Assembly (NCBI RefSeq): GCF_000682735.1
Contig: NZ_AWFD01000035.1
Location: 1-64,000 of the forward strand
Direction of reading: 5' to 3'
Origin: Hyphomonas sp. CY54-11-8
Lineage (GTDB): Bacteria; Pseudomonadota; Alphaproteobacteria; Caulobacterales; Hyphomonadaceae
Length of the DNA stretch: 64,000 nt
Shown here: piece after piece, positions 1 through 64,000 of the stretch
How positions within the stretch are numbered: the stretch's first letter is position 1
Layout: each line of letters starts with the position of its first letter
Made by a program: the position numbers and the translations under genes
The notes under the pieces: model-generated
Databases searched by the model: none
What the model was told of the DNA's origin: nothing
Seen by the model: the letters and a program-made list of their open reading frames with translations, nothing else

Positions 1-43
1 TGTTACCCATGTGTCCGGTACAATCTGTCACCCATGTCTCGAG
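1..43. repeat. Short direct repeats, possible insertion-sequence end
   Basis: Two copies of a 15-base motif start at 1 (TGTTACCCATGTGTC) and 26 (TGTCACCCATGTCTC), 13 of 15 bases identical, with a 25-base period. Tandem TGTTACCCATGT motifs of this kind are, from memory, typical of the outer ends of some IS481/IS3-like elements. No transposase is in the window, so the body of the element would lie upstream of base 1. The remaining bases to 182 hold only the lysR leader. Confidence 0.4.
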
Positions 44-182
44 CCGCTCAATATATCCGACATCCTGTGGCCAAATATCCTAATGCCTGCGGCAAAGTAT
101 TGCGCTGGGGCCATGTTGCCTGTGTAGTCGTCGCTCTGACGCGGGAGAGGTGAGAAGCGTGAGCGAACCGGATGGCATAATA

Positions 183-1148
183 ATGACCGAACGGATGGAC
201 TGGGATAATATGCGTGTGTTCCGCATCGTTGCGGAACTTGGCAGCATGAATGCAGCAGCGCATCGCCTCCAGGAATCCGCGCCAACGATCGGCCGCAAAA
301 TCGACCAGCTGGAAAAGGACCTGAACACGGTCCTGCTCGTGCGCACGACGCGCGGGGTCGAACTGACAGATGCTGGCCGGATCGCGCTCAGCCATATTCA
401 CGCCATGGCGGAATCGGTCGGCGAGGTCTTCGAAAACGCAGGGAATCGCGACCGGGACGTGGAGGGCCGCATCGTGCTGGCCACAGGCGACGGCCTCGGG
501 CCGTACTGGATTGCGCCGCGCCTGCCGGAGTTCCAGGCCGCCAATCCGCGTGTCCAGCTACGTCTGAGAGTCGTCGATACCGTGCCGGACCTTCTGGAAG
601 GCGAAGCGGACATCGCAATCCAGTTTACAGAACCGAAATCTCCGGAAATCATCGGCCGGAAGCTGGGCGTTCTTCATTATATGAGTTTCGCGTCCGAGGC
701 GTATCTGGCCGAGTATGATGAACTGCCCAACAGCCTGTTCGAATACTACCGCTACAAGACCATCCTTCATGAAGGCTATGTGCACCAGATCGAGCGCTGG
801 GCGCCGCGCGTCGCTGAACTCAAAAAGATGATCGACTACTCGCTGGTCACCAATTCTGCCGCTGCCATGATTGAGGTTTGCGCGCATGGCGGGGGCATTG
901 CGGTGCTGCCGTCCTATATCGGCGAGATCGACAAACGGGTGAAGCCGCTGAACCTGCCGGAAATCGCACCCATCCAGTTCTGGCTGACCTATACCGAACG
1001 GGTGCGCCGCCTGCCTCATGGCCAGGCTGTGCTCGATTGGCTGTGGACCATTTTCGATGAGCGGCGGGTCGCCTGGTTCCGGGATGCCTTCGTGCATCCG
1101 GATCAGGTGAAGTATGGCGCAGAATCGCAAATCGCCCGGACTTTCTAG
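183..1148 (+). CDS. LysR-family transcriptional regulator
   Basis: A 321-residue LysR-type regulator. The N-terminal winged helix-turn-helix (about residues 6-65) has the usual pattern: an aromatic-led first helix (MRVFRIVAELGS), a recognition segment around SAPTIGRKIDQLE, then RTTRGVELTDAG. The rest is a periplasmic-binding-like effector domain. The ATG at 183 is chosen because an upstream in-frame ATG at 150 would add a non-conserved N-terminus. The closely spaced inner ATG at 195 is also possible. Neither neighbour is divergently transcribed with it, so the target and effector cannot be guessed. Confidence 0.88.
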   Translation: MTERMDWDNMRVFRIVAELGSMNAAAHRLQESAPTIGRKIDQLEKDLNTVLLVRTTRGVELTDAGRIALSHIHAMAESVGEVFENAGNRDRDVEGRIVLATGDGLGPYWIAPRLPEFQAANPRVQLRLRVVDTVPDLLEGEADIAIQFTEPKSPEIIGRKLGVLHYMSFASEAYLAEYDELPNSLFEYYRYKTILHEGYVHQIERWAPRVAELKKMIDYSLVTNSAAAMIEVCAHGGGIAVLPSYIGEIDKRVKPLNLPEIAPIQFWLTYTERVRRLPHGQAVLDWLWTIFDERRVAWFRDAFVHPDQVKYGAESQIARTF

Positions 1149-1194
1149 GCGGACCTGAAAGCCGGACGACCGGATATTCGCGAGCGGGCAGGGA

Positions 1195-1578
1195 TCAGTC
1201 TGCCGACAGGGCCTTCAGCACGCGGGCCATGGCGCCGAGCTTTTCGACGGAATTCGCCCGGTTGATCCAGGAGTGGCACTCGTTGCGGGCCTTCTCCAGC
1301 GGATCGGGCGCATTGCCCTTGTTGGCATTGGTATCTTCGAACAGGTCTGTGATCTCGACGCGCAGCACATCAGCGACGTTCGACAGCATGCCGGCGCTCA
1401 GGCGATTGGTGCCGGTTTCGTATTTCTGCAGCTGCTGATGAGAGATGCCGAGTTCGGATCCGAGTTCGGCAAGTGTCATGTTTCTGTCGAGGCGAAGTTT
1501 GCGGATTTTTTCGCCCACCATCTGGTCGATTGCGGTGGGGGCGCGGGATGTAGTCTGTCGGCGAGATGGCACGTCCAA
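1195..1578 (-). CDS. XRE-family helix-turn-helix regulator
   Basis: A 127-residue protein with a single Cro/C1-type HTH at about residues 22-78 (pattern KIRKLRLDRNMTLAELG, then GISHQQLQKYETG and a closing NRLSAGMLSNVADVL). This is the usual layout of small chromosomal XRE repressors common in Caulobacterales and Rhizobiales. The C-terminal 45 residues are polar and helical with no recognised domain. It converges with lysR. Its upstream region is AT-rich and carries overlapping palindromes that may be its own operator. Confidence 0.85.
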   Translation of the reverse strand: MDVPSRRQTTSRAPTAIDQMVGEKIRKLRLDRNMTLAELGSELGISHQQLQKYETGTNRLSAGMLSNVADVLRVEITDLFEDTNANKGNAPDPLEKARNECHSWINRANSVEKLGAMARVLKALSAD

Positions 1579-1681
1579 TATCCTCAGAAGTTTACGGATT
1601 ATGGGTTAGCAAACTCTTCTCTCCTAGGGTGTAGAAGCAAATCGAGTGCTTATAACAAATTTGAAACACCACCCTGCCGAC

Positions 1682-1699
1682 GCTATTCGATAGCGAATA
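1682..1699. promoter_or_regulatory. Overlapping palindromes upstream of the XRE gene (candidate operator)
   Basis: In the 258-base non-coding stretch 1579-1836, GCTAT-TCG-ATAGC (1682-1694) overlaps TATTCG-ATAG-CGAATA (1684-1699). A further CGCTAC/GTAGCG inverted repeat lies at 1776-1792. The stretch is noticeably more AT-rich than its surroundings. Autoregulation by the XRE protein is inference. No clear promoter was assigned. Confidence 0.35.
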
Positions 1700-1836
1700 T
1701 TACATTCTTTTGGTTGGTATGCATAGGGACCCTAATCGCCTATAAATTCAGGGATTATTCCTAAGGATATCGATGCGCTACTTTCTGTAGCGATTCTTAT
1801 AGAAGTTGCTGTCTTGCCGGGGCATTTGGAGGACAA

Positions 1837-4800
1837 TCAATAGTCTCTTTTCCACCGGATAGAGACTTTGCTGTCGCCCGTCGCATTTGTCTCTGACGTA
1901 ACGGAAATCTGGGGTCTGGGCTTCCACTCGACCTCGACTGAGCTACCTTCGGCCCCTGCAGATTTCAGCTCCAGATAAACGTCATCACTCAGATATTGGC
2001 CAACACCAATTTCCGCGCCGCCAGTTTCAGAGGTGCCGATAGAGAATCGGTCGATCCCGAGCGCCGCCTGGAATTCGCTTGCCGGGTCGAATCCGGTGGA
2101 GTTTCCCGACAGCCGCGCAATGGTGTTGGCAAGCTGGGCAGCCTCCAGCGCGGACAGGTCCATCGAGGAACGGCCGAACAGCAGCCGGGAGAGGATTTCA
2201 TCCTGGGGAAGGTCAGGGGAGCTTGAGAGCTCGATCACAGGCTTCACTGGCGAGCCCGTCACATTCACCTGTACATCAAAGTCGTTCACCGACCGTTCGG
2301 CGGAGAGATTGATCTGGGCCCTGTTCACAGGGCCATCGAATGTGATGGTTCCAGTGTCGAAGACGAAGGGCCGGCCGGCGAGATCCAGATCGCCTCGGAC
2401 CAGGGTCGTTGTGCCGTTAAGGCGAGGCGCGGCCGGTGTGCCGGTCAGCTTCAGGTCCGCCCGCCATTCGCTGTCGAGACCCCGGCCGGTGACATAGACC
2501 CGGCGGTCGGCATTGATGTCGATATCCAGCGACAGGGTCCGGCGCAGCCGGCTGGCGTCCGGCTCGGCCGGCGGGTCATCGGTCCAGCGCACATCGAGTG
2601 CGTGCGGGCGCGAGGAAGGCAGGTTGTCCAGCGAATAGCGGGCCTGTGTGATCGTTACTTCGCCCGTCAGGCTGCGCGTGACTGCGCTGTCGGCCAGCAC
2701 AAGCTTGCCGCTGCCCCTTGCGTGATCGCCATCGCGATTGAACAGGAGCAGGTTGCGGAATTCGGCCTCAAGGTCTGTGCCCTCGCCGGCGAGACGGCCA
2801 TCCAGAGAGAAAGTGCCGCCGCCCGGCGCACCTGCCTTGCCCGTGACGGTGAGCGCTTCGCCGTCATAAGCGGCATCAGCGGTAATGTCTGACAGCTGGA
2901 AGCCCATGCTACCCAGTTCATAGGTGCCGTTCCGGAGGCTGGCCTGCGCGTCATAGGCAGGGGCCTCCAGCGTACCGCTGAGGTTTGCGGAAGCGTCGAT
3001 CTTGCCGCTGACGTCATGGCCATAGGCGAGGGCGGCGGTGCGCAGCACGGCGAGATCGCCGGTCAGGCTGGCCTGGCCTTTCAGGGGAGCCGTCCGGTCC
3101 GGCGCAACCAGTTTCCCGGCCTTGGCTGAAACTGGCACGATCGAGCTGCCGCTCAGGACCAGGCGGCCACCATAATCGCTCCTCAGGTCGATGGTGAGGC
3201 CGCTGCGGGTCAGCGTCCCGTCGAGGTTCATCATGAAGGAGGAATCGAGTCCCGGCACGTCGCTGGCCGCGACGACATGGATAGTGCCGGACGGGTCCGC
3301 GCCGAAGACGCGCAGGTCGCCATGGCCTTCCATGCGGGTGCGATTGGTCGTGGTCTCGAAGAGCGCGAGCACCGGGCTGAGGTCGATGCCGGTTGCGTCA
3401 AAGATGAGGCGGGTGTCGTCGCCGCCACCCGTCAGGCCGGCCTTGATGCGGCCGCTGAGCAGGGAAACGTCGGCATCGAGTTCCGGGGTATCGCCAAGCC
3501 GCCAATGCGCCGGAGCTGCCGTGTTTATGGGCTCTCCCAGTGCGGTGCCGGAAAGTTCGAACATGCCGGTCGCGGCAGGCGCGCCGAAACTGGCGGATGC
3601 GATGAAGGTCAGGTCGGTCGGGTAGGACGGCACGTCGGAGATGAACCGGGCGCGGATGTCATAGCCTTCCGGCGCATTGCGCAGGGTAGCGCTGGCCTTG
3701 TCGAAGACCAGTGCGCGGCCGGGGCCGAGGGCGAGGTCCGTGACATTCAGGTCCGCCATCAGCGCGAACGGGTCGGCGCCCTTGCGCTCGAAATGGATGG
3801 TGCCCTTGGCCTCGCGGGCGGCGCCGCTGCTCCAGGAAAGGGCCGTGCCGTCGACATTGATATCGCCCGTCAGGTCGCCGGAATCTGCAAGGGATACAGC
3901 GCCGGTGAACCTCCCGGGGCCAAGGCTGCCGGTGATGTCTGCGAGCTGCGTGACGCCCTCCGCCCGGAGGAGGTTTGCATTGGCGGACACCGGTTCCCCA
4001 TCGGCAATGGCACTGAGTGTGAGCGGGCCGGAAATACGGCCACGGGCGCCCGCCAACTTTGCCGTCAGGGCCAGGTCGTCGACCTGCCGCCCGGCGCCAT
4101 TTGCGGTGCCGCCGGAGGTGTCGATGTCATAACGAAGGGCGCCTGAGCGGCCACCAAGCCGGACTTGTGCATGACCAAGGGAGACTTCCCAGCCACCTGC
4201 GGTGACCGGTGCGGACTGTATCAGTTCGGCCCGCACGTCGCTGTTGCCAGACCATGCCCAATCGCCGGCCGCGGTGACCACGGCCCGCTGGCCGGAGAGC
4301 CGCGCAGACGAAATGCCGAGCGAGCCGGACTTCACCTGAAGTGAGACGTCCAGGGTCGGCGCCGTGCCGGTCAGCTGCAGGAGCGGGTCCGGCAGATCGG
4401 CAAGGTCCTTTGCGGCGAGACTGAATTCAATGGCCGGGCGGGCGAGGGCACCGCTCAGCGAGAAGGGACCGCTCAGCTGGCCGCTTGCGCCGCCGGGCAG
4501 CGGGTCAAGCGCGGTTGTGAGCGTGCCGGAGAGGTCCAGCCTGCTTTCCGCGAGATCGATCGTGCCAGTGGCGCCGACGCGGCCCTTCGAGAGGGCGGCA
4601 TCGGTCTGCTCCAGCATGAAACGCTGGGTGGCGCGGTCGTAGCGGCCTTCGGCACGAAGGGCGGTGGTTTCGCCGAACAGCGGTGCTGCAGCACTGATGC
4701 GGCCGAGCAAATTTGTGATCTTCAGGTCACCGGTGAAGGCGATGTCCGGTCGGCCGATGGACACTTTCACCGGACCTTCGGCCTGTTCGAACGGGATGGC

Positions 4801-5955
4801 GTTCTCGCCGCTGACTTTCAGTCCGGCCTTGCCTTGCAGCAGCCAGTCTTTCCGGTCCTTTGCCGCTGTGCCGATGAAGGAGAACTTGCCCGGCTCGCCC
4901 AGAATGGGCTGCAGGTCTGTGACCTCGACATCGAGATCCGCCGCCCCGGTCAGCGCCCAGCTGCGTGTATCAACCTTGCCACGAACGGACAGGGTGCCTG
5001 CGCGCAAGGAGGTCTCTATGCCGAACGGCGCTTCCCGCAGCCCGGTCGTGCTTTCGAGACGGACGGTGGTGGCATCGCCGACAAGCGAAACGATCTGGCT
5101 GCCCAGCATGGGCAAGCGTGTCGCGTCGAGCGTGGCATCGGCGGTGAGGCGCTTGTCCTTGATCTTCAGCGTCGCGGTCGCGGCCGGCTGGTCGCCGATC
5201 GTCAGTGTTGCATCGCCTGTGGCGGTGTCAGGCGTGCCAGAGGCCGAAGCTTTCAGCGTCACGCCGGTGGCGTTCTCAAGGCCGATCAGGTTTGCAATCA
5301 CGCCGCCGGGGGCGCCATTGATGTCTGCGTCCAGGCTGAACGGGCCGGTGGCCTCGCGGCGCAGGTCGATCAGGAACCGGTCTGTGCCTGCGTCGCGCGG
5401 GGACGCGTCGAGCTTTGCCGCCAGGGTCCGCCCGGCCTGGTCGTAGCGGCCACTCACGTCGAAGTGCGCCTCCGGCCCGGCGAAACCTTCCTGGAAGGCA
5501 AGGTCCGGAATAGTCAGGCTACGGAGCTTGATGCGGATGTCGCTGCCACCGCTACTCGATGGCGGCTGCTTCTCCGTCACCGGGCGGCGGATGAAGTTGA
5601 GTTTGCCTGCCGACAGCGCTTTCACATCGACGAGGCCGGAGACGAGCGCCATGGGCGCCCAGTCGACCGAAATGTTCTGCGCGACGACCCAGTCTCCGTT
5701 TGCATCGCGTACGGCCAGCCGCCGCAGGTACATCTTGCCGAGCGGGTCGCCCGACAGGCCTTCGGCGTCAATCGTGCCATAGGCGCCCGCCTTGCGGCCA
5801 TCGATCTGTGAGAGCAGCCAGGCCCGCCCGCCATCGCTGGCGATCCACACGCGTGCCGAGATGACCACGATCACAATGGTCAACAGCAAGGCTGCAGCCG
5901 CTGAGAGCCATGGGTGTTTCCGGACCGGGTCGATGAGCGTCTTCAGGGCTGGCAT
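1837..5955 (-). CDS. tamB: Translocation and assembly module protein TamB (DUF490)
   Basis: A 1372-residue protein with one N-terminal membrane anchor (about residues 13-33), followed by a very long, repetitive beta-rich body in which short strands such as LSGTLTT, LKGQASLTGDL and LNGTTTLVRGDLDLAGRPF recur. It ends in the TamB C-terminal domain (FDTGTITFDG; SSSPDLPQDEILSRLLFGR; SLGID-like and VSIRWKRDY end). In the family it forms a periplasm-spanning lipid/OMP conduit with TamA. Its start codon shares one base with the tamA stop (TGATG), indicating translational coupling. Length is within the family range. Confidence 0.95.
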   Translation of the reverse strand: MPALKTLIDPVRKHPWLSAAAALLLTIVIVVISARVWIASDGGRAWLLSQIDGRKAGAYGTIDAEGLSGDPLGKMYLRRLAVRDANGDWVVAQNISVDWAPMALVSGLVDVKALSAGKLNFIRRPVTEKQPPSSSGGSDIRIKLRSLTIPDLAFQEGFAGPEAHFDVSGRYDQAGRTLAAKLDASPRDAGTDRFLIDLRREATGPFSLDADINGAPGGVIANLIGLENATGVTLKASASGTPDTATGDATLTIGDQPAATATLKIKDKRLTADATLDATRLPMLGSQIVSLVGDATTVRLESTTGLREAPFGIETSLRAGTLSVRGKVDTRSWALTGAADLDVEVTDLQPILGEPGKFSFIGTAAKDRKDWLLQGKAGLKVSGENAIPFEQAEGPVKVSIGRPDIAFTGDLKITNLLGRISAAAPLFGETTALRAEGRYDRATQRFMLEQTDAALSKGRVGATGTIDLAESRLDLSGTLTTALDPLPGGASGQLSGPFSLSGALARPAIEFSLAAKDLADLPDPLLQLTGTAPTLDVSLQVKSGSLGISSARLSGQRAVVTAAGDWAWSGNSDVRAELIQSAPVTAGGWEVSLGHAQVRLGGRSGALRYDIDTSGGTANGAGRQVDDLALTAKLAGARGRISGPLTLSAIADGEPVSANANLLRAEGVTQLADITGSLGPGRFTGAVSLADSGDLTGDINVDGTALSWSSGAAREAKGTIHFERKGADPFALMADLNVTDLALGPGRALVFDKASATLRNAPEGYDIRARFISDVPSYPTDLTFIASASFGAPAATGMFELSGTALGEPINTAAPAHWRLGDTPELDADVSLLSGRIKAGLTGGGDDTRLIFDATGIDLSPVLALFETTTNRTRMEGHGDLRVFGADPSGTIHVVAASDVPGLDSSFMMNLDGTLTRSGLTIDLRSDYGGRLVLSGSSIVPVSAKAGKLVAPDRTAPLKGQASLTGDLAVLRTAALAYGHDVSGKIDASANLSGTLEAPAYDAQASLRNGTYELGSMGFQLSDITADAAYDGEALTVTGKAGAPGGGTFSLDGRLAGEGTDLEAEFRNLLLFNRDGDHARGSGKLVLADSAVTRSLTGEVTITQARYSLDNLPSSRPHALDVRWTDDPPAEPDASRLRRTLSLDIDINADRRVYVTGRGLDSEWRADLKLTGTPAAPRLNGTTTLVRGDLDLAGRPFVFDTGTITFDGPVNRAQINLSAERSVNDFDVQVNVTGSPVKPVIELSSSPDLPQDEILSRLLFGRSSMDLSALEAAQLANTIARLSGNSTGFDPASEFQAALGIDRFSIGTSETGGAEIGVGQYLSDDVYLELKSAGAEGSSVEVEWKPRPQISVTSETNATGDSKVSIRWKRDY

Positions 5956-7802
5956 CAGAATGCCTGCCCGATCGAAATGTAGATCTGTACCGGATCGTCG
6001 CCGTCGCGCGGACTGATCGGCGTCGCGATGTCGAGCCGGATCGGACCGAAGCCCGGATAGTAGCGCACGCCGACACCGAAGGCGCTGCGCAGGTCACCGA
6101 AGACTTCGCCGAAATCGGCTGCGGCAGCGCCGGAGTCGACAAAGGCGACATAACCCCAGCGTTTCGATTTGCGCCAGCGCAGCTCAAGGGACGCATCGAA
6201 CAGTGCTTCGCCGCCGACATAGTCGCCGTCAGCGTTGGTCGGTGACAGCGACTGGTAGGCATAGCCGCGCACGGTGCCGCCGCCGCCCGCGAAGAACAGG
6301 CGGTCTGCCGGTACGTCCGTGTCGCCAAGGAAGCCGCCGGCTTCCACGCGTGCGGCAGCGATCAGGCTATCCGTGAACGAATGGTAGGTCGTCGCGTTGG
6401 TGAGGTAGCGGGTATAGACCGCATTCACCGTGCCGGTGGAGATACTGGGCTCAAGCGTCAGGAACAGGCGGTTGCCATCCTGCGGGTCCAGCGCGTTCCT
6501 GACGGTATTGTAGGTGCCGCTCAGCGGGGTGGAGAAGGTGACCTGGTCGATCGGGTCGGAGGGGCCAGACCGCGTCAGCTCGTATTCGACCGTGCGGGTT
6601 ACATCGACATAGGCACCGGCCGAGATGGTGAAATTCTTGTTGAACGGCTGGGACAGGGTCGCGCCGGTTTTCAGGCCGGTCAGGTCGTAGGCGTCGGTTT
6701 CTTCCTGACGGGCGCCGATTTCCGCATCCAGCGTCCGGCCGTAGCGGCCGATGTTCGGCAGTTCGTAACTGGCGGTCAGGTGGCGGCTGATATTGGCGAC
6801 GGCGCCTTCCACGCGCACCGTGTCACCCCGGGCGGTGATATTGCGCTTTTCCCAGAAGGCATCGACCCCGGCGCCCTCGGTCGTGGACAGGGATGCGCCG
6901 ATACCGATGGAGCGCGGTTTCGCGTCTGCCAGCAAAAGCTCGACGGCGTGGGTGCCATCTGCGTCTGGCGTCTCGGATACTTCAATCCCGATCCCGTCAT
7001 AGAGGCCGGACGAGCGGAGACGTGTCCTCAGCGTCCGGATTTTCTCCGGCGTGTAATAGTCGCCTGTCTTCCAGGTCTGCATCACGCGGACCGAGGGCGG
7101 CCGGGTCGTGATATCGTCCGGCAGGATGAGTTCGCCGAGCTTCACCCGAGGCCCGGGGATCAGCGTATAGGTGATCTCGACACTCGCATCGGTGCGGGAG
7201 GCAAGCACGTCGATATCTTCGCTCGCCGCGAAGGCATAGCCGGCCTCTTTCAGGTGGTTCACCAGAACCGTGTCCATCCGCTCGATGGAACTCGTGTGTG
7301 CGGGCCCGCCGATCAGCAGGCCCTTCTTCGCGCGTTCGATTTCCGCACCGGTGTCCGAGTCTATCTCGCCGTCGATGGAGACGGTGACCGAGGCGATGCG
7401 GAACCGTTTGCCAGGCGTGATCTCGACCTTTGGCGTTGTGGCAGCGGTGTCGATGGGCTGGGGCACCGCGCTGGCGGCAAGGTAGCCTTCGGAGGAGAGG
7501 AATTCCTCAATCGTTTCGGCGGCCCGGTCGGCGCGGCGGCGTGCTTCGAGAATGGAGGCGGGCGGCGCCTTGTAGGTTTGCAGAACCGAGTTCGCGCGAG
7601 AGGCGAGATTGTCAGGCACACCGTCAAGCGACGCGGGAGCGTAAACCGTGCCGGAGATGCCACCATCCGCGCCGTTTCCGCCCAGCAGCGTGCATGCCGA
7701 AAGGGTTCCGGCCAGCGCAAGGCTGGCGGCTCCACGGGCAAGGCCCGCACCCTTCTGACGCGGGCGGGAAGGCATATCACGGCCGGGCATCGATTTAACC
7801 AT
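5955..7802 (-). CDS. tamA: TamA, BamA/Omp85-family outer membrane protein
   Basis: A 615-residue Omp85-superfamily protein. After a signal region come POTRA-like segments (roughly residues 90-290) and a 16-strand-type barrel ending in the typical terminus GFGPIRLDIATPISPRD...YISIGQAF. The motif FFAGGGGTVRGYAYQSLSP (about residue 500) corresponds to the conserved L6 (V)RG(F/Y) element. In-frame ATGs at 7790 and 7775 are alternative starts, and none has an obvious ribosome site. The signal region ends LAGTLSAC, which reads as a lipobox; this is unusual for an Omp85 protein. It is the first gene of a tamA-tamB operon. Confidence 0.93.
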   Translation of the reverse strand: MVKSMPGRDMPSRPRQKGAGLARGAASLALAGTLSACTLLGGNGADGGISGTVYAPASLDGVPDNLASRANSVLQTYKAPPASILEARRRADRAAETIEEFLSSEGYLAASAVPQPIDTAATTPKVEITPGKRFRIASVTVSIDGEIDSDTGAEIERAKKGLLIGGPAHTSSIERMDTVLVNHLKEAGYAFAASEDIDVLASRTDASVEITYTLIPGPRVKLGELILPDDITTRPPSVRVMQTWKTGDYYTPEKIRTLRTRLRSSGLYDGIGIEVSETPDADGTHAVELLLADAKPRSIGIGASLSTTEGAGVDAFWEKRNITARGDTVRVEGAVANISRHLTASYELPNIGRYGRTLDAEIGARQEETDAYDLTGLKTGATLSQPFNKNFTISAGAYVDVTRTVEYELTRSGPSDPIDQVTFSTPLSGTYNTVRNALDPQDGNRLFLTLEPSISTGTVNAVYTRYLTNATTYHSFTDSLIAAARVEAGGFLGDTDVPADRLFFAGGGGTVRGYAYQSLSPTNADGDYVGGEALFDASLELRWRKSKRWGYVAFVDSGAAAADFGEVFGDLRSAFGVGVRYYPGFGPIRLDIATPISPRDGDDPVQIYISIGQAF

Positions 7803-7971
7803 GCGAGTTCTGGACCAAATTCATCGGTATTTCATGAATATGGGAGCTCAGATTGCCTGAATCCTGCATGAACTGCGGTAACTTCCTGTTAGGCCGCTGA
7901 TGAGTGATACGGAACCATTGTGCGGGACCGCCCGTAAACTATGTTTGTCCGGTTTTCCGAAAGGCCCTTTG

Positions 7972-9000
7972 ATGGACTATCTTCTGGTGCTGGCGGGCCT
8001 CGGCCTCCTGATCTTTGGCGGTGAGGGACTTGTCCGCGGATCGGTCGCGGTCGCGCGCAAGCTCAACATCTCGGAACTGGTGATCGGGCTGACCCTGGTT
8101 GGCTGCGGCACCTCCATGCCGGAACTGGTGACCAGCCTTCGCGCCATCGATACCGGCGCGGTCGGTATCTCCATCGGCAATGTCATGGGGTCCAACGTCG
8201 CGAACATCCTGCTGGTGCTGGGTGCGGCGGCGCTGGTGAAGCCGATCATGACCAATCCCGGCGCGCTGAAGCGGGATGCGGCGGTGGTGATTGTTGCCAC
8301 GGCGGCGCTGTGCGGGCTGATCTGGCTGGACGCGTTTACCCGGCTCAGCGGGTTCCTGCTGGTCACCGCACTCGTCCTCTACATCATCCTGTCGCTGGTG
8401 GCGGACCAGAAGGGCGACACGCCAGAGGCCGAGATGCATGCCGGCGAGGGTGAGATCGTCGAGGCACCCTACGGCATCGTGAAAGGCCTGCTGATCGCGC
8501 TGGCGGGGCTGGCGGGCATCGTGTTCGGCGCGCGCTTCATGGTCGACGGCGCTGTGGGCATTGCCCGTGATATTGGGGTCAGCGAAGCGGTGATCGGCAT
8601 GTCCATCGTCGCCGTCGGCACCAGCCTGCCGGAACTCGCGACCTCGCTGGCGGCGGCCCGCAGCGGCAAGGCGGATGTCGCGCTCGGCAACATCATCGGC
8701 TCCAACATCTTCAACATCCTCGGCATCCTGGGCGTGACGGCGCTGATCCACCCGTTCAGCGTGATGCAGAACCATGCCGGGGACATCGCAGGCGAGGCCT
8801 TGCAGGCGGGCGGCCAGAGCATCGTCAGCTCCACCGATATCGGCGCGCTGGTCCTGTCGCTGTTCTTCCTGTTCCTTTTCGGGATAACCGGGAAGAAGAT
8901 CGCGCGCTGGGAAGGGGGGCTTCTTCTGGCGGGCTATGCGCTTTACATGGGGCTCCTGTTCAACATCATTCCTGTCCCGGCGCTGCTTCCCAATGTCTGA
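7972..9000 (+). CDS. Calcium/sodium antiporter (CaCA family, YrbG-like)
   Basis: A 342-residue inner-membrane exchanger with about ten hydrophobic segments in two inverted halves. Both alpha repeats are clear: [13 protein letters not shown] near residue 44, and [11 protein letters not shown] followed by [13 protein letters not shown] near residue 218. In the family these form the cation site that swaps Na+ (or H+) for Ca2+. The ATG at 7972 is chosen because the protein then begins at the first membrane helix ([13 protein letters not shown]). An upstream in-frame ATG at 7900 would add a soluble extension. It overlaps queF by 8 bases. Confidence 0.93.
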
Positions 9001-9460
9001 TAATCCGATCTACCAAAACCTCGGCCAGCTCGGCCAACAGACCGCCCAGCCGCAAAGCCCGGAAGAGGCGCAGTTGGAGCGTGTGCAGAACCCGCACACC
9101 GGCACACTGTACCTAACGCGCTTCGTGGCGCCGGAATTCACCTCCATCTGCCCGGTCACCGGCCAGCCGGACTTTGCCCATCTCGTGATCGACTATGCGC
9201 CAGGCGAGTGGCTGGTGGAGTCCAAGAGCCTGAAGCTCTACCTCACCAGCTTCCGCAATCATGGCGCCTTCCATGAGGACTGCACGGTCTCCATCGGCAA
9301 GCGCATCTTCGAGTTTACCGACGCCAAATGGCTGCGCATCAGCGGCTACTGGTATCCGCGCGGCGGTATCCCGATCGACGTGTTCTGGCAGTCGGGTGAA
9401 GTGCCGAAGGGGCTATACGTGCCCGACACCGGCGTCGCGCCATATCGCGGGCGGGGATAG
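8993..9460 (+). CDS. queF: NADPH-dependent 7-cyano-7-deazaguanine (preQ0) reductase
   Basis: A 155-residue type I QueF. The T-fold enzyme reduces preQ0 to preQ1 in queuosine tRNA biosynthesis. Seen are the catalytic cysteine in [13 protein letters not shown] (near residue 55) and the signature [15 protein letters not shown] (near residue 77), plus the C-terminal GGIPIDVFW. Start at the ATG inside the end of the antiporter gene, which gives the normal family N-terminus and implies coupled translation. An in-frame ATG at 8936 would add a shadow-frame extension. The substrate binding residues look intact. Confidence 0.95.
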
Positions 9461-9469
9461 CCCTCTGCT

Positions 9470-10075
9470 TCAGGAAATCGGGCAGCTCAGGTCGCTCTTC
9501 ATTTCAAACGGCTGAACAACATTTTTCCGTCCCCGATGGGACGGATAGGACATTGTTCCGATCAGGCAGATCGCTTCGCGTTCATATTCGGCCTGGGCAG
9601 GGCCGGGCTGGCATGCTGCTGACAACCCTTCCGGGCGCCCATTGTCGTCGATGTCGAAGCGGACGTCGCACATAACGGCCTCACCACAGGGAATGGGGCC
9701 TGCTTTGCGGAGAATGTCCGGCGCATACTGGCCCATGCAGCGGGTCTGCTCGACAATCGCACCGCCTTCCCGGCAGCTGGCCAGCCGGGCGGCACGTTCG
9801 ATCTCGTAAACATCGCCCGATGCGAAATAGCGTTCGCGATTTTCAGGGCTTTGGGACAGCCAGTCGTTCAGCTTGCTTTCCATGCATTTGTTCCGGCACG
9901 TCACAGTCAGTGGTTCGTGCGGATCAGCAGCTACGGCTTCACGAGACCGGCTGGGTTCGCAGTTCTCGATGAATTCATAGATCTCATCTTTCTGGGTCAG
10001 AACGCCCTGCGCTGTGGCTTCCAGTGAGATGGCGAAGGTGCCGATCAGAAGGAGCAGGATGCCACAACGCACCAT
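9470..10075 (-). CDS. Secreted cysteine-rich protein with a TonB-C-like end
   Basis: A 201-residue protein with a clear signal peptide (hydrophobic ILLLLIGTFAISL, likely cleavage after ATAQ near residue 23). It contains about ten cysteines, suggesting periplasmic disulfides. The C-terminal third (CDVRFDIDDNGRPEGLSAAC ... FEMKSDLSC) resembles the TonB C-terminal fold pattern found in many short alphaproteobacterial periplasmic proteins, but there is no TonB membrane anchor or proline-rich linker. It sits 3 bases downstream of the nitroreductase gene and is probably co-transcribed. Function not known. Confidence 0.75.
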   Translation of the reverse strand: MVRCGILLLLIGTFAISLEATAQGVLTQKDEIYEFIENCEPSRSREAVAADPHEPLTVTCRNKCMESKLNDWLSQSPENRERYFASGDVYEIERAARLASCREGGAIVEQTRCMGQYAPDILRKAGPIPCGEAVMCDVRFDIDDNGRPEGLSAACQPGPAQAEYEREAICLIGTMSYPSHRGRKNVVQPFEMKSDLSCPIS

Positions 10076-10078
10076 TCT

Positions 10079-10702
10079 TCAGCCTTCCCAGCGGGTGATC
10101 TTTTCGGCCATGTCGGCGCGGGGGCGTTCCGGCGGGGCCATCGTGGCGGTGCCGAGATAGATGAAGCCGGCGACGCGTTCGCCGTCTTCGAGGCCCAGCA
10201 GCTTGCCGGCGTCCGCGTCGAAGGCTGGCCATTCCGACAACCAGTTGCCCGCCCAGCCGCTCGCATTGGCGGCCAACAGGAGATTGTAGCAAACCGCCCC
10301 GGCGGAGAGTTCCTGCTCCCAGACCGGCGTCCGTCCGTCATTCACCGGCGAAGATATCACGCACACCACGACCGGCGCGCGCAGCAGCAGTTTGCGGGAA
10401 TTTTCGACTTCCGGCTCCGGATCGCCGCGGCCGGCGCGGATATCCGCCAGGCCTGCGCCAAAGCGGGCGCGGGCCTCGCCTTCGAACACAACAAAGCGCC
10501 ACGGGGCGAGCTTGCGGTGGTCCGGCACGCGGGCTGCGATCTGCAACAATTCATCCAGATCTGCGGGCGAGGGGCCGGGCGCACCCATGAACTGCTTGTT
10601 GGCCGACCGGCGCAGCGCGAGCATCGCGCGAGCCTCGGCGCTGGGCCTGACAGAAAGCATCGGTTCACCGAGCGGCGGGGCGGGAGGAAACCTTTTCGTC
10701 AT
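10079..10702 (-). CDS. Nitroreductase-family flavoprotein
   Basis: A 207-residue FMN/NAD(P)H-dependent nitroreductase. Family features are the N-terminal RRSANKQF (FMN phosphate-binding RRS) near residue 31, ARVPDHRKLAPWRFVVFEG near residue 58, the mid-protein GAVCYNLLLAANASGWAGNW and the C-terminal GFIYLGTA. It resembles the YdjA-like short group that reduces nitro- or unsaturated compounds. It is divergent from the TetR-RND efflux operon, and the palindrome at 10788-10804 lies between them, so joint control by the TetR protein is possible. Confidence 0.88.
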   Translation of the reverse strand: MTKRFPPAPPLGEPMLSVRPSAEARAMLALRRSANKQFMGAPGPSPADLDELLQIAARVPDHRKLAPWRFVVFEGEARARFGAGLADIRAGRGDPEPEVENSRKLLLRAPVVVCVISSPVNDGRTPVWEQELSAGAVCYNLLLAANASGWAGNWLSEWPAFDADAGKLLGLEDGERVAGFIYLGTATMAPPERPRADMAEKITRWEG

Positions 10703-10758
10703 ACGCCGTCCCTACAGTGAACCGATCCGGGCGAAAAGCGGGCTTTCAGACTCTGTGC

Positions 10759-10787
10759 TTGCCGGGAGGGCGATGGCAGTCTATTTT
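10759..10787 (+). promoter_or_regulatory. Candidate sigma-70-type promoter of the TetR-RND operon
   Basis: TTGCCG (10759-10764) and TATTTT (10782-10787) are separated by exactly 17 bases, and the operator palindrome begins on the next base. That places the likely transcription start inside the operator, as expected for repression by a TetR protein. Neither box is a perfect consensus. Confidence 0.5.
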
Positions 10788-10804
10788 AGTGAACACTGTT
10801 CACT
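10788..10804. promoter_or_regulatory. 17-bp perfect palindrome, TetR operator
   Basis: AGTGAACACTGTTCACT is a perfect inverted repeat about one central base. It lies 26 bases upstream of the chosen tetR ATG and about 84 bases upstream of the divergent nitroreductase start. Size, symmetry and location match operators of TetR/AcrR repressors of RND pumps. The assignment to the adjacent repressor is inference. Confidence 0.75.
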
Positions 10805-10830
10805 TTTCGAACGTTGATCGTGGCCGCGGC

Positions 10831-11526
10831 ATGGATTCGGACTACACTCTCGAGCAGACCCCCGCGACGCGGCGGCGCAACAAGGTGCGCGAGGCAATCC
10901 TCGCCGCTGCCGAGCGCATGTTTGCGAAAGAGGGCGAGAGCGGCCTGTCCATCCGGCGGCTGGCCGAAGAGATCGATTACTCCCCCTCGGCCATCTACAA
11001 ATATTTCGGTTCCAAGGAAGAGCTGCTGGAGGAGCTGAAGGACAGTTTCTTCGAGCGCCTGCTGGACCAGGTGGACCGCGTGTCTGCCGCCAACATGAAT
11101 TTCCATGACCGCGCCCGCGCCTGCGTGACGACCTATGTCTCCACGGCGACGGCCCGCCCGCACCATTATGCCGCCGCCTTCTCGTCGATCCCGACGCGGG
11201 AGGAGCTGGCGGCGCGCCGGCAGCTCAGCTGGGACGATTTCATCGCCACGCCGAAGGGGCAGGCCTTCAAGATCCTGGTCGATCTGGTGGAAGAGGGGCA
11301 GGCGCTTGGCGTGTTTGATCCGGCGCTGGAACCGATCAAGTCAGCCAAGTCGATCTGGGCCTCGTCCCATGGCCTCGCGCTGCTGATGATCCACATGCCC
11401 ATCCTGCCGGACGTCCAGCCCTGTCCGACCCAAACCGACGGCGACTTCGTCGCGTATCATGCAGACATCGTCATGCGCGGCCTGGCCGTGCCCGCTGACC
11501 CTCCGCACAAGAACGGAACACGCTGA
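10831..11526 (+). CDS. TetR/AcrR-family repressor of the RND operon
   Basis: A 231-residue regulator. The TetR HTH lies at about residues 14-60 (KVREAILAAAERMFAKEG, then LSIRRLAEEIDYSPSAIYKYFGSKEELL). The helical C-terminal ligand domain is typical in length and ends with a WHG-like element (SHGLALLMIHMP). The ATG at 10831 is used because the upstream in-frame ATG at 10717 would make the coding region run through the operator. Its stop overlaps the adaptor-gene start (ATGA), so repressor, adaptor and pump form one operon. Confidence 0.92.
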   Translation: MDSDYTLEQTPATRRRNKVREAILAAAERMFAKEGESGLSIRRLAEEIDYSPSAIYKYFGSKEELLEELKDSFFERLLDQVDRVSAANMNFHDRARACVTTYVSTATARPHHYAAAFSSIPTREELAARRQLSWDDFIATPKGQAFKILVDLVEEGQALGVFDPALEPIKSAKSIWASSHGLALLMIHMPILPDVQPCPTQTDGDFVAYHADIVMRGLAVPADPPHKNGTR

Positions 11527-12707
11527 TGACTCACTCGCACCCTTATGAGGGCAATGAGATCAGGGAGAAAAAGCCAACTGCGCTGAAGGGGCTGGTCTTC
11601 CTGCTCCTGTTGATCGGGTTCGGCGCCGGCATGTTCTACGCCGCGACCCGCCTGCGCAGCGCCGAAGGGCCGAAAGTGGCGCATGAGGCCCCGGCACCGC
11701 TGACGGTGGCCGTGGTCACCGTGGAGCCGACCAGCGCGTTCGACCTGAAGGAAAGCTATACTGGTCTTGCCGAAGCGCGCCGCACCAGCATGCTGGGTTT
11801 TGCGTCCAGCGGGCGAATTGCCGAGATCCGTGCCGATGTCGGCGACAAGGTGAAGACAGGCGCTCTGCTGGCAAAGCTCGACACGCGCAGCCTACAGGCG
11901 CAGCTCGCCTCGGCGAATGCGCAGGTCGAGGAAGCCCGCGCGGCACATGACCTGGCGCTCAGCACCGTGCAACGCCAGCGCCAGTTGAAACTGCAGGGCC
12001 ATATCTCGCAACAGAGTGTCGATGAGGCCGAAGCGCAGGCGAACACCGCGCTGGCCCGTGTCGAGGCCGCCAAGGCGCAGGCCGATACGCTCCGTGTCCA
12101 GATCGACCTTGCCGCCATCACGGCGCCATTCGATGGCGTCGTGACACAGCGCCTGACCGATGAAGGCGCTATCGCAGCAGCTGGCCAGCCAATCCTTGAG
12201 CTAGTCGAGAAGAGCCATCTCGAAGCCCGCCTCGGCCTGCCGGCCGCCAGCGCGGCACTGCTGGAGCCGGGCAAGGAATACACGCTGGTGGCCGACACCG
12301 GCGAAGTGACGGCCCGCCTGCGCAATGTGACCGGTGTGATCGATGCCAATCAGCGCACCGTGGGTGCCGTGTTCGATATCGAAAATCCGGACGCTATCGC
12401 TGCGGGCGCTGTCGTGCGCTTCGCGCTTGACCGGAGTGTCGGCGAAGCGGGCTTCTGGGTGCCGGTGAAGGCGCTCTCCGCCGCGTCCCGCGGACTATGG
12501 ACGGTCTATGTGGCAGACCCGTCAGACTCTGGCTGGACGGCGGTGCCGCGCCCGGTCGAAATGGTACACAGCGATGGCGACCGCGCCTATGTGCGCGGGC
12601 CTATCCAGCCGGGCGCACGGGTGATCGTCGACGGCCTGCAACGCATCACGCCCGGCATGCCGGTGACACCCCGCGAGTCCCAGCGGGCCAATCTCGCAGA
12701 CGACTGA
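11526..12707 (+). CDS. RND efflux periplasmic adaptor (membrane fusion protein)
   Basis: A 393-residue HlyD/MFP-family subunit. It has an N-terminal membrane anchor (about residues 19-40), a beta-barrel/lipoyl start SGRIAEIRADVGDKVKTGALLAKLD near residue 95, a coiled-coil hairpin (residues 115-195), a second lipoyl half ITAPFDGVVTQRLTDEGAIAAAGQPILEL near residue 199, and the membrane-proximal domain. It links the pump to an outer membrane channel. No channel gene is present in the operon, so a TolC-type protein encoded elsewhere must be used. Confidence 0.93.
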   Translation: MTHSHPYEGNEIREKKPTALKGLVFLLLLIGFGAGMFYAATRLRSAEGPKVAHEAPAPLTVAVVTVEPTSAFDLKESYTGLAEARRTSMLGFASSGRIAEIRADVGDKVKTGALLAKLDTRSLQAQLASANAQVEEARAAHDLALSTVQRQRQLKLQGHISQQSVDEAEAQANTALARVEAAKAQADTLRVQIDLAAITAPFDGVVTQRLTDEGAIAAAGQPILELVEKSHLEARLGLPAASAALLEPGKEYTLVADTGEVTARLRNVTGVIDANQRTVGAVFDIENPDAIAAGAVVRFALDRSVGEAGFWVPVKALSAASRGLWTVYVADPSDSGWTAVPRPVEMVHSDGDRAYVRGPIQPGARVIVDGLQRITPGMPVTPRESQRANLADD

Positions 12708-12713
12708 CGAGCC

Positions 12714-15700
12714 ATGGTGAAGGCGCTCAGTCTCTTCTATCGCCTGCCGCGCCTGACGGCGCTGTCGATGCTGATCATGCTGATCGGCGGGCTCGGCGCG
12801 ATGTTCACGCTGGGGCGGCAGGAAGACCCGACGCTGATCGAACGCTACGGGACTGTTGTGGCGTTCCTGCCCGGCGCAGATGCCGAGCGGATGGAAGCGC
12901 TCGTGACCGAGCCGCTGGAGTCGGCGCTGATGGAATTGCCGGAGTTGGAAGAGGTGAACTCTACCTCGCGCGCCGGTGTCTCCCAAATCACCCTGAATGT
13001 ACGCGAGGATCTGAACGGCACGGAAGTGGACAATGCCTGGACACTGGTCCGCCAGAAGGTAAGCCAGGCGCAGGCACAATTTCCAGCCGGGGTCTCCCAG
13101 CCGGAAGTCACGCAGCAATATGTCGGCGCGGCGACGATGGTGATCGGCATAAGATGGGACAGCGAGGAAGACCCGCCCATCGCGGTGATGCGGCGTCTGG
13201 CGCTGGACCTGCAGGACCGGTTTGAACGTCTTCCGGGCACGGAACTAACGCAGACTTACGGCCTGCCGTCTGAAGAAGTGCGCGTAGTCATGGATCCCGA
13301 CGCGCTGGCGGCGACAGGGCTGTCCTTCCGGCAGGCGGCTGCGGCGCTGGCAGCAGGGGACTCCAAGGCCCCGGCCGGGCGCTTGCGGGCGGAAGGCGGC
13401 AATGTAGGCTTCCAGATCAGCGGCGAGTTCGACTCGATTTCCCGGGTGCGGTCCGTGCCCATCATTCAAAGAGGCGACGGCACAGCGGTGCGCCTTGGCG
13501 ACATTGCGGACGTGCGCAAGGGCCTCGCCGACCCGCCGGTGAATATGGCCTTCGAGAACGGGCACCGGGCCATCCTGATTGGCGTCTATATCTCGCCGGG
13601 CCAGCGTGTCGACCAGTGGGCGGATACGGCCCACGCGGTCGTTGAGGACTTCGCGCGGAACACGCCGCCGGGTATGACCATCGCCACGATATTCGACCAG
13701 AGCACCTACACAAATGCGCGCCTCACCGGCCTTGCGCAGAACCTGCTGATCTCAGCCGGGATCGTGTTTTGCGTCCTGTTCCTGACGATGGGCTGGCGGT
13801 CTGCTTTCGTGGTGGGCATGGCCCTGCCGTTGACCGTGGCGCTGGTACTGATCCTGTTCAAGGTGTTTGGGCATCCGCTGCACCAGATGTCGGTGACGGG
13901 CCTCGTGATTTCGCTCGGCCTGCTGATCGATAATGCCATCGTCGTGGTGGATGATTTCGACCAGTGGCGCGTGCGTGGCTTGAACCGGCTGGACGCCATC
14001 GAGCGCAGCCTGAAGCATCTGGTTGCGCCGCTTGGCGCCTCGACCCTGACGACGGCGCTGGCCTTTGCGCCGATCGCCATGCTGCCCGGCCCGGCAGGGG
14101 AATTCATCGGCATGATCGGTCTGTCGGTCGTCTTCGCCATATGCTCCTCCTTCCTCATTTCGATGACGGTGATCCCGGCCATGGCGGGCTGGTTCGACCG
14201 GACGCGCGGCTGGGAACGCGGCGAGGCAACCCGCCCGCGCCGCTGGTGGCGGGACGGCATCACGTTCGACTTCATCTCCGACGGTTACCGCGCGACGGTG
14301 GAGGCCGTGCTGCGCTTCCCGCCGCTCGGCATTGTGCTGGGCATCGCCCCGGCGATCCTCGGCTTCTGGCTGGCCGGCCAGTTGCCAAACCAGTTCTTCC
14401 CCCAGACCGAGCGCGACCAGTTCCAGCTGACCCTGGAGCTGCCGCCCGAAGCGAGCCTGGCCGATACCGAAGCGGCGACCCGTCGGGCGACCGAACTGAT
14501 CCAGTCCATCGAAGGTGTGAAGGATGTGACCTGGGTGCTCGGGGAACCCGCGCCGCGGGTCTATTACAATGCCATCAACAATACGCGCGGGGTTGAGGGG
14601 CTGGCCTCCGGGTGGGTGCAGCTGGACAACAATCTCCGTACACGCCAGATCGTGGCCGATGTGCAGCAGCTGGTGCGCGCTGAATTCCCGTCCGCGCGTT
14701 TCCTGGCGCTGCCCTACGAGCAGGGCCCGCCTGCCGATGCGCCTGTGGAGTTCCGGATTCTCGGCGACGACTTCGAAACGCTGAACCGGCTTGGAAATGA
14801 GACGCGCGCTGTTCTCGCGCAGACACCGGGTGTGACCTACACGGTCGCCTCCCTGCAGCTTGGCGCGCCGACCATGAAGCTCGATGCGGACGAGACGGCT
14901 GCGGCTCTGACGGGTGAGCGTCTGACAGACCTCGCGGCAGACCTGAATGCCGAACTGGAAGGCGTGCGGGCGGGCTCCGTTCTGGAAGGTACGGAGGAGC
15001 TGCCCGTCGTGGTGATTGCGCCGGACAGCCGGCGGCGGGAATTGTCGAACCTGCGCTCGGCAACGGTCGGGTCGGGCTCCAGCGGTACGCCGCTGTCTGC
15101 CCTCGGGCAGTTGTCGCTCGATCCGGAGACGGCGGTCATCACCCGCTGGGATGGCCAGCGGATGAACCAGATCCTCGCTTATCTCGAACCCTACACGATC
15201 CCGGCGCCCGTGCTGGCCGACTACCAGGCGCGCCTTGAGGCGACTGGCTTCACTGTTCCGGCGGGCTACAGCGTCGTCATCGGCGGCGAGGCGGAGAATT
15301 CGGCCGAGGCCGTGACGGACCTTGCCAGCGTGGGCGTGCCGCTGATCCTGGTCATGGCCGGGGCGATCATGCTGGTGTTCAATTCCTTCCGGATGATGGT
15401 GTTGATCCTGTCGACGGGGTTCCTGTCCATCGGGCTCGCTTTCTTCGGCGTCTGGCTGTTCAACCTGCCTATGGGCTTCAACGCCATTGTCGGCAGCCTT
15501 GGCCTGCTCGGCATTTCCATCAACGCGTCGATCGTGGTGCTCAGCTTGCTGCGGGCCGATCCATGGGCGATGGCCGATGATGTCGTCCGCCAGCGGGAGA
15601 TCGTCGTGGACGCCACCCGTCACATCGTGGCGACGACGCTGACGACAATGGGCGGTTTCATTCCGATCCTCTTGTCGGGGGACAATTTCTGGCTGCCGCT

Positions 15701-15845
15701 GGCGGCGGGAATCTCCGGCGGCGTGGCCGGATCGGCACTGCTGTCGCTTTATTTCACGCCGGCCATCTTCCGGATCATGACCTACAAGCCCGTGCGCCGC
15801 CTGTTTGGCTATCGTCCTGCCATTCCGGAGACATCCGGCGAATAA
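12714..15845 (+). CDS. RND-family efflux permease
   Basis: A 1043-residue, twelve-helix proton-driven exporter of the HAE-1/AcrB superfamily (divergent group). It has an N-terminal helix, a large docking/pore domain, then a block of helices around residues 340-500 with GLVISLGLLIDNAIVVVDDF, which carries the acidic proton-relay residues of TM4. The second half repeats the plan, ending with a further helix block (residues 865-1020). Length is normal. It follows the adaptor by six bases. Substrate is not deducible. Confidence 0.94.
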   Translation: MVKALSLFYRLPRLTALSMLIMLIGGLGAMFTLGRQEDPTLIERYGTVVAFLPGADAERMEALVTEPLESALMELPELEEVNSTSRAGVSQITLNVREDLNGTEVDNAWTLVRQKVSQAQAQFPAGVSQPEVTQQYVGAATMVIGIRWDSEEDPPIAVMRRLALDLQDRFERLPGTELTQTYGLPSEEVRVVMDPDALAATGLSFRQAAAALAAGDSKAPAGRLRAEGGNVGFQISGEFDSISRVRSVPIIQRGDGTAVRLGDIADVRKGLADPPVNMAFENGHRAILIGVYISPGQRVDQWADTAHAVVEDFARNTPPGMTIATIFDQSTYTNARLTGLAQNLLISAGIVFCVLFLTMGWRSAFVVGMALPLTVALVLILFKVFGHPLHQMSVTGLVISLGLLIDNAIVVVDDFDQWRVRGLNRLDAIERSLKHLVAPLGASTLTTALAFAPIAMLPGPAGEFIGMIGLSVVFAICSSFLISMTVIPAMAGWFDRTRGWERGEATRPRRWWRDGITFDFISDGYRATVEAVLRFPPLGIVLGIAPAILGFWLAGQLPNQFFPQTERDQFQLTLELPPEASLADTEAATRRATELIQSIEGVKDVTWVLGEPAPRVYYNAINNTRGVEGLASGWVQLDNNLRTRQIVADVQQLVRAEFPSARFLALPYEQGPPADAPVEFRILGDDFETLNRLGNETRAVLAQTPGVTYTVASLQLGAPTMKLDADETAAALTGERLTDLAADLNAELEGVRAGSVLEGTEELPVVVIAPDSRRRELSNLRSATVGSGSSGTPLSALGQLSLDPETAVITRWDGQRMNQILAYLEPYTIPAPVLADYQARLEATGFTVPAGYSVVIGGEAENSAEAVTDLASVGVPLILVMAGAIMLVFNSFRMMVLILSTGFLSIGLAFFGVWLFNLPMGFNAIVGSLGLLGISINASIVVLSLLRADPWAMADDVVRQREIVVDATRHIVATTLTTMGGFIPILLSGDNFWLPLAAGISGGVAGSALLSLYFTPAIFRIMTYKPVRRLFGYRPAIPETSGE

Positions 15846-15928
15846 CCCAATTGTGAGCGCGCCGGGGCTTGATGCCTGCGGCAAGCTGCCCCATGTGAGC
15901 TTCACACCCTGAGCAAGAGGGAACGAGA

Positions 15929-16741
15929 ATGCCAGAAAATCCCGACATCGGCGCACCGCCGCCCGCATGGAAGCGCCTGCGCTTTGAAGCTGCTGCTGCC
16001 GCTGCAGATGAGCCGTCGCTGGCCGGCTATATCAATGCCGCGATCCTGGCCCACGATTCCCTCTGCGATGCGCTGGCCTATCACCTGGCTGAGAAGATCG
16101 GCGACTCGACCATCGGCACCCAACAGGTGCGGGATATCCTGTCGGATGCCTGCGAGTCCCACGACGAACTCGTCGAAAAGGCGGAGGCCGACATGATGGC
16201 CGTTCTGGAGCGCGACCCGGCCTGCCGCGGCCTGCTTCAGCCCTTCCTGTTTTTCAAAGGCTTCCAGGCCCTTCAGACCCACCGCATTGCCAATGTGCTG
16301 TGGCGCGAAGGCCGCGAGACGCTGGCCTTCCATTTCCAGTCCCGGGCGTCCGAACTGTTCGGCGTCGACATCCACCCGGCCGCACGGATCGGCAAGGGTG
16401 TCATGCTGGACCATGCGACAGATATCACCATCGGTGAAACGACCGTCGTCGGCGATGGCTGCTCGATCCTGCAGGGCGTGACCCTGGGCGGTACCGGTAA
16501 GGAAGTCGGCGACCGTCACCCGAAGATCGGGCGCGGCGTGCTGGTGTCCGTTGGCGCGAAAGTGCTGGGCAATATCCATGTTGGCGACGAGGCCAAGGTC
16601 GCCGCCGGTTCGGTCGTCCTGAAGGATGTGCCGGCGCACTGCACGGTTGCGGGTGTCCCGGCGAAGATCGTTTCCGGTCCTTCCTGCTGCCAGCCGGCCA
16701 AGACGATGGACCAGTCGCTGCCCGATTCTGCAGAGAACTAA
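15929..16741 (+). CDS. cysE: Serine O-acetyltransferase
   Basis: A 270-residue CysE, which transfers acetyl from acetyl-CoA to L-serine as the first step of cysteine synthesis. The N-terminal helical domain (residues 1-140) is followed by a left-handed beta-helix of hexapeptide repeats (FGVDIHPAARIGKGVMLDHATDI ...). Catalytic features include the DHATD histidine and the loop QGVTLGGTGKEVGDRHPKIG. A C-terminal tail follows VPAKIVSG. A short palindrome-containing gap separates it from the RND gene. It is probably its own transcription unit. Confidence 0.96.
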   Translation: MPENPDIGAPPPAWKRLRFEAAAAAADEPSLAGYINAAILAHDSLCDALAYHLAEKIGDSTIGTQQVRDILSDACESHDELVEKAEADMMAVLERDPACRGLLQPFLFFKGFQALQTHRIANVLWREGRETLAFHFQSRASELFGVDIHPAARIGKGVMLDHATDITIGETTVVGDGCSILQGVTLGGTGKEVGDRHPKIGRGVLVSVGAKVLGNIHVGDEAKVAAGSVVLKDVPAHCTVAGVPAKIVSGPSCCQPAKTMDQSLPDSAEN

Positions 16742-16866
16742 TCCGTTCTGACCGGACATCCGTTCCCGGAAGTCTGGTCGTGACTCTCCCTCGGCGGTCC
16801 GCTGATTCCGCCTCTGCGGCGGGACCATAACCAATTCGCAGGTCGGCCGTTGCTTTCACCGGTCAT

Positions 16867-16914
16867 TTCCCGCCCGGCGAGACTGCCGGAGCGGGAATTC
16901 GTGCGCCGCACGAA
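16867..16914. repeat. Two abutting hairpins in the cysE-ompA intergenic region
   Basis: The 321-base stretch 16742-17062 has no gene. TTCCCGC/GCGGGAA plus CCGGC/GCCGG form a 12-bp stem with one bulge (16867-16897). It is followed without a gap by TTCGTGC-GCC-GCACGAA (16898-16914). A 12-bp perfect palindrome CGAAACGTTTCG is at 16984-16995, and an AATGCG/CGCATT repeat at 17013-17026. No U-tract follows either hairpin. They could be a Rho-assisted terminator for cysE, a leader structure or a small RNA. Confidence 0.4.
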
Positions 16915-17062
16915 CCCGGCGCCCCTGAAGCCGCTTTTCTACACGGCTGACGCGTCCGCTATGGATGCACAATGTTGTTGCCCCGAAACGTTTCGACTAA
17001 ACTTCGGCGGCTAATGCGTTCGCATTCCATGAGAATTTTCCGCGTCAGAAGGAGGCGGCCGG

Positions 17063-18265
17063 GTGAGCTTTGAGACCGTCGACGGGGAAGAGGGCGAGCG
17101 CGTTGTGCGCATGCGCCGGCTTGTCCGCCGGGAGGGTCACCTGCCGTTTGTACCGTTCGGGTTGATCCCGCTGGCCGGACTGGGCCTGTTGTTCCTGATC
17201 GCGCTGGTGCCGTTTGCCTTGGGCGTACAGGGCGCGACCAAGCGCGCCGTGACCGAGGCGCTGGCCGCGAATGGCGTGGACTGGGCGCAGACGTCCGTCA
17301 GCGGACAGTCTGTCACCATTACCGGAGCGGCGGCATCCGGCGCCGAAGCGCACAAGGCCCGGATGATCGCGAAGCGCGCCGTCTCGGCGACGCCGTTTGG
17401 CCTGGCCCGCCCGGCGACGCGCGTGACCGTTCCGCAGGGGCCCTACACCAACCAGCCAAGTGCAGAAGATGTTGAGGCGCCGCATCCCGCTGCACCGCTT
17501 CAGGATGTGACCGACGAAGCCATCGCGGCGCCTTCCTGGACCTTCACCCTGACCCACGGCGTCCTCACCCTGAACGGCACGATGCCGGACCAGGACACGA
17601 AGGACACGGTTGTCCGGCACGCCTTTGACAAGATTTACCCGCCCCGCATCACGGGCGTGAACGACTATCTCGACATTGCCGGCCTCGTGCCGCCGGAGGG
17701 CTATGTCGAAGTGGCGCTGCGCGGCGTGAACACAATCACCCAATGCGACACGGGCCAGGCCGGATTCGAACGCGGGCGATTCAACCTGCGCTGCGAACTG
17801 CCGGACACCGAAGCCGACGACGTGCGCAATGCCGCTGTTGCCTCCATGCCATTGGGCACGATTGGCAAGATCGATATCCTGCCGCACGAAGCGGTCGTCA
17901 GCTGTGAGGCGGAACTGACCGATTTACTGAAGGAGGCTCGGATCGAGTTCGACTCTTCCAGTGCCGTCATCGACGCCTCCAGCAATGACCTGCTGGATGC
18001 CGTCGCGGCGGCGGTAAAGAAATGCCCCGGCACACTCCGCATCGGAGGGCACACCGATTCCACCGGTCCGGACGACGAGAACGAAACCCTCAGCCGCAAC
18101 CGGGCGCTCGCCGTGCGCAATGCGCTGGTCGCCCGCGGTGTCGACCATCAGCGCCTGATCGCAGAGGGGTATGGTGCGGCCCAGCCGGTTTCCTCAAACA
18201 CAACGCCGGAGGGGCGCGCGCGCAACCGCCGGATCGAGATCCGCGTCGTGCGGGCGTCCGAATGA
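17063..18265 (+). CDS. Inner-membrane-anchored BON-like/OmpA-domain protein
   Basis: A 400-residue protein starting at GTG, preceded by a strong AAGGAGG (17049-17055). A short cytoplasmic tail precedes one membrane helix (about residues 31-52). Two BON-like segments follow (residues 55-125 and 155-215, e.g. LTHGVLTLNGTMPDQDTKD), and then an OmpA-C peptidoglycan-binding domain (about residues 290-398) with IEFDSSSAVI, GGHTDSTG and NRRIEIRV. The plan TM-BON-OmpA resembles mycobacterial ArfA/OmpATb. It would tie the inner membrane to the cell wall. It leads a row of five same-strand envelope genes. Confidence 0.8.
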   Translation: MSFETVDGEEGERVVRMRRLVRREGHLPFVPFGLIPLAGLGLLFLIALVPFALGVQGATKRAVTEALAANGVDWAQTSVSGQSVTITGAAASGAEAHKARMIAKRAVSATPFGLARPATRVTVPQGPYTNQPSAEDVEAPHPAAPLQDVTDEAIAAPSWTFTLTHGVLTLNGTMPDQDTKDTVVRHAFDKIYPPRITGVNDYLDIAGLVPPEGYVEVALRGVNTITQCDTGQAGFERGRFNLRCELPDTEADDVRNAAVASMPLGTIGKIDILPHEAVVSCEAELTDLLKEARIEFDSSSAVIDASSNDLLDAVAAAVKKCPGTLRIGGHTDSTGPDDENETLSRNRALAVRNALVARGVDHQRLIAEGYGAAQPVSSNTTPEGRARNRRIEIRVVRASE

Positions 18266-18311
18266 AGTTTAACCCAACAGGGGGCTGCGGCCCCTGATAC
18301 GAGTAAAATCC

Positions 18312-20057
18312 ATGCTGTTCCTGCTGCTCCAGATTTTCCTGCTGATGGTCCTCGCCGCCGCGTGCGGGGCGGGCCTTGCGTGGTGGTGGTTCCGCCGGAA
18401 CTTCGAGGACGTCACCGTCTATCACGAGGAATTGCTGACCGGCGCTGAGCGCGCCAAGGACCAGCCACCGCCGGTAACGAAGGAAGAACTGAAGGAGAGC
18501 CTTGCCAGCCTGGCCCCGCCGGACCTGTCGCCCCTGCATGAACGCCTGGCAAAGATTGAAAGCGCGCTGTCGCTGACCGGTGGTGCCGGCCTTGGTGCGA
18601 TCAATGACCGGTTCACCGAAACGCGCGGCCTGCTCAGCCGGATGGAAACCCTGATGCAACAGCCGGACGAAGCGCTGGAAGGCGTGCTGGGCCGCCTGTC
18701 TGATATCGAAAGCTCGCTCCTGTCTGTCTCCAATGAAGTGGCCAGCCTGCAGAATGCCGATCTCGATCCGCTTGAAATCCGCTTGGCTCAACTGGAAGAG
18801 CTTATCCGTGGCCAGACCATGCCGGAGGTCGATCTCGGCCCGGTGCATTCCGGTCTCACGCGGCTGGAGCTGGCCATCGAGAACATGGAGTTCCCGGATG
18901 TAGACTTCGAGCCGGTGCGTACGCACATGGCGGCCATGGAAGCGCGGCTCGCCGAGTTTGCCGACCGGATCGATACGGCCCGCAAGGCCGACATCGAAGA
19001 GCTGATGATCCGCATGTCGACGCTTTCCTCCTCGCTGGCGGGCTTGCGTGTGCCGGATCTCGACTCGGTGAAGGAGCGCATGTCGAAGATCGAGGATGCG
19101 GTCGCCAACATCGAGTTGCCGGAGACGGACTTCACGCCGCTGGTCAACGAGTTCCGCAATATCGAAGGCATGCTGCGGGCGCCGTCCGAAGACATGCGTG
19201 TCATGCACACCAAGCTCGCCGATATCGAAGGCGGCAGTGCGTCGCTGCACTCCAAACTGTCCGGCGTGGAGCATACCGTGGCGATGCTGGCCCGGTCGGG
19301 TGTGGACCTGACGCCGGTGCAGACGCGCCTGTCGAATGTCGAATCCGCGCTCGCCTCGTTGCGGGTCGAGCTGCAGTCGCTGCCGGACTTCGGCCCGATG
19401 GAGCGCCGTCTCGCAGCCTTGCAGGATTCCATGCTGGCGATGCGCGAGCCGGACCTGTCGCCGGTGCTTTCGTCCATGCGCAAGCTGGATGCCCGGCTCG
19501 ACATGGGCGTGGTCGACAGCCGTCTGGCCAATATCGAGTATACGCTGGCCGCCCTGAACCACATCCTGCGTGCAAGGGATTTCAGTCATCTGCGCGGGGA
19601 GGGCGAGTATGTCTACCGCCAGCCTGTCGCATCGCCGCCGCGGCCGGAAACGTCCGCCTTCGCCAAGATCGACCAGGTGTTTCCCAAAGCCCCGCCGCCG
19701 CAACGCCCGGCCGAGCCGGAACCAGAGCCAGAGCCGGAGGTGAAGCCGGAAAGCACGGCCCACCCGCTGGAAATCGCGCTCCGGCCCGGTGACAAGGCCA
19801 ATCTGCTGATCGAGCCTGCCTTCGGGAACGAGGACGATCTGGAAGTGATAAACGGCATTGGACCGATGCTGGGGGAACTGCTGAACGAGATCGGCGTCTA
19901 TTATTTCTGGCAGATTGCCGAGTGGGGCCCGGCGGAGATCGAATGGGTCGACAACAAGCTGGAGCATTTCAAGGGCCGGATCGAGCGGGATGAATGGGTC
20001 AGCCAAGCCAAGGAGCTGGCCAAACTGCCGACGTCTGCGAAGCATCCGGCCAGCTGA
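18312..20057 (+). CDS. Membrane-anchored repeat protein with C-terminal helix-hairpin-helix
   Basis: A 581-residue protein. One N-terminal membrane helix (residues 2-26) is followed by about nine imperfect helical repeats of the form (P)D(L/F)xP(L/V)xxRLxxIExxL, starting near residues 71, 150, 174, 198, 249, 273, 332, 359 and 381. Then comes a Pro/Glu-rich linker (about 440-482) and a helix-hairpin-helix segment (508-536) containing INGIGPMLGELLNEIG. That HhH type also ends alphaproteobacterial NuoE-like and 'flap endonuclease-like' proteins. The repeats suggest a long rod. Whether the HhH binds nucleic acid is unknown. Function not recognised. Confidence 0.72.
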   Translation: MLFLLLQIFLLMVLAAACGAGLAWWWFRRNFEDVTVYHEELLTGAERAKDQPPPVTKEELKESLASLAPPDLSPLHERLAKIESALSLTGGAGLGAINDRFTETRGLLSRMETLMQQPDEALEGVLGRLSDIESSLLSVSNEVASLQNADLDPLEIRLAQLEELIRGQTMPEVDLGPVHSGLTRLELAIENMEFPDVDFEPVRTHMAAMEARLAEFADRIDTARKADIEELMIRMSTLSSSLAGLRVPDLDSVKERMSKIEDAVANIELPETDFTPLVNEFRNIEGMLRAPSEDMRVMHTKLADIEGGSASLHSKLSGVEHTVAMLARSGVDLTPVQTRLSNVESALASLRVELQSLPDFGPMERRLAALQDSMLAMREPDLSPVLSSMRKLDARLDMGVVDSRLANIEYTLAALNHILRARDFSHLRGEGEYVYRQPVASPPRPETSAFAKIDQVFPKAPPPQRPAEPEPEPEPEVKPESTAHPLEIALRPGDKANLLIEPAFGNEDDLEVINGIGPMLGELLNEIGVYYFWQIAEWGPAEIEWVDNKLEHFKGRIERDEWVSQAKELAKLPTSAKHPAS

Positions 20058-20173
20058 TCAACTCTGCCTGAGCGGTCCATATCTTCCCCTTTTCCCCTCC
20101 GCCGAATTGCGGTTAAGCTGAGTTCCAGTGCTGGGGATGACGGTGACGATCTCAAGGGAAGGGGACACGTGCC

Positions 20174-21907
20174 ATGCTTCGCCTATTCCTGCTTGGAATT
20201 GCAGGTTTTTTTGTCGTGCTGGCCTCCGAGGCCCAAGCGGTCCAGCCTGCGCGCTATGCGCTGGTGATTGGGAATTCTGACTATCAGCAACGGGGATGGC
20301 AGCTGGCCAATCCCGCAAATGATGCCCGCCTGATGGCTGAATCCCTCGCCGACGTCGGCTTTGAGGTTGATCTCGTCCTGAATGCCGGGGAAGACCGGAT
20401 GGAGGAGGCGTTCGCCGCCCATGGCGCGCGCCTGAAGGCCGGTGGCAACAAGGCCGTGGGCCTGATATATTATGCCGGGCACGGCGTGCAGTCTCAGGGC
20501 CTGAACTATCTCGTGCCGGTGGATGCCAATGCCCGGTCTGAACAGGACATCTGGCGCCAGGCGCCGCGCCTCGGCGATGCGCTGCGCTATGTCGAGGATG
20601 CGGGCAATGCGGTAAACTTCGTGATCCTGGATGCCTGCCGGGACAATCCGCTGCCAAGTGCAACGCGCAGTGCAGCGGGCGGACTGGCCGAGGTGAAACC
20701 CGCCCGCGGCCTGCTGATCTCCTATTCTACGGCGCCCGGTTACGTCGCCTATGACGGCGACGGTACGAATTCCGCCTTCGCGCTCGCTTTGGCGCAGACG
20801 CTGAAACAGCAGAACCTGATCGCCGAACAAGTGTTCAAGCGCGTCGCGGACAGCGTCAATGCGGCGACCGGCGGGCTGCAGACCCCGTTCTATAATTCCG
20901 GCCTGACCGGCGCAGACTTTTGCTTCGCAGGCTGCAGCGGTGCCCCCGCCTCTGCGCCCACGGAGATTTCGGATTCGGTGCTCTCGACGCGCCTTCCAGC
21001 CGGAACACGGTCGATGGCATCGACCAGCGAGGCGCCCGTGCCAGGTCCGGCGGCTTCGCCCGCGACGGGCGCGGTCTCTGGCCTTTTGCGACAAGGTGCT
21101 TTCGCGGCGGCGGCCAATGGCGGCCCGGTCGAGGCGCGCAAGTTCAGGGATTGCACGGACTGCCCGCAGATGGTTGCGATTCCGGCAGGCACATTCCTTA
21201 TGGGCTCGCCTGAGAGCGAGCCGGAGCGCAAGGACACCGAAGGCCCGCAATGGGAACCGCAGGTCGGCCTCTTTGCAGCCTCCGAAAAGGAAATCAGCTG
21301 GGCTGATCTCGACGACTGCATCGCCGCAGGTGGCTGCGCCGGGAATGAGGCGAAAGCTGAAACCCGGTCTGACCGCTGGAAACGCGGCGCCATGCCCGCC
21401 ATCAACATCACCTGGTGGGAAGCGATGGACTATGTCCGCTGGCTGAACGAAAAGGTGGAGGGCGAGCCCTATCGCCTGCTGAACGAGGCGGAGTGGGAAT
21501 ATGCCGCCCGCGCGGGTACGACGACAGCGTTCAGCACCGGCGACTATCTCACCGATAAGGATGCAAACTTCAATGCCGGCGGGCGCCAGTACAATGGCGG
21601 GCCGAAAGGGAAATGGCCGCGCCAGCCGATGCCGGTCGGGTCATATCCGCCGAATGCGTTTGGCCTGTATGACATGCATGGCAATGCCGCTGAATGGGTC
21701 GCCGATTGCTGGAGCCACGATTATATGGGCCGCATCGGCAAGGCGGAGGCTGAACCGGGCGCGGAGAAATGCTCGCGCTCGGTGCGGGGCGGTAGCTGGG
21801 AGAAGATTCCGTCCTATGTCCGCTCTGCCGTGCGGGACGCGTTCCCGCCGGGCGGGCGGGACGATGCCATAGGCTTCCGTGTGGCGAGGGATCCTGATCC
21901 GTCATGA
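20174..21907 (+). CDS. Exported caspase-family protein fused to an FGE/SUMF1-like domain
   Basis: A 577-residue fusion. The signal peptide covers residues 1-22. The caspase/metacaspase-like p20 domain (about 26-250) begins [12 protein letters not shown] and has the catalytic pair His103 in YYAGHG and Cys155 in [10 protein letters not shown] low-complexity Ser/Ala/Pro linker follows (255-315). The formylglycine-generating-enzyme-like domain spans 332-570 ([51 protein letters not shown]). At the position of the FGE active-site CxxxxC pair this protein has SYVRSAVR, so catalysis of the FGE type is unlikely. It is coupled to the next gene by an ATGA overlap. Confidence 0.87.
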
Positions 21908-22311
21908 TCCAGTCCATCAGCCCCCTGATCAGCCATCACCGGGACCAGCTGAAAGCCGAGTCCCGGTTGAACCGGACACTCCTGATCGGGGCGATGCTGG
22001 CGGCACTGGCGGCGTTCAGCGTGTTCCTGCTGACCCTGTTCGGGCAATATCCGCTGCCAGTCGGCGAGCGCATCTTTTCCGGCAATCCGGAACGGATTCT
22101 CGGCGCATCGAACTTTTTTGTGGCCACCGCCATCGGTGCAGCCCTCAGGATGTGGCGGATGCGTCAGACGCGGATCAAGCTGCTGATCGCGGAGGCGTTC
22201 CTGCGGGAAAATGAAGACGAGACGGGCCTGCGCCTGCTGCTGGAGCCGATGTTCGGACCGGATGTCTGGCGCGGGACGAAGCTGAACGATTCAGGGGGAA
22301 CGGAGTGGTGA
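21904..22311 (+). CDS. Small two-helix membrane protein
   Basis: A 135-residue protein with two predicted membrane helices (about residues 26-48 and 60-80) separated by a short polar loop, and a C-terminal soluble helix. No known family was recognised. Its ATG overlaps the stop of the caspase gene (ATGA), and its stop overlaps the GTG start of the next gene, so the three are translated as a coupled unit. It may anchor or modulate the caspase partner; this is inference from context only. Confidence 0.7.
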
Positions 22312-23690
22312 GCACGGAAAACGAGACAAGCCGGTCGCCGGTCACATCGCTGGACCTGCTGATGGAGCTGCAGGGCGAGCAGCAGTCTTTCCGCTTCCTC
22401 GTGCGTGCCCTGGCGGCCTTGCTGGCAACGGCTGCGGTGATCGCAGTGGGCAGCGTGATCTATTTCTATTTCGAGCTTCAGGGCCTGCGCGCGGAATATG
22501 CCCGGCAGGCACAGCTGAATCAGGTAAACCTGCGCATTGTGGCAGGCGAAGCAAGCCGGCAGAGGGAGTCCACACAGGCGCAGCTGGTTGCCATTCGTGA
22601 AGAGAACGAGGCCGCCCGCCGGCAGGCCGAGCTGTCGCGGGAGCTGCAACAGGCCGGCTCACCAGGGCAGATCGCCTCCTACAAGGACCGCGCCGTGTCC
22701 ATCGCGCGGGGGCACATTCTCGGCAAGACGATGAACGAGGTGACCTCGCAAGTCGTCGCCATGGTGCTGCGCGCGGATCAGGCAGGCAGCGTCAGCCTGC
22801 TGACAAATGGCGAGCGCGTCCTGATGCAGGCGGCGCTGGACGATTGGGGCGGGCAGGTCGAATCCGCCACAGTGCGAAGCGAGTTCCAGACCCTGCTGGA
22901 TGACAGTTCAAGTCTGACCGATCAGGGCGTCGGCGCAGCGGGTCTTGCCATGCTGGAATACCGCAAGGCGAACGGGAACTCCCTTGGCTGGAACCGGGGC
23001 TGTTCCACGGTCGTCGACTATGTGAACCAGGCCGCTGCGCGGGGCCTGAACGAGCCGATGCTGCTGCTCTGGAAGGGGCAATGCCTGCGCAAGCGCGGCG
23101 ATGCCTTGCTGGCCTATGAAGCCTTCAGCCAGGCAGCGAAGCTGATGGAATCCGACCCTGAGGATATCACGCTGGAACAATCCCAGATGGCGCATCATGG
23201 CGTGGGCACTACGCTGATCGCCTTGGCCGCGCAGTCGCAATTGCCGGAAGGCCAGGACAAGAATGTCGCCCTTCAGGAGGCCCTGTCGGAACTGCGCACA
23301 GCGGCCAAGATAAGGGCCGATCGCGGCTCCACCCGCGTTGGCGTGGCGTATACGGAAGAAAACATGGGTTTCATCTATATCCTTGAGGAAGACTGGCCAG
23401 CCGCGCTGTCCCATACCGAGAGCATCGACAACATCCTGCCACTGGCCTGGAACCTGACGGTGCGTAACATCGCGGCGCGCGAAAACGAACAGGCGCTGAA
23501 GCGGGGCGGTGCCAGCCGCGAGGCTGTTCAGGAAATGCGGCGTATCCAGAATGATACGGCCATGGTTCTGTCCCTGATGGACTGCGGCCAGATCGACAAG
23601 GCAGAGCTGATGCGCCTGCTGCCGCAGACCTATTCTGACGAAGTCGATGAGCTTGCGGCGCATTGCCTTGTGGAATCGGGCGGAATTTGA
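22305..23690 (+). CDS. Membrane-anchored coiled-coil/TPR-like protein
   Basis: A 461-residue protein starting at GTG (22305, or 22308, which gives a GTGA overlap). It has one membrane helix (about residues 31-55) and a coiled coil rich in Q/E/R (58-120). The C-terminal body of helical pairs (EPMLLLWKGQCLRKRGDALLAYEAFSQAAKLM and later repeats) resembles tetratricopeptide repeats. It probably places a protein-interaction domain in the periplasm next to the exported caspase fusion. No family name is recognised. It ends the 20174-23690 operon. Confidence 0.7.
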   Translation: MVSTENETSRSPVTSLDLLMELQGEQQSFRFLVRALAALLATAAVIAVGSVIYFYFELQGLRAEYARQAQLNQVNLRIVAGEASRQRESTQAQLVAIREENEAARRQAELSRELQQAGSPGQIASYKDRAVSIARGHILGKTMNEVTSQVVAMVLRADQAGSVSLLTNGERVLMQAALDDWGGQVESATVRSEFQTLLDDSSSLTDQGVGAAGLAMLEYRKANGNSLGWNRGCSTVVDYVNQAAARGLNEPMLLLWKGQCLRKRGDALLAYEAFSQAAKLMESDPEDITLEQSQMAHHGVGTTLIALAAQSQLPEGQDKNVALQEALSELRTAAKIRADRGSTRVGVAYTEENMGFIYILEEDWPAALSHTESIDNILPLAWNLTVRNIAARENEQALKRGGASREAVQEMRRIQNDTAMVLSLMDCGQIDKAELMRLLPQTYSDEVDELAAHCLVESGGI

Positions 23691-23759
23691 TGCAGCCTTG
23701 CTGTTGAACCCATAGAGAAACCAACTAGGTTGCGCCTCGCGAAGAAAAGGACACTTATA

Positions 23760-23969
23760 ATGACCCGCGAAGAAACGCTCCGCCTCGAAGCCTATCTCAA
23801 AGAAAAGCTGAATCCCGGCCTGCGCCTGCTGCCGCGCGACAAGACGGACGATTCTGTCGAAGTCTATCTCGGCGCCGAGTTCCTGGCCGTCGTCTATAAG
23901 GACGTCGACGAGGGCGAGACCTCCTACCAGTTCCAGATGACCGTGCTGGAAGAAGACATCAACGGCTAA
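23760..23969 (+). CDS. DUF3126 family protein
   Basis: A 69-residue protein recognised as the alphaproteobacterial DUF3126 family, of unknown function. It has a short helix (EETLRLEAYLKEKLN) followed by a beta meander (SVEVYLGAEFLAVVYKD, SYQFQMTVLEEDI). ATG at 23760 is chosen, with AAAGGA upstream; a TTG at 23730 would add ten non-conserved residues. It stands between the caspase operon and a convergent gene. Confidence 0.85.
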   Translation: MTREETLRLEAYLKEKLNPGLRLLPRDKTDDSVEVYLGAEFLAVVYKDVDEGETSYQFQMTVLEEDING

Positions 23970-24042
23970 GCCGTCGCGGGATCGTCCCGTCGGTGGAACG
24001 GTCCCGTTTCAGGCTGGTTTGACCGGCCAGTGTGCGGCCTGC

Positions 24043-24471
24043 CTAATAAGGCAGGGCGCGTATGTCCGGCTCGACCCATTCGCGCCGGGCTTTCACGCTG
24101 AACAGCGTGTCCCGCCGCCAATACTCGAAAACCCAGTCCGGCTTTCCGCACGGGCCGGCCAGCAGGCCGGTCAGGACGGTGTGCAGCGGCGAACCTTCGG
24201 GCGCAGCGCGATAGGCGTGTTCGGCCGCTTTCAGCGAGGCGATGGTGATCGTTTCGTGATAGCCTTCGGTATCGGTATTCCGGCCACCCACGGATTCATT
24301 GTAGCTGCGGATCATGCCGGGCATGCCGCGATATGCGGCGGCGGCGTCTTCCGCGATCAGGCCAAGGGCGGCGGCCCAATGCGCGGCATGGGTCCATTTT
24401 TCCTTCGGCAGTGTCCGGTTGCGGAAGCCATCTAGCAAGTCGGCTATATCGGTATCGGTTTCAAAACTCAT
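24043..24471 (-). CDS. Conserved hypothetical protein
   Basis: A 142-residue soluble protein with no signal peptide. It is mostly helical, with WTHAAHWAAALGL (residues 26-38), GMPGMIRSYNESVGG and TEGYHETITIASLKA. The several conserved-looking His/Trp/Tyr residues could form a ligand or metal site, but no family was named with confidence. It converges with DUF3126 and lies downstream of the xseA terminator on the same strand, so it probably has its own promoter. Confidence 0.65.
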   Translation of the reverse strand: MSFETDTDIADLLDGFRNRTLPKEKWTHAAHWAAALGLIAEDAAAAYRGMPGMIRSYNESVGGRNTDTEGYHETITIASLKAAEHAYRAAPEGSPLHTVLTGLLAGPCGKPDWVFEYWRRDTLFSVKARREWVEPDIRALPY

Positions 24472-24500
24472 CTTGTCGTTCCTTCAGTCATGGCGGGACC

Positions 24501-24531
24501 AAAACAAAAGCCCCGCCGGGTGGCGGGGCTT
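24501..24531 (-). terminator. Rho-independent terminator downstream of xseA
   Basis: A 10-bp perfect stem (AAGCCCCGCC 24508-24517 / GGCGGGGCTT 24522-24531) has a 4-base loop. On the minus strand it is followed by TTTTGTTTT. It lies about 180 bases past the xseA stop. The 237-base gap 24472-24708 holds no convincing gene. Confidence 0.8.
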
Positions 24532-24708
24532 GTTTGGTCGAATGCTGTCGTGACGCGCGGTCAGTCAGGCAGTCGCCAGGCACAAGCACGCGCCGGCTGG
24601 ATGAACCGGGTCTGTTGCTGAACGGTGATCGCGTGTTTGTGCATACAGGCCGGGTAGCCATTCCCTCGCAGGATGGCAAGTCCGTATTTGTCCGTAGGCA
24701 GACGCGGC

Positions 24709-26112
24709 CTAGAAAAGCGAGCCTTGCTGGCCTTTTGGTTTTGCCTTGGTCGGTTTCGAGGCAGGGGCCGGAGGTGATCCGGAAGACCCGGTTGGCACTG
24801 CGGTCACGTCCCCATCTGCAAAACTGATCTTCAGGCTGGCGGCGCTCGCGGCCGGGCCGGCGGAGCGGACGAGCTTTCCGGCATCGTCTCGCACCAGCGC
24901 ATAGCCGCGCTTCAGCGTCGACTGGTAGGACAGCGTCTCCAGCAGCTTGCCCTGCGTGGCGAGTGCGGTTTCGCGCTGTTGCATCAGGCGGGTCAGCGCA
25001 GGCCAGGCGCGCACGGCAACATCGCGCAAGCGCTGTTTGGAGGTGCGGATTTCGCTGCGCAGGCTGGCCGGGCTGATGGTCAGGCGCGAGAGGCGGACGC
25101 GGGCCTTCTGCGTCAGGGCGAGGGCGGCGCGAGGCAAGGTGGCGGCGGCATAGTCCAGCCGCTGGCGTTTGGTCTGCAGCAGGCTCTCCGGGCGCGGCAG
25201 GCGCGCGGCGGTCAGCTTGTCCTTCGCCTGTCCGGTGCGGCGGGCGAGGGCGCGTTTCAGGCGCTCGCCGGCCTCGCTGGTCTGCAGCAGCAGCTCCTGG
25301 CGCACCGGCACGGCGATTTCGGCCGCGCCGGTCGGCGTCGGTGCGCGGGCGTCGGAGACATAGTCGATCAGCGTCGTGTCGGTCTCGTGGCCCACGGCGG
25401 AGATCAGCGGGATTTCGCTCTCGAAGGCGGCGCGGACGACGATTTCCTCGTTGAACGGCCAGAGGTCCTCGATCGAGCCGCCGCCGCGGGCGACGATCAG
25501 TACATCCGGGCGGTCGGCGCCGGTCATGGCGTTGAAGCCCTTGATGCCGGCGGTGATCTGAGCCGCGGCGCTGTCGCCTTGCACGAGGGCCGGCCAGACG
25601 ATCACGCGGACCGGGAAACGGTCACGGATGCGGTGCAGGATATCGCGGATGACGGCGCCGGTCGGGCTGGTCACCACGCCGATGGTGCGCGGCAGGAAGG
25701 GCAGCTGTTTCTTGTGCTCCGCCGCGAACAGGCCTTCGGCGGCGAGCTTTTTCTTCCGTTCTTCCAGGAGGGCCATCAGCGCTCCGGCGCCGGCCGGGCG
25801 CATGGAGGCGGCGATCATCTGATAGTTCGACCGGCCCGCATAGATCGACAGCTTGCCCGTCGCGATGACTTCCAGGCCTTCTTCCGGCCGGAAGGGCAGG
25901 CGGTCGACCTGGCCTTTCCACATCACCGTGTTCAGCACGGCCTTGTCGTCCTTCAGGTCGCAATACATGTGGCCGGAGCGGGCGATGGTGACCCGGCCCA
26001 GCTCGCCGCGCACGACGACATGGTCGTAATTCGTTTCGATCGTCCGCTTCAGGCTGGCGGCGAGGTCGGAGACGCTGAGAGCGGGATCGTTGGAAACGGG
26101 GGCATCTGACAT
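24709..26112 (-). CDS. xseA: Exodeoxyribonuclease VII large subunit
   Basis: A 467-residue XseA. With XseB it degrades single-stranded DNA to short oligonucleotides. It has the N-terminal OB-fold (about residues 10-105: VRGELGRVTIARSGHMYCDLKD), the catalytic domain with IGVVTSPTGAVIRDI, a DVLIVARGGGSIEDLWPFN stretch and SAVGHETD near residue 270, then a long coiled-coil tail and an Ala/Pro/Lys-rich end. The ATG at 26112 restores the normal N-terminus. An upstream in-frame ATG at 26172 is less likely. No xseB is adjacent. Confidence 0.96.
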   Translation of the reverse strand: MSDAPVSNDPALSVSDLAASLKRTIETNYDHVVVRGELGRVTIARSGHMYCDLKDDKAVLNTVMWKGQVDRLPFRPEEGLEVIATGKLSIYAGRSNYQMIAASMRPAGAGALMALLEERKKKLAAEGLFAAEHKKQLPFLPRTIGVVTSPTGAVIRDILHRIRDRFPVRVIVWPALVQGDSAAAQITAGIKGFNAMTGADRPDVLIVARGGGSIEDLWPFNEEIVVRAAFESEIPLISAVGHETDTTLIDYVSDARAPTPTGAAEIAVPVRQELLLQTSEAGERLKRALARRTGQAKDKLTAARLPRPESLLQTKRQRLDYAAATLPRAALALTQKARVRLSRLTISPASLRSEIRTSKQRLRDVAVRAWPALTRLMQQRETALATQGKLLETLSYQSTLKRGYALVRDDAGKLVRSAGPAASAASLKISFADGDVTAVPTGSSGSPPAPASKPTKAKPKGQQGSLF

Positions 26113-26244
26113 GCTCCTTTTCTGAACGCGGTTGCGGGCCGGGGCAAGGCCCAGAACAAGCAGAGGCTGCAAGGCTTGACCTCTGTCGCCGACTCCCTAA
26201 GCAGCTTGGGGCTGTTTCCTTCTCCTGCCAGCCGGACCTGCCTC

Positions 26245-27108
26245 ATGACCCAACAGACTTCCAGGCCGTGGTATCGAGCGGCGGCAGGCGTGCTGCCGCG
26301 TTCGGTGCGGCGCCGATTGCTGTGCCTGGGCCGGGACCTGGCGAGCATTCGGGCCCGCCTGAAACCGGGCGCGAAACCGGCACCATGGTCCAGTTTGCAC
26401 GATGTCGGCGGCGGCGAATTTCACACGGTTGGCCGCGTGATCCTCAGCCATTTGATCAATGAAGCGGGCCTGACGCGGGACGATCATGTGCTGGACATTG
26501 GCTGCGGCACAGGCCGCGTTGCCTTTGCCTTGGCGGACTATCTGTCGCCCAAGGGCTGCTATACCGGATTTGACGTGGCCCCCAGCGGACTTGCCTGGAT
26601 GATCCGGCACCTCCCGCCAGCTGCGGCGCCGTTCCGCATCGTCCGGGCAGACGTGTTCAACACCGAATACCGCCAGAAGACAGCCAGCCGGGCCGAAGCC
26701 TATCGCTTCCCCGTCAGTGACGGCAGCGTCGATGTGGCCTTCGCCACCTCCGTCTTCACGCACCTGTTGCCAGCAGACGCCGAGAACTACATCGCCGAAA
26801 TCGGGCGCAGCCTGCGGCCCGGCGGGCGGGCCTATGTGACCGCCTTTCTGATGACGGAGGCGCGCCGAGCCCCGGCGACAAGCGGGCAGGCTTTCGTGAA
26901 ATTCCATCGTTTCGGCGACGTCGCGCATGTCGGCGATACGAAAGTGCCGGAAGCGATGATCGCGTTCGACGAGACGGTCTTCATGGGCTGGGTCGCCAGG
27001 GCGGGGCTGGATCTCGTCCCGCCGGTGAAATACGGCCACTGGAGTGGTGAAGCCCCCGTGCCGGGACAGGATTTCCAGGACGTCCTTGTACTGAGGAAGC
27101 CGGCCTAG
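26245..27108 (+). CDS. Class I SAM-dependent methyltransferase
   Basis: A 287-residue methyltransferase (Methyltransf_25/11 type). SAM motif I is VLDIGCGTGRVAFAL near residue 80. It is followed by an acidic strand end (YTGFDVAP) and a post-motif DVAFATSVFTHLLP, then RPGGRAYVTAFL. The substrate is not evident. The ATG at 26245 is preferred over 26176, which would overlap the xseA leader. Its 3' end is convergent with a hypothetical gene, with a hairpin between them. Confidence 0.85.
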   Translation: MTQQTSRPWYRAAAGVLPRSVRRRLLCLGRDLASIRARLKPGAKPAPWSSLHDVGGGEFHTVGRVILSHLINEAGLTRDDHVLDIGCGTGRVAFALADYLSPKGCYTGFDVAPSGLAWMIRHLPPAAAPFRIVRADVFNTEYRQKTASRAEAYRFPVSDGSVDVAFATSVFTHLLPADAENYIAEIGRSLRPGGRAYVTAFLMTEARRAPATSGQAFVKFHRFGDVAHVGDTKVPEAMIAFDETVFMGWVARAGLDLVPPVKYGHWSGEAPVPGQDFQDVLVLRKPA

Positions 27109-27128
27109 GCGTTTCCGCCAGCGCGTTC

Positions 27129-27152
27129 GCCTCCCGTCACAGCGCGTGAGGG
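27129..27152. terminator. Hairpin between convergent genes (possible bidirectional terminator)
   Basis: CTCCC-g-TCAC (27129-27138) pairs with GTGA-GGGAG (27144-27152), a 9-bp stem with one bulged base. It sits in the 73-base gap between the methyltransferase and the convergent hypothetical gene. A TTTT run follows about 15 bases later on the plus strand, so the match to a canonical terminator is weak. Confidence 0.35.
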
Positions 27153-27181
27153 AGCGGGCAGGCCTGATTTTGCGCAAAGCG

Positions 27182-27814
27182 TCAGGACGAGTCGTGGCTC
27201 TGCGCGTCCAGCGCGACTCCGTGCAGGTATTGCATGTTGTCGGCCTTTTCCGGGTCCAGCGTCGGATCGAGGAAGGCTTTCGGCTGGGGCGCCAGTAGCG
27301 GCTTCGGCGGCGCAAGGAGACGCGCGCTCATGGCCTGCAGGTAAAGCTCGCCGTGCTCGAACACATGGATCAGCGCCGCGATCCGTTTCCGCAAAGGCGC
27401 AGACGACATCAGTCCATCCACCATCCTGTATGCGGGCATGGGAACCCCGGCCGCCGGGGCCTTCAGGCAATAGTCCGGATCGCCCGCACGGGGCGCGCGG
27501 ATCACGGGCACGGGCAGGCATTCATCGAGGCAGAAGAGGAGGCGCCCGCCCTCCGGTGGCGGGACCATCGGGCCATACTCTGCGCACATGATAACCAGCA
27601 TACGCCGGACCAGCGCCTCGAAAATGCTGAGGGTCAGCGAGATGGCGCCCGCCTCGATGCGCGGCAGGCGCGGAGCCGCCATATCGCTCCCGGTATTGTG
27701 CGCGGTGCCTTCAGCAGGATTGCAGCGCCGCCACAAGTTCTGTACCGCGTCCTGCACGGTGTACCACCAGCGGCTGATCAGATCATGGGTGCGGGCAGGG
27801 ACGGGAAAGCTCAT
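27182..27814 (-). CDS. Conserved hypothetical protein
   Basis: A 210-residue predicted soluble protein. Seen are a Trp-rich N-terminal helix (HDLISRWWYTVQDAVQNLWRR), a central hydrophobic helix (ISLTLSIFEALVRRMLVIM), a Pro/Gly-rich middle and KPLLAPQPKAFLDPTLDPEKADN at the C-terminus. The ATG at 27814 is taken. The upstream ATG at 27883 would add an Arg-rich stretch that looks non-coding. No family recognised. Oppositely oriented to the methyltransferase. Confidence 0.6.
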   Translation of the reverse strand: MSFPVPARTHDLISRWWYTVQDAVQNLWRRCNPAEGTAHNTGSDMAAPRLPRIEAGAISLTLSIFEALVRRMLVIMCAEYGPMVPPPEGGRLLFCLDECLPVPVIRAPRAGDPDYCLKAPAAGVPMPAYRMVDGLMSSAPLRKRIAALIHVFEHGELYLQAMSARLLAPPKPLLAPQPKAFLDPTLDPEKADNMQYLHGVALDAQSHDSS

Positions 27815-27915
27815 CCCGCAAGAGTGCCTGCGGCGGGTATCCCGTTGGATCGGCATAGCCGGATCAGTTGCAAGCAAAGGCAACAGGGCGCGGAAACCGC
27901 CGCGTCTGTCCTACA

Positions 27916-28329
27916 TCAGGCCCCGGCGGCGAGCTGGACCGCTAGCGAGGCGCCCGTGCGGGTGGAGACGCGGCTGAGTGTGAAAGTGCCGGAGATCCGC
28001 GCATCTTCGGAGAAGGACCAGCGCCCTGTAAACCGGGTAAAGGACGCATCCACCGCCCCGCAATAGATCAGGTCCGGCTGGATGATGCCGGTGTCGGGCG
28101 TATAGCGTTTCGAGAGCAGAACGTGCTGGCCGCAGCGGTCCCCCCGGACAGTCGCATCATATTCAGGTTCGTAGCCAAGCAGCGGGCCGAACGTCACCGG
28201 TTCCAGTGTCGTGCCGCACAGTTTGCCGTCGATTTCGGTGAGCATGGCCGTGAAGTTTACGCACTCGCCATTGGCGTCGTACCGGAACTCTCCACTCCAC
28301 AGGCCGCTCATGTCTTTTTGTCCGCTCAT
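27916..28329 (-). CDS. Conserved hypothetical protein
   Basis: A 137-residue protein, predominantly beta-strand, beginning MSGQKDMSGLWSGEFRYD (an internal Met at residue 7 is also possible). Alternating strands such as VNFTAMLTEIDGKLCGTT and RFTGRWSFSEDARISGTFTLSR suggest a small lipocalin- or beta-barrel-like fold. No signal peptide is present. It is divergent from purD with a 42-base gap, so the two promoters must overlap. Function unknown. Confidence 0.65.
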   Translation of the reverse strand: MSGQKDMSGLWSGEFRYDANGECVNFTAMLTEIDGKLCGTTLEPVTFGPLLGYEPEYDATVRGDRCGQHVLLSKRYTPDTGIIQPDLIYCGAVDASFTRFTGRWSFSEDARISGTFTLSRVSTRTGASLAVQLAAGA

Positions 28330-28371
28330 ATCTACTTGATCTCAGACGCAGAGCCGAGCATCAAGCGCTTC

Positions 28372-29667
28372 ATGAATATTCTTCTCATCGGATCGGGTGG
28401 CCGCGAGCATGCGCTGGCTTGGAAAATGGCCCAGTCGCCGCTGGTTGACGTGGTGCATTCGACGCCGGGAAATCCCGGTATGGACGAGGTCGGCCCGTGC
28501 TTCGATGTCGGCGCGACAGATATCGAGAACCTTGTAAAACTTACACTTCAGGTGGAACCGGACCTGGTTGTCGTGGGGCCTGAGGCGCCGCTGGCCGAGG
28601 GGCTAGCAGATGTGCTGAGGGCGCGCGGATTCGACGTCTTTGGACCGAGCCAGGAAGCGGCACAACTCGAAGCATCAAAAACTTTTTCCAAGGGCCGGAT
28701 GACAGCCTATGGCGTGCCGACGGCCGCTTATGGCGAATTCACGGAAGCTGGGCTGGCAAAAGCCTTTTTGCGCAAAATGCAGGCACCTTACGTGCTGAAG
28801 GCCGACGGACTGGCAGGCGGCAAGGGCGTCGTGATCGCCGAAACGCTGGACGATGCGGATGCCGCCGTGGACGAAATGCTGGGCGGACGCTTCGGCGACG
28901 CCTCCGCCACGCTGGTGATCGAGGAGTTCATGCATGGCGAGGAAGCCAGCATCTTCGTGATCACCGATGGCGAGGGCGCGATCTACCTGCCTGCCGCGCA
29001 GGACCACAAGCGCGTCGGCGATGGTGACACGGGTGAGAATACCGGCGGCATGGGCGCCTATGCCCCGGCGCCGGTCGTGACCGACGAGATCATGGCCCGC
29101 GTGAAGCGCGAGATTGCCGAGCCGATGCTGAAAGGCATGGCGAAGGACGGCATGCCGTATCAGGGCGTGCTCTATATCGGCGTCATGGTGACGGCCGAGG
29201 GCCCGAAGGTTGTGGAGTTCAACGCCCGCTTCGGCGATCCGGAATGCCAGGTCTTGATGAAGGGCCTGAAGGGCGACATCGTCCCGGTGCTGCTCGCCTC
29301 GGCGACCGGCGGACTGAAGGGCAATGAAGAGGCCTTTGAGGCGCTGCTGGAACTGGACCAGTTCGAGCCGACCGCAACCGTGGTGATGGCCATGACGGGG
29401 TATCCCGGTGCCGTCGAGAAGGGCTCGGTCATCAAGCATGTCGGCAAGGCGAACGAATTGCCGGGCGTGCATGTCTTTCATGCCGGGACCGACCGCAACC
29501 AGCTGGGCATGCTGACCGCCAATGGCGGGCGCGTGCTGAACGTCACGGCCAGCGGAAGCACGCTGCGCGAGGCGATCGACCGGGCCTATGCCGGGGTCGA
29601 CGCGATCGATTGGCCGGAAGGCTTCTGCCGCGGCGACATTGGCTGGCGCGCGCTGGAACGGGGATAA
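28372..29667 (+). CDS. purD: Phosphoribosylamine-glycine ligase
   Basis: A 431-residue GARS, which joins glycine to 5-phosphoribosylamine with ATP in purine synthesis. The N-terminal domain begins MNILLIGSGGREHALAWK. The ATP-grasp core has VLKADGLAGGKGVVIA (near residue 140) and LVIEEFMHGEEASIF, and QDHKRVGDGDTGENTGGMGAYAP follows. The metal-binding VVEFNARFGDPE is near residue 282. The ATG at 28372 matches the family N-terminus. An in-frame ATG at 28123 would run through the divergent gene. Confidence 0.97.
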   Translation: MNILLIGSGGREHALAWKMAQSPLVDVVHSTPGNPGMDEVGPCFDVGATDIENLVKLTLQVEPDLVVVGPEAPLAEGLADVLRARGFDVFGPSQEAAQLEASKTFSKGRMTAYGVPTAAYGEFTEAGLAKAFLRKMQAPYVLKADGLAGGKGVVIAETLDDADAAVDEMLGGRFGDASATLVIEEFMHGEEASIFVITDGEGAIYLPAAQDHKRVGDGDTGENTGGMGAYAPAPVVTDEIMARVKREIAEPMLKGMAKDGMPYQGVLYIGVMVTAEGPKVVEFNARFGDPECQVLMKGLKGDIVPVLLASATGGLKGNEEAFEALLELDQFEPTATVVMAMTGYPGAVEKGSVIKHVGKANELPGVHVFHAGTDRNQLGMLTANGGRVLNVTASGSTLREAIDRAYAGVDAIDWPEGFCRGDIGWRALERG

Positions 29668-29703
29668 GGATCCCGGCCGCGCTGCGGCAGTCAGGAGAAA
29701 AAG

Positions 29704-31143
29704 ATGGCGCATACCCTCAAAAGATCAGGGGCCGCACTGGCCATGGCGGCCCTCGCGGCCTGCGCGACCGGGCCTGAACCCGAACCGCTATCCGGGGACC
29801 TGCTGATCCGCGATGTGCGCACGATCGGGTTCGATGGCGAGACGCCGGCGATCCGTGAGAACGCCTATGTGCTGGTGAAGGACGGGAAGATCCTCGCCGT
29901 GCGTGACACGGTTGACGGCCTGTCGGCGCCGGAAACGGTGGACGGTGCCGGGCAGACCATGGTGCCGGGCCTGACTGACATGCATGTCCATATCTGGGAT
30001 CAGGCGGAGCTGGGCGCTTACCTTTCCTGGGGCGTGACGCGGGTGCGCAATATGTCCGGCCTGTCGTTCCACCTGCCTCTGGCGGAACAGATCGAAGCGG
30101 GGGAGGTGATGGGGCCGCATCTCGTTACAACCGGACCGATCCTGAACAGCCAGGGTGCAAATGCGCAGATCAATCACCAGATCGTCGAAACGGCAGACGA
30201 AGCCCGCGCCGCGGTTCGCTGGCAGGCCGAGGCCGGTTTTGACAGGATCAAGGTCTACTCCAACCTGACCCGGCCGGCTTATGAAGCCATCATCGAAGAG
30301 GCCGCCGCGCGCAGCATGCCGGTCTCGGGCCACACGCCGGAGAGCGTGCGGGAAGACGGCATGCCGGACGAAAAGCCTTTCGACATTTCATTCGAGGAAG
30401 TCCTGGCCAATCATTTCGAGACCATCGAACACATCGAATCCGTTGTCTGGCATGGCCTGCGCAACCGGCATGATGAAGACGCCGCCCGGGAACTTGGCCG
30501 GAAGATCGCCGCAGAAGGCGTGCCGGTGACGTCCACACTTCTGGCGCACCGCAATCTGGTGCTGGTGGCCGAGACTGATGGTGCTGCCGTCAGCCGTCCG
30601 GGTACAGAGTTCCTGAATGCGGTCGAGCAGCAGACCGAGGTGGAGCACCAGACTTTCTGGGCAGGGCAGGATCCGGCACCGGCGGCAGAGGATGCCGCCT
30701 TCTATGCCCGTGTGGCAAAGATCTTCCAGGAAGAAGGCGTGACCCTGCTGGCCGGCACGGATGCGGGCATCTTCACCAATATTCCCGGCAAGTCTCTGGG
30801 CGAGGAACTTGTCCTGCTGGCCGATGCAGGCCTGACGCCTTATGACGTGCTTCGGTCAGCGACCCACACGCCCTCCATGGTGCTGGGCACGGCGGGGCAG
30901 GATGGCTGTGTCGAGGCCGGGTGCGCGGCGGATCTGGTCCTGCTGCCCTGCGACCCCCTGGCGGACATCGCCTGCGCCACAGAACCGGCCGGGCTCGTTT
31001 ATCGCGGGGCCTGGCTGGACCGCGCGGCGCTGGATGGGCTGCGCCAGTCTTCGGCGCAGCAGAATCCCGAACGGACGATGACGAACGTGTTTGGCGGGCT
31101 CGCCGAATATGGTGTCGATCTGAGCGCGCTGACGGGCGAATAG
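29704..31143 (+). CDS. Lipoprotein amidohydrolase (imidazolonepropionase-like)
   Basis: A 479-residue amidohydrolase-superfamily enzyme with a lipoprotein signal (lipobox LAAC, Cys about residue 20), so it is probably membrane-attached in the periplasm. The metal site motif MVPGLTDMHVHIWD is near residue 90. Later motifs are VSGHTPESV, FETIEHIESV and LAGTDAGIF (metal-binding Asp). The group is often labelled Xaa-Pro dipeptidase-like or prolidase-like; the substrate is unknown. A ribosome site AGGAG precedes the ATG. Another signal-bearing relative is at 47420. Confidence 0.85.
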   Translation: MAHTLKRSGAALAMAALAACATGPEPEPLSGDLLIRDVRTIGFDGETPAIRENAYVLVKDGKILAVRDTVDGLSAPETVDGAGQTMVPGLTDMHVHIWDQAELGAYLSWGVTRVRNMSGLSFHLPLAEQIEAGEVMGPHLVTTGPILNSQGANAQINHQIVETADEARAAVRWQAEAGFDRIKVYSNLTRPAYEAIIEEAAARSMPVSGHTPESVREDGMPDEKPFDISFEEVLANHFETIEHIESVVWHGLRNRHDEDAARELGRKIAAEGVPVTSTLLAHRNLVLVAETDGAAVSRPGTEFLNAVEQQTEVEHQTFWAGQDPAPAAEDAAFYARVAKIFQEEGVTLLAGTDAGIFTNIPGKSLGEELVLLADAGLTPYDVLRSATHTPSMVLGTAGQDGCVEAGCAADLVLLPCDPLADIACATEPAGLVYRGAWLDRAALDGLRQSSAQQNPERTMTNVFGGLAEYGVDLSALTGE

Positions 31144-31193
31144 GCAAACCGGCAGGTGCGCCATGCCTTGGATGTGCGGTCCAGAAATGGCGG

Positions 31194-31259
31194 TTTGCCC
31201 GCCGCTAGGCGATTTGGGGGGAGTGCGGCGGGCAAAACGCGGGACGCTGTGAGGCGTCC
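31194..31259 (-). ncRNA. Two-hairpin element with C6 loop (relative of the 38.4-39.0 kb array)
   Basis: On the minus strand, GGACGC-CTCACA-GCGTCC (31259-31242) is followed after five bases by a 12-bp perfect stem TTTGCCCGCCGC/GCGGCGGGCAAA. That stem's 19-base loop (31224-31206) holds CTCCCCCC. The order (hairpin, short CG spacer, GCCCGCC-based stem with a C-run loop) copies the units at 38369-39008. No U-tract follows the second stem. It lies in the 196-base gap between a plus-strand amidohydrolase and a convergent ADH gene, so it may instead be a bidirectional terminator. A TTTTTTT run is at about 31318. Confidence 0.4.
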
Positions 31260-31339
31260 TGAATTTCAAACGCATGAGCGCCGGAAATCCGTCGCGGAAA
31301 TTTGCCCGGCGGACGACTTTTTTTCCGAGCGCATGGCCC

Positions 31340-32401
31340 TCAGGCGTGGGGGGCGATCAGGATCTTGATTTCATGAGGATCCTTGGCGAGCGCATCGAAG
31401 GCGGCTTCGGTGCTGGCCAGCGGCTGGCGGCTGGTAATCAGCCGGGCAGCCTGATCGGCATGGGCTTCGATCAGGTGAAGCGCCGTGCTGAACTCCTCCG
31501 GCCGGTACGCGAAGCTGAACTCCAGCGTCAGTTCGCGCGTGATCCCCTCCAGCGGCGTGATCTTCTCTTCATGCGGGCAGACGCCGACCACGATGATGTG
31601 GGCATGCGCCGGGGCCGACTGGATGATCTGGCCCATGACGCCGGGTGCACCGGTGCATTCGAAAATGTTCTGCCCGTGCGGCTGTCCGCGGAAGTCCCGC
31701 GCCAGCAGCGGTGACATCTGGGCCGGTTCGTGGCCGAGATCGCTCCAGCGCTCGTAGGGGCTGTCACTGGCCGGGTCGAACACGATGTCGGCGCCGAGGC
31801 TGGCAGCGACGGCGCGGCGCTCGGCCGAGAAATCCGCCGCAAGGATGGGCCCCCGCCCGGCGATCTTCAGCGCCAGGATGACGGCAAGCCCCACCGGGCC
31901 GCAACCGATCACCATGTTCGGCCCGTCATTGCGGCTCGCGAGATTCACGGCGTGCAGGCCGACCGAGAATGGCTCGGTCAGCGCCGCGAGGTCGTCCGGA
32001 ATGCCGTCCGGCACGCGGAAGGTGCGCTCAGCATCGATGCAGGAGAGCGTGGCGAGCCCGCCGCTGTGGAAAGGCGAAAGGCCGATACAGGCCGGGCCGT
32101 CATGGCTGTGCGTGAAGGGCAGGCCGGTCACCCGGTCGCCGATCTTGAGTTCTGTCTCCGTGCCCGGAGCGATGCCAACGATTTTTGCCGAGAACTCATG
32201 GCCGGGGACGATGATGGGCAACTGGTGCTGCGCTTCCGGCGGCGTGGCGTCGGCCAGCTCCGCCATCTGCTTGCGCAGGCTAAGATCGCTGCCGCAAATG
32301 CCGTTGAAGAGGGGCTGGACCAAAAACTGGCCGGCAGCAGGTGACGGATCGGGAAGGTCCGAGATGCGAAAGGATTTTCCCTGCAGGGTGAGCGCGCGCA
32401 T
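31340..32401 (-). CDS. Zinc-type alcohol dehydrogenase (MDR family)
   Basis: A 353-residue medium-chain dehydrogenase/reductase. The GroES-like N-terminal half has NGICGSDLSL (catalytic Cys near residue 36) and IIVPGHEFSAKI (His/Glu of the zinc site). The Rossmann half has MVIGCGPVGLAVILALK near residue 165. The four-Cys structural zinc lobe is not apparent (ACIGLSPFHSGG instead). It is the last gene of a cupin-SDR-ADH operon, ten bases behind the SDR gene, and its substrate is probably shared with that pathway. Confidence 0.88.
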   Translation of the reverse strand: MRALTLQGKSFRISDLPDPSPAAGQFLVQPLFNGICGSDLSLRKQMAELADATPPEAQHQLPIIVPGHEFSAKIVGIAPGTETELKIGDRVTGLPFTHSHDGPACIGLSPFHSGGLATLSCIDAERTFRVPDGIPDDLAALTEPFSVGLHAVNLASRNDGPNMVIGCGPVGLAVILALKIAGRGPILAADFSAERRAVAASLGADIVFDPASDSPYERWSDLGHEPAQMSPLLARDFRGQPHGQNIFECTGAPGVMGQIIQSAPAHAHIIVVGVCPHEEKITPLEGITRELTLEFSFAYRPEEFSTALHLIEAHADQAARLITSRQPLASTEAAFDALAKDPHEIKILIAPHA

Positions 32402-32410
32402 CGAGCCCTC

Positions 32411-33187
32411 CTATATGCCGGCAAAGAGGGCGACTTCCGGCTGGCCGGTATGCGCCGTTGTGCCACCATCTGCCACGACGATGGAGCCGGTCATGTAGGA
32501 CGCGTCATCCGACGCGAGGAAAGCGACAACTTTCGCCATCTCTGCCGGCTGGGCGCCGCGGCCCATCGGAATGCGCTTGTGCCATTCCTGCGGCAGGCCG
32601 GGCATCTCGTTCATGCCCGCAGTGATGGGCGTTTCGACAAGGCCCGGGCAGAGGGCATTCACGCGAATGCCGTCACGGGCATGGTCTATGGCGAGCGCCC
32701 GCGTATAGTTGATTACCGCGCCCTTGGCGGCGTTGTAGGCGGCAAACCTGTAGTCCCCACCCAGGCCTGAAATGGATGCCGTATTCACGATGGCACTGCC
32801 GCGCGGCATGTGCGGAATGGCATGGTGGCAGGCATAGTAGACGCTGTGCAGGTCTACCGCGATCACCTGTTCCCACTGGTCGGGCGGCAATTCCACCGAA
32901 TTGGCGAAACTGCCGATACCGGCATTATTGAAGAGTATGTCGATCCGTCCGTGCGCGTCGGTGGCGGCCTTGATGAGGGCGCCGACGTCCGCCTCTTTCG
33001 AGACATCGCAGGTCACCGCCATGGCATCCGGACCAAGCGACGCGGCAAGGGCATTTGCCGCGTCTTCGGAGATGTCGGCGAGCACGACTCTGGCACCTTC
33101 ACCCGCCATCAATCGTGCGGTTGCCGCACCGATGCCAGAGGCAGCACCAGTGATGACGGCGACCTTGTCTTCAAATCTTTTTGTCAT
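32411..33187 (-). CDS. Short-chain dehydrogenase/reductase
   Basis: A 258-residue classical SDR. Cofactor motif TGAASGIG is near residue 15. An Asp after the second strand (VLADIS) suggests NAD preference. NNAG is near residue 88. The catalytic Ser lies in NTASISGLGG and YNAAK near residue 155. The C-terminus is normal (YMTGSIVVADGG). It is the middle gene of the operon, 15 bases behind the cupin gene. The exact alcohol/ketone substrate cannot be read. Confidence 0.92.
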   Translation of the reverse strand: MTKRFEDKVAVITGAASGIGAATARLMAGEGARVVLADISEDAANALAASLGPDAMAVTCDVSKEADVGALIKAATDAHGRIDILFNNAGIGSFANSVELPPDQWEQVIAVDLHSVYYACHHAIPHMPRGSAIVNTASISGLGGDYRFAAYNAAKGAVINYTRALAIDHARDGIRVNALCPGLVETPITAGMNEMPGLPQEWHKRIPMGRGAQPAEMAKVVAFLASDDASYMTGSIVVADGGTTAHTGQPEVALFAGI

Positions 33188-33202
33188 CCGATGGCCACTC
33201 CG

Positions 33203-33736
33203 TCAGGACAGGACAGAGCTGGGAGGAGACTCGTCTGCCCATGCGGAGCGGCGCTCGGAGATAACCCCCGAAATCTTCTGCCAGGCTGGCAGCGTCTTCG
33301 CGAGGAACTTGATGTCGAAGTCTTCCTGGGTACGGAATTCAAGCACTTCCACGCCGTCGGGGCCGGGCGTGTAGCGATAGGCCTTGCCCGCACCCAGGAA
33401 GAAACCGTCGCCTGGACCCAGCATGTCTGTGCCCAGTTGGAGGCTGCCAGCGACGATATAATAGAGACAATCGGAATTATGCGTATGAAGAGGAAGCGGG
33501 AAGCCGCTCTTGAACCAGGCATAGGTGAGGCTGAAGCCCGGCTGGGAGAAGAGGGTCTTGACCACATTGCCTTCGGCAAAGCCGGCTTCGAGCGCGGCGC
33601 CGATGCCGGCTTCGAGGTCTGGCGTCATGTCGGCCACTTCCATATGCGCGGTCTCGTCCAGCGAGGGCGCCTCCGACGTGCGGAAAATCTGGTAGCCGGT
33701 TGCGGCCGGTTTTTCGGTGACGGGTGCGTCGCTCAT
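33203..33736 (-). CDS. Cupin-domain protein
   Basis: A 177-residue protein with a single cupin barrel (about residues 85-165: PLPLHTHNSDCLYYIVAGSLQLG, then LGPGDGFFLGAGKAYRYTPG). Two of the four usual metal ligands are present (HxH). The Glu of motif 1 and the His of motif 2 are replaced, so metal-dependent oxygenase activity is doubtful. It resembles the ChrR/2,4'-dihydroxyacetophenone-dioxygenase-like group. ATG at 33736, with ribosome site GGAGG. It heads the operon that is divergent from the TetR gene. Confidence 0.8.
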   Translation of the reverse strand: MSDAPVTEKPAATGYQIFRTSEAPSLDETAHMEVADMTPDLEAGIGAALEAGFAEGNVVKTLFSQPGFSLTYAWFKSGFPLPLHTHNSDCLYYIVAGSLQLGTDMLGPGDGFFLGAGKAYRYTPGPDGVEVLEFRTQEDFDIKFLAKTLPAWQKISGVISERRSAWADESPPSSVLS

Positions 33737-33821
33737 CTTCAAATTCCTCCCAGAGGCCGCGATGGGGTTCGGGCCATCATCGCAGGTGCCGGGCTTGGGC
33801 CCGTGTCTCTCTGCCTGAACT

Positions 33822-33849
33822 AGGCTAGCGGGAAATTTCAAATAGTCAA
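33822..33849 (-). promoter_or_regulatory. Candidate promoter of the cupin-SDR-ADH operon
   Basis: On the minus strand TTGACT (33849-33844) and TAGCCT (33827-33822) are 16 bases apart, about 90 bases before the cupin ATG. The -35 box lies within the operator palindrome 33843-33858. The -10 match is partial. Confidence 0.45.
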
Positions 33850-33858
33850 CACTGACTA
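33843..33858. promoter_or_regulatory. Inverted repeat TAGTCA-N4-TGACTA, probable TetR operator
   Basis: A perfect 6-bp inverted repeat with a 4-base centre lies between the divergent cupin operon and TetR gene, 79 bases before the tetR ATG. It overlaps the predicted -35 of the cupin operon. Control by the adjacent regulator is inference from position. Confidence 0.65.
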
Positions 33859-33936
33859 ATATTGGGCGAGCGCGGTTGACGCGGGCGGGCCGCTGACCAT
33901 TATCGGCGCCGGGCAGGGTAGGAAGCGGCGAACGGA

Positions 33937-34566
33937 ATGACCGACACGAAAGAGCGTTCAGGACGCCGGCGAACCCGCCGCGGCGAGGAAACCCGCCGGC
34001 AGCTGATCGAAGCCTGTATCGATTGCCTGAACGAGCGCGGATATGCCGGCACATCAATCGAGGCCGTCATGTCGAAAGCCGGGATCAGCCGCGGATCCGT
34101 CCTGAACCAGTTCCCGACCCGGCTGGACCTGATGACCGCGACCATTGAGGCCGCGATGCGCGGCATGATGGCCGACACCAGCGCCCGGTTCGCCCGGATT
34201 TCAGATCCGGTCGAGCGCCTTCGTCGTCTGTGCGACCTCTACTGGGAAACGCAACGCCTGCCGGTGTCAGCGGCGGTGACGGAAGTGCTGCTGGCGGCGC
34301 GCTGGGACACCGATCTGGCGGCCATGCTGGGCCGGGTCACCAAGGAAATCGAGATCGAGCTGGACGCCGAAACGCGGCGGCGCGGCGAAGAAGCGGGCGT
34401 CAACGACATCGAGGCGCTGGTCGTGCATGCGCGTATGCTGATCCTGTCGCTGCGCGGGATGACGCTGGAACTCATGTTCGACCCGGACCGGCAGATCATC
34501 CACCATGCGCTGGAGGAAATCCGCACATCGCACCAGGTTTTCTGCGACCGGGTGCTGGCAGGCTAG
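33937..34566 (+). CDS. TetR-family regulator, probable repressor of the cupin operon
   Basis: A 209-residue TetR protein with a basic N-terminus (SGRRRTRRGEETRRQ). The HTH is at residues 17-64 (LIEACIDCLNERGYAGTSIEAVMSKAGISRGSVLNQFPTRLDL), followed by a helical ligand domain. It is transcribed away from the cupin-SDR-ADH operon across a shared operator. Its 3' end overlaps the sigma-factor gene by four bases on the opposite strand. Confidence 0.9.
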   Translation: MTDTKERSGRRRTRRGEETRRQLIEACIDCLNERGYAGTSIEAVMSKAGISRGSVLNQFPTRLDLMTATIEAAMRGMMADTSARFARISDPVERLRRLCDLYWETQRLPVSAAVTEVLLAARWDTDLAAMLGRVTKEIEIELDAETRRRGEEAGVNDIEALVVHARMLILSLRGMTLELMFDPDRQIIHHALEEIRTSHQVFCDRVLAG

Positions 34567-35441
34567 GTCGGAAGCTTGTCCGGATTGCGCATGATATAGA
34601 GCCAGGCAATGCGGCCGTCTGCGCCGGGGGCGAGCGTGATGACGAAATCGACCTGCCCGTTCACGCGGCGCATGATGGCCGGGGTGCCATTTGCATGGCC
34701 GAGTTCCAGCGTCCATGGCGTCGTCTCTGCCATCTTCGCGGACTTTTCCGTCACCGCAAAAAGCACTTGCACGATTTCGGCCGCGCCGTTCAGTGGCCGG
34801 AGGGCCGCGCGCGCTTTCTTTCCTCCGTCGGAATAAGCGATGGCACCGGGTGAGAACAGGGAGAGGGCGGTCTCGTGGTCCTGCGCCGCGGCGGCGCTCA
34901 TGAAGCGTTGCAGCAGCGAAGACACTTCGTCCGGCGAGGCGTCAAAGCGCGGGCCGCTTTCCTGCAAACGTGTGTGCGCCCGGCTGACGAGCTGGCGGCA
35001 GGCCGCCTCCGACTTGCCGGTCGCCGCTGAGATCTCGTCATAGCCGGCATCGAAGGCTTCGCGCAGGATGAAGGCGGCCCGCTCCGTTTCCGACAGGCGT
35101 TCCATCGCCCAGAGCAGGGCGAGCTCGCACTCCTGCGCTAGCGCAAAGCGTTCCTCGATACCCAGGCTTTCGCTCTCCACCAGCGGCTCCGGCAGCCACG
35201 GGCCGGGGTAGGTTTCCCGCCGTGCCCGGGCGGAGCGCAGCGCATCGATGGCGATGCGTGTGGCCGTGCGGCGTAGCCAGGCGCGGGGGTTTTCGATGGC
35301 GTCGTGATCGGCCCGCTCCCAGCGCAACCAGGTGTCCTGCACCGCATCCTCTGCACCGGCGCGCTCGCCCAGCATGCGGTAACACAGGGCCGTCAGGGCC
35401 GGGCGTTCGGCTTCGAACAGGGCAGTGTCGGCGGTGCTCAT
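34563..35441 (-). CDS. ECF41-type RNA polymerase sigma factor with SnoaL-like C-terminus
   Basis: A 292-residue ECF sigma factor. Region 2 (about residues 8-75) includes GAEDAVQDTWLRW. Region 4 (110-165) includes LSETERAAFILREAFDAGYDEISAATGKSEAACRQLVSRA. A C-terminal SnoaL-like extension (about 180-290) follows, with YSDGGKKARAALRPLNGA, close to the DGGGK-type motif of the ECF41 group. In that group the extension replaces a separate anti-sigma factor. ATG at 35441 overlaps the stop of the upstream gene. An in-frame ATG at 35768 was rejected because it would run through the AhpD-like gene. Confidence 0.92.
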   Translation of the reverse strand: MSTADTALFEAERPALTALCYRMLGERAGAEDAVQDTWLRWERADHDAIENPRAWLRRTATRIAIDALRSARARRETYPGPWLPEPLVESESLGIEERFALAQECELALLWAMERLSETERAAFILREAFDAGYDEISAATGKSEAACRQLVSRAHTRLQESGPRFDASPDEVSSLLQRFMSAAAAQDHETALSLFSPGAIAYSDGGKKARAALRPLNGAAEIVQVLFAVTEKSAKMAETTPWTLELGHANGTPAIMRRVNGQVDFVITLAPGADGRIAWLYIMRNPDKLPT

Positions 35442-35974
35442 GCGGCGAGCTTCACGACCTTGCCACCAAAGTCCAGCCTGTGGCAGGCCTGACCGTGGCC
35501 GAGGCCGCGTTTCAGCACCGGATAGATACGGCCAGATGCCGCCGCAAAGGCGCAGGAGAGCGCGGTTTTCTTGCCGAACTCGCTTTCGATTTCGCGGCGC
35601 AGATCGTCGGCGCCAATGTCTCCGGCGATGGCGGCGCAGGCAAAGCGGAAGCCGAGCCCCATGGCGCCGGCATCTTTCGGGCGGCCTTCCACGCAGGCCT
35701 GCAAGGCGTCTGCATCGGCGCCGTTCGCCAGTGCCATGTCGACGACAAGCTGGGCACACGGGCCGCAATCGCCTTCCAGCGTGGATGCCAATAGCGCGCC
35801 GGTCCAGACCGGGTGGCCGCTCGCAGGGCCGCGATACTTGTAAAAGTTCGGCAGGCGAGACAGCGAGATTGCCGCGCCGGGCGAAACATCCGCGATTTCG
35901 TGCATATAGGTCACGTCATAGCGGAAGGCGCGGCCGAATTTGCGGATCTGGGAATGAAGGATCTTGCGGATCAT
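35438..35974 (-). CDS. AhpD/CMD-like protein in the ECF41 operon
   Basis: A 178-residue, largely helical protein with a CxxC (GDCGPCAQLVVDMALANGA, near residue 69) typical of AhpD/carboxymuconolactone-decarboxylase-fold proteins. ECF41 sigma factors are known to be encoded beside carboxymuconolactone decarboxylases, oxidoreductases or epimerases, and they control that partner. This fits the pattern although the sequence is divergent. ATG at 35974, coupled on both sides by ATGA overlaps. Possibly a peroxidase-like or redox role. Confidence 0.78.
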   Translation of the reverse strand: MIRKILHSQIRKFGRAFRYDVTYMHEIADVSPGAAISLSRLPNFYKYRGPASGHPVWTGALLASTLEGDCGPCAQLVVDMALANGADADALQACVEGRPKDAGAMGLGFRFACAAIAGDIGADDLRREIESEFGKKTALSCAFAAASGRIYPVLKRGLGHGQACHRLDFGGKVVKLAA

Positions 35975-36357
35975 GTTCTGATCTCCTTGCGGGTAAAATT
36001 GAGGGCGGCGGCGAGGGCCAGCCAGGCGGGGATCTGGATGCCGGTGAGGTTCACGAAGGCGATCTGGTCGAGCGGCACACCGCGCGCGAACCAGATCCAG
36101 ATGTGAAAGAGCGCATGCAGGGCGGGCCACGCTGCGCCGCAGACGGCAGCGGTCCGGTCAAACTTCAGGATGCCATAGGCCAGCGCGCCGGAACTCATCC
36201 CGAAGGCAAGGGCGATGTCCCGCACGAAGTGCAGATTGAACGGGCCCATCATCGCAACGCCGGGCACGGTCTCGTACCAAGTGTGCGGCGCGAACCACAT
36301 GATCAGCGCGTTGGCGAAATGGGCTGCCGCAATGAGCAGAAGGATCGGTCTCCACAT
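35971..36357 (-). CDS. Small integral membrane protein, first gene of the ECF41 operon
   Basis: A 128-residue protein with about four membrane helices (PILLLIAAAHFANALIMWF; RDIALAFGMSSGALAYGIL; AALPALHALFHIWIWF-like; IPAWLALAAALNF). No family was assigned. It is coupled by an ATGA overlap to the AhpD-like gene and through it to the sigma factor, so it is probably the first cistron of the sigma operon. Confidence 0.75.
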   Translation of the reverse strand: MWRPILLLIAAAHFANALIMWFAPHTWYETVPGVAMMGPFNLHFVRDIALAFGMSSGALAYGILKFDRTAAVCGAAWPALHALFHIWIWFARGVPLDQIAFVNLTGIQIPAWLALAAALNFTRKEIRT

Positions 36358-36413
36358 GTCATGTCTCCTGTTTCAGGGACATGACGAGACAGCGCCCGGT
36401 TTTGTGACAGGTC

Positions 36414-38294
36414 TTAGGCTTCGGCTTCCAGCGCTTCGGCGGCTTCGAGCCAGGCGTGTTCGGCTTCTTCGGCCGTTTCGGCGTGGGTGGCGCGGGTTTT
36501 CAGGAGCTTTTCAAGCTCTTCCGGCGGAGGGGTGCCTTCGGCAAGTTTCGCGTCAATCTTCGCGATGGCGGCGTTCGCCTTTTCCATCCGCTCCTCGGCT
36601 TCGCGGGCTTTTTTCTTCAGGGCGGTGAGGCGTTTCTTGTCCTCCGGCGAGGCGGCCGGTTTCGGGGCGGATGATTTCGGCTTCGCGTCTTTTGACTTGG
36701 CCTCTTTCGCCTCGGCGCGGTCAGCCTTCATGACGAGGGCGCGGTAGTCTTCGAGGTCGCCGTCATAGGTCGTCGCGCGGCCGTCTTTCACCAGCCACAG
36801 ACGGTCAGCGGTCGCTTCGGCGAGGTACACGTCGTGCGTGATCAGGAGGACGGCGCCGGGGAAGTCGTTCAGCGCGTAGATAAGTGCCTCGCGGCTGTCG
36901 ATGTCGAGGTGAGAGGTCGGTTCGTCGAGGATCAGGATGTGCGGCGCCGAATGGGACATGAGGCCTAGTAGCAGGCGCACTTTTTCGCCGCCCGACAGTT
37001 TCTCGACCTTTGTTTCCACTTTCTCCGCCGAGAAGCCCATGGCGGCCGCGGCGGCGCGCACTTTCGCGGGTGGCGTGTCCGGCGGCAGCAGGCGGCGCAC
37101 ATGGTCCAGCACGCTATCGCCCTCAGACAGCTCGTCCAGCTGGTCCTGCGAGAAATAGCCAATGCGGACAGCCTTCGGCGTGACGCGCTGGCCCGCCATG
37201 AGCGGGAGGCGTTCGGCGATGGATTTGACCAGCGTGGTCTTACCCTGTCCGTTTGCGCCGACGATGGCGATCCGGTCGTCCGGATCCAGACGAAGGTTGA
37301 CCTTCGACAGGATACGCGCGCCTTCGCCATAGCCGAGATCGGCATCCTTCAGTTCCAACATCGGCGGGGCCAGCTTGTCGGCGGGCGGCGGGAAGTGGAA
37401 CGGCGTGGTGCGGTCGGCGACGGGGATGGAGATGTCCTGCATCTTCTCCAGCATCTTGATGCGCGACTGGGCCTGCCGGGCCTTCGAGGCCTTGGCGCGG
37501 AACCGGTCGACGAAGCTCTGCAGGTGCGCGCGCTCCTTGGCCTGTTTGGCCTGCTGGGATTCCAGCTGTGCCAGCTTGGCGGCGCGAAGCTTCAGCCAGT
37601 CATCATAGCCGCCAGGCGTGATTGACAGCTTCCTGTGTTCCAGCGCCATCGTGTGGGTCACGCAGCGGTTCAGCATTTCCCGGTCGTGGCTGACGATCAG
37701 TACCGTATACGGATATTTTCGGATATAGGTTTCCAGCCAGGCGGCGCCTTCGAGGTCAAGATAGTTGGTCGGCTCGTCCAGCAGCAGGAAGTCCGGCTGG
37801 GAGAAGAGCACGCCGGCAATGGCCGCGCGCATACGCCAGCCGCCGGAGAATTCCTTGGTCGCACGGGTGAGGTCTTCATCCGAAAAGCCGAGGCCGTGGA
37901 GCACTTCGGCGGCGCGGGCTTCTGCCGACCAGGCGTCGATGTCCATCAGGCGTTCGTGGATCTCGCCGATCCGGTTCGGATCCGTCGCGGTCTCGGCTTC
38001 CTGCATCAGGGCGTGGCGCTCGGTGTCGGCGGCGAGGACAACCTCCAGCACGGTCTCGTCGGTCGGGGCGACTTCCTGTGCCACCCAGCCAAGCCGGGCG
38101 CCGGTGTTCAGCCGGATCGCGGCGTCATTGGTCGGATGTTCCACATCCTCCCGGATCAGGCGCAGCAGGGTCGACTTGCCGGTGCCATTGCGGCCGACAA
38201 GCCCGACTTTCCAGCCGGCCGAGATCTGCGCGGAAGCAGACTCGAACAGGGGCCGGGCTTCGACCTGAAAATCGAGGTTCGTGATGGTGAGCAT
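36414..38294 (-). CDS. ABC-F family ATPase (Uup/EttA-like)
   Basis: A 626-residue protein with two nucleotide-binding domains and no membrane segment. NBD1 has GRNGTGKSTLL (near residue 35) and EFSGGWRMR with DEPTNYLDLEG. A charged linker follows. NBD2 has GANGQGKTTLV (near residue 345), LSGGEKVRLLL and DEPTSHLDIDS. The C-terminus is a Lys/Glu/Ala-rich coiled coil (about residues 530-626). ABC-F proteins act on ribosomes during translation or resistance. Which subfamily this is cannot be fixed by eye. Confidence 0.94.
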   Translation of the reverse strand: MLTITNLDFQVEARPLFESASAQISAGWKVGLVGRNGTGKSTLLRLIREDVEHPTNDAAIRLNTGARLGWVAQEVAPTDETVLEVVLAADTERHALMQEAETATDPNRIGEIHERLMDIDAWSAEARAAEVLHGLGFSDEDLTRATKEFSGGWRMRAAIAGVLFSQPDFLLLDEPTNYLDLEGAAWLETYIRKYPYTVLIVSHDREMLNRCVTHTMALEHRKLSITPGGYDDWLKLRAAKLAQLESQQAKQAKERAHLQSFVDRFRAKASKARQAQSRIKMLEKMQDISIPVADRTTPFHFPPPADKLAPPMLELKDADLGYGEGARILSKVNLRLDPDDRIAIVGANGQGKTTLVKSIAERLPLMAGQRVTPKAVRIGYFSQDQLDELSEGDSVLDHVRRLLPPDTPPAKVRAAAAAMGFSAEKVETKVEKLSGGEKVRLLLGLMSHSAPHILILDEPTSHLDIDSREALIYALNDFPGAVLLITHDVYLAEATADRLWLVKDGRATTYDGDLEDYRALVMKADRAEAKEAKSKDAKPKSSAPKPAASPEDKKRLTALKKKAREAEERMEKANAAIAKIDAKLAEGTPPPEELEKLLKTRATHAETAEEAEHAWLEAAEALEAEA

Positions 38295-38368
38295 GCGTGG
38301 GTGTGTAACCGCGCCTGTGGTGAAAGCAAGGCCGGGAATGATACTGAAGAAAATCTGTGCAGTGGCGG

Positions 38369-38480
38369 AAAAAGGGGCCCGCCATGCCTATCAATCCGGG
38401 GGGGCAGGACCAGGCATGGCGGGCTGTTCGCTGTCCCCGAGTGCGGTGGGAGAATGGGGATATGGTATCCACAGCGAAGA
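38369..38480 (-). ncRNA. Array unit A: predicted two-hairpin sRNA
   Basis: Hairpin 1 is TTCGCTGT/ACAGCGAA (38478-38471 with 38434-38427), with inner TCCCC/GGGGA pairing and a loop carrying TTCTCCCACC. Hairpin 2 is a 13-bp perfect stem, GCCCGCCATGCCT (38377-38389) against 38412-38424, whose 22-base loop reads CCTGCCCCCCC on the minus strand. The stem is followed on the minus strand by CCCC then TTTTT (38373-38369), a good intrinsic terminator. Being the last unit, it ends 75 bases before the ABC-F start. Confidence 0.5.
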
Positions 38481-38555
38481 AGGCCCAAAGTGCGGGCTTC
38501 ACAGACACGACGTTTCGGTCCGGCGCTTTATCCAGAATTTTTTCGCTGACCTGAG

Positions 38556-38646
38556 AATAAAGTGGAGCCCGCCGTCCCGGTTGGGATTTCCGGCCCGGCG
38601 GGCAGTCCGCGTCTGGCAGTTTCAGGGCTGTCATAGCGAACGGGAC
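38556..38646 (-). ncRNA. Array unit B: diverged two-hairpin element
   Basis: It starts with GTCCCGTTCGC as units C and D do. Hairpin 1 is GTTCGC paired (one wobble) with GCGGAC, with a CAG/CTG tip and loop CCCTGAAA. Hairpin 2 is GCCCGCCG/CGGCGGGC (38567-38574 with 38596-38603) with inner CCGG/CCGG. It lacks the ATG extension and the C6 loop of the others. A weak TTTATT follows. Possibly a decayed copy. Confidence 0.35.
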
Positions 38647-38702
38647 TTTTGAACATGACGACCGGCCCGCGCGAATTATCCATATCGGCCGAAAAGCGAG
38701 AC

Positions 38703-38804
38703 AAAACCCGCCATGTCGTCTATCGCGGGGGGTGAGGACGGGACGACATGGCGGGCGGTTCGCCGTTCGGTTTCCAGGGGGGAAAGAAACGTTTCGAACG
38801 GGAC
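38703..38804 (-). ncRNA. Array unit C: predicted two-hairpin sRNA
   Basis: Hairpin 1 is CCGTTCG/CGAACGG (38801-38795 with 38769-38763) plus an inner GTTTC/GAAAC stem, exposing TTTCCCCCCTG in the loop. Hairpin 2 is a 14-bp perfect stem, CCCGCCATGTCGTC (38707-38720) with 38742-38755. Its loop reads CCTCACCCCCC on the minus strand. It is followed directly by TTTT (38706-38703). Both loops are C-rich, as in sRNAs that pair with Shine-Dalgarno sequences. Confidence 0.52.
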
Positions 38805-38899
38805 CTCTCTCGTCCTTTCCATATGGGAGAAGCAGGCGCCGTTTCCATGGTATTCACGCGTTCGTGAGAGGTGAAATTCCGGTAAGGAATCGGGGCCTG

Positions 38900-39008
38900 A
38901 AAATGGAGGTGCCCGCCATGCAGTCTGTTGGGGCTCAGGGGGTAAGGCAGACAGCATGGCGGGCGGTTCGCTGTGTCATTTCAGGGAGGATACAACAGCG
39001 AACGGGAC
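38900..39008 (-). ncRNA. Array unit D: predicted two-hairpin sRNA
   Basis: Hairpin 1 is a 9-bp perfect stem GTTCGCTGT/ACAGCGAAC (39003-38995 with 38974-38966) whose loop holds TCCTCCCTGAAA, containing the anti-Shine-Dalgarno core CCUCC. Hairpin 2 is GCCCGCCATGC (38911-38921) with 38954-38964, continued after one mismatch by GTCTG/CAGAC. Its loop reads CCTTACCCCC on the minus strand. Downstream is ACCTCCATTTT, a weak U-tract. This is the first unit on the minus strand, about 110 bases after the upstream gene ends. Confidence 0.5.
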
Positions 39009-39116
39009 CGGTTGCGGCGAACCGCTTAAAAGTCAAACGCAGCGCGCTGCAGTTCCCGTCGCAGGAATCTCGATTGTGGCGGAAGTTTAATCCGAAGGAC
39101 GCAGCGAAGCTGCCGC

Positions 39117-39605
39117 CTATTTGATTGCTTGCAGATCGTCCCAGTATTCGATGGGCGGAACGTCGCGGATCATCTCTTCGACCATGGCCGTGAAGCCGGC
39201 ATTGAAATAACCGGACGTCAGGGCCCAAAGTGCGCGGCCGCGTTCGGTGCCCAGCACGAAGTAGATCACGCCGCGATAGGTTTCCCACGACTCCTTGTCC
39301 ATGGCGCCGGACTTGTATTGCAGCCACTCATATTCCCGCGCACGCATCTGGCCGATCATCCAGAAGATCACCTTGGTCTTCTCTTCGAAACTCGGCGTTT
39401 CGACTTGCGACAATATCCGGCCGAGTTCCGGAAACTCGACGAATTTGTAGACGCCGGTCTGGTCATTCGCGAGCTGTGTCTGCCGCGACTCCGAGCGCAG
39501 CAGCACGGTGCCCTGACGGACCTGTATGGTCAGGAAAATCAGGGTGGCGGCAACCACGACGACGCCTGCGATCTGGGCGATATAGGCAATCTGCTCAAGG
39601 CTCAT
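39117..39605 (-). CDS. Hypothetical single-pass membrane protein
   Basis: A 162-residue protein with one N-terminal membrane helix (about residues 9-28, AGVVVVAATLIFLTIQV) and a soluble helical domain (SRQTQLANDQTGVYKFVEFPELGRIL, later EYEWLQYKSGAMDKESWETYRGV). This type is common in marine Hyphomonadaceae/Caulobacterales and has no known function. It is immediately upstream of the sRNA-like array on the same strand and next to a similar N-terminally anchored protein. Confidence 0.72.
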   Translation of the reverse strand: MSLEQIAYIAQIAGVVVVAATLIFLTIQVRQGTVLLRSESRQTQLANDQTGVYKFVEFPELGRILSQVETPSFEEKTKVIFWMIGQMRAREYEWLQYKSGAMDKESWETYRGVIYFVLGTERGRALWALTSGYFNAGFTAMVEEMIRDVPPIEYWDDLQAIK

Positions 39606-39638
39606 TTGGATTTTCCAGTCGAACTAGGCGCTGCAGGA

Positions 39639-40427
39639 TCATCGAGTTGTCTCCAGATCAGCCACCAGTGATGCCGCCTGTCGAGCAAGGTATTCAAGCA
39701 ATGACTGAAGCCCCGAAAGATTGCTTAGACGCGCGTTCAGATGGGAACGGAGCGCTGCCGATTCCCGGAGGTTTGCGGCTGAGCGCATAACGAGCCTAAA
39801 ATCTTCTGGCGGCGGACAGTCTTTGTAGAATGAAGTGGGGTTTGTACCTGGCAGGCTGGGCTCGAAACTGGCCGCTGACAGACAGTCAGCGATGTGCATG
39901 CCGACGCGGCCTTCGATCAATTGGCGCGCCAGGTCGGTATAGGCGGATCTGAATGTCAGTGATATTTTAATCTCGTTGGCAGAGTCTTCATAATAGTCGC
40001 GCAGTCGGCGTTGCATCGATCCGCTGGCGATGAGGTCCAGATCGCCAGCATTCTGAAGTTCTTTATAGATCTGCGCCGACGGTGCGAACGGCCATTCGCC
40101 ACCGGCAATCCAGCTGTCGAGGACAAACCACCACGTCTCATCTTCCGTTTCGGGCGGATCGGACCGCAGGGCGTCATCAACGCGCAGGGCGGCTGCCACG
40201 ACTTCCTCGTACCACTGCCGGCGAACCGCAAAGGCATCAAGATCAGCGTGCAAATCGGCAATCAGTCGCTCACGCGAGGACTCTGCCTCGATCCGGTGCT
40301 GCCGCGCCTCATTCCAGTTGTTGACCTGCAGACCGATGAACACACCGAAGACCACGATCATCGTCTCGATGAAAACGGTGAACCAGTCCTGCTTGCGGAT
40401 CGAAGTGGCGAGGCGCTGGAGGATCAT
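39639..40427 (-). CDS. DUF6090-like membrane protein
   Basis: A 262-residue protein. After RKQDWFTVFIETMIVVFGVFIGLQVNNWNE (residues 10-40) it has a predicted helical soluble domain rich in Arg/Glu. The N-terminal membrane segment ending in QVNNWNE is characteristic of the DUF6090-type family. ATG at 40427 is chosen, with AGAGGAT before it; a further 19 residues from 40484 look non-coding. Function unknown. It forms a pair with the 162-residue gene 33 bases downstream. Confidence 0.75.
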   Translation of the reverse strand: MILQRLATSIRKQDWFTVFIETMIVVFGVFIGLQVNNWNEARQHRIEAESSRERLIADLHADLDAFAVRRQWYEEVVAAALRVDDALRSDPPETEDETWWFVLDSWIAGGEWPFAPSAQIYKELQNAGDLDLIASGSMQRRLRDYYEDSANEIKISLTFRSAYTDLARQLIEGRVGMHIADCLSAASFEPSLPGTNPTSFYKDCPPPEDFRLVMRSAANLRESAALRSHLNARLSNLSGLQSLLEYLARQAASLVADLETTR

Positions 40428-40543
40428 CAAGAATCCTCTGGCGTGGATGGAATGAGCCGCATTCTGATTGTCCCCCAAGCTCAATGGCTTGAGGTCATCC
40501 TAAGCGGTTTTGGCGGACTGACAACAAAATGTCAGGTTGCGTG

Positions 40544-41143
40544 TCACTTGCCGACGTAGATTAGCGTGCGGCGGGGCACGTCTTTCAGGAAGGTCGCCAG
40601 GTCTTTCTTTGAGAACACGATGCAGCCATTCGAGCGGCCGAGTTTGCCCCATTTCTGCAGGAAGGTCGGCTCGGCGTAATCGGCAGCGTGGATGACGATG
40701 GCCCGGGCGCGGGCATTGGCATTGGTCGGGTCGAGGCCGTCGAGACGGAGCGACTTGCCATGCTTGCCGACATATTGCTCGGCCAGCAGGTAGGCGCCTT
40801 CAGGGCTCGCCGAGGAGCCGGGCACGTCGGAGAACTGGTCGAGGAAGCCGTCATGGTCCGGGTCGGAGCCGGATCCATGGGCTGCGCGGAAAGCGGCTTC
40901 GACAAGGCCGGTCTCCAGATTGACCAGATAGGCCCGCTTCTCGTCAGAGCGGCGGGCATAGTCCACGACGACGAGGTGGGTCTGGTCTGCTGTGTCGCTA
41001 TGCGCTTTCAGGGAAGCCAGCGCCTGGCCGAGCAGTTCCGGCCGGATGAGGCCCTGCGGATCCACGGGAATCGCCGCCGCGGGCAGGGCAGAAAGGCAAA
41101 GGGCGGCGAGACTCACACTGGTGAAGGTCAGAAAACGTCTCAT
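40544..41143 (-). CDS. YkuD_2-type L,D-transpeptidase-like protein
   Basis: A 199-residue secreted protein (signal peptide residues 1-23, cleavage near PAAA). The C-terminal catalytic region has VIHAADYAEPTF (His) and GRSNGCIVFS (nucleophile Cys) in the spacing of the murein L,D-transpeptidase catalytic family PF13645, in which the final motif is (S/G)xxxGC. An acidic SGSDPDHDG loop may bind a metal. Probably acts on peptidoglycan in the periplasm. Its ATG overlaps the stop of the upstream small gene. Confidence 0.85.
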   Translation of the reverse strand: MRRFLTFTSVSLAALCLSALPAAAIPVDPQGLIRPELLGQALASLKAHSDTADQTHLVVVDYARRSDEKRAYLVNLETGLVEAAFRAAHGSGSDPDHDGFLDQFSDVPGSSASPEGAYLLAEQYVGKHGKSLRLDGLDPTNANARARAIVIHAADYAEPTFLQKWGKLGRSNGCIVFSKKDLATFLKDVPRRTLIYVGK

Positions 41144-41328
41144 GGTGCCTTTTTACTCCTCACAGGTGCAGCAAGTTGTGCTGTCTTTGCCGTTAGGGAA
41201 GCTGCCTTTCCATGATGCAGCATACGGCCAGCTTCTCGCCAGATCATGAACGTGACAAGCCCCGCCACGCATACGCTGGCGATGCAAATGATAGTGATCG
41301 CTGTGATCAGGGTTTTGATCTGGAGCAT
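41140..41328 (-). CDS. Small single-pass membrane protein
   Basis: A 62-residue peptide with one membrane helix (residues 8-30, ITAITIICIASVCVAGLVTFMIW) and a basic C-terminal tail. Evidence that it is real: an AAGGAAAGG ribosome site just before the ATG, and an ATGA overlap with the L,D-transpeptidase-like gene. No family recognised. It may couple translation of the next gene or act as a membrane accessory. Confidence 0.62.
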   Translation of the reverse strand: MLQIKTLITAITIICIASVCVAGLVTFMIWREAGRMLHHGKAASLTAKTAQLAAPVRSKKAP

Positions 41329-41441
41329 GTCGCGTGCCTTTCCTTGCCGGGCAGGTCACGCGGACGTCGCGGAAGGCCTTGGCGCAGCGTGGCCCGTGAG
41401 TATGGTATCCTTTGAAAAATTGCGGAAATGAGGGCAGGAAA

Positions 41442-42530
41442 ATGGCCGACGCGCCAACAGCAAACGATCTGTTCAGCGGCACCAAAGAGGTAGCTGAGAC
41501 GCACAAGTTCGACGAGGCGGCCCTGGCCGCCTGGATGGAAGAAAATGTCGAGGGCTATGAAGGCCCGCTGGAAGTGCGCCAGTTCAAGGGCGGCCAATCG
41601 AATCCGACCTACCAGCTGGTGACCCCGAAAAAGAAGTATGTGCTGCGCCGCAAGCCGCCGGGCAAGCTGCTGCCCAGCGCCCATGCCGTGGACCGGGAAT
41701 TCCGCGTGATTTCCGCGCTTTACCCGCTCGGATATCCGGTGGCCCGTCCCTATGGCCTCTGCACAGACGACTCGGTCATCGGCACGATGTTCTACGTCAT
41801 GGACATGGTCGAAGGCCGGATCCTGTGGGACGGCACGCTGCCAGACTATGAGCCCGCCGAGCGCCGAGCCATCTATGAGGCCAAGGTGAAGACCTTCGCC
41901 GACCTGCACAATGTCGACTGGCGCGCCGCCGGCCTCGAAGGCTTCGGCAAGGAAGGCGACTATGTTGCCCGCCAGATCCACCGCTGGACGAAGCAGTACA
42001 AGGCGTCCGAAACCCAGCATATTCCGGAAATGGAACAGCTGATCGAATGGCTGCCGAAAAACATCCCGCCGGGTGACAGGACGACCATCGTCCATGGTGA
42101 CTACCGCCTCGACAATATGGTGCTGCACCCGACAGAGCCGAAAGTCATTGCCGTGCTCGACTGGGAGCTTTGCACGCTGGGAGATCCGCTGGCGGACTTT
42201 TCCTACCACCTGATGAACTGGGTGATGCCGCCGGGTGATTCCACGCGCGGCTCGATCATGGCGATCAAGGACCTCAAGGCCTGGGGTATCCCGACCATGG
42301 AAGAATATGTCGAACTCTACTGCAAGCATACGGGCCGCGACGGCCTGCCGGAGCTCGACTACTACTTCGCCTATAACGGCTTCCGCCTGGCAGGCATCCT
42401 GCAGGGCATTATCGGCCGTGTGCGCGACGGCACGGCAAACAGCGCGAATGCGGAAAGCAATGCCGCCCGGGTCGTGCCGCTGGCACAATTTGCCGCCAGC
42501 TATGCCCGCCGTGCCGGGATGCCGGGGTGA
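41442..42530 (+). CDS. APH-fold phosphotransferase (ACAD10/11 N-terminal-like)
   Basis: A 362-residue aminoglycoside-phosphotransferase-fold kinase. Seen are the nucleotide loop FKGGQSNPTYQL, the lysine strand KKYVLRRKPPGKLLPSAHAVDREF, the catalytic loop IVHGDYRLDNMVLHP (near residue 215) and the metal-binding VLDWELCTLGDPLADF. This subgroup is related to the kinase half of ACAD10/11, which phosphorylates 4-hydroxyacyl-CoA for beta-oxidation. The neighbouring crotonase and hotdog genes fit such a role. ATG at 41442, with ribosome site GGAAA. It overlaps the MFS gene (GTGA). Confidence 0.86.
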   Translation: MADAPTANDLFSGTKEVAETHKFDEAALAAWMEENVEGYEGPLEVRQFKGGQSNPTYQLVTPKKKYVLRRKPPGKLLPSAHAVDREFRVISALYPLGYPVARPYGLCTDDSVIGTMFYVMDMVEGRILWDGTLPDYEPAERRAIYEAKVKTFADLHNVDWRAAGLEGFGKEGDYVARQIHRWTKQYKASETQHIPEMEQLIEWLPKNIPPGDRTTIVHGDYRLDNMVLHPTEPKVIAVLDWELCTLGDPLADFSYHLMNWVMPPGDSTRGSIMAIKDLKAWGIPTMEEYVELYCKHTGRDGLPELDYYFAYNGFRLAGILQGIIGRVRDGTANSANAESNAARVVPLAQFAASYARRAGMPG

Positions 42531-43765
42531 CGCCCGACCCATCCGGTGACGGGGACCACCCGGCTCAACACACACAGCGCCTGGGGCGGCGGGATCTGAT
42601 CCTGCTGACCCTGGCGGGTGCTGTTGTCACGGCCAACGCTTATTACATTCATCCGATCATCGCCCTGGTGGCGAAGGATTTTGGCGTGTCGCCCTCCGAG
42701 ATCGGACTGGTGCCGGCCCTGAACCAGATTGCGCTGGCGCTGGGCATCCTGCTGTTGCTGCCGCTGGGCGACCGGGTCTCGAACCGCAAGCTGGCGACCA
42801 TCTTCGCCACCGGCCAGCTGGCAGGACTGATCGTCATGGCTGTGGCGACCGACTTCCGGGTCTTCGTGGCGGGCTCCACCTTTCTCGGCTTCTCCACCAT
42901 CACCCCCTATTTGTTGCCGGCCTATGCCTCCAAGCGCGTGGCGCCGGAGCGGCTCGGCCAGGTAACCGCGACACTAACCACCGGCGTGATCGGCGGCATT
43001 CTGCTGGCCCGTGTCGGGGCCGGCTGGGTGGGGGAACATCTGGGCTGGCGCACGGTCTACTTCATCGCGGCGGCGGTAATGGCGACGGTGACCTTCATGC
43101 TGCCACGGATCATGGATGAGCGGGAAAAGTCCGACAAGGATGCGCCGAAGCATAATTATGTCGGCCTTGTCCTGTCTGTCTTTCCGATCATCCGGAAGCA
43201 TCCGGAAGTGTTGTTGTCGGGCACCATCCAGGGGCTGGGCTTCGGCATTTTCCTGTCGGTCTGGCTGGGCCTCGGCCTGTACCTGACCAGTCCGGCCATG
43301 GGCTATGGCGCCGACACGGTTGGCTATCTGGCGGCGGTGTCGCTGCTGAACCTGATGACCACACCGCCCATGGGGGCCTGGGCCGACCGGATCGGGCCAC
43401 GCAAGGCGCGGGTCTACATTGCCGTGCTGCAGTTCAGCGCTGTCTGCCTTCTGGGCCTGTTCGGGCACAGCCTTTGGTTGCTGCTGATTCCGATCATGAT
43501 GATGAATGTCGTGGGCCCGCTGATCGACATCACCGGCCGGATGACGTTCCTCAGCCTGCCGCCCGGCGTCCGGACGCGCCTGATGACGGCCTATATCGTG
43601 CTGATGTTCGTCGGAGGAGGCATGGCCAGCTGGGGCGCTACCTATGCTTACGAACATGCCGGCTGGTATGGCACGACCACGCTGACGCTTTGCCTGTCCG
43701 GCCTGTTGCTGACTTTGTCTTTCCTGGGATGGCGGTTTGGTCCGGAGCGTGGTGGAAAGGTGTGA
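42527..43765 (+). CDS. MFS transporter
   Basis: A 412-residue, twelve-helix major facilitator (DHA1/YgaY-like). The first half has the antiporter-type loop LGDRVSNRKLA and GFSTITPYLLPAYASKRVAPERLGQ. The second half has WADRIGPRKARVYIAVLQFSAV. It starts at GTG overlapping the kinase stop. Substrate unknown; probably a small organic compound or drug. Confidence 0.88.
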   Translation: MTPDPSGDGDHPAQHTQRLGRRDLILLTLAGAVVTANAYYIHPIIALVAKDFGVSPSEIGLVPALNQIALALGILLLLPLGDRVSNRKLATIFATGQLAGLIVMAVATDFRVFVAGSTFLGFSTITPYLLPAYASKRVAPERLGQVTATLTTGVIGGILLARVGAGWVGEHLGWRTVYFIAAAVMATVTFMLPRIMDEREKSDKDAPKHNYVGLVLSVFPIIRKHPEVLLSGTIQGLGFGIFLSVWLGLGLYLTSPAMGYGADTVGYLAAVSLLNLMTTPPMGAWADRIGPRKARVYIAVLQFSAVCLLGLFGHSLWLLLIPIMMMNVVGPLIDITGRMTFLSLPPGVRTRLMTAYIVLMFVGGGMASWGATYAYEHAGWYGTTTLTLCLSGLLLTLSFLGWRFGPERGGKV

Positions 43766-43778
43766 GGAGGAAGCGGAC

Positions 43779-45002
43779 ATGGTCATTCTGAAACGCATGA
43801 GCCTGGTGTTCGCCGCGCTGATCGTCGCGGCGGGGATAGGCTGGATCCTGATCGGGCCGGAATGGCGCGCGCTGCTGGCGCACCAGCCCTATGGTCGGGA
43901 CGTCTTGTTCTGGAACCAGGCGCAGCGCGATGCGGGCTTCCGCATGATCGACCGTATTCCTTTCGTCATCGAGTCTCATGCCATTGCCCATGGCGATACG
44001 GCGCGCGACCTGCCCGAAGGCGAGCCGCTGGACCTGGGCCTTGATCTGGATGCCTATCTTGCTGCGAACCGGACAGCAGGCCTGGTTATTTTGCAGGACG
44101 GTAAAGTCCGGCTGGAACGCTATGAGATGGGCTTCCGTCCGGATGGCCGCTGGACCAGTTTTTCCGTCGCCAAATCCCTGACCTCCACGTTGGTCGGCGC
44201 TGCCGTGAAGGACGGAGCTATCCGCAGCCTGGATGATCCGGTGTCGGACTATATCGATGAATTGAAGGGCTCGGCGTATGATGGCGTGACGGTCCGTCAG
44301 GTGCTGACCATGACGTCTGGGATCGACTGGAACGAGGATTACAGCGACCCCCAGTCCGATGTTGCCCGGTTTGACCAGCAGGAGGCAGAGCCAGGGCGCA
44401 GCGCGCTGGCGACCTATATGGCAGGCCTCGGGCGCGCGCATCCGGCTGGGGAGGTGTGGAACTATTCCACGGGCGAGACCAACCTGATCGGTGTGCTGGT
44501 GAGCCGCGCCACGGGCCGGAACCTCGGCGGGTATCTCTCCGAAAAGATATGGGCGCCCTATGGCATGGCGCAGGACGCGACCTGGCTGCTCGGCAATGAC
44601 GGGCATGAAATCAGCGGCTGTTGCATCCAGGCCTCGGTGCGGGACTTTGCGCGCTTCGGCCAGTTCATGCTTGAGGGCGGCAAAGCCGGCGGACAGAATG
44701 TGCTGCCTGAGGGCTGGATTGAAGCCGCCACCGTGACGCAAGCCGACATTGGCTCACCCGGCGAAGGCTATGGCTATCAATGGTGGACGTGGGATGACGG
44801 ATCGTACCAGGCTGATGGCATTTTTGGCCAGGGCATCTTTATCGATCCAAACCGCAACCTCGTTATCGCCTCGAATGCCAGCTGGACGTCTGCATTGGGC
44901 GACACAGGCGGCGAATGGGAAGCCCGCAAGGCATTCTACAAGGCAGTTCAACACGCCATCGATATGGAGGCCGCGTCACCGCTGGGTGACGCCGTGCCAT
45001 GA
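43779..45002 (+). CDS. Serine hydrolase (beta-lactamase/EstB-like)
   Basis: A 407-residue protein with one N-terminal membrane anchor (residues 5-28), hence periplasmic. The class C beta-lactamase/esterase fold is shown by the SxxK motif WTSFSVAKSLTSTL (near residue 131), WNYSTGETNLIG (Tyr motif near residue 229) and the closing GQGIFIDPNRNLVIA. Possible roles are an esterase, a 6-aminohexanoate-dimer-hydrolase-like amidase or a D-amino-acid peptidase. ATG at 43779 with GAGGAGG before it. Confidence 0.86.
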   Translation: MVILKRMSLVFAALIVAAGIGWILIGPEWRALLAHQPYGRDVLFWNQAQRDAGFRMIDRIPFVIESHAIAHGDTARDLPEGEPLDLGLDLDAYLAANRTAGLVILQDGKVRLERYEMGFRPDGRWTSFSVAKSLTSTLVGAAVKDGAIRSLDDPVSDYIDELKGSAYDGVTVRQVLTMTSGIDWNEDYSDPQSDVARFDQQEAEPGRSALATYMAGLGRAHPAGEVWNYSTGETNLIGVLVSRATGRNLGGYLSEKIWAPYGMAQDATWLLGNDGHEISGCCIQASVRDFARFGQFMLEGGKAGGQNVLPEGWIEAATVTQADIGSPGEGYGYQWWTWDDGSYQADGIFGQGIFIDPNRNLVIASNASWTSALGDTGGEWEARKAFYKAVQHAIDMEAASPLGDAVP

Positions 45003-45033
45003 TGGTGGCAGACTTCAGAAAAAGGGAAACGCC

Positions 45034-45945
45034 ATGACCGAGACAATCAAGGGGCCGCTGCGAGCGCCCGTGCAGATGCTGCAGGAACAATCCTATGACG
45101 GGCACAAGAGCCTGCATGATGACAGCGAAGCCGAACGCCTCGGCATCAAGGCAGGCCCCATCGAAGGGCCGACGCATTTTTCCCAGTTTGTGCCTTATCT
45201 GGCTGACATCTGGGGCAATGACTGGTTCGAGCGCGGCTGCTTCTCCAGCCACTTCCTGAACATGGTGTTCGAAGGCGAGAAAGTGCGCGTTGAGGTCGAC
45301 CGTCCGGCGCCCGGCGAAACCCGCACCCTGTGCCGCGCCTTCAAGGAAGACGGCACACCCGTGCTGGAGGCGAGCGCCTCCATCGGGCCGGATCATGGCG
45401 AGACCCTTCTGGAAGGCCGGATGAAGAAGTTGCGCCCGCCGGGCGATCTCGTCATTCTGGAAGACATGAAGGTCGGCATGACCGGCATCGCCGACGAGAC
45501 CGTGACCATGGGCATGCACCAGCATATGGGAAGCCTCTACCCGTTCTCACTCGCCGACAAACTGAAAGTCATCACCGAGCCGATGGCGGTTTACAGCGAT
45601 GCCTCCGCCGGACCATGGGGCAAGCCGATTGTGCCGCTGGAAATGGTCAGTGTGCTGGGCAATTACTCCAGCCGCACAGCAAAGTTCCCGGTCAAGCAGC
45701 CGGCGATCGGCCTGTTCGCGGACCTCGAAGTACGTATGGTCAATGGCCCGCTTCTGGTGGGGGAGACTTACATCCTGCGCCGCGAAGTGGTCGCCCTGTC
45801 GGAAAGCCGCCGGGTGGAGAATTACTGGATCCGCACGAAATTCTTCGACAAGACCGGAGACAAGCAAATCGCGGAAATGCTGCTCAATCACGGTGTGATG
45901 AAAGCCAGCTATCCCGCTTATCCAGCAGACAAGCTGCCTGCCTGA
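45034..45945 (+). CDS. Double-hotdog protein, MaoC-like
   Basis: A 303-residue soluble protein with two hotdog-like halves. The first half has SLHDDSEAERLGIKAGPIEGPTHF, which resembles the MaoC/R-hydratase site (Asp/His pattern). The second half ends TGDKQIAEMLLNHGVM. Hotdog enzymes of this kind hydrate or hydrolyse acyl-CoA thioesters. The family was not pinned down. ATG at 45034; an in-frame start at 44749 would lie inside the serine hydrolase gene. It is followed after ten bases by the DUF4262 gene. Confidence 0.72.
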   Translation: MTETIKGPLRAPVQMLQEQSYDGHKSLHDDSEAERLGIKAGPIEGPTHFSQFVPYLADIWGNDWFERGCFSSHFLNMVFEGEKVRVEVDRPAPGETRTLCRAFKEDGTPVLEASASIGPDHGETLLEGRMKKLRPPGDLVILEDMKVGMTGIADETVTMGMHQHMGSLYPFSLADKLKVITEPMAVYSDASAGPWGKPIVPLEMVSVLGNYSSRTAKFPVKQPAIGLFADLEVRMVNGPLLVGETYILRREVVALSESRRVENYWIRTKFFDKTGDKQIAEMLLNHGVMKASYPAYPADKLPA

Positions 45946-45955
45946 GGAGACCACT

Positions 45956-46450
45956 ATGGCACTTTCCCCCGAACTGCAGGCCGTGGCCGACAATGTTGAC
46001 CGTGACGGCTGGACAAAGGTCTATGTCCAGAAAAACCCGGCGGATCCGAATTCGCGCCTCCTGTTTACCGTGACCGTGGGCATGCAGGAAAAGTTCGGCC
46101 TGCCGGAACTGGTGGTCTTCGGCCTGAACCGTGAGACGGCCGATGGCATGATGCACAATGTCGCCGCCAAACTGGTGAAAGAAAAGAAATGGACCGGTGA
46201 ACCGCTCCGCATGGATGGTGTGCTGAATGAAGCCGATGTCGAGCTGCGCCCGGTACATCCGGAACATCTTGGCGAAGTCGGTGCGATCAACATCATGGTC
46301 CGCCGCGAAACGGACCGTCCGCCGCTCGGGGGGATGATCCAGATTTTCTGGCCGGGGGATGATGGCCTGTTCCCGTGGGAGCCCGACAGTACGGACGAAT
46401 TCCGCGATCAGCCGCGTCTGGATGTGTCCTGGAAGAAGGCCAGCCCATGA
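45956..46450 (+). CDS. DUF4262 family protein
   Basis: A 164-residue protein recognised as DUF4262 from GWTKVYVQKN, FTVTVGMQEKFGLPELVVFGLNRETADGMMHN and WPGDDGLFPWEPD. The biochemical role of the family is unknown. It is preceded by GAGGAGACC and overlaps the crotonase gene (ATGA). Its insertion between acyl-CoA genes is noteworthy and suggests that it works in that context. Confidence 0.82.
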   Translation: MALSPELQAVADNVDRDGWTKVYVQKNPADPNSRLLFTVTVGMQEKFGLPELVVFGLNRETADGMMHNVAAKLVKEKKWTGEPLRMDGVLNEADVELRPVHPEHLGEVGAINIMVRRETDRPPLGGMIQIFWPGDDGLFPWEPDSTDEFRDQPRLDVSWKKASP

Positions 46451-47358
46451 ATGGATTCGACACAATTCTCTATTCCACGCAGGACGGTCATGCACGGATC
46501 ACGCTGAACCGGCCCGACAAGCTCAACGCGCTCTCCTATGTCATGCAGTCCGAACTGTCCGCGGCCCTGTGGGAAGCGGACAATGACCGGTCCGTACACT
46601 GTGTGATCCTCGAGGGTGCCGGCCGGGCTTTCTGCGCCGGCTATGACCTTTCCGGCGCCGACGGAGACGTGCCCGTGTCCCCGGTGGAGGACAAGGAAAC
46701 CAAGTCCTATCGCGGGGGTCGAAGCATCGATGACGACGCCTGGCAACTGGAGCGCCAGCAGCGCTGGCGGATGGCGCTGTTCGACATGCACAAGCCGGTG
46801 ATTGCTAAAGTGCATGGTTATTGCCTGGCGGGCGGATGTGACCTTGCCCTGCTGGCCGACATGGTGATTGCCGCAGATGATGCGACCTTCGGCTTTCCGC
46901 CTGCACGGGATCTAGGCGCGCTGCCCAACAATTTCTGGGTCTACAATTGCGGCCCGCAATGGGCGAAGCGCTTGCTTCTCACCGGCGACACCGTGACTGG
47001 CACGGAGGCGCAGGCCATTGGCCTGGTCATGAAGGCCGTCCCGGGCGAAGACCTCGAAAACGAGGTCGTCGGCCTTGCCAGCCGCATGGCGAAAATCGAC
47101 CCGGACCTCCTGTCCGCTAACAAGCGGATCGTGAACCTCGCCATGGAGCTTATGGGGGCGCGCACCCTCCAGCGGCTCGCGGTCGAGAACGATGTACGCG
47201 GGCACAATACGCGCGCGGCGGATGGCTTCAGGGCGAGTGTCGCTGAAAAGGGATTGAAAGCCACGTTGAGGGCCCGCGATGCCGCGTTTGGCGATGGACG
47301 CGCCCGGGTGCATGGACCGGAAAAAAGAGATTCGGACGGTCGTCTGATAGAAGAGTAG
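46447..47358 (+). CDS. Enoyl-CoA hydratase/isomerase family protein
   Basis: A 303-residue crotonase. LNRPDKLNALSYVMQ (near residue 18) is followed by GAGRAFCAGYDLSGAD (first oxyanion hole), KPVIAKVHGYCLAGGCDLALLADMVIAADDATFGFPPARDLGALP (second oxyanion hole), and a longer than usual loop (residues 75-105). The active-site Glu positions are not certain, so hydratase versus isomerase/hydrolase cannot be decided. It overlaps the DUF4262 stop. Confidence 0.88.
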   Translation: MNGFDTILYSTQDGHARITLNRPDKLNALSYVMQSELSAALWEADNDRSVHCVILEGAGRAFCAGYDLSGADGDVPVSPVEDKETKSYRGGRSIDDDAWQLERQQRWRMALFDMHKPVIAKVHGYCLAGGCDLALLADMVIAADDATFGFPPARDLGALPNNFWVYNCGPQWAKRLLLTGDTVTGTEAQAIGLVMKAVPGEDLENEVVGLASRMAKIDPDLLSANKRIVNLAMELMGARTLQRLAVENDVRGHNTRAADGFRASVAEKGLKATLRARDAAFGDGRARVHGPEKRDSDGRLIEE

Positions 47359-47419
47359 TGCACCGATTGCGGTGTTGTGGGGACGGGGCTAGGCTCCTCC
47401 CAACTGGAGGGATTATCTC

Positions 47420-48700
47420 ATGAAACGCTTTGGACTGGTCGCGGCGGCGGCATTGGCATTTGCAGGCATGGCAAACGCACAGGAAGCGGTGATCCATGCG
47501 GGTTACCTGCTGGCCACGCCGGGGGATGGCTATCTGCGCAAGCAGACAATCATCGTCGAAGATGGACGGATTGTTTCTGTCGAAGCAGGTTACAAGCCCG
47601 GACCGAAAGGTGTGCCGGTGATCAATTTGCGCAATGCCTATGTGCTGCCGGGTCTGATCGACAGCCATGTGCATATCACCAGCGAGAACGGACCGGGCGA
47701 ACGGATCAAGACGTTCGAGGACACGACGGTCGACCAGGCCTTCGACGGCGCAGGCTACGCGCACAAGACGCTGCTGGCCGGCTTCACAACCGTGCAGGAC
47801 GTGGGCGGTTCAAACGATGCCGTGTTCGGCCTGCGCGATGCCATCGCGAAAGGGCTGGTGCCCGGGCCGCGCATGCGGGCCGCCGGACAGGCCGTGTCCG
47901 TGACCGGTGGACATGGCGACATCAACGGCTATTCGCCGGAAGTCATGGCGCTGTTCACCGGCAAGAATATCTGCAACGGCGCGGACGATTGCCGCCGGGC
48001 AGTCCGCCAGCAGGTGAAGGAAGGGGCTGACGTTATCAAGATCACGGCGACGGGCGGTGTCCTGTCCAACACCAAGGCCGGTCTTGAGCAGCAATTCACC
48101 GCTGCTGAACTGGAAGCCATCGTCGAGACGGCGCACTCCATGGGTCGCAAGGTGACGGCCCACGCGCACGGAAAGGTCGGCATCGAATCCGCCCTGCGTG
48201 CCGGCATCGATTCCATCGAGCACGGGACTTACACCGACGACGAAACCATCGCCTTGTTCAAGGAACACAACGCCACGCTGGTGCCGACCGTTTTGGCCGG
48301 GGCAACCGTGACAGGCTGGGTGAACGAGCCATGGCTGCCGGAAGCCAGCCGCGCGAAGGCAGCCATCGTCGGCCCGCTGATGCAAGACATGTTGCGCCGG
48401 GCACATGAGGGCGGTGTGAACGTGGCCTTCGGCACGGATACGGGCGTCTCGAAGCATGGCGATAATGCGCAGGAATTTGCCCTGATGGTGGGCGCGGGCT
48501 TCACGCCGGAAGAGGCCATCCGGTCCGCGACGGTGATCGCGTCCGAACATGTCGAAATGGATGCCGACATCGGCACCATCACGGTGGGCAAGTATGCCGA
48601 CATCATCGCGGTCACGGCCGACCCGCTGAAGGACATCACGGAACTCGAAGATGTCGACTTCGTGATGAAAGGCGGCGTGGTCTACAAGAACGAAGACTGA
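47420..48700 (+). CDS. Secreted amidohydrolase (imidazolonepropionase-like)
   Basis: A 426-residue enzyme with a signal peptide (cleavage near ANAQ, residue 20), so periplasmic. Metal-site motif VLPGLIDSHVHITSE near residue 80. Lysine metal bridge region VIKITATGGVLSN. His ligands in VTAHAHGKVG and DSIEHGTYTD. Asp in VAFGTDTGVSKHG. This subgroup includes Xaa-Pro dipeptidases and Sgx-type carboxypeptidases that cut N-acyl or Pro dipeptides. It is a distant relative of the gene at 29704. Confidence 0.88.
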   Translation: MKRFGLVAAAALAFAGMANAQEAVIHAGYLLATPGDGYLRKQTIIVEDGRIVSVEAGYKPGPKGVPVINLRNAYVLPGLIDSHVHITSENGPGERIKTFEDTTVDQAFDGAGYAHKTLLAGFTTVQDVGGSNDAVFGLRDAIAKGLVPGPRMRAAGQAVSVTGGHGDINGYSPEVMALFTGKNICNGADDCRRAVRQQVKEGADVIKITATGGVLSNTKAGLEQQFTAAELEAIVETAHSMGRKVTAHAHGKVGIESALRAGIDSIEHGTYTDDETIALFKEHNATLVPTVLAGATVTGWVNEPWLPEASRAKAAIVGPLMQDMLRRAHEGGVNVAFGTDTGVSKHGDNAQEFALMVGAGFTPEEAIRSATVIASEHVEMDADIGTITVGKYADIIAVTADPLKDITELEDVDFVMKGGVVYKNED

Positions 48701-48741
48701 CCGCGTTTACCGGCGGCACCTCGCCCGGCCCGCGAAGGGTT

Positions 48742-48770
48742 TTGACAAGGCGGGGTGAACGCCGGATGCT
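48742..48770 (+). promoter_or_regulatory. Candidate promoter of the OmpA lipoprotein gene
   Basis: A consensus -35 TTGACA (48742-48747) is followed after 17 bases by GATGCT (48765-48770), a weak -10, about 85 bases before the ATG. Confidence 0.4.
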
Positions 48771-48854
48771 GTTCGGGGATCCGGACGCAACCGGCCCGGA
48801 TCATGCATGGGCTCCGTGAGAAACACGGATCCTGAAGGCATAAGGAAAGACAAG

Positions 48855-49727
48855 ATGGCTCTGGCGACACGAATGGTTACCGGCGCTGCGGCAGTCCTGG
48901 CGCTGGCCGCCTGTTCGGGGCAGGACAGCGCTCCAACCGCACAGAAGGCGGCCTCGGTCGCCAAAGCGGACTGTATTCCGATCTCCGACGGCACCTACCA
49001 GATCCGCAATGGCAAGATCCTGGTCATGCGGGCGGACGCATCGTCCCGTCCTGAACCAGCCCCGATCACCGACATGTCGGGAGAACCGGTCGGCTGGGCG
49101 GCGAAACTGGAGCAGACTTTCGAAACCACCGGCTATCCCTGGCTTGGGCTGCAGGTCCGTGACGGCGTTGCTGCCGTCGTTGGGACAGCGCCGGGACTGG
49201 CCGCCCGGGACGTCAGCTTCCTTACGGCAAAAGCGGCGATCCAGAATGATCCGGAAGGCGCTGAAAAAGTCAGCCTGATCGTCAATGCGATGGCGGTCGA
49301 AGGGCGGGAGGACACGCTGGGGGCAGGCCTTACGCGTCTCATGAACAGCGACCTGTCGCTGGACGATTGCCAGGATGCTTTTGATCAGACCCTACGGGTC
49401 GACGACATCGATTTCCCGGTGAATATGGCCGCGCTGAATGCGGCTGAGCTGCCGGTGGTGGATACAGCGACCGGCATCGCCCGACTTTGTTCCGCCTACA
49501 ATATCGAGATTGCCGAGCACACGGACTCGCGTGGATCCGACAGCTACAATCTCCAGCTGTCGCGTCAGCGCGCCGATGCAATCCGCGACTACATGATTGA
49601 ACATGGTGTGGATGAAGCTGTCCTGACGGCCGAAGGCTATGGCGAATCCCGGCCGATCGACAGCGGCAATTCCGCAGCGGCCCGCGACCGGAATGAGCGG
49701 ACAGAGTTCATCGTCACGGCGCGCTGA
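48855..49727 (+). CDS. OmpA-family lipoprotein
   Basis: A 290-residue protein with a lipoprotein signal (LALAACSG, Cys near residue 20). A BON-like middle domain (about residues 70-165) and a C-terminal OmpA domain (residues 180-288) follow, the latter with NIEIAEHTDSRGSDSYNLQLS, RADAIRDYMIEHGV, AEGYGESRPI and RNERTEFIV. It probably anchors the outer membrane to peptidoglycan. AAGGAAAG precedes the ATG at 48855. It is a shorter relative of the BON/OmpA protein at 17063. Confidence 0.9.
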   Translation: MALATRMVTGAAAVLALAACSGQDSAPTAQKAASVAKADCIPISDGTYQIRNGKILVMRADASSRPEPAPITDMSGEPVGWAAKLEQTFETTGYPWLGLQVRDGVAAVVGTAPGLAARDVSFLTAKAAIQNDPEGAEKVSLIVNAMAVEGREDTLGAGLTRLMNSDLSLDDCQDAFDQTLRVDDIDFPVNMAALNAAELPVVDTATGIARLCSAYNIEIAEHTDSRGSDSYNLQLSRQRADAIRDYMIEHGVDEAVLTAEGYGESRPIDSGNSAAARDRNERTEFIVTAR

Positions 49728-49881
49728 CCGGGGAGACGCCGGCGGGTTTTCTCATCCGCTTCATTGACTGTTCATACAAACAGGGCCATGTGGCCCATGT
49801 CGACGCGCCGGAACCGGTGCATGGGGCAGGCAGCGTGAAACGTGCAGCGGGCATTCCCGCCGCGACCGGCCAGCCCCTTCA

Positions 49882-49920
49882 GGCATTCAATCAATGCCGT
49901 TGCCCCTGATCGCGCGGGGC
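49882..49920 (+). promoter_or_regulatory. Two hairpins in the rhlE leader
   Basis: In the 267-base gap 49728-49994, GGCATT-CAATC-AATGCC (49882-49898) and GCCCC-N9-GGGGC (49902-49920) lie 75 bases before the helicase ATG. A TTGACT at 49764 and the inverted repeat GGGCCA/TGGCCC (49783-49796) are further upstream. A structured, long leader would fit cold-inducible helicase genes, but this is only suggestive. Confidence 0.3.
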
Positions 49921-49994
49921 TTCCACAAAATTAAACCCTCCAGGGCTGGCAGCGCGCAGGCATGCCGCGCGCCCGCTCGAATGAAAGACACTAC

Positions 49995-51344
49995 ATGACC
50001 AAGTTTTCAGACCTCGGCCTGAATCCGCTGCTGATGCGGGCAATTACGGAAGAAGGCTATGAAACGCCGACCCCGATCCAGGCACAGGCCATTCCGCTGC
50101 TTCTGGAAGACAAGGATCTTCTCGGCATCGCGCAGACCGGCACCGGCAAGACGGCAGCCTTCGCGCTGCCGACGCTCGACTTCATGCTTGAGTTTCCGCA
50201 GAAGCGCCGGGCACGGAGTGCCCGTGTCCTTGTGCTGGCGCCGACACGCGAGCTTGCCGGACAGATCGCAGAGAGCTTCCGTACCTATTCCCGCCACATG
50301 GACTGCAACGTGCAGACCGTATTTGGCGGCGTGAACATCAATGCTCAGCGCCGCGCCCTTCAGGGCGGTGCCGACATTCTGGTGGCAACACCGGGCCGCT
50401 TGCTGGACCTTGTCGGACAGAAGGCAGTCAGCCTTCAGGAAATCGAAGTCCTGATCCTCGACGAAGCCGACCAGATGCTCGATATGGGCTTTATCCACGA
50501 CCTGAAGAAGATCGTGGCGCAGGTGCCGAAAGACCGGCAGACGCTGCTGTTTTCGGCCACCATGCCGAAGCTGATCTCCGATCTTGCCCAGCAATTTCTG
50601 GATAAGCCGGTACGCGTCTCGGTGACGCCGCCTTCCACCACGGCAGAGCGTGTGGACCAGGGCGTGTATCACGTGTCCAACAATGACAAGCTCGAACTTC
50701 TGTTTGATGTCCTGAACAATCCGGAAATCGACCGGGCCCTCGTCTTTACCCGGACGAAACACGGTGCCGACAAGGTTGTCCGAAAGCTTCTGGCCAAGGG
50801 CCTGGATGCGCGCGCAATTCACGGCAACAAATCCCAGCCCCAACGCATGAAGGCGCTGGATGCTTTCAAAAACGGCACCTGCAAGGTGCTGGTGGCAACC
50901 GACATTGCCGCCCGCGGCATCGACATCGACGGCATCAGCCATGTCGTGAACTTCGAAGTCCCGAACGTGCCTGAGCAATATGTGCACCGTATCGGAAGGA
51001 CGGCTCGCGCCGGCCGGACAGGTCTTGCCGTCTCCTTCGTCGCGGAAGACGAGCGCTATTTCCTGCGCGACATCGAGAAGACGATCGATATGCAAATCGA
51101 TGTGCTGAAGGCGCCGGAAGGCACCAAAGTCGATCTGTTGCCGACGCCTGACCCGAACGAGCGTCTCTACAAGCCAAAAGGCCCGGCGCGCGGTACTGGT
51201 GGACGTGGTGGCCAGCGCCGTCCGCCGAATTCTTCCCGCCCGCAGGGCAAGGGAAAGACTCAAGGCACAGGCAAGGCCGGTGGTAAGCCGGGCAGCCGTA
51301 GCCGCGGTGGCAAGAAGCGGAAACTGGAAGGTGCGCGCGGCTAG
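49995..51344 (+). CDS. rhlE: DEAD-box RNA helicase (RhlE type)
   Basis: A 449-residue helicase. The Q motif ETPTPIQAQAIP, motif I AQTGTGKTAAF (near residue 45), PTREL, TPGR, motif II DEAD (LILDEADQMLDMG), SAT (LFSATMP), and domain 2 motifs ARGIDIDG and HRIGRTARAGRTG are all present. The C-terminal 75 residues are Gly/Arg/Lys-rich and would bind RNA. It remodels ribosomal or mRNA structures. ATG at 49995, followed by MTKFSDLGL. It shares CTAG with the convergent neighbour. Confidence 0.94.
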   Translation: MTKFSDLGLNPLLMRAITEEGYETPTPIQAQAIPLLLEDKDLLGIAQTGTGKTAAFALPTLDFMLEFPQKRRARSARVLVLAPTRELAGQIAESFRTYSRHMDCNVQTVFGGVNINAQRRALQGGADILVATPGRLLDLVGQKAVSLQEIEVLILDEADQMLDMGFIHDLKKIVAQVPKDRQTLLFSATMPKLISDLAQQFLDKPVRVSVTPPSTTAERVDQGVYHVSNNDKLELLFDVLNNPEIDRALVFTRTKHGADKVVRKLLAKGLDARAIHGNKSQPQRMKALDAFKNGTCKVLVATDIAARGIDIDGISHVVNFEVPNVPEQYVHRIGRTARAGRTGLAVSFVAEDERYFLRDIEKTIDMQIDVLKAPEGTKVDLLPTPDPNERLYKPKGPARGTGGRGGQRRPPNSSRPQGKGKTQGTGKAGGKPGSRSRGGKKRKLEGARG

Positions 51345-52600
51345 AGGCTGGCGCGCAGCTTGGCCCATTGGTTGGCGAGCTCGTCCCGGAAGTCAGGCGC
51401 GGAAATGGCGATCAGCCGTTCCGCGCGCTGGTCGATGTCGGCCGTGGTAAGGTCCGCAACTCCGTATTCGGTGACGACATAGCCGGCTTCTGCCCGGCTG
51501 AGCGTCACTGTGGGTGAGGCAAGCTGCACGACAATCCGGGACAGGCTGCCGCCACGGGCGGTGGCCGGCAGGGCAATGATGCTGCGCCCGCCTTCGGACA
51601 ATTGCGCCCCGCGCACGAAGTTGCCGAGCCCGCCGGTGGAGGCAACCTGACGTCCCTTGACCCATTCGGAGTTCAGCTGTCCGAACAAGTCGACTTCCAC
51701 GCCGCCATTAATGGCGGCAAGGCGGGGGATGGCGGCCAGCACAGGCACGGAATGGGTGACACTCACAGGCTGAAAATTGAAGCGCGCATCCTTTCCGGCT
51801 GTCGTGTAGAGCGGCGGTGTACCAATGGCCGTACCCGTCAGGATCGTGCCGGGCTCTGGTGCGATCGACCCGGCATTCAGCGCTTCCATCGTCGCGTCAG
51901 TGATCATGCCTGTATGAATACGGATATTTCGATGGTGCGCTGCCGCAGTCATCGCGATCTGCTGCACGCTGCCGATGCCGGACTGGATGGTGAACCCTTC
52001 ATCCAGCAAAGTTGCGACATGTGCCGCGATCGCTTTTGATTCATCCGAGAGAGGCGGATCGGTGAGCGTGATGAGCGGCGCGGTGTCTTCCAGAACATCC
52101 GTAAAGTCCGAAAGAGGCAGGCGGGGGGCACTTGCCGGGAACGGCATGTCCGGCCGGACTACAGCAATCCGGCGGATATATCTGCGATCCGCGAGTGCCG
52201 GCGACATATCAGTGCCGAGGCTGAGTGAGACGTCTCCCTGCTCGTTCGGGGCAGAGACAGGAATGAAAGCGGCATCCAACGGAACCGACTTCAGCCATTC
52301 ATAGGCTTCCGAATAATGGATGGGGCACAGCCTGTAACGACCTTCCTCGAATGCGGTGCGGTATTCCGAATAGAGGAATGTCCCTTCAGCAGACGCGTTC
52401 GGGTGAAAATCGGTCCAGGCTGTCCGGTTGATACCTGGCAGCCAGTGACCCACCAAGGTGGTGCCGTCCGCCAGGTCGGGTGTTTCGCGCAGGGCGTCCG
52501 CTACGCAGGCAGGTTCCGCCGGGCCGCCGGGCACATAAATACGCGGCGCGCCGTTTGCGGCGTCCCTCAACTCGGCAAGCAGTTGCTTTGCGCTTTTCAT
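51341..52600 (-). CDS. Acetyl-CoA hydrolase/CoA transferase family protein
   Basis: A 419-residue class I CoA transferase relative of the Cat1/4-hydroxybutyrate CoA-transferase group. It has the HFHPNASAEG-like first half (WTDFHPNASAEGTFLYSEYRTAF), DVSLSLGTDMS, GFTIQSGIGSVQQ and a C-terminal region GRSIIALPATARGGSLSRIV, with VVTEYGVADL near residue 390. It exchanges or hydrolyses acyl-CoA thioesters. It is the last gene of the P450-crotonase-DUF2855 operon, seven bases behind DUF2855. Its terminal TAG is palindromically shared with rhlE. Confidence 0.9.
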   Translation of the reverse strand: MKSAKQLLAELRDAANGAPRIYVPGGPAEPACVADALRETPDLADGTTLVGHWLPGINRTAWTDFHPNASAEGTFLYSEYRTAFEEGRYRLCPIHYSEAYEWLKSVPLDAAFIPVSAPNEQGDVSLSLGTDMSPALADRRYIRRIAVVRPDMPFPASAPRLPLSDFTDVLEDTAPLITLTDPPLSDESKAIAAHVATLLDEGFTIQSGIGSVQQIAMTAAAHHRNIRIHTGMITDATMEALNAGSIAPEPGTILTGTAIGTPPLYTTAGKDARFNFQPVSVTHSVPVLAAIPRLAAINGGVEVDLFGQLNSEWVKGRQVASTGGLGNFVRGAQLSEGGRSIIALPATARGGSLSRIVVQLASPTVTLSRAEAGYVVTEYGVADLTTADIDQRAERLIAISAPDFRDELANQWAKLRASL

Positions 52601-52607
52601 GCCGGCC

Positions 52608-53678
52608 TCACGGCGTGAGGATAAGACCGGAGGAGGGGCTCACATCCGCATCCAGCGTTTTCTGCCAGGCGGCAGAGATGGCTTCGTGTCCCTTGGCTTG
52701 TTTCGGTTTCACGAACTTGCGTGACGCCTTGTAGAAACTCAGGAGCGACTGGCCGAGCTTCGCATTGAGCGTGTTGGCCCCGAGTTGCTTGGTACGCTCC
52801 GCCGCATAGGTCGGTACGAAGAAGAACTCCGGCTGCGGATCGGGCAGCTGGATCGGGGTGCGATTGCCTTCCCAGTCCGTTACACCAATGACAAGGCTGC
52901 GCACGAGCCGGTCTTTCAGCGCATTGTGCACGTCTGCCGTCAGGGTGGGGCGGCCGAGAAAGTCGACAAAGGCGGTCAGTCCGCGTGCATGCAGACGGTC
53001 TACATCGCCATAGGTTCTCACCCGGCCATACAGCCCGGTAGATTCCACGAAGGATTTGTTGCCTTTGGAGGTCAGCCCCACGGTGTCCACATTGCCACGC
53101 TGTTTCAGGCAATGCGCGAGGGCGAGAGCGGTCTTAGAAGAGGCCGAAGATATCACAACCGTTTCCGGGATCGGATCACCGGTTTCCATCAGCGAGTCGT
53201 CGATCATCCATCCGGTGGTGAACAGCGGCCGGAACAGCATCTGTTGTGCCTCGGACTCAGCGTCGTAGGAAGGGTCCGCGGCTGTGAAGATATAGGTGTT
53301 GTAGATGGCGGCCATGGGCTGGCGGTGCGCAGCGCCGTCCACGAAGCTGGCTTTGCTCACTTTCGAGGGCTCGACATCGAAGCGATCCGAGATCGGAAGG
53401 TATCCGTAGACCCGCTGGCCAGCCGTCACGCCTTCGGCCTTGGACTCTTCAACCGTCGCAAAGCCCCAGACCGGGACGCGCCCGTAAGCCGGGTCAGCCG
53501 CCGGGAAGAAGTCCCAGTATTTCATCGCATCGCCAAAGGTGGCGTATGTGACATTGTTGGCGGTCAGGGCGAAGGCTTCGATCTTGAGCCGCGCGCAACC
53601 ATCGGCCAGCGGTGTTGCGAGCCGGTCGGTCCATTTGACGTCGCGCAGGTCGTCGCGCCGGATGAGAAAATCGCTCAT
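52608..53678 (-). CDS. DUF2855 family protein
   Basis: A 356-residue protein of the DUF2855 family, which resembles a quinone-reductase-like MDR fold (NNVTYATFGDAMKYWDFFPA, YGRVPVWGFATV, VISSASSKTALALAHCL). Function is uncharacterised. It begins with an ATGA overlap with the crotonase gene and precedes the CoA transferase by seven bases. The linkage to a P450 and CoA genes suggests a role in oxidising a small organic substrate, but no activity is demonstrated. Confidence 0.85.
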   Translation of the reverse strand: MSDFLIRRDDLRDVKWTDRLATPLADGCARLKIEAFALTANNVTYATFGDAMKYWDFFPAADPAYGRVPVWGFATVEESKAEGVTAGQRVYGYLPISDRFDVEPSKVSKASFVDGAAHRQPMAAIYNTYIFTAADPSYDAESEAQQMLFRPLFTTGWMIDDSLMETGDPIPETVVISSASSKTALALAHCLKQRGNVDTVGLTSKGNKSFVESTGLYGRVRTYGDVDRLHARGLTAFVDFLGRPTLTADVHNALKDRLVRSLVIGVTDWEGNRTPIQLPDPQPEFFFVPTYAAERTKQLGANTLNAKLGQSLLSFYKASRKFVKPKQAKGHEAISAAWQKTLDADVSPSSGLILTP

Positions 53679-54433
53679 GTCTTTGCTTTCGGTGACTTTC
53701 CTGTAAAGGCCCCGATTCGAGCCTGCATGTCAGGCCCCACGCCCTCATTGTTAAGTATCTCCCATTGCAGGCCGCTGTCCATATCGCGTGCATCGGTGGC
53801 TTCCAGAAGCCGCTTGTTGGCCGCATGAGAAAAGGCAGAGTTTTCCGTGATCTGTCCGGCCAGTTTTTCAATTGCCGCGTCGAACTCGGCGTCCGGTACG
53901 ACCATTTCGGCGAGTCCGATGCGGAAGGCTTCGTCTGCGCGGATCATTTCGGCGGTAAACATCAGGCGCTTTGCGGTCGCGATGCCGACGCGGCGGGGCA
54001 GGCGCTGGCTCATGCCCCAGATCGGCGTCAGGGCCCATTTGGCGTGTGTGTCGCCAAAACGCGCACTCTCGGCGGCGATGATGAAGTCCGCCGCCAGCGC
54101 GACTTCCAGCGCGCCGGTGTAACAGTGCCCGTGCACGGCAGCGATCACAGGCTTCGGCAGGCGCTCCATCAGGCGTAGCGTTTCCGAATGCCAGCCGCGG
54201 GACGGCACGGCTTCGCCCTCGGCAATGTCTGCCAGATCGTGCCCGGCGGAGAAGCACTTGCCGGCACCGCGCAGGACGACACAGCCAATGGAGTCGTCCT
54301 TGTAGAGATCGGACACGTGCGAGCGGAGCTCCCGGAACATGCCGACCGTCAGCGCATTCAGCTTGTCCGGGCGGTTCAGGGTCAGGATGGCGCAGCCATC
54401 ATTGTCCTGCCGGGTAACGAGTGTATCTGTCAT
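53675..54433 (-). CDS. Enoyl-CoA hydratase/isomerase family protein
   Basis: A 252-residue crotonase. The N-terminus LNRPDKLNALTVGMF is followed by GAGKCFSAGHDLADI (first oxyanion hole) near residue 62, KPVIAAVHGHCYTGALEVALAADFIIAAESARFGDTHAKWALTP near residue 98, and the C-terminal helices. ATG at 54433. Its stop overlaps the DUF2855 start and its start overlaps the P450 stop, both ATGA. Confidence 0.9.
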   Translation of the reverse strand: MTDTLVTRQDNDGCAILTLNRPDKLNALTVGMFRELRSHVSDLYKDDSIGCVVLRGAGKCFSAGHDLADIAEGEAVPSRGWHSETLRLMERLPKPVIAAVHGHCYTGALEVALAADFIIAAESARFGDTHAKWALTPIWGMSQRLPRRVGIATAKRLMFTAEMIRADEAFRIGLAEMVVPDAEFDAAIEKLAGQITENSAFSHAANKRLLEATDARDMDSGLQWEILNNEGVGPDMQARIGAFTGKSPKAKT

Positions 54434-55761
54434 GATCCGAGATCCACCATGAGGCTGGAGATGGCGTGAACGAAATTGTTCGGCGCGATGGTCTGCTCGC
54501 CGGTCCATTTCACATCCGGGAAGCGCGTCAGAATTTGCCGGTAAGCCGCTTCAAGCTGCATGTTGGCGACGCGCTGGCCCAGGCAGACATGAGGCCCATG
54601 CCCGAAGGCGAGATGCTCCTTCGCGTTCTCCCGAGTGATGTCGAACCGGTTCGGGTCCGGGAATTTCGCCGGGTCGCGGTTCGCCGCAGCATAGTACATG
54701 ACCACCTTGTCGCCCTCGGCGATGGGCTGGCCGCCGAGTTCGGTGTCTGCCGTTGCCGTGCGGCGCATATAGGTGACCGGCGAGACCATGCGGATCGCCT
54801 CGTGGACGAAGTTGGGAAACAGGTCGGGATTGGCCTGCAGCTTCGCCTTCTGGTCCGGGAATTCCGTCAGCAGACGCATCGTTCCGGAAAGAGAGTTCCG
54901 GGTCGTGTCGTTTCCGGCAAAGACAATCAGCAGCCAGGATCCGTCCAGGAATTCCGGGCTGAGCGGTTGGCCGTCGATCTCGACGTTGGCGATGGCTGAC
55001 AGCAGGTCTTCTTTCGGCTCCTTGCGGCGTTCGGCCAGCAGGTGACGGCCGAAGTCGAACATCGCCTGAATCTCGTTGACGAACTCCATGATGTCTTCCG
55101 GCGTCACATTGCCGAGGCCTTCCTGCTGGGCCCGGTATTGCGATGTCTCCAGGAAGTGCATCCAGTGGACGAGCTTCGGCCGGTCGGCCGCCGGAACGCC
55201 GAGGATTTCGCATAGGGTGAACAGCGGCAGTTCGGCGGAGAACATCTCCACCATGTCCACGACGGGGCCTTGCTTCTCCATCGCGTCGAGCAGCTCGGTC
55301 ACATAGGCATCCACGCGCTTGCGAAGTTCGGCGACGAAGCCGGGGCGGAAGAAGTGCATGTGCTCCATCCGCAGCGGCGTGTGATAGGGTCGGTCAAGAT
55401 TGATCAGGCTGTTCAAGCTGGAGGAATGCAGCAGCGGATGGCGCGGCTGATCCGGCAGGCCATAGGTCATCAAGATGCCGCCGCGCTGGGACGAGAACGT
55501 CGCCGGGTCCAGTTCGACCTTCTTCACCAGTTCATACGGCGTGACGGCCCAGAAGCCGGCGGCGGCCTTTTCCGGATGCCACATGACCGGCGCTTTCTGG
55601 CGCATCATGGCGAAGGCTTCGTGCGTGTAGCCGCCATGACTGGAAAACACTTCCGGATCGGTCAGATCGACCGGCGGGGCGAGGTCGTAGACCGGTTCGT
55701 TGGCTGGCGCGTGGGGCGGCACCTCTTGCTGGTAGGTGTCGGTCACGTTCTGAAGCGTCAT
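54430..55761 (-). CDS. Cytochrome P450
   Basis: A 443-residue soluble bacterial P450, without a membrane anchor. The oxygen-binding I-helix FAGNDTTRNSLSGTM (near residue 285), the ExxR-type HEAIRMVSP, and the heme loop FGHGPHVCLGQRVA (Cys near residue 390) are present. It is related to CYP153/linalool hydroxylase-like soluble P450s by overall length and N-terminal pattern, but this was not confirmed. It is first in a four-gene coupled operon. No ferredoxin or reductase gene is adjacent. Confidence 0.93.
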   Translation of the reverse strand: MTLQNVTDTYQQEVPPHAPANEPVYDLAPPVDLTDPEVFSSHGGYTHEAFAMMRQKAPVMWHPEKAAAGFWAVTPYELVKKVELDPATFSSQRGGILMTYGLPDQPRHPLLHSSSLNSLINLDRPYHTPLRMEHMHFFRPGFVAELRKRVDAYVTELLDAMEKQGPVVDMVEMFSAELPLFTLCEILGVPAADRPKLVHWMHFLETSQYRAQQEGLGNVTPEDIMEFVNEIQAMFDFGRHLLAERRKEPKEDLLSAIANVEIDGQPLSPEFLDGSWLLIVFAGNDTTRNSLSGTMRLLTEFPDQKAKLQANPDLFPNFVHEAIRMVSPVTYMRRTATADTELGGQPIAEGDKVVMYYAAANRDPAKFPDPNRFDITRENAKEHLAFGHGPHVCLGQRVANMQLEAAYRQILTRFPDVKWTGEQTIAPNNFVHAISSLMVDLGS

Positions 55762-55811
55762 GCAATGCCTCCCTTATGGCGATGACCACGGGCGGCATTT
55801 TATGCGCCGTC

Positions 55812-56921
55812 TCAGCGTGGCTTGCTGCGTTTTCTGCTGCCTGACAGATTACCGGAAGGCGGCTTGGTGCCAAGGCGTGACTTGGGGGAAGTACGATCGG
55901 GGCTGGTTGACCATTCTTCCTCTGGCTTCCGGCCTTTTTTGCCGCGTGTTTTCGCCGCCGGTTTCGAGACAGGCTTCGGGCCGGGTTTGCTGTTCCTGAC
56001 GGCCGGTTTCGACTGCGGAGGTGCGCCGCCGGTCCAGGCAGGCGCCGAGTGCTTGACGCCCTCGTACAAGTCGCCAACCGCTTGGACGAGCAGGTCAGGC
56101 GGGACTTCGTCCACCTGTCCCGGTTTCAGTTCCGCCAGTTCGAACGGGCCATAGGAGACGCGGATCAGCCGGTTGACCATCAGATCCAGCGACTCTAGCG
56201 CGCGGCGTACCTCCCGCTTCTTGCCTTCGGCCAGCGTCACCGTCAGCCAGTTGTTGGCGCCGGTCTCACGATCCAGCACCGCCCGGATCGGCTGGTATTT
56301 CACCCCCTCGACCGTGATGCCCTGGGCGAGCTTTTCGATCTTTTCCGGCGTCACGGTGCCATGGGCACGGACGCGATAGGTCCGTTCCAACCCGCTGGAA
56401 GGCAGTTCCAGAGCCCGGGCGAGGGCGCCGTCATTGGTGAGCAGCAGCAAGCCTTCAGTGGTGAGGTCGAGACGGCCGACCGTGACGACGCGGGGCAGCG
56501 TGCGGGGCAGTTCGTCAAAGATGGTCCGGCGGCCTTCCGGGTCCACATTGGTTGTGATCAGGCCGGAGGGCTTGTGATAGCGCCAGACGCGCGTTGCTTC
56601 CGGGGCGGAGATGGTGCGCCGGCCGACGCGGATCAGTTCCTTGCCGGTGACCTTGAAGGCCGGTGACGCCAGCTTCTTGCCGTCGACCGTGACCTTGCCT
56701 TCCTCGATAAGGCGCTCGACTTCGCGACGGGAGGCAACGCCAGCCCGTGCGAGATACTTCGCGATCCGCTCGCCTTCGCTCCAGTCGGTTTCTTCAGCCG
56801 GACCGCGTGGTGCGCTGGATTTACCCCGAGGGCCAGATTTGTAGTTGGGCTTGTCGCCCGGTTTGCCTCTCGCGCTAGCAGGCTTGCGGCGCAGGCGGCC
56901 CGTCTCTCGACGCTCCGTCAT
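55812..56921 (-). CDS. Ribosomal large subunit pseudouridine synthase (RsuA/RluB family)
   Basis: A 369-residue enzyme. A basic Arg/Lys/Gly N-terminal tail is followed by an S4 RNA-binding domain (about residues 50-95: ERIAKYLARAGVASRREVERLIEEGKVTVDG). The catalytic domain has the motif VGRLDLTTEGLLLLTNDGALARALELP (catalytic Asp), YRVRAHG and EGKKREVRRALESL. The C-terminal 85 residues are low-complexity Lys/Pro/Ser/Arg. Subfamily RluB/RluE/RluF/RsuA cannot be fixed by eye. A GC-rich hairpin lies just upstream. Confidence 0.9.
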   Translation of the reverse strand: MTERRETGRLRRKPASARGKPGDKPNYKSGPRGKSSAPRGPAEETDWSEGERIAKYLARAGVASRREVERLIEEGKVTVDGKKLASPAFKVTGKELIRVGRRTISAPEATRVWRYHKPSGLITTNVDPEGRRTIFDELPRTLPRVVTVGRLDLTTEGLLLLTNDGALARALELPSSGLERTYRVRAHGTVTPEKIEKLAQGITVEGVKYQPIRAVLDRETGANNWLTVTLAEGKKREVRRALESLDLMVNRLIRVSYGPFELAELKPGQVDEVPPDLLVQAVGDLYEGVKHSAPAWTGGAPPQSKPAVRNSKPGPKPVSKPAAKTRGKKGRKPEEEWSTSPDRTSPKSRLGTKPPSGNLSGSRKRSKPR

Positions 56922-56943
56922 GATGGCTTCCTTTCAATGTCAG

Positions 56944-56968
56944 CGGCCCGAATCCGTCATCCGGGCCG
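56944..56968 (-). terminator. GC hairpin after the M20 peptidase gene
   Basis: CGGCCCG (56944-56950) and CGGGCCG (56962-56968) form a 7-bp stem in the 73-base gap between the M20 gene end and the pseudouridine synthase start. No U-tract follows on the minus strand, so it is at best a Rho-dependent or attenuator-like structure. Confidence 0.3.
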
Positions 56969-56994
56969 TTGATGCAAGGGATTTTGACTGCCGG

Positions 56995-58377
56995 TTACTT
57001 CGACAGTTCAGTGATCAGCACATACCAATGGTCCAGTGCGCCGGGGATGGAGGCGACCGGCACACGCTCGTTCAGGCCGTGAGCATACTCGTCCGAAGGC
57101 TTCATGAAGATGCCGGTGACGCCATAGGTATCGATGCCTTCCTTGCGGAAGAACAGGCCGTCCGTCGTGCCGGCGGACATGGACGGGATAATCGGCAGTC
57201 CGGGGGCCTGGGCATCGACGGCCTTGCGCAGCGCGGTCATGACCTCCGGGTGCAGCGGTGAGGTTTCAGACTGCGGGAAGACTTCCGGGAATGTCACCTG
57301 TGCGCTCTCGCCCGCCAGTTCCTGCAGCTTCGCCATCACGTCGAGCGGCGGAATGCCGGGGAAGATACGGCAGTTGATGTTCGCCACCACGCTCTGCGGC
57401 AGGGCGTTTGGTGCATGGCCGCCGGTAATCTCGGTTGGCACGCACGTGGTGCGGACCTGACCGACATATTCCGGATGTTTCGACAGCTCTGCTGCGGCTT
57501 CGGCGTCGTCCGGATTTGTCGAGAAGCGCGCCATCGCCTCGCCCAAACCGCCTTCCGTGCGCTTGGCCGTTTCGGCGAAGAAAGCGCGCGTCAGTTCACT
57601 TGAGCGGACAGGGAACTGGTAAGTGCCGATCCGTTCCAGAACACCCGCCATGTCGACGATTGCATTGTGCGCGGTCGGGCGGCTGGAGTGGCCACCGGGA
57701 TTGGTGATGGTGATCTTGAAGTCTGCATAGGTCTTTTCGCCAGCCTGCAGGCTGTAGAAGGCGAAGCTGCCATCCTCGTTCAAGGTGCCGCCACCTCCAT
57801 CGGCGTTCAGTACGTAACGTGCATCCCGGTAGAGCGGTGCAATCGTCTCGGCTGTCTTTTGCGCGGTCTCTTCGTCACCTGTCAGGATAAGGATGATGTC
57901 GTTTTCGGGTTCGAACCCTTCGCGCTTTAGGCGCAGCAGTGTGGTGACCAGCATGGTGAGGCCGAACTTGTCGTCCAGCACGCCGCGTCCATAATAATAG
58001 GTGCCGTCGGTTTCCATTGTGAACGGCGCGCGTTCCCAATCGGCCGGGTTCGCCTCGACCACGTCCATGTGGGCGTTCAGCAGGATCGGCGCGTTGGAGT
58101 TCCGGCCGTGGTAGGTTGCGATCAGGGTCGCGGTCTCGCCCAATGGGACGATTTCAACGTCCTCCTCCGGAAAGCCGCCAGCCTTCAGTTCGCCTGCAAG
58201 GTATTCGGCATAAGCCGGGACCTGCCCGCGGCCTGCAACCGTGTCGTACGCCACCGATTTGCCGAGGATCTCGGTTGCCTTCTCGACATCGACCTGCTCG
58301 GCGTTGGCGAAAGTTGGGGTTGACACGCAGCCAACGAGGAAGAGCGCCGCAAGGCTGGTGAGGAGTTTCTGTGTCAT
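56995..58377 (-). CDS. M20 family metallopeptidase, lipoprotein
   Basis: A 460-residue M20/M25/M40 peptidase. Signal with lipobox LVGC (Cys about residue 17). Metal site NAHMDVVEAN near residue 105, GRGVLDDKFGLTML near 138, catalytic ILTGDEETAQ near 168, and the HxSRPT dimerisation-domain segment GGHSSRPTAHNAI near 236. A C-terminal metal ligand lies near AHGLNERV. It cleaves acyl-amino acids or dipeptides in the periplasm. Its ATG overlaps the stop of the small membrane protein gene. Confidence 0.92.
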   Translation of the reverse strand: MTQKLLTSLAALFLVGCVSTPTFANAEQVDVEKATEILGKSVAYDTVAGRGQVPAYAEYLAGELKAGGFPEEDVEIVPLGETATLIATYHGRNSNAPILLNAHMDVVEANPADWERAPFTMETDGTYYYGRGVLDDKFGLTMLVTTLLRLKREGFEPENDIILILTGDEETAQKTAETIAPLYRDARYVLNADGGGGTLNEDGSFAFYSLQAGEKTYADFKITITNPGGHSSRPTAHNAIVDMAGVLERIGTYQFPVRSSELTRAFFAETAKRTEGGLGEAMARFSTNPDDAEAAAELSKHPEYVGQVRTTCVPTEITGGHAPNALPQSVVANINCRIFPGIPPLDVMAKLQELAGESAQVTFPEVFPQSETSPLHPEVMTALRKAVDAQAPGLPIIPSMSAGTTDGLFFRKEGIDTYGVTGIFMKPSDEYAHGLNERVPVASIPGALDHWYVLITELSK

Positions 58378-58802
58378 TGCATGAAGGTCCGGATGGTTTG
58401 GTAAATCTGGATGAGGTTGGATCCAATCGCCAGGCCGATGATAATTTCAAGCGGAATCCAGACGGGGATGAGGCCGCGGGCGCGATTCTTGTCCTTGTCG
58501 ACCAGCAGAGAGAGCGAGCGTCCAATGCCTGCGCCGATCCATCCGAGGGCGAGGGGTAAGGCGGCAAATCCGGCATAGATGGCGGGCAGGTAGATCGCGA
58601 TCAGCAGCGCCGACAGGTGCGCCATCAGGAACAGGCCGCCATAGGTGGCGCGGAATTCCGAATAGCCGCCCGGGCGGGCCGGGTCAGGATCTTCGACGAG
58701 GCGCACGACACCGGACGCCCATCGCGGGGAGATCAGGGCGCCAAGCCCCATCACCGCGCCGGAGGCAAGGGCGATACAGGAAATGATCTGGCCATAATGC
58801 AT
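58374..58802 (-). CDS. Small membrane protein, DUF4345-like
   Basis: A 142-residue protein with four membrane helices (IISCIALASGAVMGLGAL; YGGLFLMAHLSALLIAIYL; GFAALPLALGWIGAGIGRSL; IPLEIIIGLAIGSNLI). The arrangement, including the EFRATYGGLFLMA motif, resembles DUF4345. It is upstream of and coupled to the M20 peptidase (ATGA overlap). Function unknown. Confidence 0.75.
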   Translation of the reverse strand: MHYGQIISCIALASGAVMGLGALISPRWASGVVRLVEDPDPARPGGYSEFRATYGGLFLMAHLSALLIAIYLPAIYAGFAALPLALGWIGAGIGRSLSLLVDKDKNRARGLIPVWIPLEIIIGLAIGSNLIQIYQTIRTFMQ

Positions 58803-58883
58803 GACGATTCATCCTCTCAGTCGGCAGGAACTTTATGCTGCTTTGCGCCTGTGTCTAACGGCCAGTTCAGTTGGCCACGACAA

Positions 58884-58915
58884 GAAAAAAGCGCCGGTCG
58901 TTTCGGACCGGCGCT
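58884..58915 (-). terminator. Rho-independent terminator of the GAF-EAL gene
   Basis: A 10-bp perfect stem AGCGCCGGTC (58890-58899) / GACCGGCGCT (58906-58915), with a six-base loop, is followed on the minus strand by a TTTTTT run. It lies 25 bases past the stop of the EAL gene. Confidence 0.88.
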
Positions 58916-58939
58916 GCAAGAGGGGATGGGTTAGTATGC

Positions 58940-60169
58940 CTACGCTTTACGTAGCTCTTCTTTCGGCGGACCGAATGCGTTGATGCTTGGGCGGCCGAGG
59001 AAGTAGCCCTGGCCGCGGCGGACGCCGAGCAGCTTCAGGGTACGTAGTTCGGCTTCGGTTTCGATACCTTCTGCAACGATCTGGGCGCTCGTCTCACGAG
59101 TATAGTGCAGAAGGGCAGAAATCAGTGCGCGGCGGGCAAGGTCGGCGTCGACGTTGCGCGTCAGGCTGATGTCCACTTTCACGAAATCCGGGCTCAGCTG
59201 GATGATGTGGCGCAGCGAGGAATGACCGGCGCCGGCATCATCGACTGCGATGCGCAGGCCGCGCTTGCGCAGCGGTGCCAGGCACTTCGTGAACAGGTCA
59301 TAGTCCTCGATGATCGCGTGTTCGGTAATCTCAAGTACGATGCGCGACAGCGGAAGGCCGGAGAAGGCTGGCGCAAAGGCCGGGTTGATCACGGTCTGCG
59401 GTGAGGCGTTGACGGACACATACTGGTCTGCCGGCAGGACGTTCAGCGCCCGCACGGCATGCCGGATGGCCGCGAGTTCCAGTTCGGCGGCAAGGCCCAC
59501 TTCGGCAGCTTCAGCGAACCAGATGTCCGGTGTGCGGTAAGGCTCAGCGGAGAAGCGGGACAGCGCCTCGAAGCCTTTCGGCTGCATGTCACCCAGGTCG
59601 ACAATCGGCTGGTAGGCGATTTCGAAGGCTTTCTCTTCCAGCACGGACTCGATGCGGATGCGCTTCTCGCGCATGATGCGCTCGGTGCGGTGATTGGCAT
59701 GAATCTGCTGCGTCGCGAGATTGGCGAACAGGCGCATCGTTTCCAGGTCGCGCGAGTTCAGGCTCGTATTTGGTTTCGGGCTGAGGCAGGCGAACATGCC
59801 GTAGATCGTGCCATCTTCCAGATGGATCGGAATGGCAATGTGAGACCCGATCGGAAGGGTGCGGGTGATCGGCAGGGAGGCAGCCAGCTGGTTCTCAGAC
59901 GTGTCCGGGATCATTTGCGGCAGGCGGCCGGCGATGATCAGGCCGCAATAGCCTTCATCCATGCTGCGGCTGGCGCCGGCGCGGATCAGATGCTCATAAC
60001 CTGGCGCATCGACATTGCGGTAAACGACGCGGCCGTTCACGAATTGCGAGAGGTAGGCCACCGGCATGTCCAGGTGTTCGCGGATTGCCCTCAGCGAAGA
60101 CTCGATGATCTGCGGCGATGTATCCGACGGCCCCTTCAACATGGATGGGTCGAGTTGGAATGCGTTCAT
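58940..60169 (-). CDS. GAF-EAL cyclic-di-GMP phosphodiesterase
   Basis: A 409-residue cytoplasmic protein. A GAF domain (about residues 22-160, with SRSMDEGYCGLIIAG and IPIHLEDGTIYGMFACLSP) precedes an EAL domain (170-400). EAL-type motifs are seen: EALSRFS (the ExL site), EITEHAII, DDAGAGHSSLRH (DDFGTG variant), DFVKVDISL, VAEGIETEAEL and GYFLGRPS. Metal and catalytic residues look intact, so it probably hydrolyses c-di-GMP. ATG at 60169 gives the normal start. An ATG further upstream at 60400 is less likely. Confidence 0.92.
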   Translation of the reverse strand: MNAFQLDPSMLKGPSDTSPQIIESSLRAIREHLDMPVAYLSQFVNGRVVYRNVDAPGYEHLIRAGASRSMDEGYCGLIIAGRLPQMIPDTSENQLAASLPITRTLPIGSHIAIPIHLEDGTIYGMFACLSPKPNTSLNSRDLETMRLFANLATQQIHANHRTERIMREKRIRIESVLEEKAFEIAYQPIVDLGDMQPKGFEALSRFSAEPYRTPDIWFAEAAEVGLAAELELAAIRHAVRALNVLPADQYVSVNASPQTVINPAFAPAFSGLPLSRIVLEITEHAIIEDYDLFTKCLAPLRKRGLRIAVDDAGAGHSSLRHIIQLSPDFVKVDISLTRNVDADLARRALISALLHYTRETSAQIVAEGIETEAELRTLKLLGVRRGQGYFLGRPSINAFGPPKEELRKA

Positions 60170-60339
60170 CAGTGCCCTCCCGGCGAGCGCCTGGTAAAAA
60201 GTAAATCCCCCTGCCGTCCTGGCAGCTACCCGGGAAACATAATTAGCTTTTTTTAAGCAAGCGGTGCCGGAAACGGGGGAATTCGGAAAAGAGAGTTGCC
60301 GACTTGGAAACCATGTTGAGCTAGGACAAGCTCGGCACA

Positions 60340-61305
60340 TCAGGTGACGCCGGCTTCCTTCCAGGCTTCCTTGGGCCAGCGGCGGTGTTGCCAGAACCAT
60401 TGGCCGGGATGGGCGCGGACCTGCGCTTCCAGGAATTTGTTGATCCGCGTGACCGAGCGCAGAATGTCGGCATCTGAATCGCCGGTATCTTCTGGCACAT
60501 AGGGCTCGTGGAACTCGATCCGGAAACGGGCAGGGCCGGTGCGGATGGTTGAAACAGGTACAATTGGCACCTGGTATTTCAAGGCGAGGCGCGTCGGGCC
60601 CGGTGCGGTCATTGCCTCGCGGCCGAAGAAGGGGACGGCCACGCCTTCGTTGAATTTCTGGTCGTTCATCAGCGCGATGGGGGAACCCTTGGCAAGCGCC
60701 CGCATCAGTTCCCGCGTGCCGATGCCCTTCGGCGCGTTGATCGCCGTGCCGTAGTCATGACGCAGTTTCGAAATGCGCCGGTCGATGTGCGGATTGTTGA
60801 GCGCCCGGTAGGTCATCACCGCATGCGGGATCCGCTTGGTGATTGCGGCCGGCATGATTTCCCAGTTTGCGAAGTGGCCGGAGATGAACACCGCGCCTTT
60901 CCCGCTGTCGCGGATGCGGTCCAGGATATCGAGGCCGACGATTTCCACTCGTCCAGATGTGTACGGATCGATCTTTGGTAGGTGCGGCAGCTCGCCCGCT
61001 GTGCGCCCGGCAGATTCCCAGGCGGCGAGGGCGGTTTCTTCCACCTGCTCCTCCGTCCATTCGGGAAATGCCATTTTCAGGTTCCGCCGCATCGTCTTGT
61101 GCTGAGACAGTCGCGGGCCGATCTGGCGCAGCAGCCAGCCGCCAAAGTTGGACGCGCGTTCCGGCCCCATCGCCTTGACCGGTGCCCAGTAGATCCAGTC
61201 CCAGGCGATCGTTTCCAGCCGCCACTGGACCCGCTGCCAGAAGCTGGCACGGTTATCGATGTCCTTCGGGCGGACATATCCGGTTTTCTGCTGCGGATCG
61301 CTCAT
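60340..61305 (-). CDS. Lipid A biosynthesis acyltransferase (LpxL/HtrB family)
   Basis: A 321-residue acyltransferase of the LpxL/LpxM superfamily. The region near residue 150 has FISGHFANWEIMPAAI (HxxxxE catalytic motif), followed by MTYRALNNPHIDRRI and MNDQKFNEGVAVPFFG. The C-terminus ends with HPGQWFWQHRRWPKEAW. It adds a secondary acyl chain to lipid A (Kdo2-lipid IVA). It is the last gene of the LPS operon, coupled to lpxK by ATGA. Confidence 0.93.
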   Translation of the reverse strand: MSDPQQKTGYVRPKDIDNRASFWQRVQWRLETIAWDWIYWAPVKAMGPERASNFGGWLLRQIGPRLSQHKTMRRNLKMAFPEWTEEQVEETALAAWESAGRTAGELPHLPKIDPYTSGRVEIVGLDILDRIRDSGKGAVFISGHFANWEIMPAAITKRIPHAVMTYRALNNPHIDRRISKLRHDYGTAINAPKGIGTRELMRALAKGSPIALMNDQKFNEGVAVPFFGREAMTAPGPTRLALKYQVPIVPVSTIRTGPARFRIEFHEPYVPEDTGDSDADILRSVTRINKFLEAQVRAHPGQWFWQHRRWPKEAWKEAGVT

Positions 61306-62309
61306 GCTTTATCCGGCGTGAGAACTGGCTTGAGAATTGGGGCGAGGAGCGCGGCGAGCGCTGCCTCATCCTCAAAGCGGGCTTCGACGGGAAAGACAAG
61401 AATGCGCGCGCGTTCTTCCGCAGGCAAGCGCACATGGTCTTTCGACGTTGTAATCAGGCGTGCCCCACGCTCGGCGGCGAGGTCATGCAGGAAGTTCAAA
61501 TCGCCTGCAGTGTAGGCGTGATGGTCGCCATAGGGCACGCTGTCCTGTAGGTCAGCGCCGGCTGCGGTCAGGCTGTCGAAGAATTTCACCGGGCGGCCGA
61601 TGCCGGCAAACGCGACCAGTGGGCCTTCAGGCACATCACCTGCGGGGGCCAGTCCGGCCCGTACCACAGGCAATCGCGACTTTTGTACCGCCGTCAGTTC
61701 CTTGCCTTCTCCCATCAGGATCACGCCATCGGCGCGGGCCAGGCCGTCGGCGACCGGTTCGCGCAGCGGCCCCTTGGGCAGAACGTGGCCATTGCCGAAG
61801 GGCGCGGCGGCGTCGATCACGATCAGGGAGAGGTCTTTGGCGACGGACGGGTTCTGGTGCCCATCATCCATGACGATCAGCTGGACGCCGTCTTCTGCCA
61901 TGGTGCGGGCCGCTTCGGCGCGGTCTTTCCCGATCCAGGCTTCGCCTGTGGCGGCGAGCATCAGCGGCTCATCGCCAACGTCGGCGGAATTGTGTTTGTC
62001 CGGATCCACTTTCAGCGGGCCTTCAAGCTTGCCGCCATAGCCCCGCGAAAGGCTTGCCGTGCGCAGGCCGGCTTCGCTGGCCCTGCGGCGGATGGCTTCC
62101 ACGACCGGGGTTTTGCCCACACCGCCAACCGTCAGATTGCCGACGCAGACAATCCGTACCGGGATGGATTCCGGTTTGGCGCGGGACAGCTTCCGGCGGA
62201 TGCCGAAGGTGTAAAGCGCTGCGAGAGGCGTCAGCAGAAGACGGGTCAGCGGCGCAGCTTCGCGGGATCTCGGATCAAGGCCGGCCGACCAGAAGTGCGG
62301 CGCCTTCAT
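61302..62309 (-). CDS. lpxK: Tetraacyldisaccharide 4'-kinase
   Basis: A 335-residue LpxK, which phosphorylates the 4'-position of the lipid A disaccharide at the membrane. Walker A VGNLTVGGVGKTPVV near residue 57, SRGYGGK near 85, VIMDDGHQNPSVAKD near 150, and RLITTSKDHVRLP near the C-terminus. It starts with ATGA overlapping the waaA stop. The N-terminal membrane-associated helix LLTPLAALYTFGIR is present. Confidence 0.95.
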   Translation of the reverse strand: MKAPHFWSAGLDPRSREAAPLTRLLLTPLAALYTFGIRRKLSRAKPESIPVRIVCVGNLTVGGVGKTPVVEAIRRRASEAGLRTASLSRGYGGKLEGPLKVDPDKHNSADVGDEPLMLAATGEAWIGKDRAEAARTMAEDGVQLIVMDDGHQNPSVAKDLSLIVIDAAAPFGNGHVLPKGPLREPVADGLARADGVILMGEGKELTAVQKSRLPVVRAGLAPAGDVPEGPLVAFAGIGRPVKFFDSLTAAGADLQDSVPYGDHHAYTAGDLNFLHDLAAERGARLITTSKDHVRLPAEERARILVFPVEARFEDEAALAALLAPILKPVLTPDKA

Positions 62310-63568
62310 TCCAGCAGCCCTTTTTCCGGGAGCAGCGGAAGAATGGCCCCCAGCGTCGCCTGCATGGGCGCGTCGGCCTCATATTCCAGAAGGTCGAGTG
62401 AGGAACTGGATGGCGGTGCCATGGTCACCAACGCGCGTCCGATGGCCTTGGGAGTCTTGAGCAGGCGGATCAAACCGCGCTCCGACAGGTCTTCCATCAT
62501 ATTGGCGAAGTTGAACACATCCGGACTGGAGACCACCGGCTTGCCGAGCCGGATCGGTTCCAGCGGATTGTGTCCGCCGACGTCCGGCGTGTGCCCACCG
62601 CCGAGATAGACGGCATCGGCGAGCCGGAACCAGATACCCATCTCGCCCATCGTGTCGGCCAGCAGGACTCTTGTATTTGTATTGGGTGCTTCCCCGCGTG
62701 AGCGCCGGGCGAAGGGAATGTTCCGGGCACGCAGGAGGTCTTCAATCAACGGGCCGCGTTCCGGATGGCGCGGGGCAATGATGAGGGCTGCGTCCGGCGC
62801 AGCTTTCATCGCATCCAGGAACAGGGCTTCTTCGCCGTTATGCGTGGAGGCGGCGAGATAGCATTTGCGCAGGCCCTTGAAGGATTCCTGCATCCGGCGC
62901 AGCTCAACATCATTGGCGGACGGCGGCGGCAGGGCAGATTTCAGATTGCCGGCACAGACGACAGGCTTCCCCATCAGGTTGGCCAGCCGCCGGGCGGTGT
63001 CCTCATCCGCCGCCAGCACGGCGTCGAACCGGCCGACAAGCGCCCGGAAGGTCTGGTGGAAGCGTTGCCAGCCCTGCGCGGACTTCTCGGTCATCCGTGC
63101 GTTGACCAGAGCGCGTTTTGCTCCGGCCTTTTCGGCTTCAAGGATCAGGTTGGGCCAGATCTCGCCTTCGCCGAAGATGCAGAGGCTGGGCTTCCAGTGC
63201 CGTATGAAACGCCGGGCAGCGGCCGGCGTATCGATTGGGGCCATTGTATAGACGGCGTTGTCGGGCAGCATCGGTCCCATCAGCTTGGCCGATGTCTGCG
63301 TCTGGCTGGTGAACAGCAGCATCAGGTCAGGCCGCTCGTCCAGAAGACGGTTTCCGAGTTCCAGCAGGAGGCGGCTCTCGCCGACGCTTGCCCCGTGCAG
63401 CCAGACCAGCACACCATTGTTGCGCAGCACGGGTAGGTGCCGCGCCATCCGCTCATTCCGGCGTGAGAAGTCTTCCTTGCCTTGTTTGACCCGCGCACTC
63501 AGCACAAAGCCCAGGAAAGGCGACAGCGCGCTGGTCAGAACGCGATACACGTGCAGCGCGAAGGTCAT
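62306..63568 (-). CDS. waaA: 3-deoxy-D-manno-octulosonic acid (Kdo) transferase
   Basis: A 420-residue GT30 Kdo transferase. An N-terminal membrane helix and the acceptor domain WLHGASVGE (near residue 50) are followed by FLRHWKPSLCIFGEGEIWPNLI, KRALVNARM and AGNLKSALP. The C-terminal GT-B half has AASTHNGEEALF, PRHPERG, DTMGEMGIWFRLADAVYLGGG and GGHNPLEP. The ATG at 63568 is chosen because it overlaps the DUF374 stop as ATGA, as all other genes here do. An ATG at 63610 is possible but would overlap by 46 bases. Confidence 0.94.
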   Translation of the reverse strand: MTFALHVYRVLTSALSPFLGFVLSARVKQGKEDFSRRNERMARHLPVLRNNGVLVWLHGASVGESRLLLELGNRLLDERPDLMLLFTSQTQTSAKLMGPMLPDNAVYTMAPIDTPAAARRFIRHWKPSLCIFGEGEIWPNLILEAEKAGAKRALVNARMTEKSAQGWQRFHQTFRALVGRFDAVLAADEDTARRLANLMGKPVVCAGNLKSALPPPSANDVELRRMQESFKGLRKCYLAASTHNGEEALFLDAMKAAPDAALIIAPRHPERGPLIEDLLRARNIPFARRSRGEAPNTNTRVLLADTMGEMGIWFRLADAVYLGGGHTPDVGGHNPLEPIRLGKPVVSSPDVFNFANMMEDLSERGLIRLLKTPKAIGRALVTMAPPSSSSLDLLEYEADAPMQATLGAILPLLPEKGLLE

Positions 63569-64000
63569 CTGGAAGCGGGATCCGTTTCTGTTTCCGATAT
63601 GCGGCCGCACAGCATATCAGCCCGGCGGGTCACTTCATCAAGTCGAACCTGCAATTCGGCGCGCAGTGTTTCAGGGTCTGCAGAGCGGGGCGCTTCGACC
63701 GGCGCGCCCAGAATGATGGCGCCGCGGGAGAAAGGGAAGGGAATGATGAATCTGTCCCAGGTGTCCAGGCGCCAGCAGGGCTTCACGGACAGCGCGTAAG
63801 GCACGATTGGTGCCCCGGCCCGCTGCGCGATCATGATCGCACCGGGGCTGACGCGTTCGGCGGGGCCACGGGGCCCGTCCGGCGTAATGCATACGGCGCT
63901 GCCGCTTTTCAGCAGACGGGTGGCCTCTGCGATGGCCCGGGCACCGCCCTTGTCCTTGCGCTTTTTCTTGTTCGCCGCCGATCCGCGGATTGCGTGAAGG
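63565..64000 (-). CDS. DUF374 lysophospholipid acyltransferase family protein (5' end outside window)
   Basis: The C-terminal 144 residues are in the window. Reading from the right edge, the frame gives AIRGSAANKKKRKDKGGARA, followed by CITPDGPRGPAERVSPGAIMIAQRAGAPIVPYALSVKPCWRL, the DUF374/acyltransferase signature, then PFSRGAIILGAPVEAP. The N-terminus and start lie beyond base 64000. It is probably the first known gene of the LPS operon (DUF374, waaA, lpxK, LpxL) and acts on membrane lipids. Confidence 0.9.
   Translation of the reverse strand, partial: LHAIRGSAANKKKRKDKGGARAIAEATRLLKSGSAVCITPDGPRGPAERVSPGAIMIAQRAGAPIVPYALSVKPCWRLDTWDRFIIPFPFSRGAIILGAPVEAPRSADPETLRAELQVRLDEVTRRADMLCGRISETETDPASR

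What the first reader, a model, noticed from the sequence alone, without database searches (positions are those of the whole stretch)
38369..39008. Four tandem two-hairpin RNA-like units with C-rich loops
Seen directly: four units (38369-38480, 38556-38646, 38703-38804, 38900-39008), each composed on the minus strand of a hairpin GTTCGCTGT/ACAGCGAAC or a variant, then a GCCCGCC-based hairpin. Units A and C end in U-tracts, and the loops contain CCCCCC or TCCTCCC. Tandem homologous sRNAs with anti-Shine-Dalgarno loops are known as 'cuckoo'/CcsR RNAs in Rhodobacterales. This array has that architecture but a different sequence and no adjacent DUF1127 gene, so it may be a new family.
Basis: partly seen in the sequence, partly recalled or inferred. 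Interest (0 to 1): 0.9.

Follow-up and report, generated by a model that had tools for sequence, protein, structure and literature searches.

The report
Tandem C-loop small RNAs in Hyphomonas
A marine bacterium carries a row of four related, probably regulatory small RNA genes, each with its own promoter-like block, of a family found so far only in part of its genus and matching no catalogued RNA family.

Summary
Four homologous two-hairpin units lie on the minus strand between an ABC-F gene and a small hypothetical gene; unit B is the weakest. A covariance model finds units in 15 of 42 genomes of the genus (Hyphomonas, from named relatives): four copies in six genomes, two in four, one in five, near the same ABC-F gene. 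Capped searches found no convincing member in the other 9 genera of the family, nor elsewhere in 385 sampled class genomes. Stems covary; 34 of 35 units keep at least four consecutive C in a loop. Rfam has no match. It is not a dispersed palindrome, and not a cuckoo/CcsR/ar14 member by the features tested: no CCUCCUCCC motif, no DUF1127 gene detected in the genome. Unit C shares with the single-copy homologues a palindrome (8 of 8 and 5 of 5) and a sigma-70-like site. B and A share TGGATAA-N15-CGTC (13 of 14). D has a third, less clear block. Best reading: an ancestral sRNA amplified to four separately controlled paralogues whose C-rich loops pair with G-rich translation-start regions. Transcription, strand and targets are untested.

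The parts
38906..39007 (-). Unit D: two-hairpin RNA; hairpin 1 38966-39003 (loop with CCUCCC), hairpin 2 38911-38964 (loop with CCCCC)
   Evidence: z -6.2; 97.9 bits
38701..38803 (-). Unit C: two-hairpin RNA, both loops with CCCCCC; hairpin 2 38706-38756 followed by UUUU; the copy whose upstream region matches the single-copy homologues
   Evidence: z -5.9; 87.5 bits
38562..38645 (-). Unit B: shortest and least stable unit, C-run of only 3
   Evidence: z -1.55; 52.5 bits
38372..38482 (-). Unit A: two-hairpin RNA; hairpin 2 38377-38424 (loop CCCCCCC) followed by CCCCUUUUU
   Evidence: z -5.2; 54.0 bits
38854..38867 (-). Palindrome TCACGAACGCGTGA 64 nt upstream of unit C; candidate regulator site
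   Evidence: exact form once in each of 14 of 42 genus genomes, each time at the unit; 8 of 8 C units and 5 of 5 single-copy units, 0 of 22 D, B and A units, counting one one-base variant
38821..38849 (-). Sigma-70-like -35/-10 pair of unit C (CATGGA-N17-CCATAT; TTGGAC and CTATAT in a single-copy homologue)
   Evidence: by eye; the consensus scan did not list it; inference
38657..38682 (-). TGGATAA-N15-CGTC block 37 nt upstream of unit B; ECF-sigma-like geometry, though its GATAAT also fits a sigma-70 -10
   Evidence: 6 of 6 B units
38509..38534 (-). TGGATAA-N15-CGTC block about 52 nt upstream of unit A
   Evidence: 7 of 8 A units; absent in L012
39009..39024 (-). Leader hairpin CGGTT-loop-AACCG in front of unit D (GGGTT-loop-AACCC in L007 and L008; not kept in L009)
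   Evidence: by eye
36414..38294 (-). Neighbour: ABC-F ATPase gene, closest NCBIfam model PRK10636 (below its cut-off); marks the locus, probably separately transcribed
39117..39605 (-). Neighbour: 162-aa hypothetical protein, no Pfam or NCBIfam match

Best explanation
A new family of trans-acting small RNAs known only from one part of Hyphomonas. An ancestral single-copy gene beside the ABC-F gene was duplicated locally to four copies. Each copy is most likely transcribed from its own promoter as an RNA of about 100-130 nt with two hairpins that display C-rich loops, the second doubling as a weak terminator in A and C. The loops pair with G-rich Shine-Dalgarno or translation-start regions of several mRNAs and mostly lower their translation. 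Because C keeps the ancestral upstream block while B/A and D have others, the copies would deliver similar RNAs under different signals. Shown here: homology, structure, loop conservation, conserved upstream blocks, copy-number pattern. Inferred: transcription, strand, promoter class, targets, sign of regulation.
For: Covariation: 51 cells with both-side changes against 21.9 shuffled in a MAFFT alignment of 24 units (I chose the structure from these sequences), 76 against 30.8 in 35 units aligned to the model (leans to the structure); slid controls far lower in both. Units in 15 of 42 genus genomes at one locus. Longest C-run in loops averages 5.3 against 2.87 resampled; 34 of 35 units have a loop run of at least 4. 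Fold z -6.0 to -8.8 in the five single-copy homologues. Upstream 100 nt of the singles resembles that of C only: mean local score 36.4 (range 25-62) against 14.0 shuffled (max 28), while D, B and A score 14.7, 12.7 and 15.2. Palindrome at -64 to -66 in all 13 C and single units and none of the other 22; TGGATAA-N15-CGTC at -37/-38 in 6 of 6 B and -50 to -52 in 7 of 8 A units. Loop indels argue against coding.
Against: No RNA-seq was available. Strand is not proven by the pairs: 39 G-U against 35 A-C cells (24 against 15 without the five innermost pairs); plus-strand folds of C and D also beat shuffles (z -3.9, -5.7). Two covariation measures are not exceptional (53 and 462 of 500 shuffles reach them), one (137 of 500). 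No terminator-like site was listed at any unit (that scan allows loops of 3-8 only). The one sigma-70-like site is the GATAAT of the B block, which competes with the ECF-like reading; A of L012 lacks the block. Unit B is poorly structured. Shared blocks in A and B could be leftovers of duplication. No target was predicted.
Confidence: 0.66

Rival explanations
1. A diverged cuckoo/CcsR or ar14 locus: one transcript, RNase E-processed into four anti-Shine-Dalgarno RNAs.
For: Tandem homologous units, C-rich loops, alphaproteobacterium; CcsR1-4 is also a cluster of four (PMC10253847 passages).
Against: No CCUCCUCCC in 0 of 35 units means the motif is absent; no DUF1127 detected in the genome; the six Rfam matches at E up to 10 include no such family (whether Rfam holds a cuckoo or CcsR model was not checked); separate upstream blocks.
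Confidence: 0.1
2. A cis-acting leader or attenuator of the ABC-F mRNA.
For: Unit A ends 77 nt before the ABC-F start codon.
Against: In G019 and G003 the unit is about 1.2 and 1.6 kb from the ABC-F gene (from coordinates); the ABC-F gene is present in all 27 genus genomes without units; a promoter-like stretch just before the ABC-F start is seen in zero-copy relatives too (by eye); four copies are not expected of a leader.
Confidence: 0.1
3. The plus strand is the RNA: hairpins with G-rich, GGA-containing loops that could titrate a CsrA-like protein.
For: Plus-strand folds of C and D beat shuffles; G-U/A-C balance only mildly favours minus.
Against: In the three units folded both ways the minus strand has the lower z: A -5.2 against -1.75 (ranges not identical), C -5.9 against -3.9, D -6.2 against -5.7 (B was folded on minus only). 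Upstream blocks and U-tracts are placed for the minus strand.
Confidence: 0.08
4. Mobile palindromic (REP-like) repeats.
For: Palindromic core CCCGCCATG...CATGGCGGG in tandem.
Against: The four model matches in the own genome are these units (94 of 2496 candidates scored), and an exact hairpin-2 pattern occurs only here (two matches); same locus in the 15 genomes; conserved loops and upstream blocks.
Confidence: 0.02

Closest known systems
CcsR1-4 / cuckoo RNAs (Rhodobacter sphaeroides)
   Same: Four homologous tandem sRNA units, alphaproteobacterial; C-rich loops (that CcsR loops are C-rich is recalled)
   Different: CcsR1-4 are co-transcribed with the DUF1127 gene ccaF1 behind an RpoHI/RpoHII promoter and processed by RNase E (PMC10253847 passages); here no DUF1127 gene was detected and the units have separate upstream blocks
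ar14 family / NfeR1 (Sinorhizobium meliloti)
   Same: Multi-hairpin sRNA with loop seeds; [quoted passage not shown]
   Different: Three hairpins each with ultraconserved CCUCCUCCC (PMC10746234 passages); here two hairpins with variable C-runs
GsrN (Caulobacter crescentus)
   Same: Exposed C-rich loop; GsrN transcription requires the EcfG-type sigma factor sigT (PMC5869019 passages), and the A/B blocks have ECF-like geometry
   Different: GsrN BLAST hits were limited to Caulobacteraceae, typically near the general-stress genes though not in C. crescentus itself (PMC5869019 passages); no sequence comparison with GsrN was made here
AbcR1/AbcR2
   Same: Tandem alphaproteobacterial sRNAs with CU-rich anti-Shine-Dalgarno motifs (PMC7143759 passages)
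   Different: Three stem-loops, Hfq-binding, partial homology to SuhB RNA (PMC7143759 passages); no Rfam match here

Membership tests
cuckoo/CcsR | CCUCCUCCC-type anti-Shine-Dalgarno motif in loops | tested here: not met
   0 of 35 units; CCUCC in a loop of 12 of 35
cuckoo/CcsR | Adjacent small DUF1127 gene (CIN1 locus) | tested here: not met
   PF06568: 0 matches in the own genome (a 37-position model, control rings in 1 of 14 genomes)
cuckoo/CcsR | Tandem homologous hairpin units | tested here: met
cuckoo/CcsR | One precursor processed by RNase E | not testable with these tools
   separate upstream blocks argue against
ar14 (NfeR1) | Three hairpins with identical loop motif | tested here: not met
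   two hairpins per unit (D and L029 may add a leader hairpin); motif absent
any Rfam 15 family | Covariance-model match | tested here: not met
   0 at gathering in 64 kb; best at E up to 10 is F6, 20.5 bits against a gathering score of 46
GsrN | Promoter of EcfG type | tested here: inconclusive
   A and B carry TGGATAA-N15-CGTC; the EcfG consensus GGAAC-N16/17-CGTT is recalled and is not matched exactly
GsrN | Sequence homology to GsrN | not tested
   no comparison made
REP-like elements | Many dispersed copies per genome | tested here: not met
   (capped candidate lists)

The most novel reading that the evidence does not exclude
A lineage-specific sRNA gene was born beside an ABC-F gene in Hyphomonas, amplified to four paralogues, and the paralogues took different promoters (ancestral operator plus sigma-70, an ECF-like kind, and a third kind), so that nearly interchangeable C-loop RNAs report different stresses to one set of mRNAs.
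Probability: 0.45. Interest if true: 0.6.

Novelty: new member of a known kind. Interest (0 to 1): 0.47.

Why it matters
It is a young case of sRNA birth, amplification and probable loss inside one genus, with zero-, one-, two- and four-copy relatives and separable upstream blocks. It would let one test whether tandem sRNA paralogues are kept for dosage or for different signals. It also suggests that C-rich loop sRNAs may arise repeatedly in alphaproteobacteria without common descent.

Tried and rejected
Cuckoo/CcsR and ar14 membership: not met on motif, DUF1127 and Rfam. REP-like repeats: not met. The hit in another family of the order (G226, L046): 41.5 bits with R1 but 31.9 with R2; read as a look-alike, a short ORF followed by a C-loop hairpin (by eye). 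Rfam near-matches (F6, three animal microRNAs, a snoRNA, NrsZ) are taken as chance. TGGATAA-N15-CGTC as a regulon motif: 3 sites in the own genome, 2 of them here. The palindrome as a regulon: no exact copy elsewhere in 42 genomes. Pair statistics as a strand test: inconclusive.

Rows left out before counts: L010 (same place as L013), L011 (same as L026) and L008 (near copy of L007) were left out of A2 and A5. A2 (24 rows) also left out units then in hand: A of L004, L005, L006, L012 and L013, and B of L005. Two opposite-strand matches (E 0.00029 and 0.00057) were kept out of A5 by a stricter threshold. One search read the region before the ABC-F gene in 30 of 41 loci (locus cap). Model searches scored only the best candidates per genome: 94, 13, 39, 10.

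Full report
What is there. Between the ABC-F gene (36414-38294, minus) and a 162-aa hypothetical gene (39117-39605, minus) lie four homologous units on the minus strand. Each has two hairpins. Folding against dinucleotide shuffles gives z of -6.2 (D), -5.9 (C), -1.55 (B) and -5.2 (A). Long C-loop hairpins as such are not rare in this window; the tandem homology and covariation are what matter.

Relatives. A DNA search of 101 genomes finds matches in 11, own genome included, all in the same genus. A covariance model from 24 units finds 37 units in 15 of 42 genus genomes: four in each of G000, G004, G006, G018, G032, G036; two in each of G031, G035, G041 and G027 (the last split over two contig ends, so possibly more); one in each of G003, G019, G024, G025, G037. 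Named records show the genus to be Hyphomonas (for example G032 has the contig length of H. jannaschiana VP2). A wider model gives the same 15 of 105 genomes of the family, 1 of 10 genera, and 2 of 385 sampled class genomes, the own genome and one congener. These searches score only the best candidates per genome (94, 39, 13 and 10) and use stricter filters, so diverged members elsewhere could be missed.

Structure. In the 24-unit MAFFT alignment 87.4% of cells pair and 51 cells have both sides changed against 21.9 in shuffles; slid controls give at most 45.3% and 19. Two measures there are not exceptional: pairs with both-side changes (53 of 500 shuffles reach it) and further pair types (462 of 500). 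In the 35-unit alignment, which is fitted to the model, 18 of 26 pairs show a both-sided change (0 of 500 shuffles) while further pair types remain ordinary (137 of 500). In four of the five single-copy homologues the predicted fold also pairs the 5' and 3' ends (for example GAGAGAG with CUCUCUC in L027, CGAAGAG with CUUCUUUG in L030), closing a junction around the two hairpins; L029 has a 5' hairpin instead. The same stem is not predicted for unit C of the window, whose hairpin 1 rearranges when the leader is added. Loops: 34 of 35 units have a C-run of at least four in a loop, 26 in both; CCUCC is in 12 of 35.

Upstream blocks. Aligned upstream regions show three kinds. C and the five single-copy homologues share ATTACC...TTCACC-like repeats, the palindrome TCACGAA(C/G)GCGTGA, a sigma-70-like pair (TTGGAC with CTATAT in L028; CATGGA-N17-CCATAT in the window) and, in most, a GAGAGAGG start. 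The palindrome lies at -64 to -66 in 8 of 8 C units and 5 of 5 single units and before none of the 22 D, B and A units. Its exact form occurs once in each of 14 of 42 genus genomes, each time at the unit (in G027 the unit is cut by the contig end); G031 has a one-base variant. TGGATAA-N15-CGTC lies at -37 or -38 in 6 of 6 B units and at -50 to -52 in 7 of 8 A units, absent in L012; the own genome has three such sites, two of them here. The GATAAT inside the B block is also the only sigma-70-like site that the consensus scan listed in this stretch, so the ECF-like reading, which rests on recalled knowledge, has a plain competitor. D has a third, less clear block and a leader hairpin. Local alignment scores show that only C's upstream region is related to that of the singles. 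The alphaproteobacterial sigma-70 signature used for comparison is that printed for NfeR1 (PMC10746234, passages).

History. An ABC-F protein tree (24 rows, two of them partial; midpoint root) groups the five single-copy genomes (100/100), places the three zero-copy genomes G008, G012, G016 as their sister (99/96), and groups the ten multi-copy genomes with weaker support (82/92); G026 (no unit found, 74% complete) sits apart. In these four relatives a same-strand open frame of 226-480 codons ends 43-59 nt before the ABC-F start, leaving no room for a unit. The simplest reading is one origin, one amplification, reduction to two copies in G041/G035, and loss in the zero-copy group; a later separate origin in each group is not excluded by this tree. 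C is taken as the orthologue of the single-copy genes because of its upstream block; unit bodies alone do not settle this (D, C, B and A score 37.7, 33.5, 20.3 and 40.4). The ABC-F gene was found in all 27 genus genomes that lack units.

Mechanism. I infer transcription of each unit from its own block and base pairing of the C-rich loops with G-rich translation-start regions, as reported for the loop motifs of NfeR1 (PMC10746234, passages); GsrN (PMC5869019, passages) has a C-rich loop and raises KatG, so activation of some targets is possible too. Nothing here shows transcription, and the strand is supported by block placement, U-tracts and folding rather than by pair statistics. No terminator-like site was listed at the units; two overlapping ones were listed upstream of D at 39036-39051, where 1.1 are expected by chance.

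Literature. Searches for Hyphomonas with small RNA and RNA-seq, Hyphomonas with sRNA, cuckoo RNA and related terms listed no description of this family, judged from titles and abstract starts in the held open-access library; the cuckoo family paper itself is not held. Passages were seen of PMC10253847, PMC7143759, PMC5869019, PMC8307010 and PMC10746234.

Noticed in passing
window 39117-39605 (-): 162-aa hypothetical protein, 86-97% identical beside the arrays of relatives; weak relatives (24-25%) lie near the single units of G003 and G019, so the neighbour may share history with the RNA.
   Followed up: partly
L046 1501-1687 (-) (G226, another family of the order): A short ORF of 37 codons is followed by one hairpin with a UCCUCCCCCCC loop (by eye); looks like an independent C-loop RNA in a 3' region.
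   Followed up: partly
L086, L090, L091, L098, L103, L105, L110, L114: One Solirubrobacterales MAG has eight stretches with a palindrome matching the search pattern, suggesting a repeated palindromic element there.
   Followed up: no
L119 1501-1526 (own genome C11:19228-19253): Third TGGATAA-N15-CGTC site, 95 nt before an open frame that reads like an exported lipoprotein (by eye); could be a second promoter of the same kind or chance.
   Followed up: partly
window 31190-31240, 33577-33614, 33964-34001, 57017-57068 (-); 26591-26650 (+): Other long hairpins with C-rich loops from the control scan, not examined.
   Followed up: no
window 39036-39051 (-): Two overlapping terminator-like sites between the hypothetical gene and unit D, about the number expected by chance.
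   Followed up: no
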